Origin: Exiguobacterium sp. Leaf196 | GTDB lineage: Bacteria > Bacillota > Bacilli > Exiguobacteriales > Exiguobacteriaceae | NCBI RefSeq assembly: GCF_001423965.1 | Contig: NZ_LMPV01000011.1 | Coordinates: 598 to 64,597 of the forward strand | Direction: 5' to 3' | DNA length: 64,000 nt | Part shown: positions 1-64,000 of the stretch, in pieces | Numbering within the stretch: the stretch's first letter is position 1 | Layout of the letters: each line of letters starts with the position of its first letter | Position numbers and translations under genes: made by a program | Notes under the pieces: model-generated | What the model was told of the DNA's origin: nothing | The model's database searches: none | The model's input: only the letters and a program-made list of their open reading frames with translations

Positions 1-42
1 GAAGCGGCGCGATGCTTGTCCCAGGAAAACGATTCGAGACGA

Positions 43-84
43 ACAAAAAAGCGCAATCCTTCTCGTCAGAGAAAAATTGCACTT
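43..84 (-). terminator. Rho-independent terminator of the nucleoside transporter gene
   Basis: On the minus strand a 16-bp stem (with a few G-U pairs) closes a 4-nt loop and is followed by a run of T residues. It lies 60 bases beyond the stop codon of the leftward nupC-like gene, so it most likely ends that transcript. Confidence 0.75.
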
Positions 85-97
85 TGTCTTCAGTCTG

Positions 98-130
98 AGA
101 GCAATGGATCTGCTGATCTATTGCTCTTTT
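98..130 (+). terminator. Terminator-like hairpin facing right
   Basis: A continuous stem of about 13 bp (positions 98-110 with 115-127, loop TGCT) is followed by TTTT on the plus strand only. It may end a rightward gene that stops before the left edge of the window, convergent with nupC. The upstream gene is not visible. Confidence 0.45.
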
Positions 131-143
131 ACATGTGTAACGA

Positions 144-1322
144 TTACAGCAAGACGCTGACGACGATTGACGTCAAGACGCTGACGAGAGTTGCACCATA
201 CAGTAATTTCAAACCAAAACTAGCTGCAACGCTTCCTTGGCGATCATTCAATCCTTTAACCGCACCAGCGATGATTCCGATCGACGAGAAGTTCGCGAAC
301 GAGATCAAGAAGACAGAAACGATTCCGAGTGTACGTTCCGAGAACTCTTTCGTGTACTCAGGAAGGCTTAACATCGCGACAAATTCATTCGTGATCAATT
401 TCGTTGCCATGACACTACCGGCACTGACGGCTTCCGCCCATGGAACACCCATGATGAATGCGAATGGTGCAAAGATGTATCCGAGAATTTCTTGGAACGA
501 GATACCGAGAACCATCAGGAAGATATCGTTGACCATTCCGATCAAAGCATTGTAACCGATCAACATCGCACCAACGATGATTGCGACTTTGAATCCATCC
601 ATGATGTATTCGCCGAGCATTTCGAAGAACGTTTGCTTCTCTTCGACGATTTCAAGAATATCTTCTTCCGGGTCAACCGTGTATGGGTTGATGATTGAGA
701 CGATCATGAAACCACCGAACAAGTTCAAGACGATTGCTGTAACGACATATTTTGGTTCTACCATCGTCATGTACGCACCGACGATTGACATCGAAACCGT
801 CGACATTGCTGATGCACACAATGTGTAAAGACGGTTTGCTGGTAATTGACCAATTTGTTTTTTTACTGTGATGAATACTTCTGATTGTCCGATCGCAGCT
901 GAAGCAACCGCGTTGTAAGACTCGAGACGCCCCATCCCGTTGATTTTCGACAAGACGAAACCAATCCCACGCATCAAGATCGGTAAAATCTTTGTGAATT
1001 GCAAAATTCCGATCAAGGCAGAGATGAAAACGATTGGTAGCAAGACGTTAATGAAGAACGGTTGTGCACCTTCGTTCGCTAGTCCACCAAAGACGAAATC
1101 AATCCCGATTGCCGCATAACTCAGCAGTTTTTCAAAGACTTTCGCGACGCCACGAATGACGATATATCCGAACGATGTATTGAGTAAAATGAACCCAAGT
1201 ACGAGCTGAAGAACTAGCATGACCGCAAGCGGTTTCAATTTGATGCCTTTACGATTGCTGCTGACAAGGAGTGCCAAGCCGAAAACGATAGCCAGTCCGA
1301 GTAGTGCGATAAGATATTTCAT
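144..1322 (-). CDS. nupC: NupC-family concentrative nucleoside:cation symporter
   Basis: This 392-residue polytopic membrane protein matches the CNT (NupC) family in length and layout. Hydrophobic helices run from residue 1 to the C-terminus. The signature around GQSEVFITVKK, near the middle, corresponds to the conserved nucleoside-binding loop of CNT carriers. The family imports nucleosides with H+ or Na+ across the cytoplasmic membrane; which nucleosides cannot be told here. The start is supported by a GAGGGG ribosome site about 7 bases upstream. It is transcribed alone, with a terminator downstream (43-84). A dyad centred near 1363 in the upstream region may be an operator. Confidence 0.9.
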   Translation of the reverse strand: MKYLIALLGLAIVFGLALLVSSNRKGIKLKPLAVMLVLQLVLGFILLNTSFGYIVIRGVAKVFEKLLSYAAIGIDFVFGGLANEGAQPFFINVLLPIVFISALIGILQFTKILPILMRGIGFVLSKINGMGRLESYNAVASAAIGQSEVFITVKKQIGQLPANRLYTLCASAMSTVSMSIVGAYMTMVEPKYVVTAIVLNLFGGFMIVSIINPYTVDPEEDILEIVEEKQTFFEMLGEYIMDGFKVAIIVGAMLIGYNALIGMVNDIFLMVLGISFQEILGYIFAPFAFIMGVPWAEAVSAGSVMATKLITNEFVAMLSLPEYTKEFSERTLGIVSVFLISFANFSSIGIIAGAVKGLNDRQGSVAASFGLKLLYGATLVSVLTSIVVSVLL

Positions 1323-1352
1323 GAAGTACCCCTCTATCTATTAGTTGTTTAT

Positions 1353-1379
1353 CAGTTGTACATTCGTACGATGTCTGAC
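1353..1379. promoter_or_regulatory. Imperfect dyad upstream of the nucleoside transporter
   Basis: Two GTAC cores separated by ATTC (TTGTACATTCGTACGA) are flanked outward by TCAG and CTGA. The site lies about 40 bases upstream of the nupC start. It looks like a repressor operator, but I cannot name the regulator. Confidence 0.35.
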
Positions 1380-1444
1380 GTTTAATCTCTTTCCAAGTAA
1401 TAGAATAATCAATATTTCGAAGAACTACAAGAGAAAAAGTTCAT

Positions 1445-2302
1445 TTAGTAACCGCTTTCGTTATTTTCATAGACTTTCAAGACAAACTTTTCCAAGCGTT
1501 CCCGAACATTGTCCTGACTAAGGTTTTGCCTTCCATATGCTTTCCACCCCGAATAGACGTCAATTGTTTCAGGTCCAAAATCAAAAACAGCCCGAATATC
1601 CCACGCGTGATCGTACAAACGGTTCGTCTGTTTAAGGTAACTTTTTAAAAAATGATCCGCCATCTCGACGGATTCGAGCAAGGCAAGATTCAAACGACAA
1701 TGCGCAAGGTCGACTTCAATGGGACCTACACATGCATTAATCCAATCAATCGTATGACACGTTCTGTCCATTTCGTATAACACATTGACCGGATGGAAAT
1801 CCCGATGAATAAATCGGATTGTTTGACTTTCGATCGGTTCGACCGCCAGTAGCTGACGCCATCTCTCCGGATGCTGCGTCCACGTCGGAACGTAACGTTC
1901 CGTCGCATACGGCTGATAGACATAAAGAGATTCTGGTACGGGCAGCGTATGGATTGCCGCAAGCATCTGTGCTAGTCGTTCGACATATTGCTCATCCACC
2001 TGATCAAGCCGGATCTCTCCCGGTGAACGCGTCATATATAACCAAGGCGGTATTTCGTCCCTAACATCTGTTTGATAGTCCAACACATCTGGTGCTAAGT
2101 CACCTGCTGCTCGTAACGCAAACACCTCGTGCAAGACAAGATCAGGCTCCTCATGTAGCCAGTCCTGATTCGTATGGACGCGAAGAATTCCCTCACCGAC
2201 CCGAAAAACAAGGGAGGATGTCGCGCCTTTTAAGACTTCGACCTCTCCTCCCTCCTGTCCAAGCTGTTGCAAGATTTTCGTAAGGACAGTGGACGATATC
2301 AT
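1445..2302 (-). CDS. Aminoglycoside phosphotransferase (APH) family protein
   Basis: This 285-residue protein has an APH/choline-kinase-like fold. The phosphate-transfer loop is HRDFHPVN (about residues 166-173: His166, Asp168 and Asn173 fit the HxDxxxxN motif). The Mg-binding Asp follows in IDWINA. The N-terminal nucleotide lobe includes SSLVFRV. Family members phosphorylate small alcohols or amines such as aminoglycosides, choline, homoserine or sugars; the substrate here is unknown and antibiotic resistance should not be assumed. The start codon overlaps the stop of the preceding HD-hydrolase gene by 4 bases (ATGA), so the two are translationally coupled. Confidence 0.8.
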   Translation of the reverse strand: MISSTVLTKILQQLGQEGGEVEVLKGATSSLVFRVGEGILRVHTNQDWLHEEPDLVLHEVFALRAAGDLAPDVLDYQTDVRDEIPPWLYMTRSPGEIRLDQVDEQYVERLAQMLAAIHTLPVPESLYVYQPYATERYVPTWTQHPERWRQLLAVEPIESQTIRFIHRDFHPVNVLYEMDRTCHTIDWINACVGPIEVDLAHCRLNLALLESVEMADHFLKSYLKQTNRLYDHAWDIRAVFDFGPETIDVYSGWKAYGRQNLSQDNVRERLEKFVLKVYENNESGY

Positions 2303-3606
2303 GATGTCACACTACCAATCAATAACTGGTCGATTTGCATCTTCTCATTCGCATGTTCGCGCAAGTCGTGCAAAATTTCTTGCGGGAAGAACAGCTTCTC
2401 ATCCGTCTGGCGTGACGTCGCGATGGCTTGAACGAGCGGTGAAACTTGCGAGATCTCTTTCATCTGCCCATCCTTCATCTGTAGCATGATCGGTTGTTTG
2501 CTGATTTCACCATTATCTCCATATAAATCGTAAGGAAGACGACTGAGTTTATCTTCTAGCAGATAATACGTCGGATTCAAACCGATCGCTTCAAACAGCT
2601 CGCATAATTTTTCATGGACGAGTTCACGTTTTTCAGCCGGGTAATCGACATACTTGAACAACTTCCGGTCAACGAATCTTTCTGATAGATCAGAAAGGAT
2701 CGGATCCTGTTCGTTCGCCCACTGCTGAAAATAGAAGTAGACGATCGTCTCATCGAGTCCAAGGAAATCACGCAACTCCATCTTCTGATCAAACAGCGGC
2801 ATTAAATGAATCGGTGCAATCACAAACGGATAACCGGAAAGGTATAGCTCCTGTGCTCGTTCGAGAATGGCTTTTAATAGGTAATCACTCGATCGTGTCA
2901 CCGGATGCAGGTAGACTTGCCAATACATCTGATACCGACGCATGATGTAGTCTTCAATCGAATGCATCCCGGACTGCTTGACGACCATTTGATTCGGCGC
3001 CGGACGCAATACCCGAAGCATCCGCTCAAGATCAAATTTTCCGTAGCTGACGCCAGCAAAGTGCGCATCGCGTAATAAATAATCCATTCGATCAACGTCG
3101 AGTTGAGAGCTGATCATCGTGACGAGCAGTTGATTCGGGTGCGTTTTATTGATGATCGACGCCACTTCTTCCGCGAATCCCTCTCCCACTTGGTCGAGAA
3201 CTTTCTTGATTTCCGTATCCCCGAGGATGATTCGCTCTGTCCACGTTTCATGGTTGACACCGAAGACATTCTCGAACGCGTGCGAAAACGGACCATGACC
3301 AACATCGTGTAAGAGTGCCGCAGCCAGCGTCAACTCCCGGTACTGATCATCCCAATCGGCGCGACCGTTAAAGACGTCGATCAGTTGGCGCGTGATCTCA
3401 TAGACGCCGAGTGAATGATGGAATCGCGTGTGTTCCGCCCCATGAAACGTCAAAAAGGATGTTCCCAGTTGTTTGATTCGACGTAGTCGTTGAAACTCAC
3501 GTGTACCGATCAATTGCCAAATCAACTGATCACTGACATAGATATACCGATGAACAGGATCTTTGAAGACCTTCGTTTCCTTTAATTGACCTAATGATTG
3601 ATACAT
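2299..3606 (-). CDS. ywfO: HD-domain phosphohydrolase, YwfO-like
   Basis: This 435-residue HD-superfamily hydrolase carries the metal-binding set FHHSLGVYE, HDVGHGPFSHAFE and DVDRMDYLLRD in the first half, in the order seen in the YwfO/dNTPase-like family. Related Firmicute proteins have been described as dNTP triphosphohydrolases, so nucleotide hydrolysis in the cytoplasm is the best guess. AAAGGAGAG stands before the ATG. It is the first gene of a two-gene operon with the APH-family gene. B. subtilis ywfO also lies near lipL, which here is the divergent neighbour. The function is inferred from the family. Confidence 0.85.
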   Translation of the reverse strand: MYQSLGQLKETKVFKDPVHRYIYVSDQLIWQLIGTREFQRLRRIKQLGTSFLTFHGAEHTRFHHSLGVYEITRQLIDVFNGRADWDDQYRELTLAAALLHDVGHGPFSHAFENVFGVNHETWTERIILGDTEIKKVLDQVGEGFAEEVASIINKTHPNQLLVTMISSQLDVDRMDYLLRDAHFAGVSYGKFDLERMLRVLRPAPNQMVVKQSGMHSIEDYIMRRYQMYWQVYLHPVTRSSDYLLKAILERAQELYLSGYPFVIAPIHLMPLFDQKMELRDFLGLDETIVYFYFQQWANEQDPILSDLSERFVDRKLFKYVDYPAEKRELVHEKLCELFEAIGLNPTYYLLEDKLSRLPYDLYGDNGEISKQPIMLQMKDGQMKEISQVSPLVQAIATSRQTDEKLFFPQEILHDLREHANEKMQIDQLLIGSVTS

Positions 3607-3709
3607 ATGTTTCTCTCCTTTAAATCGTGTCTATGTCGTTGTTGTTCGGTTTTGTCTCCAAGGATTCCTGTCTCCTGCGGCGCTTCGCACAGAAACTTTA
3701 TACACCCTG

Positions 3710-3718
3710 TGCTATAAT
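3710..3718 (+). promoter_or_regulatory. Extended -10 promoter of lipL
   Basis: TGCTATAAT is a perfect extended -10 element (TGnTATAAT), 33 bases before the lipL start. No good -35 is seen, which fits an extended -10 promoter. Confidence 0.6.
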
Positions 3719-3751
3719 GATGTCGCAAATCTACAATAAAGGAACGAGCCT

Positions 3752-4573
3752 ATGGGAATCGAACTCTTAAAACAAGAACATTATCGTATTTTTGATCAAA
3801 CGTCACTCGGAACTGCTTTTCATGCGACACAATCGTTTGCGATGGACGACACATTATGCGCTTCCGTTGCAACAGAAGGAGCTGCACTCCGCTCTTGGAT
3901 TCACCACGAAACTGTCGTCCTCGGCATCCAGGATGCCCGCCTTCCTCACCTTGCTGACGGCGTAGCTGTTTTGCACGAACATGGTTTTTCGCCCGTCGTC
4001 CGTAACTCAGGCGGTCTTGCTGTCGTCCTTGACGCCGGTGTCTTGAATATTTCGTTAGTCCTACCCGAACGTGGCGGCATCGATATCGACAGTGGTTACG
4101 AAGCGATGCTTGCGCTCGTCCGTGGCATGTTCGCTCAAGAAACGGACGCGATCGTCGCCGGTGAAGTCGTTGGATCGTATTGTCCCGGTTCTTATGACTT
4201 ATCGATCGCCGGTAAAAAATTCGCTGGTATCTCCCAGCGTCGTGTCCGTGGCGGAGTTGCCGTTCAAATCTACCTCTGTGTTAACGGAAGCGGGAGTCAG
4301 CGCGCCGCTTTAGTCCGCGACTTTTACGCGGCAGCGCTTCAAGGCGAGGCGACGAAATTCGTCTATCCAACCATCGTCCCGGAAACGATGGCTTCGCTTG
4401 AAGAATTACTCGGTACCTCATTGACGATTGAGGAATGTTTACGTCGTGCCTATGAGGCATTACTTGCGCTCGGCGCTGATTTAACACCAGCGACTTTGAC
4501 GGAACTCGAGAACGAGCGGTTCTGTGTCAACTTGAGTCGAATGCTTGATCGAAATGAAAAAGCCCTAGGTTAA
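3752..4573 (+). CDS. lipL: Octanoyl-[GcvH]:protein N-octanoyltransferase
   Basis: This 273-residue cytoplasmic enzyme of the biotin/lipoate protein ligase fold transfers the octanoyl group from GcvH to E2 subunits, the amidotransfer step of lipoate assembly in Bacilli. The active-site segment [19 protein letters not shown] carries the catalytic Cys at residue 144, followed by [24 protein letters not shown] corresponds to the substrate-binding region. The catalytic Cys separates LipL from LplA-type ligases, which lack it. The ATG follows an AAAGGAACGAG ribosome site. It has its own extended -10 promoter and is followed by degV after 13 bases, so the two are probably cotranscribed. Confidence 0.92.
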
Positions 4574-4586
4574 GAAAGGAGAGAAC

Positions 4587-5438
4587 GTGATGATCCGATT
4601 GATCACAGACAGTGGTGCTGATGCACCAAAAGACATGTTAGATGCTTATGATTTTACGATCATGCCGTTCGGCGTATTGATCGACGAAGACACGTTCTTC
4701 GACGGAGAATCGATATCTCCAAAACAACTGTATGATAAGATGCGCGATGGCGCAGCACCAAAGACATTCCAAGTAGAAGTCAGCCGGATGGTCGAGGTGT
4801 TCACGCGTCACTTCGAACAAGGTGATCCCTTCCTCTATCTCGCTTTTTCAAGTGAGTTATCTGGAACATACCAAACCGCGAAGATGCTCGCAGATGAACT
4901 CGCCGAAAAATATCCGAACGTCCCCTATCTCGTGCTCGATACGAAAACCGCTTCAACGGGACAAGGACTATTCGTTCTCGACGTTGCAGAGTATGCACAA
5001 ACGCATTCGTTTGAAGAAACAGTGGTCTACGCTGAAGCCAAGGTGAATACGATTCGTCATCTGTTTACAGTCGAATCACTCGAATATTTGATGCGCGGTG
5101 GACGCGTTTCGCGAGCTAGCGCCTTCATTGGTGGTCTCCTATCGATCTTGCCACTGTTGACCGTCGAAGATGGGAAGCTGATTCCGAAAGAAAAAATCCG
5201 AGGTCAGAAAAAGGTCATGAACCGGATCGTCGAGTGGATGGAAGAAGCACGTCCTGCGATTGACGGACACCGAATCATGATTGGTCACGGGGATTCGATC
5301 GAACGGGCAGAACAGTTAAAACAATCGATTGAAGCACAATTCTCACCAAGCGAAGTCATCTTGACGATCGCCGGCGCAGCCATCGGTTCACATACTGGAC
5401 CGGGACTCGTCGTCATTGGTTACGACCTTCCACGTTAA
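4587..5438 (+). CDS. DegV family fatty-acid-binding protein
   Basis: This 283-residue DegV-fold protein starts with LITDSGADAP, the conserved first strand and loop. SSELSGTYQTA (lipid carboxylate-binding region) and SLEYLMRGGRVSR follow. DegV/FakB proteins bind one fatty acid and hand it to the FakA kinase; no fakA lies nearby, so the exact role is open. The ribosome site AAGAAAGGAGAG precedes ATGATG; the first ATG and the next codon are both possible starts. A strong bidirectional terminator follows at 5462-5503. The gene lies 13 bases after lipL. Confidence 0.88.
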   Translation: MMIRLITDSGADAPKDMLDAYDFTIMPFGVLIDEDTFFDGESISPKQLYDKMRDGAAPKTFQVEVSRMVEVFTRHFEQGDPFLYLAFSSELSGTYQTAKMLADELAEKYPNVPYLVLDTKTASTGQGLFVLDVAEYAQTHSFEETVVYAEAKVNTIRHLFTVESLEYLMRGGRVSRASAFIGGLLSILPLLTVEDGKLIPKEKIRGQKKVMNRIVEWMEEARPAIDGHRIMIGHGDSIERAEQLKQSIEAQFSPSEVILTIAGAAIGSHTGPGLVVIGYDLPR

Positions 5439-5461
5439 CAGCATTCATTCTTACTTCATTT

Positions 5462-5503
5462 AAAACGGGACAGACTCTTAATCGAGTCTGTCCCGTTTTT
5501 TTT
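5462..5503 (+). terminator. Bidirectional terminator after degV
   Basis: A 16-bp perfect stem (AAAACGGGACAGACTC with its complement) closes a short loop and is followed by eight T. The A run on the other side lets it serve the leftward flotillin operon as well. Confidence 0.9.
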
Positions 5504-5717
5504 AGGAATTATAGCCGAAGAATAGCAGTGCTACGCTTAAGCCGAGCGAGGAGACGATGAACACGATCGCCATCCCACCCATTCCGAAGACCAGCATCTT
5601 CGGTAAATCACGTCGCTTCTTTAGAAGGGCTGTCAATAACCCGACGTTGATCAAGAAGACGACAACGAACGGGAGCAACAACATCCAACGCTCTTGCAGT
5701 AACGCTAAACCATCCAT
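5502..5717 (-). CDS. Small two-helix membrane protein downstream of floT
   Basis: This 71-residue hypothetical protein has two hydrophobic helices (about residues 11-31 and 43-67) and a short basic loop KKRRDLPK between them. AAAGGATA stands 8-10 bases before the ATG. It lies 49 bases downstream of floT with no terminator between, so it is the last gene of the flotillin operon. I do not recognise a family. The position suggests a role linked to flotillin membrane domains, but that is inference from neighbours only. Confidence 0.65.
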   Translation of the reverse strand: MDGLALLQERWMLLLPFVVVFLINVGLLTALLKKRRDLPKMLVFGMGGMAIVFIVSSLGLSVALLFFGYNS

Positions 5718-5766
5718 GATGAGATATCCTTTCAGAAACTACTTCTACTAGTACATAGTAATGATA

Positions 5767-7287
5767 TCAGTCTTCTGTTTTCGACGCTGCCACCGCATCA
5801 TGAGAATTCAAGTTGACCGTTAACGGCTTTGCTGTTCCTTTACCAGAGAAGTTCTCGATCAACTCTTTGACATCTAATCCTGACGACGCTTTTAACGTCT
5901 CTTGCAGTGACGCCATCAAATCCGTTGCGTACCCTGTGACACGGTTCGCACCGCCACCTTCACCACTACCTGTATCGACGACCGTGATCTTATCGATGTT
6001 ACCGAGTGGTGCTGCAATCTCTTTCGCGTATTCTGGCATCATCCGAATGACCATGTCAAGGATTGCTGCTTGTCCGAATTGTTCGAACGCCTGCGCGATT
6101 TTTTCTTTCGCTTCCGCTTCGGCAAGACCTTTCAAACGAATGATGTCTGCTTCTGTTTCCCCTTGTGCTCGCTCAGCGTCCGCTTTCGCAAGACCATCCA
6201 GACGAATTCGTTCTGCATCCGCTTTTGCCGATGCTTCAATCCGGTATTTCGTTGCATCTGCTTCCGCATATTGCTTCGCACGGTCCGCTTGGGCAGCTTG
6301 CTCAATCGAGTAACGATCGGCATCGGCACGTTTTTTGACTTCCGCATCGTATTGTTTCTCACGACGGAGGATTTCTCGTTCTTCGAGCTCGATTTGTTTT
6401 TGACGCTCAATGATTTTGATTTGCATCTGTTGCTCGGTGACTTCTTGTTGTGCACGTGCATTCTCAAGATCATACGCTTGGTCGGCTTTCGCCTTCGCGA
6501 TATCTTGTTCGCGGCGGTAGTCTGCCATCTTCAACTGATTTTCTTTTTCCGCTTCAGCGATTTCCGTTGCACGTTCGAGTTCTGCTTTTTTCGCATCCTT
6601 TGAAGCTTCCGCTCGTTTGATGCGTGTCTCTTTTTCCGCGTCTGCCGTTGCGATGTCCGCATCCCGGCGCACCTGTGCAATCCGTGGTTTCCCGAGTGAT
6701 TCTAAGTATCCATTTTTATCTCGGACGTCTTTGATCGTAAACGAAACGATGACGAGCCCCATCTTCGCCAGATCTTGTGATGCGACCCGCTGGACTTCTT
6801 GCGAGAACTTATCGCGGTTCTTATAAATTTCTTCGACTGTCATCGAACCGAGGATCGAACGCAAATGCCCTTCAAGAACTTCACGCGCTTCCCCTTCACG
6901 CTCTTCTTTTGATTTTCCGAGGAACTGCTCTGCTGCTGTTGCAATCTCAGAAATCGAACTGCCGATCTTGATGATCGCCGTTCCATCAGCCATGACCGGT
7001 ACACCCTGCTCCGTGTACACTTCTGGTGTTGTGACTTCGAGTTTACTCGATAACAAGCTAAGTGGTGTTGCTTGTTGGAAGACAGGTAACACGAATGTTC
7101 CGCCGCCGCGAATAATCTTCACCCGGTTGCCGGACTCATCGGTATTAACGTTGCGTCCTCCAAGATAACTACCGGATACGATTAATGCTTCTTCCGGACC
7201 AACCGTTCGGTACTTCGTGATGAATAGGACAATCAATGCAACGATCAATGCGACTGCAACGATCGATACGATTAATACTGGATTCAT
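5767..7287 (-). CDS. floT: Flotillin-like membrane-domain protein FloT
   Basis: This is a 506-residue flotillin. One N-terminal membrane helix (about 2-22, VLIVSIVAVALIVALIVLFI) is followed by a PHB/SPFH domain. A long Glu/Ala/Lys-rich coiled coil then runs from about residue 200 to 400, with many EAE/AEA repeats. A short C-terminal domain follows. FloT scaffolds functional membrane microdomains and affects membrane fluidity. The chosen ATG overlaps the NfeD-gene stop by 4 bases and has AAAGGAGATG upstream; an in-frame start seven codons earlier has no good ribosome site. The NfeD-floT arrangement matches B. subtilis yuaF-yuaG, which is sigma-W dependent; a matching promoter is seen at 8063-8089. 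Confidence 0.95.
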   Translation of the reverse strand: MNPVLIVSIVAVALIVALIVLFITKYRTVGPEEALIVSGSYLGGRNVNTDESGNRVKIIRGGGTFVLPVFQQATPLSLLSSKLEVTTPEVYTEQGVPVMADGTAIIKIGSSISEIATAAEQFLGKSKEEREGEAREVLEGHLRSILGSMTVEEIYKNRDKFSQEVQRVASQDLAKMGLVIVSFTIKDVRDKNGYLESLGKPRIAQVRRDADIATADAEKETRIKRAEASKDAKKAELERATEIAEAEKENQLKMADYRREQDIAKAKADQAYDLENARAQQEVTEQQMQIKIIERQKQIELEEREILRREKQYDAEVKKRADADRYSIEQAAQADRAKQYAEADATKYRIEASAKADAERIRLDGLAKADAERAQGETEADIIRLKGLAEAEAKEKIAQAFEQFGQAAILDMVIRMMPEYAKEIAAPLGNIDKITVVDTGSGEGGGANRVTGYATDLMASLQETLKASSGLDVKELIENFSGKGTAKPLTVNLNSHDAVAASKTED

Positions 7288-7805
7288 GTAAACATCTCCT
7301 TTTTCCATTGTTGGGGGTACGTCACGACAGACGCGACGCCTTGTTTAATCTCGATAACAAGTACCTTTGTTCCTTGTGGTAAGGCAGGACCTTCAAACAG
7401 GACGGCTGACTTCGATACACGTCCTGAGACGTCATCAAGTAAAATTTCACCATATCCTTCAGTCGGAATCGGCACGATGACGGTTGCGCTACGCCCTTCT
7501 AGCATCTGTTCCGAAAATCCAAGCGACTGTTCGGCTTGTGCCATCGGAACGAACAAAAAAATATGCATCAGCGTCGTCACCAACAACGCGATGACACTGC
7601 TGATGATCAAAATCAAAATTGAACCAAGCGGACTCAGTTGTTCGAGTCCGAAGCCGATCGCTGACGTGATGATGACGAAAGATAAGATCAACGTAGGATG
7701 GAAAATTTGATCGACACCCGGAATGACGTCTGAGAATAGGATGGACACAAACACACCACAAGCAGCGGCCGCTAACGCATATAAATAAAGTGTACTAACG
7801 TCCAT
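7284..7805 (-). CDS. yuaF: NfeD-like membrane protein, flotillin partner (YuaF-like)
   Basis: This 173-residue protein has an N-terminal membrane region (three or four helices over residues 5-90) followed by a soluble OB-fold-like NfeD C-domain (about 105-170, with GRSATVIVPIPTEGYGEILL). NfeD proteins are routinely coded next to flotillins and are thought to act with them in the membrane. The ATG overlaps the end of the upstream 75-residue gene by 11 bases, and its stop overlaps the floT start. The assignment rests on the family pattern plus the neighbour. Confidence 0.85.
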   Translation of the reverse strand: MDVSTLYLYALAAAACGVFVSILFSDVIPGVDQIFHPTLILSFVIITSAIGFGLEQLSPLGSILILIISSVIALLVTTLMHIFLFVPMAQAEQSLGFSEQMLEGRSATVIVPIPTEGYGEILLDDVSGRVSKSAVLFEGPALPQGTKVLVIEIKQGVASVVTYPQQWKKEMFT

Positions 7806-8022
7806 TTTCGTTCACCTCGATGTAAGGATGTGAACCATACAGTTCGTGATAAGCCCGCTGATACGCAGTCCGGTTTTCTTCATACAATAAACGAGCCAAC
7901 TCTTTGTCTCGCTGATCAATCGCCTCTTCTTGACGACGTAAGTATTTTTTTTGCGCGGCAAAATGACGTGCTAATCTTGCCTCAATCGACGGTTCTCGTT
8001 CACGCGGCAACTCCTGTTTCAT
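7795..8022 (-). CDS. Hypothetical 75-residue charged protein, first gene of the flotillin operon
   Basis: This small soluble protein is rich in Arg, Glu and Gln (EARLARHFAAQKKYLRRQEEAIDQRD) and is probably helical or coiled coil. It has no membrane helix. AGGAGTGGAGCG gives a strong ribosome site before ATG. It overlaps the NfeD-like gene by 11 bases and lies just downstream of the sigma-W-like promoter. I do not recognise a family. Good ribosome site, overlap and operon position argue that it is real. Confidence 0.65.
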   Translation of the reverse strand: MKQELPREREPSIEARLARHFAAQKKYLRRQEEAIDQRDKELARLLYEENRTAYQRAYHELYGSHPYIEVNENGR

Positions 8023-8062
8023 CGCTCCACTCCTTTCTGAAGTACTGGCTTTCTCCCTCTTC

Positions 8063-8089
8063 TACGCAAACCATCTAGAAAATGTTTCA
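8063..8089 (-). promoter_or_regulatory. Sigma-W (ECF sigma)-like promoter of the flotillin operon
   Basis: On the minus strand TGAAAC is followed after 17 bases by CGTA, the hallmark of sigma-W promoters. It lies 40 bases upstream of the first gene. The homologous yuaF-yuaG operon of B. subtilis is known to belong to the sigma-W regulon. Confidence 0.6.
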
Positions 8090-8123
8090 AAATGAATTCC
8101 ATTTCTTTTCCTTTCATTAAATA

Positions 8124-8160
8124 AAAAAACGTTCGTCCCATAAATAGGACAAACGTTTTT
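8124..8160 (-). terminator. Terminator of the Bcr-type MFS gene
   Basis: AAAAACGTTCGTCC pairs with GGACAAACGTTTTT around a loop of eight bases, with T/A runs on both sides. It lies just beyond the stop of the leftward MFS gene. Confidence 0.85.
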
Positions 8161-8173
8161 GACTAACAAGTAT

Positions 8174-9376
8174 TTATGAGCGGTCGGGACGTCGGACGAT
8201 TAGTCCGTAATAAAGGACGAGTGCCAAACAATCAAGCGTCATGATAATCAGCCCCATCGGAACGGCCGATTGCTCCCCCATGATGCCGACGAGTGGTGAC
8301 ACGAGCGAACCGACGAGCATCGGGAGTAAACCAAGAAGTGCCGAGGCACTTCCAGCCGTTGCTCCGTAGTTTTGCATCGCTAAGGTAAAACCGAGCGTTG
8401 AGATCAAACCAACGCTTGAGACGACGAAGAAAAGTGGAATCATGACGAAAATCAATTGGTCCGTTAACGTTAAAGCGAAGAACAATAAGATACTTGCACT
8501 CGCAACAACCGTCAAGCTGATTCGCATCAGACGTTCTGAATCAACTCGACCAGCAAGACGTCCAGCGATTTGAGCCGCTAAAATGATTCCGATTCCGTTT
8601 AAGCCGAACAAAAAACTGAACTGTTGCGGCGAAGCGCCATAAATATTCTGTAAGACGAACGGTGAACCGGAGATGTAGGCAAACATCGCGCCCATGACGA
8701 ATGCTTGCGCGAACGCATAGCCGATGAAGACACGGTCCGTCAACAAACGTCCGAATGTCTTTAACGTCGTCGTCAAATTCCCTTCAACGCGTCTTTCGAG
8801 TGGAAGTGTTTCCGGCAAACGCAGTGCAACAGCGAGCAACATCAACGTACTTAAAATCGCCAGCAAGTAAAAGACAAAATGCCAGTCACCGAACCGAAGC
8901 AACTGTCCCCCGATGACGGGTGCGAGAATCGGTGCCGTTCCGTTGACGAGGGACAAGGCAGCAAAGAACCGCGTTAATTCCGGTCCTTCGAATAGATCAC
9001 GAACGATTGCCCGGGAAATGACAATTCCTGACGCTCCGGCTGCCCCTTGGATGAAGCGCAGCGCAATCAACACTTCAATCGTTGGTGCCATCGCACACGC
9101 AAGAGAAGCGAGCAGATACGCAAGTAAAGCAATCATTAACGGACGCTTACGTCCACGAACATCACTGAGCGGACCAACGATCAATTGTCCGAGCGCCATT
9201 CCGAGCATACAAGCCGTCAAACTCAATTGGATCAGTGACGCACTCGCATCAAACGAGCGTGACATATCCGGAAAAGCAGGTAGATACATGTCGATCGAGA
9301 GCGGTCCGAGTGCAGCGAGTGAACCGAGGATCAAGATCAACGTCAAGCGGCCTGGTGTCATCGTCGTCTTTGTCAT
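8174..9376 (-). CDS. Bcr/CflA-family multidrug efflux MFS transporter
   Basis: This 400-residue protein has twelve predicted membrane helices. The drug:H+ antiporter-1 Bcr/CflA pattern is clear: SIDMYLPAFPDMSRSF in helix 1, LSDVRGRKRPLM as the MFS motif A loop near residue 68-80, and GxxGASGIVISRAIVRDL in helices 4-5. The family exports bicyclomycin, sulfonamides, chloramphenicol and other drugs by proton exchange; the substrate here is not known. It is the last gene of the TerC-HD-MFS operon, and its start overlaps the HD-hydrolase stop by 4 bases. Confidence 0.88.
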   Translation of the reverse strand: MTKTTMTPGRLTLILILGSLAALGPLSIDMYLPAFPDMSRSFDASASLIQLSLTACMLGMALGQLIVGPLSDVRGRKRPLMIALLAYLLASLACAMAPTIEVLIALRFIQGAAGASGIVISRAIVRDLFEGPELTRFFAALSLVNGTAPILAPVIGGQLLRFGDWHFVFYLLAILSTLMLLAVALRLPETLPLERRVEGNLTTTLKTFGRLLTDRVFIGYAFAQAFVMGAMFAYISGSPFVLQNIYGASPQQFSFLFGLNGIGIILAAQIAGRLAGRVDSERLMRISLTVVASASILLFFALTLTDQLIFVMIPLFFVVSSVGLISTLGFTLAMQNYGATAGSASALLGLLPMLVGSLVSPLVGIMGEQSAVPMGLIIMTLDCLALVLYYGLIVRRPDRS

Positions 9377-10506
9377 GACGTCACGTAATCCAAATCATGC
9401 AAGACATAAGCGAGGAAAAAGACGACCGATGGATTTTCATATGTCATCTGTACCTTTTTAAGTTGGGCCCGATAACCGGTCTCATACTCGACACCATTTA
9501 ACTTTCGTTCCATGTTCATTTTGATCAACGCATCGAGTTTATCGATCACATCGACCATTTGCCCTTCGTACGTCTCGTCTTTTGCTTCAACGACGAACCG
9601 ACGGAACGGTGCTCGGATGTCTTCTGGTAAATTGTTGATCAACGTCTCTCCTTCTGCCCGTTCATAAGCTTCGAAGGCTGCTGCCGTGACCGGCGTCGCA
9701 TGTTTGACAGGTCCAAGAACATCTCCTGTCGTTCCTTCAACGAGATCATGGCACAAGAGACGAGAGACGACTTCTTCAATGTCGATCGTGACGCCGTATT
9801 TTTCTGATTCAATCAATCCATTGAAGATACCAAGCGAAGCTGCACGAAACGCATGTGTCGCGTCGTTATCATCAATCGTATTAAAACGTCCTTTCCAGCG
9901 CCGAATCGTATCCATCATCAAGACGTTTTCGATAAAATGAGACATCTCGTCCTCTTCCATGACCGACTGTGTCAAGCGACGGATTGAAGCGAGTGGGTGT
10001 CGTTCCAGAACAGCCTGTAATTCCGCTGCTTTTTGTTCGAAAAAGACGGACTCTGTCATCCGTGCTTCCCTGCGTGCATATAACATCGCATCAAACGTAT
10101 CGATGGCTTCAACGATTCGTCCTTCCGGTGAATCATCCTCTGCATGAACAAGATACGTCGTAAAGGCTGGTTGAAGCGACTTCGAGAGTAAGGCGACGAG
10201 CTGTTCACTCGCCTGTTGTTCCATTGCCTGAATGTGTGCATGTAACGTCGGCTCTTTTTTCGTCCGGTGTTTGATTGGTCCGGTGATGACCTCGTTCATG
10301 TCATGGAATAGGGCTTTTCCGAGCAATCTCAGGCGGTCGACTGGTGTTTGTCCTTCTGCTTCTTCTAAATAGCTTGCCATCAAACTGAATAAGGCAACAC
10401 GAAAGCTATGACTGGCTGCGTTATCCGGAAAACGTGGTGCATATTCATCCCACCGTGGAACGTTTTGCATCCGCGTCAGCATCCGAATGAAATTACCGTT
10501 TTGCAT
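9373..10506 (-). CDS. Tandem HD-domain (YfbR-type) hydrolase
   Basis: This 377-residue protein is built of two YfbR-like HD units. Unit 1 (about 1-190) has His33 in ASHSFR, His68-Asp69 and Glu72 in FHDMNEVITGPIKH, and Asp136 in EAIDTFDA. Unit 2 (about 200-377) repeats this as THAFRA, HDLVEGTTGDVLGPVKH and DVIDKLDA. E. coli YfbR is a single-domain 5'-deoxynucleotidase of about 200 residues; here two intact units are fused head to tail. Nucleoside monophosphate hydrolysis is the likely activity. AGGAGAG precedes the ATG. It follows the TerC gene by 51 bases and overlaps the efflux gene by 4. Confidence 0.8.
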   Translation of the reverse strand: MQNGNFIRMLTRMQNVPRWDEYAPRFPDNAASHSFRVALFSLMASYLEEAEGQTPVDRLRLLGKALFHDMNEVITGPIKHRTKKEPTLHAHIQAMEQQASEQLVALLSKSLQPAFTTYLVHAEDDSPEGRIVEAIDTFDAMLYARREARMTESVFFEQKAAELQAVLERHPLASIRRLTQSVMEEDEMSHFIENVLMMDTIRRWKGRFNTIDDNDATHAFRAASLGIFNGLIESEKYGVTIDIEEVVSRLLCHDLVEGTTGDVLGPVKHATPVTAAAFEAYERAEGETLINNLPEDIRAPFRRFVVEAKDETYEGQMVDVIDKLDALIKMNMERKLNGVEYETGYRAQLKKVQMTYENPSVVFFLAYVLHDLDYVTS

Positions 10507-10557
10507 AAAATCTCTCCTAACGAAAGACGGACAGAGAGTACCCTGCCCGCCATTGTA

Positions 10558-11322
10558 TTATTTTGCTGATTTGGTTGAACTACTTCCGCTACGGAACCAA
10601 CCAATGATTAAAATCAGGGCAAGTACGACCCAGAAGATCGTTTGCCATAGTGTACTCTCTGGAAACTCATGCGGCAAGACGTCGATTGACGGATGCGCAA
10701 GTGTCATGACGACGAGTTTTACGCCAACCCAAGCGACAAGCCAAAACGCTGCTTCTTCGATACCTGGTCGCTTTTGGAGCAAGACAACGAACCAACTCGC
10801 AAAGTAACGCATAATGACGAGACCAATGATCCCACTGAAGAAGACGACCCAGAATTGACCTGTATTCAGACCACCAATCGTTCCTCCGATCATCGGTAGT
10901 GTCGTTGCCATGGCGACAGCGGCAAGTGTCGAGTCGACAGCGAACGCTAAATCAGAGAATTCGACTTTAACAACCGTCCACCAAAAATTCGGTGAGGCTT
11001 TTTGTGAAGCAATCGAGTCCGGTACTTGGTGTTTATTCGATCGTGCCTCAACGATTCCTTTAAACGCCACGTAAAAGAGGTATATCGCTCCGAGTGCCTG
11101 AAGCTCCCAAATCGTCGCTAGGTACGAGGCAAAGAAGATTGCGACGAAACGTAAGACGAGTGCCCCGACGAGACCATAGAAAAGTGCTTTTTTGCGCTGA
11201 TCGTCTGGTAACGGTCGGACTAGGACAGCCATGACCATCGCATTGTCGGCAGATAATAACCCTTGCAAAATAATCAGTACGAGCCCGACGGTCGCATACT
11301 GTGTAATTAATCCAATATCCAT
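10558..11322 (-). CDS. TerC-family membrane protein (paralogue 1)
   Basis: This 254-residue TerC-family protein has seven to eight helices with the signature acidic residues in GLLSADNAMVMAV (about residue 20-32) and FSDLAFAVDSTLAAVA. TerC proteins of Bacilli (YceF/YkoY types) have been linked to manganese export and metalation of secreted enzymes; that function is inferred here. It is about 34 residues shorter than the upstream paralogue. A GGGGATT ribosome site precedes ATG, and a minus-strand TATAAT lies about 35 bases upstream. A terminator (11450-11480) separates it from the second TerC gene, so it starts its own operon with the HD and MFS genes. Confidence 0.88.
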   Translation of the reverse strand: MDIGLITQYATVGLVLIILQGLLSADNAMVMAVLVRPLPDDQRKKALFYGLVGALVLRFVAIFFASYLATIWELQALGAIYLFYVAFKGIVEARSNKHQVPDSIASQKASPNFWWTVVKVEFSDLAFAVDSTLAAVAMATTLPMIGGTIGGLNTGQFWVVFFSGIIGLVIMRYFASWFVVLLQKRPGIEEAAFWLVAWVGVKLVVMTLAHPSIDVLPHEFPESTLWQTIFWVVLALILIIGWFRSGSSSTKSAK

Positions 11323-11449
11323 ACTAACGAATCCCCTTTTTTGTTCAGTCTATTCATTATATGCCGGTCGATCGGAAAGAAAAAGATGAAAGCTCGACTG
11401 AAGTACTTAACCTTGTGTTTTATTCCCATTGTTTAAGAAAACCTAACAC

Positions 11450-11480
11450 CAAAAAACGACCCGTCATCGACGGATCGTTC
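11450..11480 (-). terminator. Terminator between the two TerC genes
   Basis: An 11-bp stem (AACGACCCGTC with GACGGATCGTT, one G-U) is followed by six T on the minus strand. It is just after the stop of the upstream TerC gene, so the paralogues are separate transcription units. Confidence 0.85.
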
Positions 11481-11486
11481 CACTTC

Positions 11487-12353
11487 TTATAAGTTTTGAT
11501 CAACTTTCTTTTCCGCATCTGGATTTGCTTTCGTTTTTGGTGAAGAGAACCAACCCCAAAGGGCAAGACCGACCATGACCGTCCAGAAGAATGCCTGCCA
11601 CGGTGTACTGTGAGCAAATCCTTCCGGAAGTTTTAAGGCTTCGAAGACTGTTCCTTCGATTGATGCATGGTATTTCGGATGTTCGAGCGCAAGAACAGCT
11701 AGCTTCACACCGACCCAGGCAACGATTGCAAAGGCTGCTGTTTCAAGACCTGGACGTTCTGCAAGTAATTTCACGAAGACACGGGCCGCGAAACGCATGA
11801 GAACGACACCCATTAAACCACCCGTTAAGATGACGATGAAGTGACCGGTGTTCAAACCACCGATTTCGCCCGATCCCCAGTTCGGAAGTGCGACTGCTAA
11901 AGCAACTGCAGCAAGAATCGAATCGACAGCAAATGCTAAGTCAGCGAATTCAATCTTCGCGACTGTCCGCCAGAATTCACCTTTAGAAACTGGCTCTTCC
12001 GACTTCGGCTCTGCATCGAGTTCATTTTCGGCGCCATGATTCTCACCAAGTTTCCTTGCCTTAGCGGTCTTATAAATATGCCGTAATCCCATGATGAGCA
12101 AGTACGCTGCTCCAAGTGCTTGGATTTGCCAAATATCGACGAGGAATGAAATCGCGAACAGTGCCGCGAACCGTAAAACGAATGCTCCAGCTAATCCATA
12201 AAAAAGTGCTTTCTTTTGTTGTTCTCCTGGTAAGTGCTTAACCATGACCGCGAGTACGAGTGCATTATCTGCCGAAAGTAATCCTTCAAGCGCGATCAAG
12301 ACGAGTACGACCCAAGCATATTGAAGTAATAACTGCCAATCCATCTCTGTCAT
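11487..12353 (-). CDS. TerC-family membrane protein (paralogue 2)
   Basis: This 288-residue TerC-family protein is clearly related to the next gene downstream: GLLSADNALVLAVMVKHLPG and FADLAFAVDSILAAVALA align with the same segments there. An acidic insertion (ENELDAEPKSEEP, about 108-120) lies in the central cytosolic loop, and the C-terminus carries an extra charged tail. Metal (manganese) efflux is a family-based inference. AAAGGGATGACAG gives the ribosome site. Its promoter and a perfect dyad at the transcription start are visible at 12421-12463. It is monocistronic, ended by the terminator at 11450-11480. Confidence 0.88.
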   Translation of the reverse strand: MTEMDWQLLLQYAWVVLVLIALEGLLSADNALVLAVMVKHLPGEQQKKALFYGLAGAFVLRFAALFAISFLVDIWQIQALGAAYLLIMGLRHIYKTAKARKLGENHGAENELDAEPKSEEPVSKGEFWRTVAKIEFADLAFAVDSILAAVALAVALPNWGSGEIGGLNTGHFIVILTGGLMGVVLMRFAARVFVKLLAERPGLETAAFAIVAWVGVKLAVLALEHPKYHASIEGTVFEALKLPEGFAHSTPWQAFFWTVMVGLALWGWFSSPKTKANPDAEKKVDQNL

Positions 12354-12420
12354 CCCTTTCTCTGACTATCTGTAAAATCAAAAATACATTGTATGACTAT
12401 GACAAAAACAATAATTACAC

Positions 12421-12432
12421 GTTCACCTGAAC
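12421..12432. promoter_or_regulatory. Dyad GTTCACCTGAAC at the TerC transcription start
   Basis: A 5-bp perfect inverted repeat GTTCA-CC-TGAAC lies immediately downstream of the -10 box of the leftward TerC promoter, where a repressor would block initiation. The binding protein is not identifiable. Confidence 0.4.
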
Positions 12433-12434
12433 AT

Positions 12435-12463
12435 ATACTATAGGATAATATACCCGATTGCAA
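12435..12463 (-). promoter_or_regulatory. Sigma-A promoter of TerC paralogue 2
   Basis: On the minus strand TTGCAA (12458-12463) and TAGTAT (12435-12440) are separated by 17 bases. The spacing is ideal and both boxes match four of six consensus positions. Confidence 0.5.
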
Positions 12464-12669
12464 GCATGTTATTCCTCCGGCTATGGAATGTGTCGATTTT
12501 AAGTCGTGCGAGTTTCGTTTATCGAACGTTCGTGATAAAATTCAAGACAACACTTCTAGTAATGAAACGATGAAACACATTTGCGGAATCATCAGACTTG
12601 CTCGTCTCTAGCATTCCTGTCATGTTATTACTATTGAAACACTACAAAAGGACAAAGGGGCCCATAAAT

Positions 12670-13575
12670 ATGTCTACCTACCCGATTACGTTACCAACGA
12701 AAGAAGAGCGCCATAAGCTGTTCGGTTCGGTACCACCAATCAAAGGAACAAAACCGACTGAAAAAGATAAAATGGTCGACTTGCAAAATACACCGAAGAA
12801 CTTCCTGTTCGCACTTGACGCTGTTGGAATCTCAAACGTTAAACATCCTGTCGTCATCCAAGACGGGGACAAAACACAAGCGACAGTCGCAACGTTCGAG
12901 TTGTCGACGTCACTCGTACAAGACCGTAAAGGGATCAACATGAGTCGCTTAACGGAACAACTTGATCAATATCACAACGAAGGTTGGACAGTCACGAATG
13001 AATCACTTATTCAATTCGCGCGTGATTTAGCGGACCGTATGGAACAAACAGAAGGTCAATTGACGATCCGTTACCCATGGTTCTTTACACGTAAAGCACC
13101 TGCAACGGGACTTAGTGGGTTGATGAATGCCGAAGTATGGCAAACGGTCAGCGTCAACACGGAAACGAATGAAGCGACATTATCTGTCGGCTTGACGATC
13201 AACGTCACGACACTTTGCCCATGTTCGAAAGAAATCAGCGAGTACAGTGCCCACAACCAACGTGGCTACGTCACGATGGAAGCTTCGTTACGTGATGAAG
13301 CAGAAGACTTTGACTGGAAACAATCATTGCTTGATGCGGCTGAATCAAATGCTTCTGCCCCACTTCACCCGGTACTCAAACGTCCGGATGAAAAACGCGT
13401 GACAGAGATGGCATACGAAAATCCACGTTTCGTAGAAGACATGGTGCGCTTGATTGCTGCTGACCTATACGAAATGGATCCAATTGCTTCGTTCTACGTC
13501 GAATGTCGCAACGAAGAAACGATTCACCAACATGATGCAATCGCACGCATCACGTTCGATAAAGACGCACAATAA
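12670..13575 (+). CDS. folE2: GTP cyclohydrolase FolE2 (type IB)
   Basis: This 301-residue type IB GTP cyclohydrolase makes 7,8-dihydroneopterin triphosphate for folate and possibly queuosine synthesis. The metal/active-site motif TTLCPCSKEISEYSAHNQRG contains the conserved Cys. The N-terminal FGSVPPIKGTKP and the C-terminal YVECRNEETIHQHDA region with conserved acidic and His residues are family-typical. The start is set at ATG 12670, with GGACAAAGGGG upstream; a frame extension of 24 residues upstream is not FolE2-like. In many Firmicutes folE2 is a zinc-sparing enzyme under Zur, but I see no clear Zur box here. A strong terminator follows. Confidence 0.93.
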   Translation: MSTYPITLPTKEERHKLFGSVPPIKGTKPTEKDKMVDLQNTPKNFLFALDAVGISNVKHPVVIQDGDKTQATVATFELSTSLVQDRKGINMSRLTEQLDQYHNEGWTVTNESLIQFARDLADRMEQTEGQLTIRYPWFFTRKAPATGLSGLMNAEVWQTVSVNTETNEATLSVGLTINVTTLCPCSKEISEYSAHNQRGYVTMEASLRDEAEDFDWKQSLLDAAESNASAPLHPVLKRPDEKRVTEMAYENPRFVEDMVRLIAADLYEMDPIASFYVECRNEETIHQHDAIARITFDKDAQ

Positions 13576-13583
13576 GCAAGCTC

Positions 13584-13622
13584 GCCGTATTTCCTCTCCA
13601 CTAGAGGGAGTACGGCTTTTTT
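13584..13622 (+). terminator. Terminator of folE2
   Basis: GCCGTATTTCCTCT pairs with AGAGGGAGTACGGC (one mispair) and is followed by six T. It lies 9 bases after the stop codon. Confidence 0.85.
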
Positions 13623-13684
13623 GTTTATCGGCATTGCCCTTCGTTTTGCGAGCGTTTACACTTAACTCGAATGGAGGAATACAT

Positions 13685-15451
13685 ATGTTGGAACTGATTC
13701 CTTTTTTACTCGAGCGACTTGGTATCATGATCATCTTAGCGTTCATCCTCGCCCAGTGGGGACCAACGCGACGCTTGTTGCGTCAACCGGAAGCAGGTTG
13801 GCAATTCCGTGTCCTCGTCCTGTTTTTTGCGACGTATGGGATCTTAAGTAACTATACAGGGGTCAAAGTCGACTTAGCAGAATTCTTGCCCCATGCTTGG
13901 CTCGAAGAGGTCGACGGAACATCGGCAATCGCGAATACACGAACGATGATCGTTGTCATCAGTGGGTTACTCGCTGGTCCGCTTGGTGGATTGATGACTG
14001 GACTGATCGTCGGGATTCATCGGTATTCCCTCGGCGGGTTCACAGCATTTGCTTGTACGCTTTCGACCGTCATTGCCGGTGGTGTCAGTGGATTACTTCG
14101 CCCTTACTGGCGTGACCGACTCGGCAGCCAAGCGTTGTTACCTGTTTGTCTGACCGCTTTTTTGATGCTATTTGAAATGTCATTGATTTTACTGTTCGCC
14201 CGCCCCTTTGACGCGGCTGTTGAACTCGTCCAGTTTATCTTCTTGCCGATGACACTCATCAACGTCCTTGGCGTCTGGTTATTTTTATCGATCATCCGTC
14301 TTGCTGCGCGAGAAGAAGAAACTGTCCGTGCACGAGAAGCAGAACGGTCGTTGCATATCGCCGATTTGACGCTTCCGCACCTGACGCGTGGTCTACATAT
14401 CCATACGGCAGAAGCTGTCGCGGAAATTCTGTTGCAGCAAACACGAGCCGAAGCCGTCTCCTTGACGGATCAATCCGTTATCCTTGCTCACCTCGGTATC
14501 GGAAGTGATCACCATCAAGCAGGTAGTCACTGGACGACAAAACCAACCGAACATGTTTTACAGGATGGACAAGTTCGTCTTGTGACGGAACGACTCGATA
14601 TCGGCTGTCCCGTAACGGATTGCCCACTTCAAGCGGGCATCATCGCTCCACTCATCGTCGAGGAAACGACGATTGGAACGTTAAAAGTCTACTATCCGCA
14701 TGCCGAACTGCTCGACGCCGTGGAAGTCGAACTCATTGAAGGATTAGCAAAACTGTTTTCTACACAACTGGCACTCGGGAACGCACAGCGCCAAGCTGAT
14801 TTACTGAAGGATGCCGAGATCCGGGCACTCGAAGCACAAATTCATCCACACTTCCTGTTCAATGCCATCAATACGATTTATGCACTGTGCCGAACGGATG
14901 TCGAACAGGCACGGACATTGTTGCTCGAATTATCAACGTTTTTCCGTAGTAACCTCCAAGGAGCACGCTCGACGAAAATTCCGCTCCAAAAGGAACTCGA
15001 GCATATCGAAGCGTATACGTCTCTTGAAGCTGCTCGTTTTCCAAATCGACCGTTCCTCGATATCGATTTAGCGGAAGAGACGACGTCTTTACTCGTTCCA
15101 CCGTTTATCTTACAACCGTTGATCGAGAATGCGTTCCTTCATGCTTTTTTAAATGAGCAGACGGGATATGTCGGGGTGACGGCATGGTGTGAGGCAGATC
15201 AACTTTACCTCGAAGTCGTCGATAACGGACGCGGGATTGAAGCCTCTCGCCTTGCTCGTCTCGGTCGAGAAGTCGTTCCATCTTCTGGTACCGGTACCGC
15301 GTTATTCAATACGGCAGAACGGATTCGAAGCCTGTACGGTGAAAAAGGACAGTTTACGATCACGAGTGACGGTCAAAACGGAACGACGATTACAATTCGC
15401 CTTCCCATTGAAGTCAGAAAGGAGAACCAGCATGCGCACCTTGTTGATTGA
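13685..15451 (+). CDS. lytS: LytS-type sensor histidine kinase
   Basis: This 588-residue protein has a 5TM-5TMR_LYT membrane sensor of six helices (about 1-200), a GAF-like domain (about 220-365, with GCPVTDCPLQ), and a His_kinase dimerisation motif EAQIHPHFLFNAINTI with the phospho-acceptor His near 389. A HATPase C-domain follows, with LILQPLIENAF-type N box and DNGRGI and GTGTAL glycine boxes. The start is ATG 13685, preceded by TGGAGGA; the open frame extends 77 codons upstream without a ribosome site. It overlaps the response regulator gene by 20 bases. Homologues BtsS (E. coli) and LytS (B. subtilis) respond to pyruvate, and the downstream CstA-family carrier supports that reading. Confidence 0.92.
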   Translation: MLELIPFLLERLGIMIILAFILAQWGPTRRLLRQPEAGWQFRVLVLFFATYGILSNYTGVKVDLAEFLPHAWLEEVDGTSAIANTRTMIVVISGLLAGPLGGLMTGLIVGIHRYSLGGFTAFACTLSTVIAGGVSGLLRPYWRDRLGSQALLPVCLTAFLMLFEMSLILLFARPFDAAVELVQFIFLPMTLINVLGVWLFLSIIRLAAREEETVRAREAERSLHIADLTLPHLTRGLHIHTAEAVAEILLQQTRAEAVSLTDQSVILAHLGIGSDHHQAGSHWTTKPTEHVLQDGQVRLVTERLDIGCPVTDCPLQAGIIAPLIVEETTIGTLKVYYPHAELLDAVEVELIEGLAKLFSTQLALGNAQRQADLLKDAEIRALEAQIHPHFLFNAINTIYALCRTDVEQARTLLLELSTFFRSNLQGARSTKIPLQKELEHIEAYTSLEAARFPNRPFLDIDLAEETTSLLVPPFILQPLIENAFLHAFLNEQTGYVGVTAWCEADQLYLEVVDNGRGIEASRLARLGREVVPSSGTGTALFNTAERIRSLYGEKGQFTITSDGQNGTTITIRLPIEVRKENQHAHLVD

Positions 15452-16127
15452 AGATGAACCGCTCGCACGTGACGAGCTCCGTTATCACGTGACCGCAGCC
15501 GGTCTTGAAGTCGTCGGAGAAACCGGTAGTGTCGAAGAAGCGGAACGACTCGTCCGCTCCCTTCAACCCGACTTAGTCTTTCTTGATATCGAGCTGACGG
15601 ACGGAAGCGGTCTTGAAGTCGCCAAACGATTGAAGTCGATGCCACGTCCTCCGGCTCTTTTGTTTGTAACGGCATATGATGCTCATGCACTTGAAGCCTT
15701 TGAACTCAATGCCTATGACTACATCTTGAAACCGTATGATCCGGCACGGATCGTGCGCGCCATCGAAAAAGTCGCACGACCGCTTCCGAAAAAAGCACCT
15801 CGACTTGAACGTTTAGCTGTCGAAACGGGAGATCGACTCAAACTCTTATCTCCGCAAGATATTGATTACATCGTCGCTGAAAACGGGAAAACGAAAATCG
15901 TAACGGAACATGAAGCGTATCCTTCAAACGAGACCTTACTCGAACTTGAACGAAAGCTTCAAGATCATCGGTTTTTACGGGTTCATCGCTCGTATCTCGT
16001 GAACTTATCAGCGATTGACGCGATCGAACCTTGGTTTAACGGGGCTTACAACTTAAAGATTCACCAAATCGATGTGCCGGTCAGTCGGACGTATGTCAAA
16101 CTATTGAAAGAAGCGCTCGGTATTTGA
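15432..16127 (+). CDS. lytR: LytR/LytT-type response regulator
   Basis: This 231-residue regulator has a receiver domain (about 1-120) with phospho-acceptor Asp52 in LVFLDIELTDG, acidic EDEP near residue 7-10 and the DYILKP lysine loop. A LytTR DNA-binding domain follows (about 135-231, with FLRVHRSYLVNL, a conserved LytTR motif). The ATG at 15432 has AAAGGAGAACCAGC before it and overlaps the lytS end by 20 bases, so the pair is translationally coupled. The partner kinase is upstream, and the likely target is the next gene, a CstA-family carrier. A terminator separates regulator and target. Confidence 0.92.
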   Translation: MRTLLIEDEPLARDELRYHVTAAGLEVVGETGSVEEAERLVRSLQPDLVFLDIELTDGSGLEVAKRLKSMPRPPALLFVTAYDAHALEAFELNAYDYILKPYDPARIVRAIEKVARPLPKKAPRLERLAVETGDRLKLLSPQDIDYIVAENGKTKIVTEHEAYPSNETLLELERKLQDHRFLRVHRSYLVNLSAIDAIEPWFNGAYNLKIHQIDVPVSRTYVKLLKEALGI

Positions 16128-16140
16128 GTGCTTCTTTTTT
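16110..16140 (+). terminator. Terminator of lytSR
   Basis: GAAGCGCTC pairs with GAGTGCTTC (one G-U), then six T. The hairpin overlaps the last codons of lytR, so the carrier gene needs its own promoter. Confidence 0.85.
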
Positions 16141-16202
16141 GTGATTCAAGGTCCTTTTTCAACCTTTCGTCGTACAAAATCGACAACTCATCTAAAAATT
16201 AA

Positions 16203-16216
16203 AGAAAGCGCTTCCA
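16203..16216 (+). promoter_or_regulatory. CcpA (cre) site upstream of cstA-like gene
   Basis: AGAAAGCGCTTCCA matches the cre consensus TGWAANCGNTNWCA at all but two fixed positions. It lies just upstream of a TATACT -10 box (16224-16229), overlapping the -35 region, so CcpA binding should repress. Confidence 0.6.
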
Positions 16217-16266
16217 CAACTTGTATACTAAATCCATCATAGTTCATTCAAGAGGAGGAATTTTAG

Positions 16267-18060
16267 ATGAGCGCTACTCCCATCGTCATTGCTGTCATCT
16301 GTATCTTATTAATCGCGTATCGTCTCTACGGTACATTCATGGCTGCGAAAGTCTTAAAAATCAAAGATGATCGCGAAACGCCTGCTCATAAACTAGCGGA
16401 CGGAAAAGATTACGTTCCAACGAACAAATGGGTCTCATTCGGACACCATTTTGCGGCAATCGCTGCTGCTGGTCCACTCGTCGGACCTGTCCTTGCTGCT
16501 CAGTTCGGCTACCTACCCGGCTTACTGTGGCTCTTGATCGGTGCCGTCATCGGGGGAGCGGTCCATGATATGGTCGTCCTGTTTGCCTCGATGCGTCAAG
16601 ATGGTCAATCGTTGTCCGAAGTCGCTAAAAAAGAATTAGGTCCCGTCGCTGGTTTTTGTGCCGGTCTTGCGATGCTCTTCATCATCACGATTACGATGGC
16701 GGGACTATCGATGGTCGTCCTGCACGCACTTGAACATAATCCATGGGGCACATTCGCTGTCTTCTCGACGATTCCGATCGCGATGCTCGTTGGGATTTAC
16801 TTACGTAAAGGTGGTAACCTAGCCCTTGCTTCAACAGTCGGTTTTCTACTCATCTTAGCTGCGATTGGTTTTGGTCCTCAGTTGACGGAAACATTCATCG
16901 GTGACTGGTTCGACCTGTCCTCTCGTCAGCTCGCAATCGCTCTACCGATTTATGCATTCTTCGCTGCGGCACTGCCTGTATGGCTCTTGCTCGCACCACG
17001 CGACTATCTATCAAGTTTCATGAAGATCGGTGTTTTCCTTGCCTTAATCGTTGGTGTCTTCATCATCAACCCGGACATTCGATTCCCAGCATTCACGAAG
17101 TTCGTTGATGGCGGTGGTCCAATCATCGCTGGTCCAGTCTGGCCATTCATCTCGATCACGATTGCCTGTGGTGCAATCTCTGGTTTCCACGCTTTCGTTG
17201 GTTCTGGTACGACACCGAAGATGATTAATCGGTGGAGTGACATCAAACCGGTTGCTTTTGGTGCCATGCTTGTTGAATGTCTTGTTGCCGTCATGGCATT
17301 GATTGCTGCGACATCTCTTGAAGTCGGTGATTACTTTGCCATCAACTCAACACCAGAAGTATTCGCAACTCTAGGTATGAGCACGGTCTACTTGGATGAT
17401 TTATCTCGTGAAATCGGACTCGACCTTGCAGGTCGAACGGGTGGTGCCGTTTCACTCGCCGTCGGTATGACGTTCATCTTCCGCGCCATCCCATGGTTCA
17501 AAGAAATTGCCGGTTTCTTCTTCCAATTCGTCATTCTGTTCGAAGCGGTCTTCATTTTAACTGCAATCGACGCAGGAACACGTGTCGCCCGTTACTTGAT
17601 TCAAGATTTCTTCGGTGAATTCTATAAACCACTCAAACGCGTCGACTGGATTCCAGGTGCAATCTTTGCTTCAGCACTCGGTACGTTCTTCTGGGGCTAT
17701 CTCCTGTTCTCAGGTGACATCGGTTCGATTTGGGCATTATTCGGGGTATCAAATCAGCTGATGGCTTCAATCGGCTTGATCATCGGAACGACGATCATCT
17801 TGAAAATCGCCGATAAAAAAGTCTATGCCCTGACGACGTTCATCCCGCTCGTCTACCTCCTGATCACAGTAACATTTGCTGATATCTGGATGGTCGCAAA
17901 CGTTTATGCAAATCCAGATTCTCCAGGATTTAGCGTCTTGAATACCGTCTTATCCGTAACGATGGGACTGCTCGCGATCGTCATTACGATCTCAGCCGTC
18001 AAGAAATGGATTGAACTATTGAATTCACCACGTTGGGAAAATCAAAAACGTTCTGCGTAA
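16267..18060 (+). CDS. cstA: CstA-family carrier, probable pyruvate/peptide transporter
   Basis: This 597-residue integral membrane protein of the CstA (carbon starvation) family has many helices throughout. Conserved segments include HHFAAIAAAGPLVGPVLAAQFGYLPGLLW, IGGAVHDMVVLFAS and GSGTTPKMI. Its length equals B. subtilis CstA and is shorter than E. coli CstA/BtsT (about 700). E. coli BtsT is a pyruvate:H+ symporter induced by a LytS/LytR-type pair; CstA is linked to peptide and pyruvate uptake. The position directly after lytSR and the cre site suggest pyruvate-induced, glucose-repressed uptake. AGAGGAGGAATTTTAG gives a strong ribosome site. A terminator follows at 18079-18109. Confidence 0.88.
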   Translation: MSATPIVIAVICILLIAYRLYGTFMAAKVLKIKDDRETPAHKLADGKDYVPTNKWVSFGHHFAAIAAAGPLVGPVLAAQFGYLPGLLWLLIGAVIGGAVHDMVVLFASMRQDGQSLSEVAKKELGPVAGFCAGLAMLFIITITMAGLSMVVLHALEHNPWGTFAVFSTIPIAMLVGIYLRKGGNLALASTVGFLLILAAIGFGPQLTETFIGDWFDLSSRQLAIALPIYAFFAAALPVWLLLAPRDYLSSFMKIGVFLALIVGVFIINPDIRFPAFTKFVDGGGPIIAGPVWPFISITIACGAISGFHAFVGSGTTPKMINRWSDIKPVAFGAMLVECLVAVMALIAATSLEVGDYFAINSTPEVFATLGMSTVYLDDLSREIGLDLAGRTGGAVSLAVGMTFIFRAIPWFKEIAGFFFQFVILFEAVFILTAIDAGTRVARYLIQDFFGEFYKPLKRVDWIPGAIFASALGTFFWGYLLFSGDIGSIWALFGVSNQLMASIGLIIGTTIILKIADKKVYALTTFIPLVYLLITVTFADIWMVANVYANPDSPGFSVLNTVLSVTMGLLAIVITISAVKKWIELLNSPRWENQKRSA

Positions 18061-18078
18061 GCGGATTAGTTATATGAT

Positions 18079-18109
18079 AAAAGGCAGTGGACGCATCCAC
18101 TGCCTTTTT
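18079..18109 (+). terminator. Bidirectional terminator between cstA and the ECF operon
   Basis: AAAAGGCAGTGG pairs with CCACTGCCTTTTT around ACGCAT. T runs exist on both strands, so it can end both the cstA transcript and the leftward ECF operon. Confidence 0.85.
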
Positions 18110-18121
18110 CGTATCTCATGC

Positions 18122-18946
18122 TTAGAACGGATTATAAAATCGATTGCCATCATGGAAAGTGACGACAAACGAGAAGATCGTCAAAAGTACTACACAACTG
18201 ATGGCGACATAATCAATTCGTGTCATCGTCTGTTGGTTGTACCACGTCCGCTTTCGTCCCGCACCAAATCCACGGAGATCCATCGCATTGCTGACGGTTT
18301 CAATTCGTTCGAGACTCGTAAACAGCAACGGAAGTAAAATCTGGATGCTATTACGCGCCCGTTGCCAAAGCGAACCATGCGAGACGGCAATTCCCCGCGC
18401 TTCCTGAGCGTTCGCAATCGTCCGAAAGTCCGCTTGTACGTCTGGAATATAACGGAGCGCTAATGAGACAGCGAAGGCGATTTTATACGGTACACCAATC
18501 CGGTTCAACGAGGACGCGAATTCTGTCGGATGGGTCGTGACGAGAAACAACACAGCAATCGGAACGATCACACTGTATTTTAAGATGAGATTAAACAAAT
18601 AAAATAATTGTTCTGATGTTATCGTAAAGCGACCAACGCCTTCAAATAAAACGTGACGCGAACCGTAGATTTCAACGCCCTGCTCTGGTTCGAATAGATA
18701 AACGGCGAGTGCATTAATCAGAACAAATATTGCTGTAAAGATCAAAACGAATCGGACTTCCCGAAACTGAATACGTGACAATCGGAATAACACGATGCTG
18801 ACTAAACCAAGAACAAGTAAGACACGTGTATCATAGGTAAACATCGTTGCTGTCGTAAATAACAAGAATCCGATCAGTTTCGTCGTTCCCGTCAATCGAT
18901 GAATCGGTGACGCTTTTTCAATATAGCCAAGCATTTCTACAGCCAT
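18122..18946 (-). CDS. ecfT: ECF transporter transmembrane component EcfT
   Basis: This 274-residue EcfT-like (CbiQ family) protein has about five to six membrane helices, mostly in residues 20-125 and 240-265. The two coupling motifs that dock on the ATPases are clear: ANAQEARGI and AMDLRGFG (Ala-Arg-Gly type), in a cytosolic helical region. It couples ATP hydrolysis to S-component toppling during micronutrient uptake. The start overlaps the end of the double ATPase gene by 10 bases. It is the last gene of the T-box-led operon SAM hydrolase - S component - ATPase - EcfT. A dedicated (group I) ECF system is implied, since S, A and T are together. Confidence 0.9.
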   Translation of the reverse strand: MAVEMLGYIEKASPIHRLTGTTKLIGFLLFTTATMFTYDTRVLLVLGLVSIVLFRLSRIQFREVRFVLIFTAIFVLINALAVYLFEPEQGVEIYGSRHVLFEGVGRFTITSEQLFYLFNLILKYSVIVPIAVLFLVTTHPTEFASSLNRIGVPYKIAFAVSLALRYIPDVQADFRTIANAQEARGIAVSHGSLWQRARNSIQILLPLLFTSLERIETVSNAMDLRGFGAGRKRTWYNQQTMTRIDYVAISCVVLLTIFSFVVTFHDGNRFYNPF

Positions 18947-20640
18947 TGTTCCCGCTCCTTTCGCTCCGCCGTAATCACGGACTCGATGAATCGTTCCGCA
19001 TCGATGTCGAGATGTTTCGCTATCGTAAAGAGCGATGTTTGCTTTAAATGGGCATGATGCAGCAACTGTTCTTGATTTAGCAGTCCAAATGACGTTCCGG
19101 CGTAACGGATGCGTCCAGCTTGCACCAGGCAGACTTGATCGCTGTACTCTAAGACGAGATGCATATCATGCGTGATGATGAGTAACGTCATCCCCTCTTG
19201 TTTCAATCCTTCTAAAAAGCCCATCATATCCGAATAATGCCGGTAATCTTGACCAGCTGTCGGTTCATCGAGAATCAAGATATCCGGTCGTCGAACGAGA
19301 ATCGAAGCAATCGTCACCCGTTTCTTCTGACCAAAACTTAGTGCTTGGATCGGCCAATTGCGAAACGGATATAATCCGCAGCGACGTAACGTCTGCTCGA
19401 GACGCTCGTTTTCTTCCGCTTCACTCAATCCGAGTGTCTGCATCCCGTAGCGAATTTCCTCCTGCACGAGGTGCTTCGAAATCATATGATTCGGATTTTG
19501 CAGGACGAATCCGATTGACCCTGCCCGCTCGGCGATCGGTTGGTGCGTAATGTCGGTCCCGTTAAGTAGGATTCGGCCACTCGTTGACCGTTGATAACCA
19601 CTCAACACTTTCGCAAGCGTTGATTTCCCTGCACCATTCTGACCGACGATCGTTGTCAGTGTTCCTTTTTGAAAAGTCGCCGTCACATCTTCAAGCACTG
19701 GCGTTCCTTGATGATAATGAAACGCCAACTGCTCAAGTTCAAGCAATGAATCAGAGATTGCAGCCTCTTTTTGAGGAGCTTCTTCTAAACGTTCTAACAC
19801 GTCTTTCTGGTTGAACTGCTCTAAAAAAGGATCGATGCGGCTCGGCTGATCTACAGACTCCACGGTCATGCCAGCCCAGCGTGCGGCACTGACATAGAGG
19901 GGTTCACGCAATATTGCTTGTTGCAGTTTTCCGTTACTTAAGATGACGTCAGGATGATGATCGGCGATAATTTCTCCGTCGACCATGACGATGATGCGAT
20001 CAAATGGAATGACCAGTACATCCTCGATTCGGTGTTCAACGACGATCAGTGTTCGGTTCGTATCGCGTTGCAGTCGATCCATTAACATCATCGCTTCTTG
20101 ACCCGCTACCGGATCGAGATTTGCGAGTGGTTCATCAAACAATAAGATATCCGCATCTTCGACGAGAACTCCAGCCAATGCCGCCCGTTGTCGCTGACCT
20201 CCTGATAAATCATTTAATCGCGCTTGCAAAAGCGTCTCGACGTCCGTCATCCGTGCGACGCGTTCGACGATCTCGTGCATTTCCGGTCGCCCTGTCTGTT
20301 TGTTCTCGAGCGCAAAGGCAATGTCTTCGCCAACCGATAAACCAACGAACTGCGCATCTGGATCCTGTAACACCGTGCCAATATGCAGCGAACGATCAAA
20401 TAACGATAACGTCCGGGCATCCTGCCCTTTGATCAGAACCTGTCCTTTCCACGTTCCCGGGTACGAGAATGGAATCAACCCATTGATGCACTGAGCAAGC
20501 GTACTTTTTCCTGAACCCGAAGGTCCAACAATTAAGATGCGTTCGCCTGCTTGAATCGTTAACTGAATCTGCCGGAGTGTCGGTTCCGACTGACTCCGAT
20601 ATGTAAATGAAAAATCCTGAAATTCAATCACGTTTGTCAT
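18937..20640 (-). CDS. ECF transporter double ATPase (EcfA-EcfA' fusion)
   Basis: This 567-residue protein has two ABC ATPase domains in tandem. Domain 1 (about 1-235) has Walker A GPSGSGKST (39-47), signature LSGGQRQR and Walker B ILLFDEPLANLD. Domain 2 (about 300-560) has Walker A GQNGAGKST, a variant signature LSFGQKKR, and Walker B ILILDEPTAGQD. Fused pairs like this (YkoD type) drive ECF importers. The start is ATG 20640, with GGGGGGAGAAAGAC upstream; the frame runs 22 codons further without a ribosome site. It overlaps ecfT by 10 bases and follows the S-component gene by 70 bases with no terminator. The change of Gly to Phe in the second signature is a common degenerate site. Confidence 0.92.
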   Translation of the reverse strand: MTNVIEFQDFSFTYRSQSEPTLRQIQLTIQAGERILIVGPSGSGKSTLAQCINGLIPFSYPGTWKGQVLIKGQDARTLSLFDRSLHIGTVLQDPDAQFVGLSVGEDIAFALENKQTGRPEMHEIVERVARMTDVETLLQARLNDLSGGQRQRAALAGVLVEDADILLFDEPLANLDPVAGQEAMMLMDRLQRDTNRTLIVVEHRIEDVLVIPFDRIIVMVDGEIIADHHPDVILSNGKLQQAILREPLYVSAARWAGMTVESVDQPSRIDPFLEQFNQKDVLERLEEAPQKEAAISDSLLELEQLAFHYHQGTPVLEDVTATFQKGTLTTIVGQNGAGKSTLAKVLSGYQRSTSGRILLNGTDITHQPIAERAGSIGFVLQNPNHMISKHLVQEEIRYGMQTLGLSEAEENERLEQTLRRCGLYPFRNWPIQALSFGQKKRVTIASILVRRPDILILDEPTAGQDYRHYSDMMGFLEGLKQEGMTLLIITHDMHLVLEYSDQVCLVQAGRIRYAGTSFGLLNQEQLLHHAHLKQTSLFTIAKHLDIDAERFIESVITAERKEREQWL

Positions 20641-20710
20641 GTCTTTCTCCCCCCAAGCTAAATGAGCTATGTCCCTGCCGTTTCTTCGCACAGGATCATA
20701 GCTCATTCGG

Positions 20711-21262
20711 TCAAACTTCGCGTTTCAAGCTGCCTGCTTTACTTCTTGTTTTGGCATACGTGACGAGTAATAACGTTCCGATGACACCGACTGTCAAGAT
20801 GTTTGATGTCGCAGCGACCGCACCTTGAACGAAGACTTTATTCGCCGGCTCCGTGTAAATTAAAATATCGAGTACAGGTGCGATGATGATCCAACCAATC
20901 GCTTGCACGATGGCTTGTGTGGCGTTGAATAAAACGATTTTACGAGTCGTCAATCCGCCTTCTTCTAAACGAATTCGGTTAGCAATCAATCCGATACCAA
21001 ACCCGACGAACCCGGAGACGATGACCCAACTCCACCACGGGGAACCGTATAAAATCGCATCTTTTAAGCCATGACCGATCAGACCGATCAAGCCGGCTGT
21101 AACCGGTCCGAACAAGACCGCCATGAATGCGAGAAATGCATAGGCTGTCTCGATTGACGTGTTCGGTACGCCTGTCGGAATCGCAGCGAATCGACTTAAA
21201 ATGATGAATACAGCTGCTCCGATCCCAGTTGCGACGATTTGTTTTGTCGTAAATCCTTTCAT
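20711..21262 (-). CDS. ECF transporter S component, UPF0397 type
   Basis: This 183-residue protein has six predicted helices and matches UPF0397/ECF S-component proteins: [31 protein letters not shown] at the N-terminus, [20 protein letters not shown] and GSPWWSWVI following. S components bind the substrate in the membrane and give specificity. Comparative genomics has proposed methionine-related substrates for some ECF systems under methionine control; here the T-box and SAM hydrolase point the same way, but the substrate is unproven. The start overlaps the SAM-hydrolase stop by 4 bases. A GGAGGAGAT ribosome site lies before ATG. Confidence 0.85.
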
Positions 21263-22116
21263 GTTCGATCTCCTCCTTTAATGTGTTGTACGCTAACACT
21301 CCAATCATTTCCGATTCCAACTTCAAATGCATGTGCAAACGAACCTTGATTCAAGGCAAGAGCAATCTGATCCAGCGAATTGATGTAGACGACTCCTGAA
21401 CCGACCGGCACATCGGCGAACGAATGACCGAAGAGCAGTGTTTGTTCGTAGACGATCCGGTCTCGGTACGAAACCCTTACCTTGACGTGGTTGCCGATAT
21501 CAAGACCCACCTGGCGGACGAGCGTGACCGGGATGTTCGTCCAGACGTTTCCGAAGCGAACATCGAGAATCTCGACGATACCGGTAACACCGTTGTCCGA
21601 CGATGAAGCAAATGTCCGGTCGAGTAAGACGAGTTCTTCAGTAGGTAAAAGCGGTCCCACCTCTTCGAACGTGATGACGTGACTCGATAATCGCGCACCC
21701 GTGAAGGCAAAGATATCTCGTCCGTGAAACGTATACGATTCACCCATCCGAGGCAGACGATGCCGTCGATCATCGAGTTGTCTCACTTCCGCAATGTATC
21801 CGGCTTGCCAAAGATGCGTCAACGTCCCATTATCCGGTGTAATGATGTATTGATTGGTCCGTGTTCGCGCGACGACACTCTTTCGCCTCGACCCGACACC
21901 CGGATCGACGACAGAAACGAACACCGTTTGCTCCGTCCAGTACGGCACCGTCTGTAGTAACCGATAGGACGCTTCCCAAATGTGGAATGGCGGAATGTCA
22001 TGCGTTAAATCAAAAATCCGAATCTCCGGATTGATGCTATGGGCAACCCCATACATCGCACTGACCGCCCCGTCACTCACACCAAAGTCTGATTGCAATA
22101 CCAATGCTTCTGCCAT
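21259..22116 (-). CDS. SAM hydrolase (S-adenosyl-L-methionine hydroxide adenosyltransferase, DUF62)
   Basis: This 285-residue DUF62 enzyme belongs to the fluorinase/chlorinase fold. The hydrolase triad is intact: Asp71 and Arg78 in DPGVGSRR (spacing of seven) and His131 in FHGRDIF. This set marks family members that split SAM with water into adenosine and methionine rather than halogenases. N-terminal [10 protein letters not shown] and TPDNGTL also fit. The start at 22116 has AGGAGGATGACG upstream; the frame runs into the T-box terminator region further up, which is not coding. It is the first gene after the T-box and shares 4 bases with the S-component gene. Confidence 0.92.
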
Positions 22117-22149
22117 CTCGTCATCCTCCTCCTGCGGGAACGTCTCCAC

Positions 22150-22435
22150 AAAAAAAGACACCACGCCCTTATTTCTCAGGACGTGATGTCTGATCACGTG
22201 GTACCACCTTCGTTCATGACTCAACTCACGCTCAGCCACCTCTAGGAGTACGAGACTCCATGGAATGCTAACGGTATCCTTCCTACCGGTCGGTTCTACT
22301 GATGAACACGGTTCACGTTCTTCCGACTGCTCCGGGACCATCTTCAAGTATCGAAATCGTCTCATTTCCAGCAACAGAGACTCTCTATCGATTTCCAATC
22401 ACTTTACTCTTCCCATCTACACATGCAGATTCAGT
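22150..22435 (-). promoter_or_regulatory. T-box riboswitch, probable methionine (ATG) specifier
   Basis: Minus-strand leader of about 290 bases. The T-box sequence AAGGTGGTACCACG is at 22197-22210. The terminator (22157-22168 with 22179-22190, then seven T) follows. Stem I carries AGAGAG and GGAAAT apical elements closed by GAAATCG/CGATTTC. Below, AAGT/ACTT and GGGA/TCCC helices flank an internal loop with AGAGTA opposite GAAGATGG. The trinucleotide after GAAG is ATG, so uncharged tRNA-Met is the likely ligand (GAT, Asp, is the alternative frame). Binding would allow readthrough into the SAM hydrolase-ECF operon. Confidence 0.9.
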
Positions 22436-22454
22436 TGTCTGAAAATTTAAATTA

Positions 22455-22483
22455 ATAGTACAACCGTTTTATTCCTGGCGCAA
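22455..22483 (-). promoter_or_regulatory. Promoter of the T-box operon
   Basis: TTGCGC (22478-22483) and TACTAT (22455-22460) on the minus strand, 17 bases apart, directly after the stop of the upstream gene and about 20 bases before stem I. The boxes are only moderate matches. Confidence 0.5.
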
Positions 22484-22489
22484 GGTTTT

Positions 22490-22933
22490 TTACTCAGAAA
22501 TCTTTAAATTCGTCGTCCGGATCGTTCCCCATGGTGACACATCCGCTCGGACTTCCAGTGCTTTTGCTTTTTCGTATTGTTTTCCGCTTCCCTGTTCGAC
22601 ATAATACTGCGTCAACTGCGGAATCGATACATATTGATCGTAATAATCGCCGGCGACACTTCCGAAGAATCGTTCATTCGAAATCCGATCGATTTGAGCA
22701 TAACCGGAAGCATTTGTTTTGAAGCTGACATAGACACGTCCGTTTTGAATCCTCGGACCAGGTTTTAAATCTGGGTACTGAAGCATCACGTATTCGCCGT
22801 AAACGGGATCAAACGGATCAAACGGTTCTGCCCGAAAACGGTACGATGTCCCGAACCAGGAGGTCGCAAAAAAGCTGACGATCAACAGACCGACGGCGCA
22901 TGTCTGCAATATTGGTATCAGATAACGCTTCAT
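22490..22933 (-). CDS. GDYXXLXY-type small membrane-anchored protein
   Basis: This 147-residue protein has one N-terminal membrane helix (about 7-28) and an extracytoplasmic domain holding GEYVMLQY at about 46-53, the GDYxxLxY motif that names this family. Its function is not known; members are usually coded next to DUF2157 membrane proteins, as here. The start overlaps the stop of the DUF2157 gene by 4 bases, so the two are coexpressed and probably interact. No terminator separates it from the T-box promoter downstream. Confidence 0.8.
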   Translation of the reverse strand: MKRYLIPILQTCAVGLLIVSFFATSWFGTSYRFRAEPFDPFDPVYGEYVMLQYPDLKPGPRIQNGRVYVSFKTNASGYAQIDRISNERFFGSVAGDYYDQYVSIPQLTQYYVEQGSGKQYEKAKALEVRADVSPWGTIRTTNLKISE

Positions 22934-24126
22934 GACGTCACACCTCCTTTACGGCGTAACCACCATAAGACACCGGACAATAAGAAGATGAGTAGCGCAC
23001 CAATGAGGAAAAATAAGGACATGTTTAAACGATCCCATGCATATATGACATATATCGCAATTTGAACGAGAATGAAATAGAGAAAGGCTGGCCAGACGAC
23101 TGCATGACGGCGTTCTTGATATAACAGATACAGTAGCGCGGATAATTCAAAGAGAATGGCAAGTAGAATTGCCTGTTCATCAATCCAGAGTACTCCGACG
23201 AATCCAAGCGGTACGATGAACAACAATCCACGACATTTTTGATAGAGAAAGATTCCTAGACCGGTGGAGACGATAGCTAACAGTACCGCTTCTGTCACGG
23301 AGGGTAATACGACGTTTGATTCCGCACGAACGGATAAATAGATGATCGAACTGATAGCAGCGACGACCAGATAGACCATCTCGACGATACGGCGATTGGA
23401 TTCCTCACGAACAAGCCAGAGAACTGGAACAAGCAAAAATAGCGTCCAAATCGGCCACAGGAATCCGTCATATGATACGAGGAGAAACAAGGATAGACCG
23501 CTGAAAAAAAGAAACAGCCAGCTAAATAAAAGCGACGGCAGCTGTTGACTGAAGTAAAACCAGCTGAACGAAAGTATAATCATAAGACTAAAGGACGTCC
23601 AGTCAAGATAACTCGCCTGCTCCTGACCAAATCCCCCAAGACTCGTGAAGATCGTCCATCCGGAAAGAAAGGCGACGACACCGTATGCCTCATGACGCCA
23701 AAGTACATAATGTACTAACGCGGCGACAAACACACACCAACCGAGTAATGATCCTTCCATCGGCAAATGAAAACTTTGAACCACGACGAGAATTGAGGCA
23801 CCAAATGCTAGGATTCCACCGATTCGAAAGACAATCGGATGAAGAATATGACGACGTTCCGAAAGATCTGCCACGATGTAACAGCTCCACATGAGTACTA
23901 CGACGAGTCCGATTTTCCAGCCGACTGGCATCGCTTGCCAATTAGCAGCCAAAAAGCTGAATACAGCCAATACGACGAAGGTACCTCCAATGATTAATAA
24001 CAAAGGCAGACGTTGTTTTGTTGAACGTTGATTTTCATAGTTCAGAATTCGTTCAACAGTTGCTTCATCCAAAAGACCTGCATCTTGCCACTCTCTTATT
24101 TTACGAAACTGCTTCACCGTACCCAC
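22930..24126 (-). CDS. DUF2157 domain membrane protein
   Basis: This 398-residue protein has a short soluble N-terminus (WQDAGLLDEATVERILNYE, typical of DUF2157) and then about twelve membrane helices. The function of the family is unknown. GAAGGAGGTGGGTAC gives a strong ribosome site before the ATG. It forms a two-gene operon with the GDYXXLXY protein. A well-formed promoter (GTGACA, 16 bases, TATAAT) lies at 24195-24222. Confidence 0.82.
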   Translation of the reverse strand: MGTVKQFRKIREWQDAGLLDEATVERILNYENQRSTKQRLPLLLIIGGTFVVLAVFSFLAANWQAMPVGWKIGLVVVLMWSCYIVADLSERRHILHPIVFRIGGILAFGASILVVVQSFHLPMEGSLLGWCVFVAALVHYVLWRHEAYGVVAFLSGWTIFTSLGGFGQEQASYLDWTSFSLMIILSFSWFYFSQQLPSLLFSWLFLFFSGLSLFLLVSYDGFLWPIWTLFLLVPVLWLVREESNRRIVEMVYLVVAAISSIIYLSVRAESNVVLPSVTEAVLLAIVSTGLGIFLYQKCRGLLFIVPLGFVGVLWIDEQAILLAILFELSALLYLLYQERRHAVVWPAFLYFILVQIAIYVIYAWDRLNMSLFFLIGALLIFLLSGVLWWLRRKGGVTS

Positions 24127-24194
24127 CTCCTTCGAAGTGTTAGATACTAATTAAATTCCCGATTTAACACTGTCTCAAGCCCAGATTCACAGGG

Positions 24195-24222
24195 ATTATA
24201 AGCTATTTGTTCCGTTTGTCAC
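24195..24222 (-). promoter_or_regulatory. Sigma-A promoter of the DUF2157 operon
   Basis: On the minus strand GTGACA (five of six matches to TTGACA) is 16 bases from a perfect TATAAT. It is about 70 bases upstream of the start codon. Confidence 0.6.
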
Positions 24223-24237
24223 CGAATGTTGACAGAC

Positions 24238-24275
24238 AAAAAAAGTCAAGGAAGACGGGCTTCCTTGCCTTTTTT
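24238..24275 (-). terminator. Terminator of the chemoreceptor gene
   Basis: CAAGGAAG pairs with CTTCCTTG (24247-24254 and 24260-24267) with T/A runs on both sides. It lies just beyond the chemoreceptor stop codon. Confidence 0.85.
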
Positions 24276-24287
24276 TGATTTGATCAT

Positions 24288-26267
24288 TTAAACACGGAAA
24301 CGGGCAACGAGTACCTGTAGTTCTTCCGCCATATCGGATAATACTTTGGCGGATTGCGAAATCTCTTCCATCGCACTCAACTGTTCTTCCGTCGTCGCTG
24401 CGACTTGTTTCGAAGCGGACGAATTCTCTTGCGCGATATGTGCGATTTCCGTCGCTGACGCAGATACTTCTTGGACGTTCGCTGCAATTTCTTCGACCGT
24501 CGCCGTCACGTCTTCGATCCGTGGCGTCATTTCCTGCGTTCGTTCGAGAATCTTTTGGAAACGCTCTGCTGATGCTTCTGTCGTCGACAAACCGGCTTTC
24601 GTCTGTCCTGAGACTTCCTTCATCATCGTGACCGACTGATCCGTCTCCTGTTTAATGTTTTGAATCAGCTGTGCAATCTGTTTCGTTGAATCCTGTGATT
24701 GCTCTGCTAGTTTACGCACTTCACTCGCAACGACAGCGAATCCTTTTCCATTTTCGCCTGCGCGTGCTGCTTCGATTGCTGCGTTCAGTGCTAACAAATT
24801 GGTTTGCTCAGCGATACCGTTGATGACATCGACGATTTTTCCGATTTCATTCGAACGATGGGCGAGTGAGCTGATGACACCACCGAAGTTTTGAACGGAG
24901 GCATCGATTTCTTTCATCTGCTCAACGTTCTTCAGCACAGCAACTGTTCCATTCTCGGCTTCTGTTGCCGTTGAACGTGACAATTCCGAGACATCGGTTG
25001 AGCTCTCAGCGATTCGCATGATGCCTGCTGTAATCGATTGGAGCGAAACAGCATTCGCATCGAGTTGACGTTTCGATTGATCCGCCCCTGCTGCGACCTG
25101 TTGAATCGATCCCGCGATTTGCTCAGAAGCGGAAGTCGTTTGGGCAGAGTTCGCCATCAATTCCTGAGAAGAGCCAGCTACTTGTGTAATCGACTGATCG
25201 AGATTAATGATGATCGAACGAAGTGAGTCAACCATGACGTTAAAGCTTTGGGCGACTTGACCGACCTCATCATTTGATTCAACGATGACGGGCTCCGTCA
25301 AATCACCAGATTGAATCCGTTCTGCTCCACGTGTTAAATGACCGAGTGGGCGAAGAATCGAGCGAAGAATGAAGTAGATGAAGATGGCTGCGACGAGCAA
25401 CATCCCGCCGATGACAACAAGCGTCGTCCAAAGAATACTCGATGTCGCATCCGTGATTTCATGATCGTACAGTGTTCCGGCAACCTTCCACTTCGTCAGG
25501 TCGTTCGTCATGAAGTCCATCTGTTTGCCTTTGTTTTCAAACTCATAGCCAAACTGCCCTGCTGGGTTAGCGTAAAGTGATGACACCCATTTGCCTGTCG
25601 CTTTCTCACCTGGTTTTAATGTCGGATGCGTAACGATTTTTTTCGTAGAATCAAGAATCATTACGTATCCTTCTTTTCCGATTTTGATCTTTTTCGCGAT
25701 TTCCGCGATCCGGTCGACATCGACATCAATCGCCACGACACCTTTTCCGTTACCAGTCGTCTGCGAGAGCGTGACCATCATCTTGTTCGAGGCAGCATCG
25801 ACGTACGGATCCGTGATGACGACCTTACCACCTGCTGCTTCTGCCGATTGATACCACGAGCGTTCCCGTGGATCATAATCATCTGGCATGACCTGTTCCG
25901 GGAAAATATTCATATCCCCGTCCGTCGTCGCGAAATAGATGTTCGCCGCCTGCGGATGCATATCGAGATATTCAGTCATTTTTTCCTTTAACGCAGCATT
26001 TTGTTTTCCTTTTTGATAGAGCGTTCCGTCAATTCGGTCCGCAAAAAAGGCGACATCGCGCCGCATCGGATCAATGATGTTTTGAATCTCATCATTCATC
26101 CGGTCGACTCCACTATGAGCAGATTGAAGAATCTGTTCCGTCATCTTTTGTTTCGCGAGGTCATATGCGACAAAGCCGATTACTAATGCAGGAATCATCA
26201 AAAGTAGAATCGATGTCACGATTAATTTTTGTTTGATGCTCATTGTTCGTTTGATCTTTTGTTCCAT
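24288..26267 (-). CDS. Methyl-accepting chemotaxis protein
   Basis: This 659-residue transmembrane chemoreceptor has a first helix at about 13-35, a periplasmic-side dCache-type sensor (about 40-280, with [15 protein letters not shown] and GVVAIDVDV), and a second helix at 283-305. A HAMP domain follows ([18 protein letters not shown]), then a cytoplasmic signalling domain whose hairpin tip [28 protein letters not shown] binds CheA/CheW. The ligand is unknown; the dCache pattern is common for amino acids. It is monocistronic, with a terminator at 24238-24275. A possible sigma-D promoter lies upstream. Confidence 0.93.
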
Positions 26268-26312
26268 GTGTCACTCCATTCTCGAGTGCAAGGACTCGCT
26301 ATTCTACCTTCT

Positions 26313-26340
26313 CTATCGGAAGAATAACGAAAAATGTTCA
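26313..26340 (-). promoter_or_regulatory. Possible sigma-D (motility) promoter of the chemoreceptor
   Basis: On the minus strand TCCGATAG (26313-26320) resembles the sigma-D -10 GCCGATAT, with TGAA (compare TAAA) 16 bases upstream. The match is partial. Confidence 0.3.
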
Positions 26341-26374
26341 TAGAAAAATCGATAAACGTGTACTAGTTCACATG

Positions 26375-26401
26375 AAAAAAGACGACTCAGTTCGAGTCGT
26401 C
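26375..26401 (-). terminator. Terminator of the rhodanese gene
   Basis: GACGACTC pairs with GAGTCGTC around AGTTC, then six T on the minus strand. Confidence 0.85.
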
Positions 26402-26421
26402 TTCCTTAGTAACGCTTACCC

Positions 26422-26721
26422 TTATGCTTCTTGATCGCCCTTCCAGTTCATCATACCGCCTTCGACGTTGACGATGTCGTATCCATATTGCTCGAGGAAA
26501 CGACCGACGTTTTCGCTCCGCGCACCCGCTTTACAGATCAAGTAGTAGGTTTCGCCTTCTTGCAATTCCGTATAGCGTTCGCCGATCTCAGACATCGGAA
26601 GGAGGCGGACGTTCGGAATATGTCCTGCATCGTATTCATCCTGCTCACGGACGTCGACGACATGCAACGCCTCACCTGCCTCTAATCGTTCTTGTAACTC
26701 ATCTACATGAATCGTTTTCAT
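26422..26721 (-). CDS. Rhodanese-like domain protein
   Basis: This 99-residue single rhodanese domain has VVDVREQDEYDAGHIPNV (CDC25-like strand and loop) and the active-site loop CKAGARS with catalytic Cys63. Such small cytoplasmic rhodaneses carry persulfide sulfur between enzymes; the acceptor is unknown. AGGAGGTCATACGAA stands before the ATG. It is monocistronic between two terminators. Confidence 0.88.
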   Translation of the reverse strand: MKTIHVDELQERLEAGEALHVVDVREQDEYDAGHIPNVRLLPMSEIGERYTELQEGETYYLICKAGARSENVGRFLEQYGYDIVNVEGGMMNWKGDQEA

Positions 26722-26805
26722 TTCGTATGACCTCCTGTATGGTTCTGTCGTAAGTGTAGCAAATCTATCATTAAAACAAAACGAAACGGTTTGATACGAA
26801 GCGTC

Positions 26806-26834
26806 AAAAAAGCGGATCCGTTTCCGGATCCGCT
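26806..26834 (-). terminator. Terminator of the amino acid permease gene
   Basis: A perfect 10-bp stem, AGCGGATCCG with CGGATCCGCT around TTTC, is followed by six T on the minus strand. Confidence 0.9.
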
Positions 26835-26841
26835 CGTTTCC

Positions 26842-28218
26842 TTATTCTCCTGATGCCTGACGCGTCGACTGACGTGTCTCCTTATGCATTCCCCGTGCAT
26901 AATAGACAGCAATCAGAATCGCATACCACAGTGGTCCAACGACCAGAGCGATCCGTGTACTTGCGTCAAATGCCATCAAGACGATGACACCGGCAAGCGC
27001 CGCGAGGGCGATATAGTTCGCAATCGGGAAGAACGGAACACCAAATTCTGCTGAACCGTGTACTTTCCGTGCTCGCATCTGAGCGATTAGAATCATTGCC
27101 CACGTCCAGACGGCGCCAAACGTCGCAATACTCGTAACGATCGCAAAGACGTCTTCCGGTAAGAAATAGTTCAAAGCGACACCAACGAGTAAGGCAACAC
27201 CTGACAAGATCGTTGCAAGTGCTGGAACACCGTTTTTTGAGATTTTCGAGAAACGACGTGGTGCTTCACTGTTCTCGGATAAGTTCATCATCATCCGGGC
27301 TGTAGAGAAGATACCCGAGTTACATGACGAGAGTGCTGCCGTTAAGACAACGAAGTTAATGATGCCGGCTGCTGCCGGAATACCAAGTGAATCAAATAAT
27401 AATACGAACGGACTGCTGTTGTTCGCACCGACTTGATCCCATGGATAAATCGATAAAATGACGAAGAGCGCCCCGATGTAGAATACTAAGATTCGAAGGA
27501 AGACGTTGTTAACAGCTTTTCGAATCGTTTTTTTCGGGTTCTTCGCTTCCCCTGCTGTGACCCCAATCACTTCAATTCCTAAGAAGGCAAACATGACCAT
27601 CTGCATGGCAAGGAGTACTCCACCGAATCCGTTCGGCAGGAATCCACCATGTGACCAAAGGTTCGAAATCCCAACCGGTGTGCCGCCGTTTCCAAGACCA
27701 ATGACGATCGTCAAAGTTCCTAAGATGATCATGGCGACGATCGCGACGATTTTAATCAACGCAAACCAAAATTCGAATTCACCATAAAATTTAACAGCAA
27801 TGAAGTTGATGCTTGTCATCAAGACAAGTGCTGCTAGTGCCCATACCCACCCCTGGGAATCTGGGAACCATACTTTCATGTAAATACCGACTGCTGTGAT
27901 TTCCGCCATACACGTAAAAATCCAGAGTAACCAATAATTCCAACCCGTTAAAAAACCAGCTAATGGACTGACATACTTTCGGGCATACTCCGCAAAACTA
28001 CCAGCGATCGGCTCCCGCACTGCAAGCTCCCCAAGTGCTCGCATGATAATGAAAATGATGACACCACCGATAAGATAACCAAGTAAGATCCCTGGACCTG
28101 CCAATTGGATCGCTTTCGCTGATCCGAGGAAGAGTCCAACACCGATTGCCGCCCCCAGCGACATGAGTGTAATGTGACGTTCTTCCAGTCCCCGATTCAA
28201 CTCTGTCTGTTGTTTCAT
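26842..28218 (-). CDS. Amino acid permease, AAT/APC family (ProY/GabP-like)
   Basis: This 458-residue carrier has twelve helices of the amino acid transporter (AAT) subfamily. RGLEERHITLMSLGAAIGVGLFLGSA at the N-terminus, ALGELAVREPIAGSFAEYA, and FAFLGIEVIGVTAGEAKNPKK in the middle are family-typical. Proline, GABA or another neutral amino acid is likely, but the substrate cannot be fixed from sequence. The promoter (28281-28310) overlaps a perfect cre site, so CcpA repression in glucose is expected. It is monocistronic, ending at the terminator 26806-26834. Confidence 0.87.
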   Translation of the reverse strand: MKQQTELNRGLEERHITLMSLGAAIGVGLFLGSAKAIQLAGPGILLGYLIGGVIIFIIMRALGELAVREPIAGSFAEYARKYVSPLAGFLTGWNYWLLWIFTCMAEITAVGIYMKVWFPDSQGWVWALAALVLMTSINFIAVKFYGEFEFWFALIKIVAIVAMIILGTLTIVIGLGNGGTPVGISNLWSHGGFLPNGFGGVLLAMQMVMFAFLGIEVIGVTAGEAKNPKKTIRKAVNNVFLRILVFYIGALFVILSIYPWDQVGANNSSPFVLLFDSLGIPAAAGIINFVVLTAALSSCNSGIFSTARMMMNLSENSEAPRRFSKISKNGVPALATILSGVALLVGVALNYFLPEDVFAIVTSIATFGAVWTWAMILIAQMRARKVHGSAEFGVPFFPIANYIALAALAGVIVLMAFDASTRIALVVGPLWYAILIAVYYARGMHKETRQSTRQASGE

Positions 28219-28280
28219 TTTTACGACGTCCTTCCAGTCTCTGTTTGTTTCTTAGCAGTTCCCCGTACCGCTACGTTGTC

Positions 28281-28310
28281 AGTATAAAGAAGATGTGTCG
28301 ATTTTGTAAA
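28281..28310 (-). promoter_or_regulatory. Promoter of the amino acid permease
   Basis: On the minus strand TTTACA (28305-28310) and TATACT (28281-28286) are 18 bases apart. The -35 box is part of the cre site. Confidence 0.55.
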
Positions 28311-28318
28311 CGTTTTCA
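28305..28318. promoter_or_regulatory. CcpA (cre) site, perfect consensus
   Basis: TGTAAACGTTTTCA fits TGWAANCGNTNWCA at every position. It covers the -35 box of the permease promoter, an arrangement that blocks RNA polymerase. Confidence 0.75.
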
Positions 28319-28375
28319 ATGTATATTTTTCACTAAATCCACATACTCGGAATATTCTGATTACGTTAGCAGTAT

Positions 28376-28422
28376 AAAAAAGGAACTACCTGTTACTATG
28401 TAGTATACAGGATAGCTCCTTT
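28376..28422 (-). terminator. Terminator of xpt-pbuX
   Basis: On the minus strand GGAGCTATCCTGT pairs with ACAGGTAGTTCC (two G-U and one bulge), then six T. Confidence 0.75.
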
Positions 28423-28438
28423 CGGAAAGTTACAATCG

Positions 28439-29740
28439 TTATTCAACTTTAGCAAGTGGCACATCTGCTGTTTCGGACTTCCCGGTCAATCGGAAGATCC
28501 CGTTCAATAGCAATGCTGTTAGTGAACCAGCGACGATCGGGCTATCCGTCAAAACGCGAATTTGTGATGGGAGACCTGCTACGATTTCAGGATTCATGCT
28601 AATTCCTAGACCAATTCCGAGCGCGAGTGCCACCGTGATGACGTGCTCGTTCTTCGAAAAATCGACCCGTGATAGGATACGGATCCCGCTTGCCGCGACC
28701 GTTCCGAACATGATCAACATCGCTCCACCAAGAACAGGTTTTGGAATCAATGTCGTAAACGTCGCTACTTTTGGTAAGAAACCGAGCAAGATCAAAAATC
28801 CACCCGCAAATAAAATGACTTTGCGTGTCTTTACGCCAGTCAACTGAACTAGACCGACGTTTTGGCTATAGGTCGTGTAAGGGAAACTATTGAAGATACC
28901 ACCAACGATCGTCGCGACACCCTCTGCTCGGTAACCACGCGCTAGATCCTTATCCGTCAAACGACGGTCCGTGATTTCACCAAGTGTCAAGAACACACCT
29001 GTCGATTCAACCATCGAGACGAGACCAACGAGCGTCATTGTCAAGATGGCAGTTGCATTGAATGTCGGTACACCGAAGTAAAATGGTGTCACCATTTGGA
29101 ACCATGATGCTTCTGCCACCGGACTGAAGTCGATCATTCCCATGCCAAATGCAACGAGTGTACTGATCATCACAGCAATTAAGACAGCTGCCGCTTTTGA
29201 GAAGACCGTACCGTAGCGATTCAAGATTAAAATCAAGACGATCGTTAATCCGGCGAGTCCGAGGTAACGTAAGTCACCAAAGTCTTTCGCTCCCTGTCCG
29301 CCTCCGATATCGTTGATCGCAGCCGGAATCAAGGAAATCCCGATGATCGTCACGACGGAACCAAGGACAACCGGTGGGAACAGGACCGCGATCTTACTAA
29401 ACCAACCTGAAATGACGAGAATGATCAGCCCACTGGCAATCAAAGCACCGTAAATCGCTGTAATGCCTTGAAGACTTCCAATCGCAATCATTGGACCGAC
29501 TGCTGTAAAGGTACAACCAAGTACGACTGGAAGACCAACACCTGTGTATTTCGTGACGAGTACTTGTAATAAGGTCGCAACGCCACACATGAAAAGATCA
29601 ATCGCCACTAAATAAGCAAGTTCTTCTCCTGACAATCCGATCGCACTCCCGACGATCAGTGGAACAACAGCTGCTCCCGTGTACATCGCAAGCACATGCT
29701 GAAGTCCGAGACTGGCTGCTTTGAAGTTTGATAGTCTCAT
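28439..29740 (-). CDS. pbuX: Xanthine permease
   Basis: This 433-residue carrier of the NCS2 (nucleobase-ascorbate) family has about fourteen helices. The signature region is [31 protein letters not shown], and the NAT motif analogue lies in [11 protein letters not shown]. It imports xanthine by proton symport. The start overlaps the xpt stop by 4 bases, as in the B. subtilis xpt-pbuX operon. Expression is set by the guanine riboswitch at 30347-30486. Substrate is assigned from operon context. Confidence 0.93.
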
Positions 29741-30321
29741 ACGGTCACCGAGTCGACGAATGTCGCTTTTCCGTCCTTCAATGACTCAACACGCGCGAGT
29801 GACTCGACACGGAATCCAGCTTCGATCAGTTTTTGACGTCCCGGTTGGAACGACTTTTCAATGACGATTCCAAATCCAGCGACTTCTGCCCCTGACTGTT
29901 CAACGAGACGAGCGAGACCAAATGCTGCTTCTCCGTTTGCGAGGAAGTCATCAATGATCAGAACACGTTCACCCGGTTGCAGGTATTTCTCTGCGACCGT
30001 GATTGTATTCGTCTGTTGTTTCGTAAATGAGAAAACTTCAGCTGAAATCGTTCCTTCGTTCAATGTGACCGATTTCGTCTTACGAGCATAGACCATTGGC
30101 ACGCCAAGACGAAGTGCTGTCATCATTGCCGGGGCAATACCTCCCGCTTCGATTGTCAAAATCCGCGTGATACCAGCATCTTGAAAGCGTTCCATGAACT
30201 CATAGGCGATTTCCCACATCAACGTCGGATCAACCTGATGATTTAAAAAAGCATCCACTTTCAATACTTGATCCGATAAGACGATTCCCTCTTGATTAAT
30301 CATGTCGTGTAGACGTTTCAT
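29737..30321 (-). CDS. xpt: Xanthine phosphoribosyltransferase
   Basis: This 194-residue type I phosphoribosyltransferase turns xanthine and PRPP into XMP in purine salvage. The PRPP loop [14 protein letters not shown] is at about 125-138, and [12 protein letters not shown] and [13 protein letters not shown] match Xpt rather than HprT. Length equals the B. subtilis enzyme (194). AAAGAGGAGAATGCATG gives the ribosome site. It is the first gene behind a guanine riboswitch and is coupled to pbuX. Confidence 0.95.
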
Positions 30322-30346
30322 ACATGCATTCTCCTCTTTAAAAAAC

Positions 30347-30486
30347 GAAAAAACGTACAGCCGCTACCCGGGGGCAGCCACTGTACGCCAAAAAAGAGAG
30401 CAGTAACTCACCACCCGTAGTCGGATCGTTACGGCGATCCGGTAGAGACTCGTGGGCCAATTCCCACTATTATACGAGCGTTGCTA
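30347..30486 (-). promoter_or_regulatory. Guanine-class purine riboswitch with terminator
   Basis: The minus-strand aptamer (about 30409-30486) has TATAAT, GTCTCTACC, CCGTAAC and GACTACG in the order of the purine riboswitch. The C in GACTACG marks the guanine class (adenine aptamers have U). P1 pairs CGCTCG with CGGGTG. An expression-platform terminator follows (30354-30368 with 30373-30387, then T run), so guanine should switch xpt-pbuX off. Confidence 0.95.
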
Positions 30487-30538
30487 TACGTTTACGTTTC
30501 GTGATTTTCGTGATGTTTACCATTGTACGGGGTTTAGC

Positions 30539-30558
30539 GAAAAAGTAAAGACTTTTTC
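30539..30558 (-). terminator. Hairpin after pta, weak terminator
   Basis: GAAAAAGT pairs with ACTTTTTC around AAAG, 10 bases beyond the pta stop. There is no separate T run, so termination strength is uncertain. A possible xpt promoter (TTTACT with TACAAT 16 bases away) overlaps it on the minus strand. Confidence 0.4.
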
Positions 30559-30567
30559 ACACTGTGC

Positions 30568-31554
30568 TTAGGCTTGGCGTTCTTCGACCGCTTGTGCCGC
30601 CGTGATGATCGCGAGTTTGTAGACATCTTCTTCGTTGCAACCGCGTGAAAGATCGTTGACCGGTTTGTTCAAACCTTGAAGGATCGGACCGATTGCTTCG
30701 AAGCCACCAAGACGTTGTGCGATTTTGTAGCCAATGTTTCCAGCTTCAAGACTTGGGAAGATGAAGACGTTCGCTTGACCCGCGACATCTGATTCTGGTG
30801 CTTTTGATTTTGCGACACTTGGAACGAAAGCAGCATCAAATTGAAGTTCGCCATCGATCGCAAGTTCTGGTGCGCGTTCTTTTGCGATACGCGTTGCTTC
30901 AACGACACGCTCTGTCTCTGGTGATTTTGCTGAACCTTTTGTTGAGAAGCTGAGCAATGCGACTTTCGGATCGATTCCGAATGTTTTCGCTGTTTTCGCA
31001 GATGCGATCGCGTTCTCTGCTAGGTCGTTCGCATCCGGTGCGATGTTGATCGCGCAGTCTGCGAAGACGTATTGCTCATCGTCACGAACCATGATGAAGA
31101 CGCCAGATGTTTTTTTATAGCCTTCTTGCATTTTGATGATTTGAAGTGCCGGGCGAACTGTATCACCTGTCGCGTGCATCGCACCCGATACAAGACCTTC
31201 TGCTTGTCCAGTGTGAACGAGCATTGTACCAAACGTGTTCACGTCTTTTAAGATGACAGCACGTGCTTGTTCTTCTGTTGCTTTCCCTTTACGACGCTCA
31301 ACGAAAGATGCGACGAGCTCATCAATGCCAGCGTAAGAAGCAGGATCGATTGTATCAAGTCCAGTTACATCGATGCCGTTCGCTGTTGCTGTTTCTTCAA
31401 TTTGTGCACGCGGTCCGATGACGACCGGTGTGACAAGACCGTCTTTCTTCAAACGGACAGCTGCGCCGAGAACACGCGCGTCAATTCCTTCTGGGAAGAC
31501 GATTTTCGGTTGGTGCGCTTTAATCTTTTGTTCTAACATATCGAATAATTGCAT
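30568..31554 (-). CDS. pta: Phosphate acetyltransferase
   Basis: This 328-residue phosphotransacetylase interconverts acetyl-CoA and acetyl phosphate in acetate overflow. It begins MQLFDMLEQKIKAHQPKIVFPEGIDARVLGA. It contains GLVSGAMHATGDTVRPALQIIK and the conserved NVFIFPSLEAGNIGYKIAQRLGG near the C-terminus. Length fits the short Firmicute type (about 325). The start ATG 31554 has AAAAAAGGAGAG upstream; the frame extends 28 codons further without support. A promoter (31621-31649) lies upstream. In B. subtilis pta is also next to hemQ, here divergent. Confidence 0.95.
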   Translation of the reverse strand: MQLFDMLEQKIKAHQPKIVFPEGIDARVLGAAVRLKKDGLVTPVVIGPRAQIEETATANGIDVTGLDTIDPASYAGIDELVASFVERRKGKATEEQARAVILKDVNTFGTMLVHTGQAEGLVSGAMHATGDTVRPALQIIKMQEGYKKTSGVFIMVRDDEQYVFADCAINIAPDANDLAENAIASAKTAKTFGIDPKVALLSFSTKGSAKSPETERVVEATRIAKERAPELAIDGELQFDAAFVPSVAKSKAPESDVAGQANVFIFPSLEAGNIGYKIAQRLGGFEAIGPILQGLNKPVNDLSRGCNEEDVYKLAIITAAQAVEERQA

Positions 31555-31899
31555 GAGTTTCTCTCCTTTTTTAGGTAAACACGACGACGTCGATTTGATC
31601 CATTTTCTTTTCCACCGTTTATTATACACAGTTCTCAATCGTTGTTAAAACAATTTGCAAAAAAGTTATCTAACAAAAGCACTGAAGCCATATTCCCTGA
31701 CTATTACAGTCCTTTTAAAGAATAGTACAGAGACTTTTTTAAGTAAAATATTGTCCCTTTCTCCTTTTACCCACTCCCTGCTCTTTTCATGTGTTACGAT
31801 CTCGTGGACAAAAATTTTTAAGACAAAGCCTTTTATATAGAATGTGATAAGATAGGATATGGAAAAAGACAATTTATTTCAGACTCAGGAGGTCATCCC
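31555..31899. other. AT-rich intergenic region between pta and hemQ
   Basis: About 345 bases between the divergent pta and hemQ genes. It holds the pta promoter and presumably the hemQ promoter near 31820-31860, where several AT-rich -10-like strings occur but no pair with good spacing stands out. Short open frames here have no ribosome sites. No riboswitch or cre site was recognised. Confidence 0.5.
31621..31649 (-). promoter_or_regulatory. Promoter of pta
   Basis: On the minus strand TTTAAC (31644-31649) and a perfect TATAAT (31621-31626) are 17 bases apart, about 67 bases upstream of the start codon. Confidence 0.65.
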
Positions 31900-32676
31900 A
31901 TGCAACACCAAACATCTGAACCGACTGCTACGCAACAAGCCGCTGAAACACTCGACGGCTGGTATACATTACATGATTTTCGCCGGATCGATTGGTCACG
32001 CTTAAAACAAGTCGACGCGACAGAGCGCGCGCGCATGATTGAAGAGTTCCAAGCCTTCCTCGCAGAGCTTTCTGGGGTGGAAGAAGCTAAAGACGGAAGC
32101 CACGCACTTTATACGATCATTGGTCAAAAAGCAGATCTCGTCTTGATGGTTCTTCGTCCTACGATGGAACAAATTCAAGACGTCGAAGTCAAGATGCAGA
32201 AACTCGATCTCTATGATTATTTGGTTCCAACATATTCTTATGTCTCTGTCGTCGAACTTGGTACGTACCGTGGTTCAGGCGAAGGAAACCCATACGAGAA
32301 TCCATATGTGCGTGACCGCCTCTATCCGATCCTGCCACAAGCGAAGCACATCTGCTTCTATCCAATGAGCAAGTCACGTCGCGATGGCGACAACTGGTAC
32401 ACGCTCTCGATGGAGAAACGAAAAGAACTCATGTATCGTCATGGTATGATCGGTCGGAGTTATGCTGGGAAAATTCAGCAAATCATCGGTGGATCAACTG
32501 GATTCGACGATTGGGAATGGGGCGTCACACTCTTCTCAGACGACATTCTCCAGTTCAAGAAAATCGTTTATGAAATGCGTTTTGATGAAGTCAGCGCGAA
32601 GTACGGTGAGTTTGGTGAATTCTTTATCGGCAACCGTCTCGAAAGTGAACGATTAGATACTCATTTTGCACTTTAA
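31900..32676 (+). CDS. hemQ: Coproheme decarboxylase HemQ/ChdC
   Basis: This 258-residue chlorite-dismutase-fold enzyme decarboxylates Fe-coproporphyrin III to haem b with peroxide, the last step of the Gram-positive haem pathway. Catalytic Tyr154 lies in CFYPMSKSR, and the axial haem His181 lies in [14 protein letters not shown]; both are offset by nine from the Geobacillus enzyme (Tyr145, His172). The start ATG has ACTCAGGAGGTCATCCC before it. The N-terminal 15 residues are longer than usual and polar. Neighbourhood with pta repeats B. subtilis. Confidence 0.95.
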
Positions 32677-32691
32677 TGTGTTGAATGACGT

Positions 32692-32720
32692 TTGATTGAA
32701 ATATCTCATGGGAATATACT
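32692..32720 (+). promoter_or_regulatory. Strong sigma-A promoter of the 49-residue gene
   Basis: TTGATT (32692-32697) and TATACT (32715-32720) are separated by exactly 17 bases. Direct repeats GTTGAATGACGT flank the promoter at 32680-32691 and 32743-32754. Confidence 0.65.
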
Positions 32721-32768
32721 CCTTGCGGCTATAAAACAGTAAGTTGAATGACGTAAGGAGGAATTACC

Positions 32769-32918
32769 ATGGGGAATGCTATGAACCGATCGACACGATC
32801 GCGTGAATTGCAATTCGCTGTGCTTTCAAAAGAGCTGAAACCGGTTGCAGATCGTGTACTGGATCGCTATGAGCAAGCATTATCGAAGCTAAACAAAACA
32901 CAAACGACAAAACGATGA
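32769..32918 (+). CDS. Small 49-residue basic protein
   Basis: Read directly from the bases: 49 codons from ATG 32769 to TGA 32916-32918. The product starts MGNAMNRSTRSRELQF and ends in a basic tail, with a middle likely to form an amphipathic helix (LSKELKPVADRVLDRYEQALSKL). It has no membrane helix. TAAGGAGGAATTACC is an excellent ribosome site, a well-spaced promoter lies upstream and a terminator follows, so it is very likely a real monocistronic gene. I do not recognise a family. Confidence 0.65.
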   Translation: MGNAMNRSTRSRELQFAVLSKELKPVADRVLDRYEQALSKLNKTQTTKR

Positions 32919-32935
32919 ATTCGTTTTGATACCTG

Positions 32936-32964
32936 CGCCCACTCGATATCGAGTGTGCGTTTTT
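32936..32964 (+). terminator. Terminator of the 49-residue gene
   Basis: CGCCCACTCGAT pairs with ATCGAGTGTGCG (one mismatch), then five T. Confidence 0.75.
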
Positions 32965-32970
32965 CGTATA

Positions 32971-33009
32971 AAAAAGACCGTTCTTCTCCATGACGGAAGA
33001 AAAACGGTC
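32971..33009 (-). terminator. Terminator of the DUF423 operon
   Basis: On the minus strand GACCGTTTTTCTTCC pairs with GGAGAAGAACGGTC around a short loop, then six T. Confidence 0.85.
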
Positions 33010-33014
33010 AATCC

Positions 33015-33383
33015 TCATAATCCTTTGTAGGCACCAATCGCGACAAAGATCCAGGCCGCGATGAATAAGACGCCACCGATCGGTGTGATAGCTCCCAGTT
33101 TCGTCACATTCGTCAACGCCATGACGTACAGACTACCGGAGAAGAAGACGATTCCAGCGAGCATCAGCCAAGCAGCCAACGACCATTGTGGAATCGATGC
33201 TTTTAATAAGAGTCCTCCAAGTGCTAGGATACCGAGCGAGTGCATCATCTGATACAAGACACCTGTCTGCCAGTTCGCAAGCATCCGTTCCGTCAACATA
33301 TCTTTTAAGGCGTGGGCACCGAATGCACCAAGTGCGACCGATAGCATCATCGAGATCGCGCCAATCATAATGAATACTTTCAT
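33015..33383 (-). CDS. ywdK: DUF423 family membrane protein (YwdK-like)
   Basis: This 122-residue protein has four membrane helices. GAFGAHALKDMLTERMLANWQTGVLYQMMHSLGIL is the DUF423 signature (loop with GAFGAH and YQxxHxL). The family's function is unknown. The start ATG 33383 follows GGGGGAGAATAAGC; the frame extends 13 codons upstream into the previous gene without support. It begins 2 bases after the TRIC-family stop codon, so the two are one operon ending at 32971-33009. Confidence 0.88.
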   Translation of the reverse strand: MKVFIMIGAISMMLSVALGAFGAHALKDMLTERMLANWQTGVLYQMMHSLGILALGGLLLKASIPQWSLAAWLMLAGIVFFSGSLYVMALTNVTKLGAITPIGGVLFIAAWIFVAIGAYKGL

Positions 33384-33385
33384 GC

Positions 33386-33991
33386 TTATTCTCCCCCTAA
33401 CCGTCGTGCTGGTAAATTCCATTCATAATAATACGATAGCATACGTAAAACAGTGATGAGTCCGAGCAATGTGAACAAATGTAGAGGATTCGTCAATTGG
33501 AAGCGATCAATCACGAGTGCTGCCATGACAGCCCACATCGCATAGATCTCTTTATGCAAGACGAGTGGTTTCCGACCAGCGAGTAAATCGCGAATCACAC
33601 CACCACCAACACCGGTCAGTACAGCCGCTGAAATTGTTGCTGACAATGGCAGTCCTTTTGCTGTCGCCATCAGGGCACCCTGAATCGCAAACGCAGACAA
33701 TCCGAGCGCATCCGCGAGGACCCCCCAACGTGTCCAGTGCGGCAAGAATAACTGAGGTAACATGAAAATCAACAACGCAACGAGAATCGCGACTAAAAAG
33801 AGACCACCTTGCGACCAGAGAGCAGATACTGGTACACCAATCAATAGATTACGAATGGCACCACCACCAAATGCTGTGATCAAAGCAAGTAACCAAACGC
33901 CGAATAAATCATATTTTTCTTCCATCGCGACGATCGCACCACTCATCGCAAAAGCGACCGTGCCGATGATATTCAATAAGTCCCAGGACAT
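33386..33991 (-). CDS. TRIC/UPF0126 family membrane protein (YicG-like)
   Basis: This 201-residue protein has two repeats of three helices plus a seventh, the TRIC-like cation channel fold: AFAMSGAIVAMEEKYDLFG with GGGAIRNLLIG in repeat 1, and AFAIQGALMA with GVGGGVIRDLLAG in repeat 2. Bacterial members conduct cations; some have been proposed as glycine transporters. The start at 33991 has AGAAAGGTGA nine bases upstream; an in-frame GTG two codons earlier is too close to it. It is the first gene of a two-gene operon with DUF423. Confidence 0.85.
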   Translation of the reverse strand: MSWDLLNIIGTVAFAMSGAIVAMEEKYDLFGVWLLALITAFGGGAIRNLLIGVPVSALWSQGGLFLVAILVALLIFMLPQLFLPHWTRWGVLADALGLSAFAIQGALMATAKGLPLSATISAAVLTGVGGGVIRDLLAGRKPLVLHKEIYAMWAVMAALVIDRFQLTNPLHLFTLLGLITVLRMLSYYYEWNLPARRLGGE

Positions 33992-34156
33992 GCGCACATT
34001 TCACCTTTCTACAAAGAAATTCCAATACTTACTATACTCTCTTTTTAGTTTCCGTAAAGCATTAATTTTCTGTCACCGTTTCGACCGTTTGCGAGTGACG
34101 TTTTTAGGTAAAGTAACCTATACTGAAACAAACTGTACAGGAAGCTAGGTGACCGT

Positions 34157-35785
34157 ATGAAACGTTGGGCGCTTTATCGCATCGTCGTCATCGTGACGAT
34201 GTTCGCACGTTACATCTTTACGATCTATCGATTCACCCGGAAAAACCGGCCAGGTACGAACAATGAAGAGTTTGAGCGCATCATGATCCGGATTGCGCGT
34301 GACTATAAGAAAAAAGCATTACGGTTAGAAGGATTATTGATCAAGCTCGGTCAATTCTTATCGATTCGAGCCGATCTGTTTCCTCCGTCCGTCTTGATGG
34401 AACTGACCGAACTGGTTGATAAAGTTCCTTCAAGTAAACTTGGAGAGTCACGAAAGATCATCGAAGAGGATTGGGGTATGCCAATCGAAGAAATCATCTC
34501 GGATATCAGTTCCCGTCCTGTCGCTTCTGCCTCGATTGGTGAGGTGTACAGCGGAACCTTAAAATCAAACGGTAAAAAAGTCGCGATCAAAGTACAGCGA
34601 CCGAATATCGAACAAATCATCAAAACCGATTTCCGTGCCATGCGTATCGTCATTGCCATGTTGCGCCGGACGTCGTTAAACAAATCGACTGATTTGCAAA
34701 GCTTATATCGCCAAATGGTCTTCGTAATCGGTGATGAATTGAATTACCGTACCGAATTAAAAAACGGTCTCTACTTTAAAAAGATGTATGAAACAAACCC
34801 TGTCATTTATATCCCGAGCTATTATGAAGAACATTGTACAAATCGGGTGCTTGTTATGGAATGGATTGAAGGAACACGCATCACAGATCTTGATTATCTA
34901 GCCGAACATCAGATTGACCGTGAAGAACTAGCACGTAATTTATTTTTGAACGCTGGAGAACAATTATTGTTCGGCGGGAAATTCCACGCCGATCCGCACC
35001 CAGGCAATGTCCTCGTCCAGTCCGATGGCAAAATCGTCTTGCTTGATTTTGGGATGATCGGAGCGACGACGCCCGATGATATGCGAGCGATCCAGCGGAT
35101 TCTTCAGTCCTTCGTCACATTGGATTACGATGCAATCGTCGATGGTTTAGAAGATCTACGATTCTTATTGCCAAATGCGAATAAGCAAAATATCCGACAA
35201 GCAATTGAAAAAGCAGTCACGTTCTATCTCGAAAGTGATATGGAAAACGTGGATACAAAACTGATCGAGAAGGTCTTATCCGATATCGAATTGCTCGTCC
35301 GAAATGAACCGATCCAGCTTCCTGCTGAGTTTGCTTTCTTTGGACGTGCCGCATCAACGATTCTTGGAATCCTTCAGATTCTTTCACCGCAAATCAACCT
35401 GCTGGAACTCGCTAAACCAATGGTTCGACGCTGGCTCGATGACGAAGGGAAAAATCAAAACCGTTACCTACAGATTGCTGGTTCTTACGGCGCGCGATTG
35501 CTCGCCTTCCCGCGTCTTGTTAACGATGCCTTAAGCGAACCGACACGTTGGCGGATCATGGAGCAACAAAAGTTCTCTCGTGTTGCGAACATCGAGTCAC
35601 TCAAAATCCGACAGTGGACGAGTTCGCTCGTCGGGATCATCAGCCTGCCTTTTAGTTATCTCGGCTATTATTTTACGCAGTACGACGTCATGGGCATTTC
35701 CTTGACGATCGCAATCATCGCTTTATGGAACGGTCGCCGGATCGGACGACAAATCGTCCGGATCGCCGATGAACCATTCCGTTAA
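34157..35785 (+). CDS. AarF/UbiB (ABC1) family kinase-like protein
   Basis: This 542-residue ABC1-family atypical kinase has the KxGQ motif (LIKLGQFLSIRADLFP, about 62-77), the Ala-rich loop ASASIGEVYSG replacing the Gly loop, VAIKVQRP, catalytic HADPHPGN and metal-binding DFGM in the expected order. Two helices near the C-terminus (SLVGIISLPFSYLGYYF and VMGISLTIAIIALW) anchor it in the membrane. UbiB-type ATPases support quinone or lipid metabolism; the Firmicute role is not settled. The ribosome site GGAAGCTAGGTG is moderate. It is monocistronic with a terminator at 35801-35826. Confidence 0.9.
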   Translation: MKRWALYRIVVIVTMFARYIFTIYRFTRKNRPGTNNEEFERIMIRIARDYKKKALRLEGLLIKLGQFLSIRADLFPPSVLMELTELVDKVPSSKLGESRKIIEEDWGMPIEEIISDISSRPVASASIGEVYSGTLKSNGKKVAIKVQRPNIEQIIKTDFRAMRIVIAMLRRTSLNKSTDLQSLYRQMVFVIGDELNYRTELKNGLYFKKMYETNPVIYIPSYYEEHCTNRVLVMEWIEGTRITDLDYLAEHQIDREELARNLFLNAGEQLLFGGKFHADPHPGNVLVQSDGKIVLLDFGMIGATTPDDMRAIQRILQSFVTLDYDAIVDGLEDLRFLLPNANKQNIRQAIEKAVTFYLESDMENVDTKLIEKVLSDIELLVRNEPIQLPAEFAFFGRAASTILGILQILSPQINLLELAKPMVRRWLDDEGKNQNRYLQIAGSYGARLLAFPRLVNDALSEPTRWRIMEQQKFSRVANIESLKIRQWTSSLVGIISLPFSYLGYYFTQYDVMGISLTIAIIALWNGRRIGRQIVRIADEPFR

Positions 35786-35800
35786 ATAACACATGAGCAG

Positions 35801-35826
35801 ACGTCCACCTCGGTGGACGTTTTTTA
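35801..35826 (+). terminator. Terminator of the AarF gene
   Basis: ACGTCCACC pairs with GGTGGACGT with a tight loop, then six T. Confidence 0.85.
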
Positions 35827-35856
35827 TTTCAGAATAATTCATCTTCGCACCATAAG

Positions 35857-35882
35857 GTTTTTCCTATCGCCTTGCGGGGTAC
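35857..35882 (+). promoter_or_regulatory. Sigma-B (general stress)-like promoter of glcU-gdh
   Basis: GTTTTT (35857-35862) and GGGTAC (35877-35882) with 14 bases between resemble the sigma-B consensus GTTTAA-N12-14-GGGTAT (four and five of six matches). Some B. subtilis glucose dehydrogenases are sigma-B general stress proteins. Confidence 0.45.
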
Positions 35883-35923
35883 AGCTTCAAGTAGAGAGAT
35901 AATAGTAAGGAGAGGTGAAACAC

Positions 35924-36778
35924 TTGATTGATATTCTAATTGCCATCGTTCCCGCATTGATGTGGGGATCGTTGCCGCTTGTCGTTTCGAAAATCGGAGG
36001 TTCAACGGCGCAACAAATCATCGGTACGACTCTGGGTGCGTTACTTTTCGCGATCGTCACCTTCTTTTTTGTCAGCCCAGAGATGTCGACGACCGCTTGG
36101 GTTGCCGGATTCTTTTCTGGTGCCTTTTGGGCACTTGGTCAAAAAAATCAATTTGCCGCATTTCGTCAAATGGGTGTCTCAAAAACGATGCCAATTTCAA
36201 CAGGGATGCAACTCGTCGGAACATCGTTGTTCGGTGTTCTTGCTTTTGGAGAGTGGTCAACGACAACTGCCTTGATTCTCGGAATCAGTGCGCTTGTATT
36301 GATCATTGCCGGAGCAGCTTTCACGTCTTATAAGGAAGATAAGAGTAAAGAAGATGAGAATATCGGCAAAGGATTGACGCTCCTTCTCATCTCGACTGTC
36401 GGGTATGTCGGTTACGTCGTCATCGCCCGCTGGTTTGATATTAATGGCTGGGAAGCCGTATTACCGCAAGCGATCGGGATGGTCGTCAGCGCAATTCTTC
36501 TTTCTTTACGAGAAGGAGACCTCTTCACGAAGAAAACTGCTGGCAATACCATCGGCGGACTCATGTGGGCTGTCGGGAACGTCGCTTTACTGTTTGCTAC
36601 GGCAAAAGTTGGAGTCGCAACAAGCTTCTCCCTTTCTCAAACAGGTGTCGTCATCTCAACCATTGGTGGCGTCCTCTTGCTGAAAGAAACGAAAACGAAG
36701 AAAGAGATGACCTTCGTCATTATCGGTTGTATTTTAGTCGTTGCTGGTGGAATCATGATTGGATTTACGAAACAATAA
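35924..36778 (+). CDS. glcU: Glucose uptake protein GlcU-like
   Basis: This 284-residue carrier has ten helices of the GRP/DMT glucose-uptake family: [21 protein letters not shown] at the N-terminus, [11 protein letters not shown], and [26 protein letters not shown], all GlcU signatures. It imports glucose without phosphorylation. The start is taken as TTG 35924, since AAGGAGAGG is well spaced for it; the GTG nine bases earlier sits inside that ribosome site. The next gene is glucose dehydrogenase, as in B. subtilis glcU-gdh, so imported glucose would be oxidised directly. Confidence 0.9.
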
Positions 36779-36790
36779 ATGAAGGAGTGA

Positions 36791-37582
<792 letters not shown>

Positions 37583-37614
37583 CCTATTTTGAGTAGACAA
37601 GGAGAGAACCGCTC

Positions 37615-38589
37615 ATGACCACTTTTTTCTCATTGATCCGTCGCGGAAATAAGTCAGCCCTTGCTGCCGCCATCGTCAATACGATCATTGCCGCGATCAA
37701 GTTCGTCGCCTATATCTTAACTGGGAATGTAGCGATGTTCGCTGAAATGATGCATACGATCGGTGACGCAGCGAACCAGTTCTTCGTCTACATCGGTTCT
37801 GCTCTCAGTAAAAAAGCACCAACGAAACGGTTTCCGAATGGTTTTGGTCGCCTTGTGAATCTCGTCTTACTTGCTGCGATCATCGTCGTTGCATTGCTTG
37901 CTTACGAGACGATTCGGGAAGGCATCTTGCATATCACACACGGTCCTGGCGAAAAGACGAGTGGTTTGTGGATCATCCTGACGGCACTTGGCATTGGTGT
38001 CGTACTGGAAGTCGGAGTGTTCTATAAAGCGATGAAAGAAATCGCGCATGAGACGGGACTCAAATCGAGCGGACTGGCACTTGTTGGTCAAAGCTTCGCC
38101 CATCTTGGACAAGCCAAACCGGCGACACGTCTTGTCTTCATGGAAGATCTTGTCGCAACTCTTGGTGGCGTCATCGCCATTATCGCTGTCCTGATTTCGC
38201 ATTATACGTCGTTTTATCAAGCAGAAGGCATTGCATCCATCTTGATTGGACTCATGATGTTTTATGTCGTCTATAATGTTTTTATTCAAAATGCTGCCGG
38301 TGCGCTCGGTGAGGTTGATGAAGTACTGACAGCCAAAATCGGTGAGATCTTGTTACGTGATGAAGCAGTTCGGGACATCGAAAAACTTGAAGTCATCAAG
38401 GAAGGAGATCACTTCCATGTCGAAACGGAGATTGAAGTTGATCCCAACTTGACAATTGCGCAAGCGGACGACATTAAAGATCGACTCGAATTGCAAATTC
38501 GCATCCTCAAAGGGATCACCGATGTCACGATCTCCTTTGATGAAGATGATAACGTACAGCAGTATCAACCACCGCCACCACCTGTATGA
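37615..38589 (+). CDS. Cation diffusion facilitator family transporter
   Basis: This 324-residue CDF transporter has six helices (residues 10-215) and a cytosolic ferredoxin-like C-domain (about 235-315). Metal-site residues lie in MMHTIGDAANQ (helix 2) and MEDLVATLG (helix 5). The HTIGD form with a long loop between helices 3 and 5 is closer to the SLC30A9-like branch than to classical zinc exporters. The tail ends in a run of six prolines. The metal cannot be named. ACAAGGAGAGAACCGCTC precedes the ATG. It is 32 bases after gdh and may share its transcript. Confidence 0.85.
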   Translation: MTTFFSLIRRGNKSALAAAIVNTIIAAIKFVAYILTGNVAMFAEMMHTIGDAANQFFVYIGSALSKKAPTKRFPNGFGRLVNLVLLAAIIVVALLAYETIREGILHITHGPGEKTSGLWIILTALGIGVVLEVGVFYKAMKEIAHETGLKSSGLALVGQSFAHLGQAKPATRLVFMEDLVATLGGVIAIIAVLISHYTSFYQAEGIASILIGLMMFYVVYNVFIQNAAGALGEVDEVLTAKIGEILLRDEAVRDIEKLEVIKEGDHFHVETEIEVDPNLTIAQADDIKDRLELQIRILKGITDVTISFDEDDNVQQYQPPPPPV

Positions 38590-38594
38590 TAGAT

Positions 38595-38623
38595 AAAAGC
38601 CATCGCTAGCGATGGCTTTTTTT
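38595..38623 (+). terminator. Bidirectional terminator after the CDF gene
   Basis: The perfect palindrome AAAAGCCATCGC-TA-GCGATGGCTTTT runs into seven T. It can also serve the leftward nuclease gene. Confidence 0.9.
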
Positions 38624-38630
38624 GCGTTTA

Positions 38631-39341
38631 TCAGCGTGTTGCCCGGACGAATCCGGCTTCTTGTGCTTCTTTCTCCGTACAGAATCGTTGCTCCGGCTTC
38701 ACTTCATTGTAAGACTGACCACCCGGGACATGGTAAATTTTTTTACCTGACCGATTGATATTACCTTTGATATCGCAGGATTTCGTTTCTGTAATCGCTT
38801 GAACATTGAATCCGCGATTCGTGACGTAGCCATCGTGCTTCCAGATTTTCTTCTTTGCCTGCTTGGCTTCCTGTTCGATTTTTTCAAACATATCGACATA
38901 ACGTGTGTCTGGTTCATAGACGAACGCCACACGCGCAAGACCTTTTCGGAGTAACTCTTGATTCAACATTTTATCGCCGTACCAGACATATGCGAGCAGT
39001 CGTCCGTATCGGTCAGCCCGGGAATGATCACGCTCCAACCGAATAGCTGTCCCGCTCGGTAATGTCTCTTTTGTAAACGCTGAAGCTTCCGTTCCATAAG
39101 GTTGAACCGGCGTATCCGGTTTAACAGTTTCCGGTGTATCGACGAGCAACAAACGAACATCCTCCGTTTTCCCGTCTGCTAGCCTCACTTTTAATGTATC
39201 CCCATCGATGACGCGTTGCACCGTCGCTTTCGTAATCTTTTCATCGTCTGGTTGCTTGATGCCAAGCAGATCGGTTTCTTCTGGTGCACAGCCGATGAGG
39301 ACGAATAAAAAAAGTAGACTTATGAATACAGATCGTCTCAT
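38631..39341 (-). CDS. Thermonuclease-family lipoprotein with C-terminal sunset-type domain
   Basis: This 236-residue exported nuclease has a signal peptide with a lipobox (LFVLIGC, Cys about 18), so it is probably membrane-anchored outside. A staphylococcal-nuclease domain (about 40-165) follows with the catalytic set RVIDGDTLKV, RLLLVDTPE and RADRYGRLLAYVW. The C-terminal stretch CDIKGNINRSGKKIYHVPGGQSY...RFCTEKEAQEAGF resembles the small domain often added to Bacillales nucleases. The start is ATG 39341 with AAAGGAGAGAAATAG; the frame extends 24 codons further without a ribosome site. It is 75 bases after an SDR gene. Confidence 0.9.
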   Translation of the reverse strand: MRRSVFISLLFLFVLIGCAPEETDLLGIKQPDDEKITKATVQRVIDGDTLKVRLADGKTEDVRLLLVDTPETVKPDTPVQPYGTEASAFTKETLPSGTAIRLERDHSRADRYGRLLAYVWYGDKMLNQELLRKGLARVAFVYEPDTRYVDMFEKIEQEAKQAKKKIWKHDGYVTNRGFNVQAITETKSCDIKGNINRSGKKIYHVPGGQSYNEVKPEQRFCTEKEAQEAGFVRATR

Positions 39342-39416
39342 TTCTATTTCTCTCCTTTCCATGAAAATACGGATTCGGTCAATGTCCGAACCCGCATACG
39401 TCACCTTGTTCATAAG

Positions 39417-40067
39417 TTAGTCTGCTGATAGAACCGTCTCTACTTCGTTACGGTTTGTATAGAGTGTATAGAACGCTTCCGCTACGTTTTTCGGATCAAG
39501 TGCCGTTCCGCGCTTCACTTCTCCGGCAATCGTGACGGTTCCGACGTAGACACCGTCTTCCTTCAACGTATCATGGAGCATGTGCGTCACTTGACGAACG
39601 CCTGCCTTGCCAATCGAAAGCCCTGGTAACGATTTGATTGCTTGCATCGCAGCGCCACCTCCTGTAATCAGGATGGCGCCGTCTTTTCGTTCCTGCATCG
39701 AAGGAGCAACGAGTTGTGCGGCATGCAGTGCACCGAGAACATCGATCTCGAACTCTTTCGTAATCTGTTCTGCCGAGACTTCAAGGACAGATGCTTGATG
39801 TAAAATCGAAGCATTATAGACTAAGACATCGATTTGTCCATACTGTTCCTCTGTCCATTCGATGAGTGATGCGATATCGGCTTTTCGAGAAGCATCACAT
39901 TCTACCCCCACCGCCTCTACACCTTCTTCTTTTAGTTCCGTGATGACGGCTGCAAGCGTTTCTTGTGTCCGCGCCGCACAAACGACTTGAAACCCTTCTT
40001 GCCCGAATCGTTTACTGATTTCATATCCGTTTCCTGGTCCTGCTCCAATGACGATGACTGTTTTCAT
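39417..40067 (-). CDS. SDR-family protein with an atypical active site
   Basis: This 216-residue short-chain dehydrogenase fold has the nucleotide loop GAGPGNGYEISKRF (about 8-21) and YNAS in place of NNAG. The usual Tyr-x-x-x-Lys appears as LSIGK, with Leu at the Tyr position, and the catalytic Ser is not evident in ITGGGAAMQ. It may therefore bind NAD(P) without classical reductase activity, or use other residues. The C-terminal region is short. GAAAGGGAGATACGTC precedes the ATG. No terminator is seen before the nuclease gene. Confidence 0.75.
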   Translation of the reverse strand: MKTVIVIGAGPGNGYEISKRFGQEGFQVVCAARTQETLAAVITELKEEGVEAVGVECDASRKADIASLIEWTEEQYGQIDVLVYNASILHQASVLEVSAEQITKEFEIDVLGALHAAQLVAPSMQERKDGAILITGGGAAMQAIKSLPGLSIGKAGVRQVTHMLHDTLKEDGVYVGTVTIAGEVKRGTALDPKNVAEAFYTLYTNRNEVETVLSAD

Positions 40068-40127
40068 GACGTATCTCCCTTTCTCATTTTAACTGTGATG
40101 GTTATTCCCTGAATTGCGTCATTTCAT

Positions 40128-40394
40128 TCAAAAATCGAGCAATGAAGTGCCTTTTTCTTCTTTTTCCTGCGAAACACCCATGAAACGCGCTAACATCGGA
40201 TCGACTGCTGGGGTTGCCTGAGGCGTTGACGTAGGTAGCGATATTGTCGAACTTGGCGTCGCCTCGGATTCGAGCAGTAGTTCACAGTAAACCTTCATCG
40301 CTGCAATCTGTTCTTTTTGCGCAACTCCTGTTGTTTGGTCAATACGTTGCATCGCTTGGCGCATCTTTTCGATGATGTGTTGCTCGGTAATCAT
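40128..40394 (-). CDS. ywdI: DUF5327 family protein (YwdI-like)
   Basis: This 88-residue soluble protein has an N-terminal helical half (ITEQHIIEKMRQAMQRIDQ...KVYCELLLESE) and a Ser/Thr/Pro-rich linker. It ends in a short conserved-looking tail GTSLLDF. The pattern fits YwdI/DUF5327 of Bacillales, whose function is unknown. ATAAGGAGGAATACAAG is a strong ribosome site. In B. subtilis ywdI lies close to ywdK (DUF423), and the same two families occur within 7 kb here. Confidence 0.75.
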   Translation of the reverse strand: MITEQHIIEKMRQAMQRIDQTTGVAQKEQIAAMKVYCELLLESEATPSSTISLPTSTPQATPAVDPMLARFMGVSQEKEEKGTSLLDF

Positions 40395-40451
40395 CTTGTA
40401 TTCCTCCTTATGGTAGATTGAGGGTATGAACTTGAAAAGGATGTGTTTTCT

Positions 40452-41420
40452 ATGATTCGTACCGCATTAGTTGGTTTTGGTCTTGCCGGTGAACATTTGC
40501 ATGCGCCTTATTTACACGCACCTGATTATCAGTTAGTCGCTGTTCAGTCGAGTCGCCCGGAAGCGGTCGCTGCGTATGACGCGACGCTCCCTGTCTATCC
40601 GACACTTGAAGCATTACTTGAAGCGGAACAAATCGATTTAGTCGTCATCGCGACGGCAAACGATCTGCATTATCCACTCGCGCGTCTCGCCTTGCTCTCG
40701 GGCTGTGATGTACTTGTCGAGAAACCGTTCACCGTCACGCTCGAAGAAGCCAAAACGTTGACAGAACTAGCACGGACACACGGTCGGTTACTGACAGTTT
40801 ATCATAATCGGCGGTACACGAAGGACTTTCGGACGCTGATGACCTTATTAAAATCTGGACGACTCGGTACGCTCCAGACGTTCGAAGCGCATTATGACCG
40901 TTACCGTCCCGATGTGCAGGATCGTTGGCGCGAACAGAACATTCCTGGTGCCGGTCTATTGTACGACCTTGGTTCACACTTGATCGATCAAGCACTCATC
41001 GCTTTCGATGAAATTCCAGACCGTGTCTTTTGTGATCAAACGATTCAACGACAAGATGGGATCGTTGATGACTATACACATCTAATTTTAGCCTTTGGCA
41101 CGCGACGCGCTATTTTGCATATCGGTTCCATCGTTCCAGCTGTTGGTCCCTCCCTGATGGTGCACGGAACACAGGCGAGTTACTTCGTTGATGAAGTCGA
41201 TACAAAACGGACGACCTATCAATTGGCTGAAGCAAATGGACCTCTGCAAGACTTCCCTTTTGTTTCCGGTCATTTTGGGGATTATTATACGGATCTCGCT
41301 CCAGCCATCCGTAAGCGAACCACACCACCTGTCTCTGCGAAACAGGCTGAACTCGTCATGAAAATCATTGATCGTGCTCAAAAGAGTGCAAAAGTGGGTA
41401 CATGGATAGAAGTAGACTAA
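40452..41420 (+). CDS. Gfo/Idh/MocA-family oxidoreductase
   Basis: This 322-residue protein has an N-terminal Rossmann domain (ALVGFGLAGEHLHAP, about 5-19) and the EKPFTVT motif near 95, where Lys is the expected catalytic residue. A C-terminal alpha/beta domain contains DLGSHLIDQALIAFD. The family oxidises or reduces sugars and inositols with NAD(P); the substrate is unknown. The start ATG 40452 follows AAAAGGATGTG; an in-frame GTG three codons earlier overlaps that site. It is 33 bases upstream of glpD and may be cotranscribed. Confidence 0.87.
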   Translation: MIRTALVGFGLAGEHLHAPYLHAPDYQLVAVQSSRPEAVAAYDATLPVYPTLEALLEAEQIDLVVIATANDLHYPLARLALLSGCDVLVEKPFTVTLEEAKTLTELARTHGRLLTVYHNRRYTKDFRTLMTLLKSGRLGTLQTFEAHYDRYRPDVQDRWREQNIPGAGLLYDLGSHLIDQALIAFDEIPDRVFCDQTIQRQDGIVDDYTHLILAFGTRRAILHIGSIVPAVGPSLMVHGTQASYFVDEVDTKRTTYQLAEANGPLQDFPFVSGHFGDYYTDLAPAIRKRTTPPVSAKQAELVMKIIDRAQKSAKVGTWIEVD

Positions 41421-41453
41421 CTATCCATTTCAGACGAACAGGGGGAAGACAAG

Positions 41454-43115
41454 ATGTTTTCAAGTACAGAACGGACAGCATGGTTAGAAGAGATGGGACA
41501 AGAACTTTTAGACGTCCTCGTCATCGGGGGCGGTATCACGGGAGCTGGTATTCTGCTTGACGCACAAAGTCGCGGCATGCGGACAGGCTTGATCGAAATG
41601 CAGGACTTCGCCGAAGGGACATCGAGCCGATCGACGAAACTTGTCCATGGTGGATTGCGTTATCTGAAGCAGTTCGAGATCAAACTCGTCGCCGAAGTCG
41701 GGAAAGAACGTGCCATCGTGTATGAGAACGCACCGCATGTGACGACACCGGAGTGGATGATGCTTCCACTTGTCGAAGGTGGTACATTCGGTAGCTTCTC
41801 GACCTCGATCGGCTTACGTGTCTATGACCAACTCGCTGGTGTCAAACGCCATGAACGTCGGACGATGCTTAGCAAAGAAGAAACATTACGTTACGAACCA
41901 CTGTTACGCTCAGAGCATTTAGTCGGCGGTGGGCGTTATGTCGAATATAAAACGGATGACGCTCGACTGACGGTCGAAGTGTTAAAAGCAGCCATCGGTT
42001 ACGGTGGACGTGCCGTCAATTATACGAAAGCGGAATCGCTTGTCTACCACAATGGAAAAGTCGTTGGTGTCGAAGTCCGTGACGTCTTAAGTGGCAAAAC
42101 GTATACAATTCGGGCGAAGAAAATCATTAATGCGACGGGTCCGTGGGTCGATGAACTGCGTGAAAAAGACGGTTCGAAATCCGGAAAGTCATTACACCTG
42201 ACAAAAGGGATTCATCTCGTCATCGATCAAGTACATTTCCCGTTGCAACAAGCCGTTTACTTCGATGTTCCAGACGGTCGGATGATCTTTGCGATTCCAC
42301 GTGAAGGGAAAACGTATGTCGGAACAACGGATACGAACTATAAAGGAGATATTCTTGAGCCTGGTGTCACCGTCGAGGATCAGGATTACATCCTAGAGGC
42401 GACGAATCAAATGTTCAACGTCGAGTTACGACCTGAGCATGTCGAATCAACGTGGTCTGGACTACGTCCACTCATTCATGAAGATGGAAAAGATCCAAGT
42501 GAACTGTCCCGAAAAGACGAAATCTTCGTCTCGAAATCCGGTCTGATGTCAATCGCCGGTGGTAAGTTGACTGGGTACCGGAAAATGGCGGAACGAATCA
42601 TCGATATGGTCGCGGAGCAATTCAAGACAGAAGAAAATCGAATTTATCTTGCTTCCCGTACGCACGATATCTTGCTTGGTGGTGGTCATCCACAAGGAAG
42701 TAAAGGATTCGCGCGTTACATGAAGGAACAACAACCAAAAGGCGAAGCACTTGGGTTGTCACCGAATGAGACGACATGGCTCATCCAGCGCTACGGTACG
42801 AATGTCGAACGTGTCTTCGAATTGATTCGGACACGCGGTGACGAAGCCGCTCGTTATCAATTACCGTTACACTGGTTCGGTGCCCTTCTGTATGGTCTAG
42901 AAGCAGAGCTCGTCATGCAACCCGGTGACTTCTTGAACCGTCGTGCTTCAGCCGTCTTCTTTGATTTCCCACATGCTGAACAATACGCAGACGGTGTTCT
43001 TGCCCTGATGCGTAGTGAACTCGGCTGGTCGGCAGAAGATGAAGCGAAAGCCAATGAAAGCATTCGTCGCGAATTTGACGCGGTTCGCGTCAAAGGTCCT
43101 GTTCCACTTTCCTAA
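41454..43115 (+). CDS. glpD: Aerobic glycerol-3-phosphate dehydrogenase
   Basis: This 553-residue FAD enzyme oxidises sn-glycerol 3-phosphate to dihydroxyacetone phosphate and passes electrons to menaquinone at the membrane. The FAD loop VIGGGITGAGILLDAQSRG is at about 23-41, and SSRSTKLVHGGLRYL follows. YVGTTDTNYKGD and AGGKLTGYRKMAERI are GlpD hallmarks. Length matches B. subtilis GlpD (555). CAGGGGGAAGACAAG precedes the ATG. Neither glpF nor glpK is nearby. A terminator follows at 43121-43155. Confidence 0.95.
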   Translation: MFSSTERTAWLEEMGQELLDVLVIGGGITGAGILLDAQSRGMRTGLIEMQDFAEGTSSRSTKLVHGGLRYLKQFEIKLVAEVGKERAIVYENAPHVTTPEWMMLPLVEGGTFGSFSTSIGLRVYDQLAGVKRHERRTMLSKEETLRYEPLLRSEHLVGGGRYVEYKTDDARLTVEVLKAAIGYGGRAVNYTKAESLVYHNGKVVGVEVRDVLSGKTYTIRAKKIINATGPWVDELREKDGSKSGKSLHLTKGIHLVIDQVHFPLQQAVYFDVPDGRMIFAIPREGKTYVGTTDTNYKGDILEPGVTVEDQDYILEATNQMFNVELRPEHVESTWSGLRPLIHEDGKDPSELSRKDEIFVSKSGLMSIAGGKLTGYRKMAERIIDMVAEQFKTEENRIYLASRTHDILLGGGHPQGSKGFARYMKEQQPKGEALGLSPNETTWLIQRYGTNVERVFELIRTRGDEAARYQLPLHWFGALLYGLEAELVMQPGDFLNRRASAVFFDFPHAEQYADGVLALMRSELGWSAEDEAKANESIRREFDAVRVKGPVPLS

Positions 43116-43120
43116 CACAA

Positions 43121-43155
43121 GAAGACCCGATCGCCTGAAGGCGACCGGGTCTTTT
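43121..43155 (+). terminator. Terminator of glpD
   Basis: AAGACCCGATCGCC pairs with GGCGACCGGGTCTT (one mismatch) around TGAA, with a short T run. It may also slow the convergent permease transcript. Confidence 0.75.
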
Positions 43156-43161
43156 GATGTG

Positions 43162-44598
43162 TTACTCTTCTTCTTTTGAAGCAGCAAGTTCCGCTACCGG
43201 CATATTTCCTGGGTGTAGATTCGAACGCTTACGCGCAAACGTAAAGTAAAGTACTAAACCGATTGCAAGCCAGACTCCAAAAGCAATCCATGTCTCGAGT
43301 TTCAAGTTGAACATCAAGAAGAGACATGCAGCGATTGCTGCGATTGGCACATATGGCATACCCGGACATTTGAATGCACGTGGGAGATCCGGCTGTGTTT
43401 TACGAAGAATCAAGACAGCGACAGAGATTAAGACGAATGCTGCGAGTGTACCCATGTTGACGAGGTTCGCGATGACATCGAGTGGAACGAATCCAGCGAC
43501 GAGTGAACTACCAAGTCCGATCATCCAAGTCGCCTTGAATGGTGTTTGGTATTTCGGATGCACTTCGGAGAATACTTTAGGGAACATCCCGTCACGCGAG
43601 ATCGCAAACGCGAGACGCACCATTCCGTATGTCATGACGAGAATAACCGTTGTGATCCCGAGAATCGCACCGAGATCGATGAAACCAGCGACCCAGTTTT
43701 GACCTGCCATTTGAATCGCAAGTGAGACCGGGTGATCGATACCAGCGAATTGTTTGTAAGGGACGATCCCTGTCATGATGGCTGCGACGATGACGTAAAG
43801 AATTGTACAGACAGCAAGTGAACCGATGATACCACGTGGTAAGTTCTTTTGTGGATCACGGACTTCTTCCGCTGCTGATGTAACAGCATCAAAACCGATG
43901 TACGCGAAGAAGACGATCGCAGCACCCGAGAAGACGCCTCCCCAACCAAATGGAGTGAATGGTGTCCAGTTTGATGGTTCAACGTAGCCAACACCGACGA
44001 CGATGAACAAAACGACGACTGCTAATTTGATGACGACCATGATGTTGTTGACACGTTTCGTTTCCTTGATTCCCATCGACAACAATGCCGTAATGGCAAA
44101 GAGGATCAGGAAGGCTGGAAGGTTGAAGTATGTCTTGGCTCCTTCTACTGCTCCTGGAGCTGCTGAGAGAGCTGTTGGCACATGGATATTAAATCCTGCG
44201 AGTAAAGACTGGAAGTAACCTGACCAACCGGCTGCTACGGCACTGGAGGCGAGTCCATATTCGAGAATCAAGTTCCAACCGATGATCCAAGCGAAGATCT
44301 CTCCCATCGTTGCATACGTATACGTATAGACGGATCCACTGACCGGAATCGTTGATGCAAATTCAGCGTAAGCAAGAGCAGCTAGACCACAGGCGATGGC
44401 AGATAGAATGAATGATACGATAAGTCCTGGTCCTGCAGTCAACGCTCCTGTTCCCGTCAAAACGAAAATTCCGGTACCGATGATGGCGCCAATTCCTAAA
44501 AACGTTAAATCCATCGCGCCAAGATTTCGAGCAAGTCCACTGTTGCGTTTACTTGCAGCAATCATAGCGGAAACATCTTTTTTCCGCGTCAAACTCAT
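43162..44598 (-). CDS. APC-family amino acid permease (YfnA-like)
   Basis: This 478-residue carrier has about twelve to thirteen helices of the cationic amino acid transporter-like APC branch: GLARNLGAMDLTFLGIGAIIGTGIFVLTG, TIPVSGSVYTYTYATMGEIFAWIIGWNLILEYGLASSAVAAGW, and FFAYIGFDAVTSAAEEVRDPQKNLPRGI. These match YfnA-type permeases. The substrate is unknown. TAGGGGGAAGTACATC precedes ATG. A perfect 8-bp dyad (44632-44655) stands in the leader, and TATAAT is found at 44703-44708. Confidence 0.88.
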   Translation of the reverse strand: MSLTRKKDVSAMIAASKRNSGLARNLGAMDLTFLGIGAIIGTGIFVLTGTGALTAGPGLIVSFILSAIACGLAALAYAEFASTIPVSGSVYTYTYATMGEIFAWIIGWNLILEYGLASSAVAAGWSGYFQSLLAGFNIHVPTALSAAPGAVEGAKTYFNLPAFLILFAITALLSMGIKETKRVNNIMVVIKLAVVVLFIVVGVGYVEPSNWTPFTPFGWGGVFSGAAIVFFAYIGFDAVTSAAEEVRDPQKNLPRGIIGSLAVCTILYVIVAAIMTGIVPYKQFAGIDHPVSLAIQMAGQNWVAGFIDLGAILGITTVILVMTYGMVRLAFAISRDGMFPKVFSEVHPKYQTPFKATWMIGLGSSLVAGFVPLDVIANLVNMGTLAAFVLISVAVLILRKTQPDLPRAFKCPGMPYVPIAAIAACLFLMFNLKLETWIAFGVWLAIGLVLYFTFARKRSNLHPGNMPVAELAASKEEE

Positions 44599-44631
44599 GA
44601 TGTACTTCCCCCTATATCCGTTGTGATTTGT

Positions 44632-44655
44632 CTTACGAAGCGAGTCGTTCGTAAG
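44632..44655. promoter_or_regulatory. Perfect inverted repeat in the leader of the YfnA-like gene
   Basis: CTTACGAA-N8-TTCGTAAG lies about 34 bases before the start codon and downstream of the TATAAT at 44703-44708 (minus strand). It could be an operator or an RNA hairpin near the ribosome site. Confidence 0.4.
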
Positions 44656-44761
44656 AACTTAATCAAAAATTTACGAAGTTTTCAGATAAATTGATATAGG
44701 TCATTATACCTATTTGTTTTTTGCGTGACGCTTTCATCTGTTAAAGAATAAAAATCACTTC

Positions 44762-44804
44762 AAAAATATCGGCATGTAACATCTGTTACATACCGATATT
44801 TTTC
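44762..44804 (-). terminator. Terminator of the DUF2252 gene
   Basis: AAAAATATCGGCATGTAACA pairs with TTACATACCGATATTTTT with minor bulges. T runs are on both strands. Confidence 0.8.
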
Positions 44805-44823
44805 TCCTTTTTCAGTCCAGGTT

Positions 44824-46119
44824 TTAAGTCGTTTTCCACGTCTTCGTCCATTCTAAAAACACTTGGTAATCCAGCTTTGTTCGCATGACATAAGCTTCTG
44901 ACCAACGCTCGATCTGCTCCAAAAAAGCGGTATCGGAAACACCGATAGCTCGAATGATTTCAACATCCGCATGATGGGTTAATATTTTTTCTTGAATTCC
45001 CGCATCTTGATCTGCCCGCGCATGGATTTTCGCGGTAATTTGACCTTGAATACATAACACGTTCTCAAGGTCTTCCTGACTTTTTATATGCTTCGCCTTT
45101 AGTTTTTTCTTGTACGGTGAGCGCTCGCGTACATAATATTCCTTTTTTTCAATCGTCAGATAACCAAGATATGGATCTTCATGTGCCTGCATCGCCTTTT
45201 GCGACGTGATGACCCGTCTCCCTTGATGAACGGTTTCTGCTTCTGGACGATAAACGGGCAGGAATAACGAAGGGACAGACGTTTGCGCTTGTTTCATCTC
45301 AAGAATCAAATCTTCTTCTCCCCCTTCGCCCTCAATCAAGATGTAATAGCGCTCGAGACCAATGGATGCTGTTCCGCTGTCTAGCTTACGAACGATATCC
45401 TTGATCGTATAGAACGATTCCTCACGGCGATTCTCGGTGTCGATTGTCTCGATGTAGGAAGGCCAGGCAGACTCAATTGCTGCTCGTGTCGCATCATCTA
45501 CTACTTCCATATCCGGGAGTGTACAAAATCGTCTCACGCCATCTACCAGTTCCGTTCGCTCCCCCATTAATTCTTCACGTTTTTTTTCTGCTTTCTTGAT
45601 TAATTTCTTGATTGGCCCTTTTGTATTATCTCTTGTAAAACAAACATCACTTGGATCTTTTCCAAGTGCATACTTTTTTAAATCATGTAAGTATTCAAGA
45701 ACATAATTACGAATTGCAGGGACTGAATCATATCCTGCCTCTTCAGCGAATAATCGCACAGAGACTGCCATGCGAATCAAATCGTATAAATACGATCCTA
45801 AGTATCCTTCATCAAAGTCGTTGACGTCGTAGATGATTTCTCCTTTTGCATTGCCATGGACACCGAAGTTCTCAAAGTGAAGATCACCTTGGATCCAAGT
45901 TGGCTTATCACGAGGTGTGTCAAAACCAAGCGGAATCCGGGTCACATCGTAATAAAAAAGATGCGAACTCCCCCGAAAAAAACGAAATGGACTCAAACTC
46001 ATCTTGTCGTACTTTTCCTGACGTGCTTTCTCATCGAGCTGACGGATTTCATGATCATAGAAATCAAGTACCTTTGCAATCGTCATCTGTCGAATCTCTT
46101 CATACACGGACTGAAACAT
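44824..46119 (-). CDS. DUF2252 family protein
   Basis: This 431-residue soluble protein has SPFRFFRGSSHLFYYDV near residue 43 and WIQGDLHFENFG followed by YDVNDFDE. These resemble the HxDxHxxN and DxD set of kinase-like folds and are typical of DUF2252. A phosphotransferase activity is plausible but unproven. The start ATG 46119 has GGAAAGGAGAGGATCAG upstream; a start 13 codons earlier would lie in the msrAB terminator. It is monocistronic, with terminators on both sides. Confidence 0.82.
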   Translation of the reverse strand: MFQSVYEEIRQMTIAKVLDFYDHEIRQLDEKARQEKYDKMSLSPFRFFRGSSHLFYYDVTRIPLGFDTPRDKPTWIQGDLHFENFGVHGNAKGEIIYDVNDFDEGYLGSYLYDLIRMAVSVRLFAEEAGYDSVPAIRNYVLEYLHDLKKYALGKDPSDVCFTRDNTKGPIKKLIKKAEKKREELMGERTELVDGVRRFCTLPDMEVVDDATRAAIESAWPSYIETIDTENRREESFYTIKDIVRKLDSGTASIGLERYYILIEGEGGEEDLILEMKQAQTSVPSLFLPVYRPEAETVHQGRRVITSQKAMQAHEDPYLGYLTIEKKEYYVRERSPYKKKLKAKHIKSQEDLENVLCIQGQITAKIHARADQDAGIQEKILTHHADVEIIRAIGVSDTAFLEQIERWSEAYVMRTKLDYQVFLEWTKTWKTT

Positions 46120-46140
46120 CTGATCCTCTCCTTTCCATTT

Positions 46141-46180
46141 GAAAAAAAGAGCAGTCAAAACGAAATCGTTTGACTGCTCC
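46141..46180 (-). terminator. Terminator of msrAB
   Basis: GAGCAGTCAAA pairs with TTTGACTGCTC around a 9-nt loop that can extend the stem, then seven T on the minus strand. Confidence 0.9.
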
Positions 46181-46187
46181 CTACATG

Positions 46188-47135
46188 TTACTCGAAATGT
46201 TTTTTATATTCCCCGTATCCTGCCGAATCAAGCTCTTCTACCGGAATAAATCGTAACGCTGCTGAGTTGATACAATAGCGTAGACCACCAAGCTCTGTCG
46301 GACCATCATCGAAAATGTGACCAAGATGACTATCTGCATTCGCAGAACGTACTTCCGTCCGCGTCATCCCATGACTCGTGTCGAGTTCGACTTCCATCTT
46401 GTCTTCTGAGATCGGTTTAGCGAAGCTCGGCCAACCACAGTTTGACTGGAATTTATCTTTTGATGTGAAGAGTGGTGTACCATCGACGATATCGACATAA
46501 AGACCTGGACGTTCTTCATCCCAGTATTCGTTACGAAAAGCGGGTTCTGTCCCGTTCTCTTGTGTGACTTTATACTGAATCGGTGTCAGACGCTCTTTCA
46601 ATTCTTTTTCCTTACCATGATCCTTCCACGCTTCCTTAACGAATTTCGCACGACCGGAGCCGACGCTATACATCTGGTAGCGGAATGGGTTCTTTTTATA
46701 ATAATCTTGGTGATATTCTTCTGCTGGCCAAAACGGCTTTTCCGGACGAATTTCTACCGCGACCGGACGCGAGAAACGTCCTGATGCGTCAAGCTCTGCT
46801 TTCGAACGTTCAGCTGCTTCACGCTGCGCTTCATCGACATAAAAAATGGCCGGCTGATATGATTCACCACGGTCATTGAATTGACCGCCCCCGTCTGTCG
46901 GATCGATTTGACGCCAGAAGATATCGAGTAATTCTTCGTACGTAATGACGGACGGATCGTACGTGACTTCAACCGCCTCCAAGTGACCTGTCGTTTCCGA
47001 ACAGACCTCTTTATAAGTTGGGTTCTCTGTATGACCACCGGTATATCCTGAAATGACCTGCTCTACCCCATCATATTTATGGAATGGCTTGACCATGCAC
47101 CAGAAACAACCACCTGCAAATATTGCTTTTGCCAT
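46188..47135 (-). CDS. msrAB: Fused peptide methionine sulfoxide reductase MsrA-MsrB
   Basis: This 315-residue fusion repairs both epimers of methionine sulfoxide in proteins. MsrA (about 1-160) has GGCFWC with catalytic Cys10, [14 protein letters not shown] and [11 protein letters not shown]. MsrB (about 175-310) has [33 protein letters not shown] and catalytic Cys in [13 protein letters not shown]. subtilis encodes these as two genes; the fusion order A then B is common elsewhere. Absence of a signal peptide implies the cytoplasm. A GGAGGGGAAGATAG site precedes the ATG. Confidence 0.95.
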
Positions 47136-47204
47136 CTATCTTCCCCTCCTCTGTATGTCTCTATTTTACCGCGTTCAGAGAATGGACTCGACTTTCCTGC
47201 TCAT

Positions 47205-47387
47205 TCAATCCTCTGGGTTCGTTTTTAGGCGACGCATGACGAAGTAAATTGCTGCGAAGACAAGAAGAAGTCCTCCAAGCGAGTACCAGATGTTATTCAA
47301 ACGATAAATCATTTGGTACAAGGCAAGCGTCACAAGCAATAATGCGATCGGTAAGAAGGCACGCTTAAAGTGGTACCAGTAATTCAC
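47205..47387 (-). CDS. Small membrane protein, 60 residues
   Basis: This hypothetical protein has two membrane helices (about 9-26 and 33-49) and a basic then acidic tail RRLKTNPED. The start is taken as GTG 47387, since CAGGAGGCGATCTTC is an excellent ribosome site for it; an ATG nine codons earlier lacks one. It follows the sodium-solute symporter by 60 bases without a clear terminator and may be cotranscribed. No family is recognised. Confidence 0.6.
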   Translation of the reverse strand: MNYWYHFKRAFLPIALLLVTLALYQMIYRLNNIWYSLGGLLLVFAAIYFVMRRLKTNPED

Positions 47388-47447
47388 GAAGATCGCCTCC
47401 TGTTTTTCTTTCATCTTACCCGATATGTCATGCCTTCTGCGAGAGGA

Positions 47448-49208
47448 TTATTCGGCTTGACGGTACTCTTCTTCGAGATAGGTCCGATACTTCGCTTCCC
47501 AAGCGTTTAGCGACACACGCCATAATACGATCGTTGCCATGACAAGTCCTAACGTAATCGGCCAGAACCAAATCGATACGATGCCTGCTGTCGAAGCCAG
47601 TCCGATTTTTGAAAACAAGACGTACGTCCAAATGATGGATGTGCATAATAAGATTGAGACCGGAATCGCGAACTTCCATGGAGTGAGCTCGACAGACTGT
47701 CGTCGATTGACCTTTTTTGACTGGACTGCTGGGTAACGATACCCCATGAATACCATGAACAATACTTCAATCACGAGTAGAATACCGTACCCATGAATAT
47801 AGCTAATGCCATGATCCCAACCGAACAGTTGTTTGAAACCGAAGACGAATAAGTAATATGCGAACACGTGAAAGATGATGACGATTTTCGCTGCAATCGC
47901 CGGGATTCGTTTCATGAAAATCCCCATTAATACGATAACAAGAATCGGAATGTTGAAAAATCCTGTGAATTGTCGGATTAAACTCCATAAGCCGTCCGGT
48001 GCATACATTAAGAACGGCGCAATGATGAAAGAAATCAAGGCAACGATCGTTCCAAACCATTTACTAACGCGAATCAGATGTTCATCACTTGCCTCTTTCG
48101 CAAACACTGGCTGATAGACATCCAGTACGAAAAGTGTTGCAATACTGTTTAAAAGCGAGTTAAACGAACTGAAGACGGCTCCGAGTAAGACAGCTAAGAA
48201 AAATCCCATCATCGAGACTGGCAGCAATTCTGTAATCAGTCGAGGATATGATAAATCACCGCTCGTCAGTGTATTTCCATACAAGTGATAAGCAATGATT
48301 CCAGGAATCAGCATGAAGACTGGAACTAACAACTTCAAAAATCCTGTCATTAAGACTCCTTTTTGACCTTCTTTTAAATCCTTTGCGCCGAGCACACGCT
48401 GAATGACATATTGATTTAGTGACCAATAGAATAAATTTGCGAATAAGATTCCCGTAAATATCGAGAAGAACGGAACGGCATCGGTTGAGCTTCCGATTGC
48501 GTTCAGCTTCTCCGGTTGCACAGTTGCAATCGTCTTCATCCCTTGAAGGAGATTCCCGTCACCAAGCGCAATAAAGCCAAGTACCGGAACTAAGAATCCA
48601 ACGAAGACGAGCCCGATCCCATTCAACGTATCGGAGACAGCCACCGCACGTAGTCCTCCAAAAATCGCATAAATCGCTCCGATGATCCCGACGACCCAAA
48701 CGACTAACCAGAGGGACTGCGTATAGCTGAGACCGAACAACTCAGGGACATCGAACAACTGCAAGACAGCAATCCCACCTGAGTACAGCATTGAAGGGAT
48801 CGTGACACACATATATCCGAGTAAAAAGAGTAAAACTGTCATCCGACGAACCGTCTCATCATAACGGTGACTTAAGTATTCCGGTAACGTCGAGATACCA
48901 AGTCCAAGAAACTTCGGAAGTAGATAGATGGCCATGATGATCGCAGCAAAGCCCGCTGTGACTTCCCATGCCATACTTGACATGTTCCCCATAAAGGATT
49001 GCCCATTGAGCCCAATCAACTGCTCTGCTGATAAATTGGTCAGCAGTAACGAGCCGGCAATGAACACGCCACTTAGCCCTCGACCTGCTAAGAAGTACTC
49101 ATCAACACCTTGTGTTTTCCCGCGCGTCAACCGGTACGATATGTAGGCAACGAGCAACATGAAAAATGCTGCAGAACCTAATGTAAAAAATAATTCAGAT
49201 GTAGTCAT
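47448..49208 (-). CDS. Sodium:solute symporter (SSS/SGLT family)
   Basis: This 586-residue carrier has about fourteen helices of the SSS family: GVDEYFLAGRGLSGVFIAGSLLLTNLSAEQLIGLNGQ near the N-terminus and the Na-site region in the middle. SSFNSLLNSIATLFVLDVYQP is a sugar-carrier-like segment. It resembles YidK/SGLT-type sugar symporters more than proline or pantothenate carriers. A palindromic cre site (49297-49310) upstream suggests carbon-source control. GAGGGAGGGAGATAC precedes the ATG. Confidence 0.87.
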   Translation of the reverse strand: MTTSELFFTLGSAAFFMLLVAYISYRLTRGKTQGVDEYFLAGRGLSGVFIAGSLLLTNLSAEQLIGLNGQSFMGNMSSMAWEVTAGFAAIIMAIYLLPKFLGLGISTLPEYLSHRYDETVRRMTVLLFLLGYMCVTIPSMLYSGGIAVLQLFDVPELFGLSYTQSLWLVVWVVGIIGAIYAIFGGLRAVAVSDTLNGIGLVFVGFLVPVLGFIALGDGNLLQGMKTIATVQPEKLNAIGSSTDAVPFFSIFTGILFANLFYWSLNQYVIQRVLGAKDLKEGQKGVLMTGFLKLLVPVFMLIPGIIAYHLYGNTLTSGDLSYPRLITELLPVSMMGFFLAVLLGAVFSSFNSLLNSIATLFVLDVYQPVFAKEASDEHLIRVSKWFGTIVALISFIIAPFLMYAPDGLWSLIRQFTGFFNIPILVIVLMGIFMKRIPAIAAKIVIIFHVFAYYLFVFGFKQLFGWDHGISYIHGYGILLVIEVLFMVFMGYRYPAVQSKKVNRRQSVELTPWKFAIPVSILLCTSIIWTYVLFSKIGLASTAGIVSIWFWPITLGLVMATIVLWRVSLNAWEAKYRTYLEEEYRQAE

Positions 49209-49296
49209 GTATCTCCCTCCCTCTCTTTTTCAAAATTCCTATTCTCAAATATGTATTCATTGATTCCTTTTTTATACTTTTTCAAAACTATATTTT

Positions 49297-49310
49297 AGAA
49301 AACGTTTTCT
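49297..49310. promoter_or_regulatory. CcpA (cre) site upstream of the sodium-solute symporter
   Basis: AGAAAACGTTTTCT is a perfect palindrome matching the cre consensus except at its two end bases. A minus-strand TATAAA lies about 20 bases further on, so the site is near the -35 box. Confidence 0.6.
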
Positions 49311-49321
49311 TTTTTAGGGAC

Positions 49322-49352
49322 AAAAAACCACCTTCTATAAATAGAAGGCGGC
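49322..49352 (-). terminator. Terminator of the lysine permease gene
   Basis: On the minus strand GCCGCCTTCTA pairs with TAGAAGGTGGT around TTTA, then six T. Confidence 0.85.
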
Positions 49353-49359
49353 TAGTTGA

Positions 49360-50841
49360 TTACGATTGACGTGGATGTTCTGGGAAGTCCATCTCTTCGT
49401 AACGAACAATCGACGTCCGGTTTTTGAATTTGTGTCCTAACCAGAAGGCAAGGAACAACGGAATTCCGACATACGTCGCGGCAATCCCGACCCAATCAAT
49501 TCGATCAGCAAGGAATGCTGCATAGTTTTGACCAACGATGACAAGGAAACAAAGACCGAATGCAAACAGCGGACCGAACGGGAACGCTGGTGCCACGTAA
49601 GGTAAATCTTTCAACGAATGACCTTGTGCAAGGAATCCTTTACGGAAACGATAGTGACTGATCGCAATTCCGAGCCATGCGATGAATCCTGTCATACCTG
49701 AAGCATTGAGTAACCACAGATAGACTTGTCCACCGAACATCGATGTTAAGAAACAGAGCGCACCGATTGCTCCTGTTGCAAGCAAGGCGTTACGCGGTAC
49801 CCCATTTTTCGACACTTTTGCAAAGAACTTTGGTGCATCTCCTTGACGAGCAAGTGTATACAGCATCCGTGTGGAAGCATACATACCTGAGTTACCAGCA
49901 GATAGAACAGATGTCAAGATGACGGCGTTCATGAGTGCTGCCGAGAACGCAAGACCTGCTTTTTCAAAGACGAGCGTAAACGGACTAACGGCAACGTCCG
50001 TGATGTCATTGGAAACCAAGTTCGGGCTCGTATACGGAATAAGCATACCGATGACGAAAATCGCAAGGATGTAGAAGAGTAAAATGCGCCAGAAGACTTG
50101 TTTGACTGCTTTTGGAACGTTTTTTTTCGGATTTTCCGATTCACCTGCGGCAATTCCGACTAGTTCCGTTCCTTGGAAACTGAATCCAGCAACGAGGATG
50201 ATCCCGATGACGGCAGGAATACCACCGACGAACGGCGCATCCCCGAGAGCAAAGTTTTTAAAGCCAACCGGTGGCTCCGATGTAAAGACACCGAAAATCA
50301 TCGCAACACCGACGACTAAGAAGACGATGACAGTGACGACTTTAATCATGGCGAACCAATATTCCGCTTCCCCAAAACCTTTAACGGAGAAGTAGTTCAA
50401 GCCGATCATGAGTAAAAGGAATAAGGCACTGAAGTAAAATCCAGGAACGTCCGGGAACCAATACGTCATAACGATTTGTGCTGCAACGAGCTCAACTGCG
50501 ATCGTGACCGCCCAGTTGTACCAGTAGTTCCAGCCGAGTGCAAAGCCGAATGATGGATCGACGAATTTTGTCCCGTATGTCGAGAAGGATCCGGCGACAG
50601 GCATATACGCCGCCATTTCGCCAAGACTCGTCATTAGGAAGTAGACCATCAGACCAACGATTGCATACGATAGGAGTGCACCACCTGGTCCTGCTGCTGC
50701 AACGGAAGCACCGGACGCGATGAAAAGTCCTGTTCCGATTGCCCCACCGATGGCGATCATCGACATATGACGGGCTTGTAATCCACGTTTTAATCCTTCG
50801 GCTGTCGAATCTGTTGTTTGTTTCACATCTAGTTTGTTCAT
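49360..50841 (-). CDS. lysP: Lysine permease (LysP-like, AAT family)
   Basis: This 493-residue twelve-helix amino acid permease has RGLQARHMSMIAIGGAIGTGLFIASGASVAAAGPGGALLSYA, GEMAAYMPVAGSFSTYGTKFVDPSFGFALGWNYWYNWA and GFSFQGTELVGIAAGESENPKK, which match LysP-type permeases. The upstream lysine riboswitch makes lysine import the best assignment. The start is ATG 50841; frames further up run into the riboswitch terminator. The ribosome site AGAGAGAAGCG is weak. It is monocistronic, ended at 49322-49352. Confidence 0.9.
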   Translation of the reverse strand: MNKLDVKQTTDSTAEGLKRGLQARHMSMIAIGGAIGTGLFIASGASVAAAGPGGALLSYAIVGLMVYFLMTSLGEMAAYMPVAGSFSTYGTKFVDPSFGFALGWNYWYNWAVTIAVELVAAQIVMTYWFPDVPGFYFSALFLLLMIGLNYFSVKGFGEAEYWFAMIKVVTVIVFLVVGVAMIFGVFTSEPPVGFKNFALGDAPFVGGIPAVIGIILVAGFSFQGTELVGIAAGESENPKKNVPKAVKQVFWRILLFYILAIFVIGMLIPYTSPNLVSNDITDVAVSPFTLVFEKAGLAFSAALMNAVILTSVLSAGNSGMYASTRMLYTLARQGDAPKFFAKVSKNGVPRNALLATGAIGALCFLTSMFGGQVYLWLLNASGMTGFIAWLGIAISHYRFRKGFLAQGHSLKDLPYVAPAFPFGPLFAFGLCFLVIVGQNYAAFLADRIDWVGIAATYVGIPLFLAFWLGHKFKNRTSIVRYEEMDFPEHPRQS

Positions 50842-50895
50842 TTCGTTCGCTTCTCTCTGTTTAGATTTTTTGAGAGGACACTTTTTGAATGAAAA

Positions 50896-51165
50896 AACAA
50901 AAAGCGCCCTCATCTTCCAGATGGAAGATGAGAACGCAACATAATAAAATGAATGCGCCTCATTCTACCGTCGTGAAAGATAGCTCTCCACAAGTAAGTG
51001 ATACCCGACTTGTGACAGTATTAGACCTATTCGATCTAATCCCAATCGATCATCTTCAAAGCGATGATTGATTTCGGCAATTCTTCCTTTCAGGTCACTT
51101 CATTTGTCGCTTGACGACATCCGTAACCGTACTCTTAAGAACTGCAACCTCCATCCCACTGGTTG
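50896..51165 (-). promoter_or_regulatory. Lysine riboswitch (L box) with terminator
   Basis: Minus-strand leader. GATGGAGGTTGCAG at the 5' side, AAGAGTACGG, GACCTGAAAGG, TTGCCGAAATC, CTGTCAC and GGAGAGCTATC follow in the order of the L box, as in B. subtilis lysC. The terminator is a 15-bp stem (50904-50918 with 50923-50937) with a T run. Lysine should switch the permease off. Confidence 0.95.
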
Positions 51166-51200
51166 AGTGAGAACTGAATTAAATTAGTTATTACTACGCC

Positions 51201-51230
51201 ATATTACACAAACCGCCACGAAATTGTCAA
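51201..51230 (-). promoter_or_regulatory. Promoter of the lysine riboswitch-lysP unit
   Basis: On the minus strand a perfect TTGACA (51225-51230) is 18 bases from TAATAT (51201-51206), about 40 bases before the aptamer. Confidence 0.65.
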
Positions 51231-51276
51231 TTGCCTTTTTTGAATCTGGGGTAGTAGATGGTAAAAATCCGATATG

Positions 51277-51290
51277 TTTAGTACACTAAA
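51277..51290. promoter_or_regulatory. Dyad TTTAGT-AC-ACTAAA upstream of the MarR gene
   Basis: A 6-bp perfect inverted repeat, 37 bases before the MarR start, overlaps a possible -10 (TACACT). It is likely an autoregulatory operator. Confidence 0.45.
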
Positions 51291-51326
51291 TGATAGAAGT
51301 CCACTGAGAGAAAGGATGCTGCTTGC

Positions 51327-51782
51327 ATGCCACAGGAACGTGATTTGCTGACTTACCGACTCGAGGAACAAATGCGTGTCATTCTTCGTACCCTGCGACG
51401 TGAACTTAATCGACTATTTGAAGGAACAGCGACCCGAAGCGAATTTTTCATCTTACGGAGTCTTTCAGAAAACGGTCCTCAGCGTCCGACACTTCTTGCG
51501 GAACAATTTGAGCTGGCGACGAGTCAAGTCACTGCTTTAACGGATAAGCTCTATAAACAAGGATATGTCACACGGACGCGTTCGACGGAAGATCGTCGCT
51601 CGATTGTCCTCGCTTTGACGGATGACGGAGAGCGTGCTTTTCGGGAACTCGAGGTCGTCCGAAGAAACTATTTACAAGATCGCTTCGGAACTTTAACAGC
51701 AGAAGAACTGGAAACGATGATTCGCGTCTTCGATAAGATTTTACTGACGATGGATGAGGATACGCTCACTTCGTCTTCATAA
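51327..51782 (+). CDS. MarR-family transcriptional regulator
   Basis: This 151-residue winged-helix regulator has the MarR core: SEFFILRSLSENGPQRPTLLAEQFELATSQVTALTDKLYKQGYVTR, followed by the wing TRSTEDRRSIVLALTDDGE and C-terminal dimerisation helices. It probably senses a small molecule and represses its own promoter through the dyad at 51277-51290. No obvious efflux or oxidoreductase target is adjacent; it stands alone between the lysP leader and the GGDEF gene. Ribosome site GAGAGAAAGGATGC. Confidence 0.88.
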   Translation: MPQERDLLTYRLEEQMRVILRTLRRELNRLFEGTATRSEFFILRSLSENGPQRPTLLAEQFELATSQVTALTDKLYKQGYVTRTRSTEDRRSIVLALTDDGERAFRELEVVRRNYLQDRFGTLTAEELETMIRVFDKILLTMDEDTLTSSS

Positions 51783-51809
51783 AAAACGGTAGATTTTCTA
51801 CCGTTTTTT
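51781..51809 (+). terminator. Terminator of the MarR gene
   Basis: AAAACGGTAGA pairs with TCTACCGTTTT around TTT, with six T. It overlaps the stop codon. Confidence 0.85.
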
Positions 51810-51910
51810 ATGTTTTATCTAAACATTTACCTCTGTCTAACCGTTACCTAGATGAGTATACTGGAGTATATATATGGAAATCTGTTAGCTGGGGGAGTTG
51901 GGAGGATTTG

Positions 51911-53011
51911 TTGTCCATCATGAATCAATTCATCATTAACTTTTGTCTACTGTTCACGACGATTACTCTCTTATTCTTACCATTTCGGAATCGACCACGT
52001 ATTTCGCTGAATTCCAGCTGGAGTACACGCCTCATATTGGGAACTGTCTGTGGTCTGATTGCAGTTTTGTTGATGTTTAATGGCATTCAGATCGATGTCG
52101 CCCGTGTGGATTTACGAATCATCCCAGTCGCGATCGCTATGCTATTCGGTGGTTTCCCGAGCGCCATCGTCGCCGGTATAATGATCATCGGGACACGTTA
52201 CTTTTTGACACCCGTCGATCAAATGGAAGGTTTTTATCTGTCCACACTGATTATCGTCTTAATCATTACGACGATCGGAATCGTACGTCGATTCGTTCAT
52301 GTCTCGACACGCCATTTTCAATTATTGGTGTCAATTGGTGTTCTCTATTCGTTACCTGCCATCTATATCCTGACAAACAGCTGGTCGACATTCTTTAAAA
52401 TTTCAATCGCTTATATCTTCTTTAATCTATTAGCTGGCTTTGTTGCTTTTCGACTGCTGACGGAATTACGCCGTCACTTCGAAAACATTCAGTATCAACA
52501 AAAACTAGCGATGACGGATGCTTTGACCGGACTTGCCAATCGGCGCCGTCTCGATGATTCACTGTCACTTGTCGGTTCAACGGATCAAGGGTATTCACTT
52601 GTCTTGATTGATATCGACTTCTTCAAGCACGTCAATGATACATATGGTCATGACGCCGGGGATGATGTCCTACGTCAACTCGGCATGACACTCGCTTCCT
52701 TAACACGACCGGATGACCTCGTCGGACGGTACGGTGGTGAAGAGTTTTTGATCATTTTACCAAGCACTACAGCTAAAGAAGCTCAAAAAATCGCAGAGTT
52801 GGCTCGGATGACAGTCGCACGCAACCTGTTCCCGACGGCAGACGTACCTGATCTGCAAATCACGATTTCGCTTGGGATTGCACATTCTAGTGGTTCCCAT
52901 ACGTCTCTTGAAGCATTACAACAAGCAGATAAAGCGTTGTATTACTCAAAAGAAAGCGGACGAAACCGAAGTACGATTTATACGAAGGAACTTGCCTTCC
53001 GACAAGCTTGA
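51911..53011 (+). CDS. Membrane-bound diguanylate cyclase (5TM-5TMR_LYT-GGDEF)
   Basis: This 366-residue protein has six membrane helices (about 5-185) of the 5TM-5TMR_LYT type, with IVAGIMIIGTRYFL resembling the LytS sensor, followed by a GGDEF domain (about 195-360). The active-site loop is RYGGEEFLIILP. LTGLANRRRLDDSL and DIDFFKHVNDTYGHDAGDDVL are intact, so c-di-GMP synthesis is expected; an inhibitory RxxD motif is not obvious. The start is uncertain: TTG 51911 is best spaced from GGGAGGA, while ATG 51920 is farther away. Its membrane sensor is related to that of the lytS gene in this window. Confidence 0.88.
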   Translation: MSIMNQFIINFCLLFTTITLLFLPFRNRPRISLNSSWSTRLILGTVCGLIAVLLMFNGIQIDVARVDLRIIPVAIAMLFGGFPSAIVAGIMIIGTRYFLTPVDQMEGFYLSTLIIVLIITTIGIVRRFVHVSTRHFQLLVSIGVLYSLPAIYILTNSWSTFFKISIAYIFFNLLAGFVAFRLLTELRRHFENIQYQQKLAMTDALTGLANRRRLDDSLSLVGSTDQGYSLVLIDIDFFKHVNDTYGHDAGDDVLRQLGMTLASLTRPDDLVGRYGGEEFLIILPSTTAKEAQKIAELARMTVARNLFPTADVPDLQITISLGIAHSSGSHTSLEALQQADKALYYSKESGRNRSTIYTKELAFRQA

Positions 53012-53016
53012 ATATG

Positions 53017-53044
53017 AGACACTTCCTAGCGGGAGTGTCTTTTT
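53017..53044 (+). terminator. Terminator of the GGDEF gene
   Basis: AGACACTTCC pairs with GGGAGTGTCT around TAGC, then five T. Confidence 0.85.
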
Positions 53045-53052
53045 CTATGACC

Positions 53053-53664
53053 TTATTCCGTTTCTTTCGGAAAACCGATGCTTTCAACCGTTCCAAAGAC
53101 GATCATCCGGCTCAATTGCTCCGCCATATATGCGGATGAATATGGCCGACCGTTTCGTAACCAGGAAATCAATAATCCTAACTGTCCACCAATGACATAG
53201 TTCAGTAACAAATCCCGATCGACGAAAGTCGCATCCTCTGCGACTTGGGATCGAAAGACGAGGCGATAATTTTCTTTCAACGTATCAAGAAAACGTGAGA
53301 TGAACGTTTTGATAGGACCTTGAACGAGCATCGTTTGGTAAAACAATTCGTTTTCTTCAATGTGAATGAACAAACGAGCAAAATAACGACTGACCTGTTC
53401 GACTGTCGGAAATACGGTGCCTGTACCTGTAATCCGAATCGCTTGTTCGAGTGCCATCATCTGTTCCTCAACGATTTGGTCAAGCAAATCATATTTATCT
53501 GTGTAGTGCGCATAAAAGGTCGAGCGGTTCACACCCGCCCCATCCGTCAGCATCTTGACGGTGATGCTCGAAAAGCTATTTGTCTTCAGTAAACGAAACA
53601 ATTCCATCGTAATACGGTCACGTGACCGTTTTGGTCGTGGATCACGGCTCTCATTCATTTGCAT
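53053..53664 (-). CDS. TetR/AcrR-family repressor of the adjacent efflux operon
   Basis: This 203-residue regulator has an N-terminal TetR DNA-binding domain (about 12-60: RDRITMELFRLLKTNSFSSITVKMLTDGAGVNRSTFYAHYTDKYDLL) and a helical ligand-binding domain. It is divergent from the HlyD/MFS efflux genes, and a near-perfect 25-base palindrome in the shared region (53718-53742) is the likely operator. AAAAGGAGTGAA precedes ATG; a second ATG two codons on is also possible. It probably represses the efflux genes until an inducer binds. Confidence 0.88.
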   Translation of the reverse strand: MQMNESRDPRPKRSRDRITMELFRLLKTNSFSSITVKMLTDGAGVNRSTFYAHYTDKYDLLDQIVEEQMMALEQAIRITGTGTVFPTVEQVSRYFARLFIHIEENELFYQTMLVQGPIKTFISRFLDTLKENYRLVFRSQVAEDATFVDRDLLLNYVIGGQLGLLISWLRNGRPYSSAYMAEQLSRMIVFGTVESIGFPKETE

Positions 53665-53717
53665 TTCACTCCTTTTCCATCATCTTTTTAAAAATGAATC
53701 CGTTATCATTTATTTTT

Positions 53718-53742
53718 CCAACATTTTGTCGGAAATTGTTGG
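53718..53742. promoter_or_regulatory. TetR-type operator palindrome
   Basis: CCAACATTTT and AAATTGTTGG are inverted repeats (nine of ten) around GTCGG, ending at the -35 of the efflux promoter. Its place between the repressor and efflux genes fits a shared operator. Confidence 0.6.
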
Positions 53743-53770
53743 TTGTTTGTTATCTAACTATCCATATAAT
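53743..53770 (+). promoter_or_regulatory. Promoter of the HlyD-MFS efflux operon
   Basis: TTGTTT (53743-53748) and a perfect TATAAT (53765-53770) are 16 bases apart, directly after the operator palindrome. Confidence 0.6.
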
Positions 53771-53783
53771 TAACTATATTAAT

Positions 53784-53813
53784 TACTCCTCCCCCCAGAG
53801 GAGTACTTTTTTT
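53784..53813 (+). terminator. Terminator-like hairpin in the efflux operon leader
   Basis: TACTCCTC pairs with GAGGAGTA around six C/A bases, followed by C and seven T. It lies just after the expected transcription start and before the HlyD gene, so it may attenuate the operon. It also contains a GAGGAG ribosome-site-like string. Confidence 0.5.
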
Positions 53814-53850
53814 GAATCGATTGTACACAAGAAAGGATGCTAACACACCC

Positions 53851-54507
53851 ATGAGTATGAAAAAATTACTAATCATTAATATCGTTACACTCATTGTTTT
53901 GATCGGTGGTGGGGTCGTCGGATACTACTATTACGATCAAGCAACAAGCTATGTCAAAACAGACAATGCGAAAATCGATGGCAAAATGATAACGATTGCT
54001 AGCCCAAGCGCTGGTAAATTAACGGACTGGTCTGCTAAAACAGGCGAATCGCTCGACAGCGGTGCAACACTTGGTCACATCATGACTGCGCAAGCTGGAC
54101 AAAAACCAACAGATCTTTCTGTTTCGATGCCTGCGAAGGCAACGATCGTTCAGTCGATGGCGACAAAGAACGGCTTCGTCGCAGCCGGTACACCACTTGC
54201 CTATGGTTTTGACTTAAACGACCTTTGGGTCACAGCGAACATCGAAGAAACAGAAATCGATGAAATCAAAGTCGGACAAACCGTTGACGTATATGTCGAC
54301 AGCTATCCTGACACGACACTTTCTGGTGAAGTGGAACAGATCGGAATGACGACAGCTTCGACGTTCTCGATGATGCCTTCTTCAAACGGAAATGCGAACT
54401 ACACGAAAGTCGCACAAGTCATTCCAGTTAAAGTATCACTCTCGCAAGAAAAATCACTCGACATTCGACCTGGTATGAATGTGACCGTCCGCATTCATAA
54501 GGATTAA
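53851..54507 (+). CDS. HlyD/EmrA-family membrane fusion protein
   Basis: This 218-residue protein has one N-terminal membrane helix (about 5-28) and a periplasmic-adaptor-type body with lipoyl/barrel-sandwich halves (YVKTDNAKIDGKMITIASPSAGKLTDW...) and a beta-barrel (LWVTANIEETEIDEIKVGQTVDVYVD). It is shorter than Gram-negative EmrA because it lacks the long coiled coil. It should link the MFS pump to the cell wall side. The ATG 53851 has AAAGGATG 13 bases upstream; an in-frame TTG at 53812 has a better spaced GAGGAG but lies in the hairpin T run. It is 12 bases from the pump gene. Confidence 0.85.
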   Translation: MSMKKLLIINIVTLIVLIGGGVVGYYYYDQATSYVKTDNAKIDGKMITIASPSAGKLTDWSAKTGESLDSGATLGHIMTAQAGQKPTDLSVSMPAKATIVQSMATKNGFVAAGTPLAYGFDLNDLWVTANIEETEIDEIKVGQTVDVYVDSYPDTTLSGEVEQIGMTTASTFSMMPSSNGNANYTKVAQVIPVKVSLSQEKSLDIRPGMNVTVRIHKD

Positions 54508-54519
54508 GGAGGGACGTTC

Positions 54520-56211
54520 ATGTCTACTACCTTCTTGTTCGGATATAGTGCGTTCACGATTCTGATCATCATCGGCGTCAACTGGATCGCCCGCCGGAAT
54601 CGTCAATCCGACATCGCACTGGCCACTGACGGACCGACACTTGAGGAGTCCCTCGAGACGGAACCGACGATGACCGTGACACCACCAGTCGCAGCACCTT
54701 CAAAACAAGTATCGACTGAAAACGTCAGTATTCCGAAAGTACTGACGGTCTTACTGATTGGTATGTTCATTGCTATTTTGAACCAAACGTTGATTAATGT
54801 CGCGTTACCGGTTCTAATCAATGACTTCAACGTGTCGACGTCCACTGCCCAGTGGTTGACGACAGGTTTCATGCTCGTCAACGGGATCTTGATTCCGATC
54901 AGTGCTTTTTTAATGCGCAGTTATACGTTCCGCCAGTTGTTCCTCGCTTCAATGACACTGTTTTTCTTCGGATCGGTCATCTGTTCGATGGCAATGAACT
55001 TCCCGGTCATGATGATTGGTCGTGTCGTTCAGGCAGCGGGGGCTGGTATCTTGATGCCACTCGGATCAAACGTCTTCATGACATTATTCCCACCGCATAA
55101 GCGCGGTGCTGCCATGGGAATGCTCGGAATCGCGATGATTCTCGCTCCTGCTGTCGGACCTACGATCACAGGATATGTCATCCAAAACTATGACTGGCAC
55201 GTCATGTTTTATGCGATGTCGTTCTTTGGATTAGTGACATTGTTACTCGGTACGGCCTGGTTCCGCCTGACGCAGCCACTCTCGAAACCTTCTTTCGACG
55301 CACTGGGCGTCTTATTCAGTACGATCGGATTCGGGAGTCTCCTTTATGGATTTAGTGAAGCCGGGAATGACGGCTGGGATAGCCCGATCGTCATCAGCAC
55401 GATCGTCATCGGCTTAATTGGAATCGCTGCTTTTGCAATGCGTGAGCTGTCGATGGAAGATCCGATGTTGAATATTCGTGTGTTAAAGGTTCCGGAATTT
55501 TCGTTCACCCTCTTCATCAATGTCATCGTCACGATGGCGTTGTTCGGTGGGATGTTGCTTTTACCGATTTACCTTCAAAGCATTCGCGGTTTTTCACCGG
55601 TCGATTCAGGTCTTCTCCTTTTGCCCGGATCACTGATCATGGGAATCACCGGACCGATTGCCGGTCGTTTATTTGACCGCTTCGGTATTCGACCGCTCGC
55701 TATCTTCGGTTTGACGTTGATGACGTACGGGACATGGGAATTGACGCAATTAAACATGGATACGTCGTATTATTCCATCATGGGCATCTACATGCTTCGG
55801 TCATTCGGTATGGCATTCATCATGATGCCGATCATGACTGCCGGTATGAACGCTTTACCGATGAAGATGATCCCGCACGGAAACGCAACCCAAAACACAC
55901 TTCGTCAAGTCGCCGGCTCCATCGGAACGGCAATTCTCGTCACCGTCATGACCCGTCAAACGACGGCTCACTTGGCAGACGATGCGAATCAGTTCACGAC
56001 GCTCGACCCGACGCTTTCGCAACATTTAAACGATCTTGGACAACAGCTGGGTAGCTCACAAGCTGCTTCAACGAGTTGGTTTACGATGCTGACAAAACAA
56101 GCAACGATCCAAGGGATCACTGACGCGTTCTGGATTGCGACCGTTTTATCTGCGCTCGCATTGATTCTGTCCTTCTTCTTGCACGGAAAAAAAGAACCAA
56201 ATCTGGATTGA
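54520..56211 (+). CDS. DHA2-family (EmrB/QacA-like) MFS drug efflux pump
   Basis: This 563-residue pump has a separate N-terminal helix (about 5-24) and a polar linker (about 28-70), then fourteen helices. Family marks are LNQTLINVALPVLINDFNVSTSTAQWLTTGFMLVNGI in the first core helices, GRVVQAAGAGILMPLG in helices 4-5 (motif C-like AVGPTITGYVI follows), and TAGMNALP near the end. With the fusion protein it should export hydrophobic drugs by proton exchange. The extra N-terminal helix and linker are unusual for the family. AAGGAGGGACGTTC precedes the ATG. A terminator follows. Confidence 0.92.
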   Translation: MSTTFLFGYSAFTILIIIGVNWIARRNRQSDIALATDGPTLEESLETEPTMTVTPPVAAPSKQVSTENVSIPKVLTVLLIGMFIAILNQTLINVALPVLINDFNVSTSTAQWLTTGFMLVNGILIPISAFLMRSYTFRQLFLASMTLFFFGSVICSMAMNFPVMMIGRVVQAAGAGILMPLGSNVFMTLFPPHKRGAAMGMLGIAMILAPAVGPTITGYVIQNYDWHVMFYAMSFFGLVTLLLGTAWFRLTQPLSKPSFDALGVLFSTIGFGSLLYGFSEAGNDGWDSPIVISTIVIGLIGIAAFAMRELSMEDPMLNIRVLKVPEFSFTLFINVIVTMALFGGMLLLPIYLQSIRGFSPVDSGLLLLPGSLIMGITGPIAGRLFDRFGIRPLAIFGLTLMTYGTWELTQLNMDTSYYSIMGIYMLRSFGMAFIMMPIMTAGMNALPMKMIPHGNATQNTLRQVAGSIGTAILVTVMTRQTTAHLADDANQFTTLDPTLSQHLNDLGQQLGSSQAASTSWFTMLTKQATIQGITDAFWIATVLSALALILSFFLHGKKEPNLD

Positions 56212-56220
56212 TTCATGAAG

Positions 56221-56251
56221 GACCAGTTGATGTCATATCAGCTGGTCTTTT
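56221..56251 (+). terminator. Terminator of the efflux operon
   Basis: GACCAGTTGAT pairs with ATCAGCTGGTC (one G-U) around GTCAT, then four T. Confidence 0.75.
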
Positions 56252-56276
56252 GCTATACTTCGTGAAAAGTTCTTCT

Positions 56277-56305
56277 TTGCACTTCTCTCTTAAAATCGAT
56301 ACACT
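56277..56305 (+). promoter_or_regulatory. Promoter of the 183-residue membrane protein gene
   Basis: TTGCAC (56277-56282) and TACACT (56300-56305) are exactly 17 bases apart, 37 bases upstream of the start. Confidence 0.5.
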
Positions 56306-56341
56306 AGGGACAATGAGTTTCATATCTAAAGGAGATGCTTT

Positions 56342-56893
56342 ATGGTTGCCTTTCTGCAATTTTATGCGTTTATCTTTGCTTGTTGTTTTGCTTGGCAAGT
56401 CGGTCGACCATCGCCTTGGTCGCAAAAGATTTTTCGCGCCTTTTTAACAAGTGTCAACGGGCTCTTCGTCTTTGCACGTGCCTCGATTTCAATCTTTTTG
56501 TTAGTTGGACCACTATTACTCGTCACATATCTTGTTTTTCCACGATTAATCACTTTTGAAAATGGTTTAGCGATGGTGATCAGTGTGCTCGTCATCGGTC
56601 TGGTCGATCGTCTCGTCAGTCTCGTCGTCCTACCACTCATGCGTTCCTTTTTCCTAAAACGTCAACGCGTCATGCCACAATCGGTGGAAATGGTGCTCTA
56701 TACGATGGCAATGGCTGTCTTGCTCTTCATTCAGCTTCATGCTGTTCCTGGCGTTCAGATTCATGTAGCATTAACGCTTTTCCTGGGATTCACGATTTAT
56801 TTCGCCCATTATTTATTTGCGTTGTACCGGATTCGTCTCATGAAAAAGAAACTAACGACTGTTGCTCAAGAAGAGGAACGAAAAGCCTCTTAA
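56342..56893 (+). CDS. Hypothetical membrane protein, 183 residues
   Basis: Four or five membrane helices (about 3-18, 38-65, 75-98, 118-133, 138-160) and a charged C-terminal tail (RLMKKKLTTVAQEEERKAS). CTAAAGGAGATGCTTT is a strong ribosome site and a promoter lies upstream, so it is a real gene. I do not recognise a family, and the neighbours give no clear hint. Confidence 0.7.
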   Translation: MVAFLQFYAFIFACCFAWQVGRPSPWSQKIFRAFLTSVNGLFVFARASISIFLLVGPLLLVTYLVFPRLITFENGLAMVISVLVIGLVDRLVSLVVLPLMRSFFLKRQRVMPQSVEMVLYTMAMAVLLFIQLHAVPGVQIHVALTLFLGFTIYFAHYLFALYRIRLMKKKLTTVAQEEERKAS

Positions 56894-56956
56894 TACAAAT
56901 TCAACGAAAGATGATTTCTTCTTAGGAATCGTCTTTTTGTTTTCTGACAAATAACA

Positions 56957-56986
56957 TTGACAATGATAATCGTTATCATCTATAGT
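56957..56986 (+). promoter_or_regulatory. Promoter of the nitroreductase gene
   Basis: A perfect TTGACA (56957-56962) and TATAGT (56981-56986) are 18 bases apart. Confidence 0.7.
56963..56979. promoter_or_regulatory. Fur box
   Basis: ATGATAATCGTTATCAT is a palindrome that fits the Fur consensus (TGATAATNATTATCA type). It fills the spacer between -35 and -10, so iron-loaded Fur should shut the promoter. Confidence 0.75.
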
Positions 56987-57016
56987 GAAAAAGTACTCAG
57001 TGAGGAGATGAAACGG

Positions 57017-57574
57017 ATGCATGTCCAACAAGTGATTGAAACACGCCGGTCCATCCGGTCTTATACGGAACAACCAGTTCCAGTCGAATTAGTAGAGGCA
57101 TTACTCGAAACGGCGATGTATGCCCCGAATCATAAATTACGAGAACCTTGGCGTTTTGTTCTCGCAATCGAAGAGGGACAAACTCGGTACGTCGATGCTT
57201 TGATGGAGTTACTGACAGCGCGTGGTCAATTCGAGACGAAAACATCTGAACAACGTCAACAGGCTGAACAAAAATTACGGGAAGTCCCGGTTTACTTAAC
57301 AGTACTTTGTCAGGTACAAGGGACACCGGATCAACAGCTAGAGGATACACTCGCAACAGCTGCCATGATTCAAAATCTACAGTTGGTGGCGACAGAGCGC
57401 GGCCTTGGTTGCTGCTGGAAGAGCGGAAAACATTGGTTTACACCAGAATATGCTTCAATCGTTCACGCTTCAGAAAATGAACGGGTTCTCGGCGTCATTC
57501 AAATCGGCTGGCCAGCCCTCGTTCCACCTGTCAAACCGAGAACGTCCCTGAAGGACAAGTTGACGCACTTTTAA
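57017..57574 (+). CDS. Nitroreductase-family FMN oxidoreductase, Fur-controlled
   Basis: This 185-residue FMN-dependent nitroreductase-fold protein has ETRRSIRSYTEQPVP (FMN-phosphate loop) at the N-terminus, APNHKLREPWRFVLA (about 36-50) and AATAAMIQNLQLVATERGLGCCWKSG in the C-terminal half. The substrate is unknown. The Fur box in the promoter suggests a role when iron is scarce, perhaps as a flavin or ferric reductase; that is inference. The start ATG 57017 has GAGGAG nine bases upstream. It is monocistronic. Confidence 0.87.
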   Translation: MHVQQVIETRRSIRSYTEQPVPVELVEALLETAMYAPNHKLREPWRFVLAIEEGQTRYVDALMELLTARGQFETKTSEQRQQAEQKLREVPVYLTVLCQVQGTPDQQLEDTLATAAMIQNLQLVATERGLGCCWKSGKHWFTPEYASIVHASENERVLGVIQIGWPALVPPVKPRTSLKDKLTHF

Positions 57575-57631
57575 GAGGTGCGCATTCTGCGAGCTACCCC
57601 TGCTCGCGCCAATCAAGCCCCAATTCAAAAT

Positions 57632-57688
57632 AAAAACGTTCCGATGACGTCTCTCTCCCCAAATGGAGACGCAATCGGAACGTTTTTT
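57632..57688. terminator. Bidirectional terminator between nitroreductase and teichoic acid genes
   Basis: AAAAACGTTCCGAT pairs with ATCGGAACGTTTTT, and an inner GACGTCTC/GAGACGC stem extends it. T runs occur on both strands. Confidence 0.85.
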
Positions 57689-57693
57689 TGTGT

Positions 57694-58896
57694 TCATACC
57701 GGCGTTTTCGTATAGACAGGTGCTTCCGGAATCGTGTCATATAACAAATGATCGACAATTCGTTTGGTTGCTTCCCCGTCCTGATACGTAAAGAACTGAT
57801 TCGCGAACGTCTCGATCTTCTGCGTATCGAATTGCCCGCGTTTAATCCAAGCGATGACGTCTTCGAACGTCGAGACAATCGGTCCCGGTACGAAGGATTC
57901 ATACGGGAAATAGAAATCGCGTTCTGCTTTGTACGACTGCAGATCGTTAACAAGGAAAATCATTGGCTTCTGCAACAAGGCAAACTCGAAGATGACAGAT
58001 GAATAATCCGTGATCAGAATATCCGCAATCTGCATCAGATCATTGATGTCCGGATAGTCTGTCATGTTAATGATTTGATCCGAATACGCGTCCGGTACGA
58101 TTGGTGGATTAAGAACAAACGGATGCATGCGAAGCAAGAGGACTGTATCCGGTCCAAGCTCACGACGAAACTTCTCAAAATCGAGCTCTTGATCGTAATG
58201 TGCTGTCGTCTGTCCGTTTCCACGGAACGTCGGAGCGAGTAAGATGATTCGTTTCTTACGCCATTCTGGATATCGGTCATACAACTTTTCTCGCACACGG
58301 GCTTGGCGTACTGTATTCAGTAGTTGATCCGTCCGTGGAACCCCTAATGGGTAGATCCGTTCCTGTGTCATTCCGAAAGCATCCGCATATGGTGCGACGC
58401 AGGCTTCACCGGAAACATAGACCTTGCTATAATTCCGGTGAATCTGGACCATCTTCAAATAATCGTCATCCGGCGAATAGGATTTATCAAGCACACTATA
58501 GCCGAACTTTTTAAAGGCACCACATGCATGCCACAACTGAATGACTTCTGTTCCTTTCCGTAAGGACGAGACATATACAGGATAATAATAATCATCGATG
58601 ATGAAATAACGGGCAGTCGCTAATTCATACGTCGCTCGCATCATGTGGAAGACGTATTGAATTTGTCCCACCAACGATTGAGGAAATCGTTTCAACAAAA
58701 AAACGTATTCATATCCTAAATCGCGTCGCTCTAGTTCATCGTAGACGGCACGAAAGTTATCGACGAGACGATCGGAACGATAGGTCGCAAAAACGACTTT
58801 CTTTGATTGGATCGGCAGTCGCTTCGTCAACCAATATGTCATAGCAAGCAAATAGTGGACCGTCCGTCGTTGCAATAACCGAATTTTTTGTTTCAT
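57694..58896 (-). CDS. CDP-glycerol glycerophosphotransferase family protein (TarB/TarF-like)
   Basis: This 400-residue enzyme has the CDP-glycerol:polyol phosphotransferase fold: QLWHACGAFKKFGYS (catalytic His region, about 120-134), LLAPTFRGNGQT, LRMHPF and DILITDYSSVIFEFALLQKP, the last with the conserved DYSS. Length fits the single-domain TagB/TarB/TarF group, which primes wall teichoic acid with one or two glycerol phosphates. It acts on the inner membrane face. AAGAGGAGAATCGTCT precedes the ATG. It is 31 bases after tarJ, in the tarI-tarJ operon. Confidence 0.85.
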   Translation of the reverse strand: MKQKIRLLQRRTVHYLLAMTYWLTKRLPIQSKKVVFATYRSDRLVDNFRAVYDELERRDLGYEYVFLLKRFPQSLVGQIQYVFHMMRATYELATARYFIIDDYYYPVYVSSLRKGTEVIQLWHACGAFKKFGYSVLDKSYSPDDDYLKMVQIHRNYSKVYVSGEACVAPYADAFGMTQERIYPLGVPRTDQLLNTVRQARVREKLYDRYPEWRKKRIILLAPTFRGNGQTTAHYDQELDFEKFRRELGPDTVLLLRMHPFVLNPPIVPDAYSDQIINMTDYPDINDLMQIADILITDYSSVIFEFALLQKPMIFLVNDLQSYKAERDFYFPYESFVPGPIVSTFEDVIAWIKRGQFDTQKIETFANQFFTYQDGEATKRIVDHLLYDTIPEAPVYTKTPV

Positions 58897-58927
58897 AGAC
58901 GATTCTCCTCTTTTTCAGCGCATATCA

Positions 58928-59953
58928 TTACATGCACCATTCCATGACCGTCTTTCCGAAGCGATTCGTTAAATCGTTTTCAAACGCTTTATGAATATCT
59001 TCGATTTGTCGGATTTGGAATACGCCCGAAACCAGATTCGATAGATAGGCTGGAATGTCCGGATGGGTTTGATATAATTCCATCGTCCGTGCGAAATCAG
59101 CCGGTGTACTTCGACTTGATCCGTAGACACGCAGTCCTTTTTCAAGAATCATCCGCGTGTTGATCGCGACGGCATCTTCTGACACACCGAGCAATGCCAT
59201 CGTGCCTTCTGGAATAATGTAATCGATCATCTGATTGATCGCATATTGGCTACCGATTCCACCGACGCATTCGAAACCGTGGTTGAAGGAGACATCAGCT
59301 GGAATCTGGTCGATGTGATATGTCTCGTCCGCAAACGAGAAGTAGTCGAGCTTCGACTGGGTTTTACCGAAGACGAGTAGTTTTGCTTCCGGATATAATT
59401 TACGCAACAAAAGTGCCGTGATGAAACCAAGATTTCCATCGCCCCAAACACCGAACGTCTCACGGCGTGGATGGGCAATCTTTTCAAAGCGAGTTAAGGC
59501 ATGGACCGATACACTGACAAGTTCAGTGAATGCCGCGACTTCAGGATCAAGATCAGCCGGTACCTCAACAAGGCGATCCGCTTTCAAGAACACATAGTCT
59601 TGCATATAACCGTCGTATCCACTCGAACGGAAACGACTCGTGCGCAGATAGTTTTCACCAATGATATCATCTTCTTCCATCGGTGTATTCGGTACCATCG
59701 CAACGAGCGTTCCCTTTTTGAATGTACCGCTTGGATCATGGACGACTTTTCCGATTCCCTCATGAATCATGGCCATCGGTAATTTTTTCGCCAATACTTC
59801 CGCACTACGACTACCTGTGAAGTAGCGTTGATCGGCGTGACAAATCGATAGATATGTCGGACGCACGACGACACGATCGGTATTCAGTGATCGCTCATCA
59901 TAGGTCACTTCAATCTGACGCGGGGCGACGAGTTGATAGACTTGGTTAATCAT
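58928..59953 (-). CDS. tarJ: Ribulose-5-phosphate reductase TarJ
   Basis: This 341-residue zinc-type medium-chain dehydrogenase reduces ribulose 5-phosphate to ribitol 5-phosphate with NADPH for CDP-ribitol. The GroES-like N-half has [13 protein letters not shown] (zinc ligand Cys) and the Rossmann half has [38 protein letters not shown] and [26 protein letters not shown] fit TarJ. Its start overlaps the tarI stop by 4 bases, matching tarIJ order elsewhere. Together they imply a ribitol-containing wall polymer. Confidence 0.92.
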
Positions 59954-60663
59954 TGATGAATCCGCTCCTTCAAGATAGCATTCGCGATCCGTAGGTCGTA
60001 TGGTGTCGTCACTTTAATGTTGAACAGTTCTCCTGTGACGAGCGCCACATCTTCTCCTTTCAGAAGAAGAATCTTACAAGCATCCGTCAAAATCGCCCGT
60101 TCTTCCGTTGAGAGTGACTCATAATGCGATTTTAACTTCGTGATTTGGAAACTTTGTGGTGTTTGCCCTTGATACATTTGATCACGAACCGGAATATCCG
60201 TGATCGTTTTGCCGTTCGTTGACGCGACGATCGTATCGATCGCTGAAATGACCGTGTCGCATGAACCGAACTCTTGCGCTGCTTCGATGTTTTCCTTAAT
60301 GATGCGGTGCGTCAGGAACGGACGGACGGCGTCGTGCGTGACAATGATGTCTTCTTCAGACAGACCGTTTTTCTCTTCAATCCAGTTCACAGCTGCCATG
60401 ATTGATTCATTTCGATCTTGTCCACCCGGTGTAATGACAAGACGTTCATCTTTTCCGATGTATTTCTCCAAAATATCGCGTGTATAGTTAATCCAAGCAG
60501 TCGGTGTGACGATGATGATGCGGTCAAAATCCTCATGTAACAAGAATTTCTCTACTGTATGGACGATGATCGGACGTTCTCCGATCGATAAGAATTGTTT
60601 CGGGCGATCGACATTCCCCATTCGTGTTCCTTTTCCTCCAGCTAAAATGGCTGCATAAATCAT
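59950..60663 (-). CDS. tarI: D-ribitol-5-phosphate cytidylyltransferase TarI
   Basis: This 237-residue IspD-fold nucleotidyltransferase makes CDP-ribitol from CTP and ribitol 5-phosphate. The CTP loop [22 protein letters not shown] (residues 4-25) and [19 protein letters not shown] are typical. [13 protein letters not shown] and the C-terminal [14 protein letters not shown]-like end fit TarI. The start MIYAAI is family-typical, yet no strong ribosome site stands directly before it; a strong AGGGAGGGAAGCAG lies over 40 bases upstream, separated by a hairpin (60677-60702). Confidence 0.92.
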
Positions 60664-60676
60664 CTTCTGACGCAGT

Positions 60677-60702
60677 GTCTCGTTGCCTGTTCCAAACGAG
60701 AC
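60677..60702 (-). promoter_or_regulatory. Hairpin in the tarI leader
   Basis: GTCTCGTT and AACGAGAC form a perfect 8-bp stem with a 10-nt loop, placed between a strong ribosome-site-like AGGGAGGGAAGCAG and the tarI start codon. Confidence 0.4.
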
Positions 60703-60961
60703 GACCTGCTTCCCTCCCTTATGAAATAATCGTATTTCGGTTTTCTCTCCCTATCCTTCAGGGTATGTGTAGTGATGCAGTCTGTGTTGAAGTGTTATTT
60801 TACAAAAACACAAAAAAATAAAGAAATCCCTATTAAATTTAATGTCTCACGATATAATGAGTGATGATTTCTAGTTTCACTATACTATGTTCAACTGCGT
60901 TTTAAAATTTTATCCGTATTGTGTAAATGTAATGTAATTATTCGAGCGAGGAGAGATGGTT

Positions 60962-62725
60962 TTGACAGAAGAGACACTTATGCCTACTTTACATGCTGAG
61001 GTCACCTACTTAGAGTTAGCCGGAACGACGTTTCGTTTCGAAGCACGTTTAAGCGGATTGACTGATTTTTTGCACGCCGAACAAACATTATTTGAAAATT
61101 CTATATTGCATCAAACTGATTCCGAGGAACCGGTCGACGACTATATTCAGTCTGAACCTGTTGAAGTATCGGTACCACTCGAACGTGCCATCGTTTTTCG
61201 GAACAAACGAAATAAACGGACGTTCATCTGCCGATTTCCATTTGAAGGAGACTGGACGGAAGAGTCCTTTACAGGCGAATTAAATTTGAACCACATTACA
61301 CCAACGGGTCGTCCGTTGCCGATGGGTTATTTTGATGCTTTTTTCGCCATCGTGCAAGGAAAGACGATCTTACATGAAGCGCCTTTTGGTGATACACGTT
61401 CACTCATTCCTATCGCTTACCGCGTTGATACGAAACATAGTAACGCGTTGATCTTACTTGAGTACGAACTTGTCGTGCAGTATTCACAATACAGCAACTC
61501 TTTAGGTTTCCATTCCCTGAAAAAAGGCGAATCGAAACGTTTAGTTCAAGTCATCGATCGGTATAAGAAATGGAAGAAAAACATGAAAAAGCGGGCGTTC
61601 AAGTTCCGCCGTTTTACGTTCAAGGCGATTTATAACGTCACGAAATGGACCCAATCGATCCAAGAGAATAAAGTCATCCTCGCTTCCGACTCACGAAGCG
61701 ATATTAGTGGTAACTTCGCCTATATCTTGGATGAAGTCGAGCGGCGCAATCTCAATCTCGACGTGAAGACGTTCTTCAAACCGAATCTCCAGTCTCGCCG
61801 TGATTGGCGTGATAAGTTTGCGCTGCCGTATCACTTAGCGACAGCAAAGACGATTCTTGTCGATGATTTCTATCCGATGATCTATCCGTTGAATATTCGT
61901 AAAGGTAGTGACCTCGTTCAAGTCTGGCATGCCGTTGGCGCCTTCAAGACGTTCGGTTACAGTCGCCTCGGAAAACCAGGTGGTCCAAGTGCGAACTCGC
62001 TCAGTCACCGGAACTACACGAAAGCGATCGTTAGCTCTCATAATGTCGCCCGTCATTACGCAGAAGGTTTTGGTTTACGGGAAGACCAAGTTATCGCGAC
62101 CGGTATTCCTCGGACGGATATGTTCTTCGATCAACCGTTCATCGAGGAAGCGAAAGCACGTATTTATGAGGAATATCCAATCTTCAAACAAAAGAAAGTC
62201 ATCATGTTTGCTCCGACATTCCGAGGAAATGGTGCGAAGAGTGCCTATTATGATTTTGATCAGCTGGATCTCGATGCGTTGTATGAAGCACTTCATGAGG
62301 AGTATGTCTTTGTTCTAAAACTCCACCCGTTCATCCGTCGTCGGATGGAGATTCCTGAAGTCTATGCCGACTTCTTCCTTGATTTGACGGATCATCGTGA
62401 AATCAATGAATTGCTGTTCGTCTCAGACATTTTAATCACGGATTACTCATCGACGTGCTTCGAGTTCTCTCTATTGAATCGACCTATGTTGTTCTTCGCG
62501 TACGATCTTGAAGACTATATCTCGAAACGCGATTTTTACTATGATTTCGAAGAATTCGTACCTGGTCCGATCGTCAAGACATCAGAAGAGTTGATTGAGC
62601 GAATTAAAAATCAAGACTTCGAAATGCACAACGTCAAAGCATTCGCGGAGTACTTCTTCGAGCATCAGGACGGGAAATCGAGTGCCCGGTTCGTCGATCA
62701 AATTCTGCTTGGTGAAAAAAAATGA
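60962..62725 (+). CDS. CDP-polyol phosphotransferase (TarL/TarF-like teichoic acid polymerase)
   Basis: This protein of about 587 residues has a soluble N-terminal region (about 1-200, beta-rich) and a C-terminal CDP-glycerol/CDP-ribitol transferase domain: VWHAVGAFKTFGYSRLG with the catalytic His, MFAPTFRGNGAKSAYY, VLKLHPFI and DILITDYSSTCFEF. The size matches TarL/TarK/TagF polymerases (about 560-750), so it is the likely main-chain polymerase, using CDP-ribitol from TarI/TarJ. The start is either ATG 60956 or TTG 60962; GAGGAG is better spaced for TTG. It is divergent from tarI and overlaps the acyltransferase gene by 4 bases. Confidence 0.85.
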   Translation: MTEETLMPTLHAEVTYLELAGTTFRFEARLSGLTDFLHAEQTLFENSILHQTDSEEPVDDYIQSEPVEVSVPLERAIVFRNKRNKRTFICRFPFEGDWTEESFTGELNLNHITPTGRPLPMGYFDAFFAIVQGKTILHEAPFGDTRSLIPIAYRVDTKHSNALILLEYELVVQYSQYSNSLGFHSLKKGESKRLVQVIDRYKKWKKNMKKRAFKFRRFTFKAIYNVTKWTQSIQENKVILASDSRSDISGNFAYILDEVERRNLNLDVKTFFKPNLQSRRDWRDKFALPYHLATAKTILVDDFYPMIYPLNIRKGSDLVQVWHAVGAFKTFGYSRLGKPGGPSANSLSHRNYTKAIVSSHNVARHYAEGFGLREDQVIATGIPRTDMFFDQPFIEEAKARIYEEYPIFKQKKVIMFAPTFRGNGAKSAYYDFDQLDLDALYEALHEEYVFVLKLHPFIRRRMEIPEVYADFFLDLTDHREINELLFVSDILITDYSSTCFEFSLLNRPMLFFAYDLEDYISKRDFYYDFEEFVPGPIVKTSEELIERIKNQDFEMHNVKAFAEYFFEHQDGKSSARFVDQILLGEKK

Positions 62726-63783
62726 CCACTGCTATCAAACCAGTGACCGCTCCTATGTACGATCATTGGCTTGGAAACTATAAAGTGCTACTCATTTTCA
62801 CGGTTGTCTTTGGTCACTTGATCGAGACGTTCCGTGACTTACCAGGAAATGATGTCGTCAAGATGGCATATAACGTCATTTACCTGTTGCATATGCCAGC
62901 CTTCATCTTCATGAGTGGCTATTTCTTCAAACAAGCGCGACCACAACGAATCATCGCGTTCGTCGTTCTCTATTTTCTCTGGCAGTCGATTCACGAAATT
63001 TATTTATCTTACACGCAGGATGACTCCTTACGGGAAATGCTCGATGGATTACTTCATCCACTCGTTCCGAACTGGACACTTTGGTATTTGCTCGGCATTA
63101 TCATTTGGCAGACCGTCACACCGGCTTTTCTAGCGATGCGTTTTCCGCTGATCGTCAGTGTCTTTTTCGCCTTATTGATCAACGCCAATCCAGATTCGAT
63201 CACGAACTTCCTATCATTACAAAAAGTCGTCAGCTTTTATCCGTTCTTCTTGATGGGGTATCTCGTCAAGGAGCGTGGCTGGTTAACTGATACCGGCTGG
63301 CGAAAACAGATGACAGCACCGATCGGGCGGTTGACCGGACTGATCATCTCACTCTTGATTGCCGTCTTCATGATTCTCTGGACAAAAAACGGGTTTGACA
63401 CGGTCTGGCTCTTTTACCGCGATACGTATGGTGAATTCGAAGTCCCGCTTCTCAAGGGAGTGGCAATCCAACTGTTTCTTTACGCCATCAGCACCATCAT
63501 GATCTTCTCCGTTCTCCTGCTCGTACCGCATCGGTCGTTCGGTGAACGGTTCGACCAGATCGGAATTCAGACGCTCGCGATCTATTTGATCCACTCGTTC
63601 ATCGTTCGTTTGTTCCGAGATTCGGTTCCACCAGCCATTACAGAGTCACCACTGTTATTGATTGGACTTTCTTTCTTACTCGCTACCGGATTCGTCTGGT
63701 TGCTGTCGAGTCGACCCGTCGTGACGATTTTCCGACCGTTGCTGTCACCGAACGTCAAATGGTTATTTAAAAAAGAGCAATAA
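62722..63783 (+). CDS. Acyltransferase-3 family membrane protein (OafA/fucose-4-O-acetylase type)
   Basis: This 353-residue protein has about ten membrane helices. YDHWLGNYKVLLIFTVVFGHLIE carries the conserved His near residue 32, the usual catalytic residue of acyltransferase-3 proteins. HMPAFIFMSGYFFK and WYLLGIIIWQ follow. Such proteins O-acetylate or O-acylate surface sugars. Coupled by a 4-base overlap to a teichoic acid polymerase, it may acylate teichoic acid or a linked glycan; this is inference. It ends at the terminator 63794-63825. Confidence 0.85.
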   Translation: MTTAIKPVTAPMYDHWLGNYKVLLIFTVVFGHLIETFRDLPGNDVVKMAYNVIYLLHMPAFIFMSGYFFKQARPQRIIAFVVLYFLWQSIHEIYLSYTQDDSLREMLDGLLHPLVPNWTLWYLLGIIIWQTVTPAFLAMRFPLIVSVFFALLINANPDSITNFLSLQKVVSFYPFFLMGYLVKERGWLTDTGWRKQMTAPIGRLTGLIISLLIAVFMILWTKNGFDTVWLFYRDTYGEFEVPLLKGVAIQLFLYAISTIMIFSVLLLVPHRSFGERFDQIGIQTLAIYLIHSFIVRLFRDSVPPAITESPLLLIGLSFLLATGFVWLLSSRPVVTIFRPLLSPNVKWLFKKEQ

Positions 63784-63793
63784 GTTTGAATTG

Positions 63794-63825
63794 GCTCTAT
63801 CCTTCTTGAAGGATAGAGTCTTTTT
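63794..63825 (+). terminator. Terminator of the teichoic acid polymerase operon
   Basis: CTCTATCCTT pairs with AAGGATAGAG around CTTG, then five T. Confidence 0.85.
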
Positions 63826-63846
63826 CAAATCATCGACTCGTCTACA

Positions 63847-63876
63847 TTGACAGACGCTTTAGCTTGAATCTAAGAT
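63847..63876 (+). promoter_or_regulatory. Promoter of the right-edge MFS gene
   Basis: A perfect TTGACA (63847-63852) is 18 bases from TAAGAT (63871-63876). The spacer contains the small dyad TTAG-N7-CTAA. Confidence 0.5.
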
Positions 63877-63932
63877 AATGAAGGTGAAACAAATAACCGC
63901 TTACAAAAAGCGGGTCGAAAGAAGGGGTCCCC

Positions 63933-64000
63933 TTGCACGCGGATCAACGAAAAAAATTAACGGTCCTCATGATCAATATGTTTATTGCGGTCGGGAGCTT
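63933..64000 (+). CDS. MFS transporter, N-terminal fragment cut by the window edge
   Basis: The first 22 codons of a rightward gene run off the window. TTG 63933 follows GAAGAAGGGG. The peptide reads MHADQRKKLTVLMINMFIAV, a short basic N-terminus followed by the first membrane helix, typical of drug-type MFS transporters. Function beyond that cannot be judged. Confidence 0.55.
   Translation, partial: MHADQRKKLTVLMINMFIAVGS

What the first reader, a model, noticed from the sequence alone, without database searches (positions are those of the whole stretch)
18122..22435. T-box-controlled operon joining a SAM hydrolase to a complete ECF importer
The sequence shows a full T-box leader, a DUF62 protein with the intact Asp71/Arg78/His131 hydrolase triad, a UPF0397-type S component, a fused double ECF ATPase and EcfT, all coupled by overlaps or short gaps. 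DUF62 enzymes split SAM into methionine and adenosine. Inference: when methionine runs short, the cell imports a SAM- or methionine-related compound and hydrolyses SAM to recover methionine. Linking SAM hydrolysis to an importer under tRNA control would be a little-described salvage route.
Basis: partly seen in the sequence, partly recalled or inferred. Interest (0 to 1): 0.82.

Follow-up and report, generated by a model that had tools for sequence, protein, structure and literature searches.

The report
Methionine-starvation SAM salvage and import operon
A bacterial operon, apparently switched on when methionine-charged tRNA runs short, joins an enzyme of a family that splits S-adenosylmethionine back into methionine with a dedicated membrane importer; the same gene set recurs in many related bacteria, which suggests a testable role for an enzyme family whose purpose is disputed.

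Summary
On the minus strand lie a T-box leader (22428-22174), a DUF62 SAM hydrolase with D71/R78/H131, an ECF S component (PF07155, UPF0397 type), a fused double ECF ATPase and EcfT, coupled by overlaps or short gaps. The specifier reads AUG (Met), in a register checked on other T-boxes of this genome; of 21 T-boxes found there, 20 could be read and only this one reads AUG.

The set is not a local oddity. In 398 Bacilli genomes DUF62 occurs in 50 and this S-component subfamily in 55; 39 have both, and in 39 of 39 the genes are adjacent. T-box cores upstream of DUF62 were found in 48 further distinct loci, and all 48 read AUG. Some streptococcus-type copies lie behind metN-metI or carry a MET-box. 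The methionine link is strong.

The importer's substrate is not shown. Database names say 'riboflavin'; a 'methionine precursor' ECF family is in print. Import of SAM, including the (R,S) epimer that a studied DUF62 prefers, is the simplest fit but unproven. Met-T-box DUF62 genes without an importer, and metK in 50 of 50 carriers, count against obligatory SAM import. Verdict: a real, conserved, little-described methionine-salvage operon; new variant of a known kind.

The parts
22174..22428 (-). T-box leader with AUG (Met) specifier in stem I (GAA-G-AUG-G) and GGUGGUACC T-box bulge
   Evidence: RF00230 81.2 bits, E 6.5e-18; register checked against other T-boxes of the genome
22150..22190 (-). 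terminator-like hairpin and T run, expected to alternate with the antiterminator
   Evidence: direct reading (inverted repeat followed by a T run)
21259..22116 (-). DUF62 / SAM hydroxide adenosyltransferase (SAM hydrolase family), 285 aa, D71/R78/H131 present
   Evidence: PF01887 2.4e-49, PF20257 1.9e-20; NF058624 (R)-SAM hydrolase 144.5 bits, under its 350-bit cut-off; alignments
20711..21262 (-). ECF S component, PF07155/UPF0397 subfamily, 183 aa; overlaps DUF62 by 4 bases
   Evidence: NF010182 248 bits, PF07155 6.8e-48; AF2 model pLDDT 90.9 with S-component fold
20650..20710 (-). stable predicted hairpin between the S-component and ATPase genes
   Evidence: sequence kept in close relatives, predicted -25.6 kcal/mol
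18937..20640 (-). fused double ECF ATPase (two ABC domains with DUF3744 between)
   Evidence: TIGR04520 and TIGR04521 over their cut-offs, PF12558 DUF3744
18122..18946 (-). EcfT transmembrane component; overlaps the ATPase gene by 10 bases
   Evidence: PF02361 CbiQ 5.2e-32

Best explanation
This is a methionine-starvation salvage operon. Shown from sequence: a T-box reading AUG precedes DUF62, the S component, the double ATPase and EcfT, all on one strand with overlaps or short gaps. Inferred from the established T-box mechanism: uncharged tRNA-Met pairs with the AUG specifier and the T-box bulge, stabilises the antiterminator, and the operon is read when methionine for translation runs out, apart from SAM, which the genome senses by 11 S-box riboswitches. 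Inferred from family biochemistry: DUF62 splits SAM, with preference for the (R,S) epimer, into methionine and adenosine. Most likely, but unproven: the dedicated ECF importer brings in a substrate that feeds the same end, with SAM of either epimer the first candidate and methionine or a methionine precursor the second. Methionine role about 0.9; SAM as the imported substrate about 0.4.
For: T-box with AUG specifier, register validated. T-box cores upstream of DUF62 in 23 of 49 unnamed and 27 of 80 named loci; all 50 read AUG; two pairs are the same locus in both sets, so 48 distinct loci. In 398 Bacilli genomes: DUF62 50, S-component subfamily 55, both 39, Fisher p 3.8e-31, which treats related species as independent. 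Adjacent, DUF62 first, in 39 of 39 (38 loci, plus the window). Full order DUF62-S-ATPase-EcfT in 28 of 48 unnamed loci with a usable DUF62 and 38 of 80 named, the latter the best 80 of 566, including Clostridia, Erysipelotrichia and a Treponema MAG. Second regulator: the only three MET-box matches with 2 or fewer mismatches in 121,812 bases of 14 streptococcus-type loci lie 65-103 bases upstream of DUF62 (two of the three loci are 98% alike; consensus printed in PMC2627894). Six such loci have DUF62-S behind a metN-metI pair and another ECF S component (domains tested in L092 and L089). Own genome: 11 S-boxes, the genes behind nine of them best matching metK, three metN, mtnK, mtnW, msrA, an S-methylmethionine permease and an LLM monooxygenase. 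S-component residues D68, W76, W79, D132, E138 and Q146 are invariant in 45 DUF62-linked sequences.
Against: Substrate not shown. NCBIfam and Pfam call the S component a riboflavin transporter. 11 of 50 DUF62 genomes lack the S subfamily and 16 of 55 S genomes lack DUF62; 17 loci (16 distinct) have a Met T-box and DUF62 with no S component or double ATPase found nearby. metK in 50 of 50, so imported SAM is not the only source. No Rfam leader at gathering score in 10 loci from Clostridia, Erysipelotrichia and Treponema; 11 of 14 streptococcus-type loci lack a MET-box at this stringency. DUF62 is far under the (R)-SAM hydrolase equivalog cut-offs (144.5 of 350 and 100.9 of 470 bits). D132 and E138 are not invariant once divergent S components are added. 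Tekel et al. doubt that (R,S)-SAM hydrolysis is the physiological role (PMC12120602).
Confidence: 0.6

Rival explanations
1. Two independent arms under one switch: the ECF imports methionine or a methionine precursor, while DUF62 recycles internal SAM, mainly the inactive (R,S) epimer, to methionine. No SAM is imported.
For: Met-T-box DUF62 genes without S component or double ATPase nearby (17 loci, 16 distinct); S components with an ATPase gene behind them in genomes without DUF62 (for example L213, L217, L220; absence); cassette/orphan state changes about 15 times on a FastTree DUF62 tree, at least 8 forced by starred branches, with long-branch warnings; streptococcus-type copies sit behind a methionine importer; 'Methionine precursor' ECF family in print (PMC3654945).
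Against: DUF62 directly before S in 39 of 39 genomes that have both, with a 4-base overlap in this window, suggests that the enzyme acts on the imported compound.
Confidence: 0.33
2. The importer is a riboflavin (or other vitamin) ECF as the database names say, and DUF62 is a neighbour co-regulated for another reason.
For: NF010182 and PF07155 names; weak profile match to the riboflavin uptake protein 3p5n, E 0.0052; fold neighbours include RibU but equally FolT, ThiT, BioY, PanT.
Against: A Met T-box would be an odd switch for riboflavin; methionine signals recur in streptococcus-type loci. The RibV proposal, which I recall as an origin of the name, rests on one FMN riboswitch in Mesoplasma (PMC4418817).
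Confidence: 0.08
3. The importer carries another adenosyl or methylthio compound (methylthioadenosine, methylthioribose, decarboxylated SAM) and DUF62 acts on it or on SAM.
For: A 'Methylthioadenosine (MTA)' transporter family is listed beside the methionine-precursor one (PMC3654945); the genome has mtnK and mtnW for MTA salvage.
Against: mtnK and mtnW here lie behind S-boxes, not a T-box; MTA is a thioether, not the sulfonium that DUF62 is known to act on (established chemistry).
Confidence: 0.15

Closest known systems
Methionine-precursor ECF family (TCDB 'Met-P'; MtsTUV as recalled from Rodionov et al. 2009, not held here)
   Same: ECF importer assigned to methionine supply
   Different: Whether MtsT is this PF07155 subfamily is recalled, not checked; the one passage seen is a table line without DUF62 (PMC3654945)
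DUF62 / (R)-SAM hydrolase (Salinispora DUF62, P. horikoshii PH0463)
   Same: Both Pfam domains; clear matches to solved members 2zbu, 2wr8 and 1wu8
   Different: Here behind a Met T-box and joined to an importer; under the NCBIfam equivalog cut-offs
Methionine T-box regulons of Firmicutes (Wels 2008)
   Same: T-boxes with methionine specificity before methionine-related genes (PMC2494555, passages)
   Different: My term search of the paper found no 'S-adenosyl'; it lists Listeria lmo2587 as 'Met related cytosolic hypothetical', which I could not identify
SalL chlorinase / fluorinase
   Same: Same family of folds, SAM as substrate
   Different: The chlorinase lacks the aligned Asp, Arg and His; the window protein has all three

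Membership tests
T-box leader (RF00230) | covariance-model match, stem I specifier, T-box bulge, terminator | tested here: met
   81.2 bits, E 6.5e-18, full model 1-219, though under the 93-bit gathering score, as are 4 of 21 T-boxes of this genome; terminator read
T-box leader (RF00230) | specificity for tRNA-Met | tested here: met
   by sequence only: AUG in register, controls trpS, glyQ, asnA, argS, AUG in 48 of 48 further distinct loci; binding not tested
DUF62 SAM hydrolase | PF01887 + PF20257 and Asp-Arg-His (role of the residues recalled) | tested here: met
DUF62 SAM hydrolase | NCBIfam (R)-SAM hydrolase equivalog cut-off | tested here: not met
   144.5 of 350 bits and 100.9 of 470 bits; so family member, not that equivalog
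[quoted passage not shown]
   needs assay
ECF transporter, dedicated (group I type) | S, A, A', T encoded together | tested here: met
   fold of S component
Riboflavin ECF (NF010182/PF07155 name) | riboflavin as substrate | not testable with these tools
   name only; a score over the cut-off says family, not substrate
MtsTUV methionine-precursor ECF | S component orthologous to MtsT | not tested
   the look-up for the source paper found nothing held; no MtsT sequence identified

The most novel reading that the evidence does not exclude
The cassette is a dedicated bacterial SAM importer coupled to an intracellular SAM hydrolase: under methionine starvation the cell takes up environmental SAM, including the (R,S) epimer that most SAM enzymes do not use, and turns it into methionine and adenosine. 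This would be the physiological role of the ECF-linked DUF62 enzymes.
Probability: 0.37. Interest if true: 0.82.

Novelty: new variant of a known kind. Interest (0 to 1): 0.58.

Why it matters
Why cells should hydrolyse costly SAM is an open question; [quoted passage not shown] Recurrent Met T-boxes plus conserved linkage to an importer point to methionine supply and make it testable in a cultivable bacterium. If SAM is the cargo, this would be a dedicated bacterial SAM importer with a salvage function, and the 'riboflavin transporter' label of this subfamily would be wrong.

Tried and rejected
Rfam default scan gave no T-box; the permissive scan did. Idea that cassette carriers might lack metK and need SAM: rejected, 50 of 50 have it. 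Idea that versions outside Bacilli have a known riboswitch: none at gathering score in the 10 loci scanned (other such loci not scanned). Idea that a further gene belongs to the operon: in 128 loci listed, no gene recurs behind EcfT beyond a few close relatives, with gaps up to 150 bases allowed. Substrate from solved relatives: no hit for the single S protein up to E 1, a weak RibU hit for the profile, fold search near FolT, RibU, BioY, ThiT and PanT alike. A second PF07155 protein of the genome is a distant paralogue that keeps D68 and W76 but not W79 or D132 in that alignment; a third match was not looked at. Identity of Listeria lmo2587 could not be settled.

Paper searches. In their listings I saw no paper on DUF62 with an ECF importer or on SAM import by an ECF; most listed papers were not opened, and searches listed 25 of 78 and 25 of 85. 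Only open-licence papers are held; look-ups for Vitreschak 2008, Rodionov 2009 and Rodionov 2004 found nothing held.

Limits of the counts: regular expressions and phmmer were used, so T-boxes with unusual cores are missed. L101 (a truncated DUF62) was dropped from the order counts. The S-component set (159 bits or more, 55 genomes) was read by hand from the list, where the next value is 142.9. Specifiers were read by eye, anchored on the 3' GAG; L062, unread there, was read. The named and unnamed sets share two loci (L078 = L102, L082 = L179), counted twice in the per-set figures. 'Streptococcus-type' (group f26 g29) is inferred from Rfam Streptococcus sRNA matches in L089 and L090.
Full report
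What is there. On the minus strand, read 5' to 3', lie a T-box leader (22428-22174) with a terminator-like hairpin, a DUF62 gene (22116-21259), an ECF S component (21262-20711), a fused double ECF ATPase (20640-18937) and EcfT (18946-18122). DUF62 and S overlap by 4 bases, the ATPase and EcfT by 10; between S and the ATPase are 70 bases that can form a stable hairpin. The start codons of DUF62 and the ATPase are my choice; the ORF finder lists longer frames. The T-box scores 81.2 bits, under Rfam's curated 93 but with E 6.5e-18; four of the 21 T-boxes found in this genome are under 93 bits.

Specificity. In the Rfam alignment the specifier reads AUG. The same columns read UGG before trpS, GGC before glyQ, AAC before asnA and UGG before trpE, and by direct reading CGC before argS; the gene names were checked. 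Of 21 T-boxes, 20 could be read and only this one reads AUG; L021, a poor match, could not be read. So methionine is the sensed amino acid, by sequence. The genome also has 11 S-box riboswitches. The genes behind nine of them best match metK, three metN, mtnK, mtnW, msrA, an S-methylmethionine permease and an LLM monooxygenase; the metN, permease and monooxygenase matches are under their curated cut-offs, and the first genes behind the other two had no match at the threshold used. This operon thus appears to answer to methionine-tRNA while the classical methionine and SAM genes answer to SAM.

Conservation. PF01887 is present in 50 of 398 Bacilli genomes and 10 of 19 of the genus, and in 23 of 398 genomes sampled across the phylum. 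The S-component subfamily (PF07155 at 159 bits or more; the next value is 142.9) is in 55 of the same 398. Thirty-nine genomes have both (Fisher p 3.8e-31; species are related, so this overstates independence), and in all 39 the S gene directly follows DUF62 (38 loci, plus the window). The complete order is found in 28 of 48 unnamed loci with a usable DUF62 and in 38 of 80 named loci, the best 80 of 566; two loci are in both sets. Named carriers of the full set include Exiguobacterium, Neobacillus and other Bacillus-type genera, Sporolactobacillus nakayamae, Clostridium cuniculi, Oscillospiraceae and Erysipelotrichia MAGs and a Treponema MAG. No other gene recurs in the operon beyond close relatives.

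Regulation elsewhere. A T-box core precedes DUF62 in 23 of 49 unnamed and 27 of 80 named loci, 48 distinct loci, and every one reads AUG. Seventeen of these (16 distinct) are DUF62 genes without an S component or double ATPase found nearby. In 40 sources scanned with Rfam at gathering score, 9 T-boxes were reported; the others are under that score, as the window's own is. In 14 streptococcus-type loci (121,812 bases) the MET-box palindrome with 2 or fewer mismatches occurs three times, every time 65-103 bases before DUF62; two of the three loci are 98% alike, and the other 11 loci have none at this stringency. The MET-box consensus is printed in PMC2627894 (passages seen), which also says that MET boxes and regulation by MtaR/MetR do not fully coincide. 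Six of these loci have DUF62-S behind a metN-metI pair and an MptD-family S component (tested in L092 and L089, with metN and metI under their cut-offs).

The enzyme. D71, R78 and H131 are present; 120 of 129 aligned DUF62 proteins have all three, 8 have Tyr or Phe for His and one is incomplete there (two loci are counted twice). That these residues are the hydrolase triad is recalled. In PMC12120602 (parts 1 and 2 of 3 read) a Salinispora DUF62 prefers (R,S)-SAM, is inhibited by salt, and the authors suggest that at least some family members have another function.

The importer. The S-component model has pLDDT 90.9 and the fold of FolT, RibU, BioY, ThiT and PanT. Invariant residues in 45 DUF62-linked sequences include D68, W76, W79, W124, D132, E138 and Q146; with divergent S components added, D68, W76, W79 and Q146 remain invariant. 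From the helix pattern several lie at the outer face where S components bind substrate (inference). A charged, tryptophan-rich site would suit a cationic, adenine-bearing ligand but does not prove one. The riboflavin name comes from the family models; the RibV proposal that I recall as an origin rests on one gene in Mesoplasma (PMC4418817, passages).

Reading. Two models remain. In the coupled model the ECF imports SAM and DUF62 turns it into methionine and adenosine. In the two-arm model the ECF imports methionine or a precursor and DUF62 mines internal SAM. The fixed pairing favours the first. DUF62 genes with Met T-boxes but no importer, S components in genomes without DUF62, repeated switching between cassette and orphan on the tree and metK in 50 of 50 carriers favour the second, or at least show that the two parts can work apart. 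I put SAM import at about 0.4.

Known or new. ECF 'Methionine precursor' and 'Methylthioadenosine' transporter families are listed in PMC3654945 (one passage). Met T-box regulons are known, with a Listeria gene listed as 'Met related cytosolic hypothetical' (PMC2494555, passages). In the listings of ten paper searches I saw nothing that joins DUF62 to an ECF importer or to a Met T-box; most listed papers were not opened, and key subscription papers and RegPrecise were not available. Hence: new variant of a known kind.

Checking. Changes: L062 now read (AUG), argS control added, duplicates between the two sets stated, the orphan count raised from 11 to 17 loci, wording on metN-metI made exact. 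None of this required a change of odds.

Noticed in passing
window 20650-20710 (-); L064, L067, L069, L072, L073, L081; also L074, L078, L100: A stable hairpin lies between the S-component and ATPase genes; it is nearly identical in close relatives, and in L074, L078 and L100 a hairpin of different sequence lies there, in L100 with a T run like a terminator. It may lower ATPase/EcfT output relative to S and DUF62.
   Followed up: partly
L053 (two DUF62 genes in tandem): Both DUF62 proteins begin with signal-peptide-like stretches, one with a lipoprotein-type cysteine (read by eye), so this family may also work outside the membrane.
   Followed up: no
L114, L122, L130, L134, L149, L178, L181: Cassettes with a divergent S component and one or two extra DUF62 paralogues, as if DUF62 had diversified with the importer.
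   Followed up: partly
L082 (= L179), L093, L119, L132, L145, L152, L154: DUF62 proteins with Tyr or Phe in place of the His of the D-R-H set, some under a Met T-box; Tyr is what the aligned chlorinase has.
   Followed up: no
window 50973-51161 (-) and 30398-30497 (-): A lysine riboswitch (120.8 bits) and a purine riboswitch (74 bits).
   Followed up: no
L092:6943-7539 (-), L089:6950-7537 (-); similar genes in L090, L091, L094, L096: An MptD-family putative ECF S component sits between metI and DUF62 (tested in L092 and L089), a second S component of unknown cargo in a methionine operon.
   Followed up: partly
PDB 7ccg chain A: A DUF62-family match bears the molecule name 'DNA-directed RNA polymerase subunit delta', probably a naming error.
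   Followed up: no
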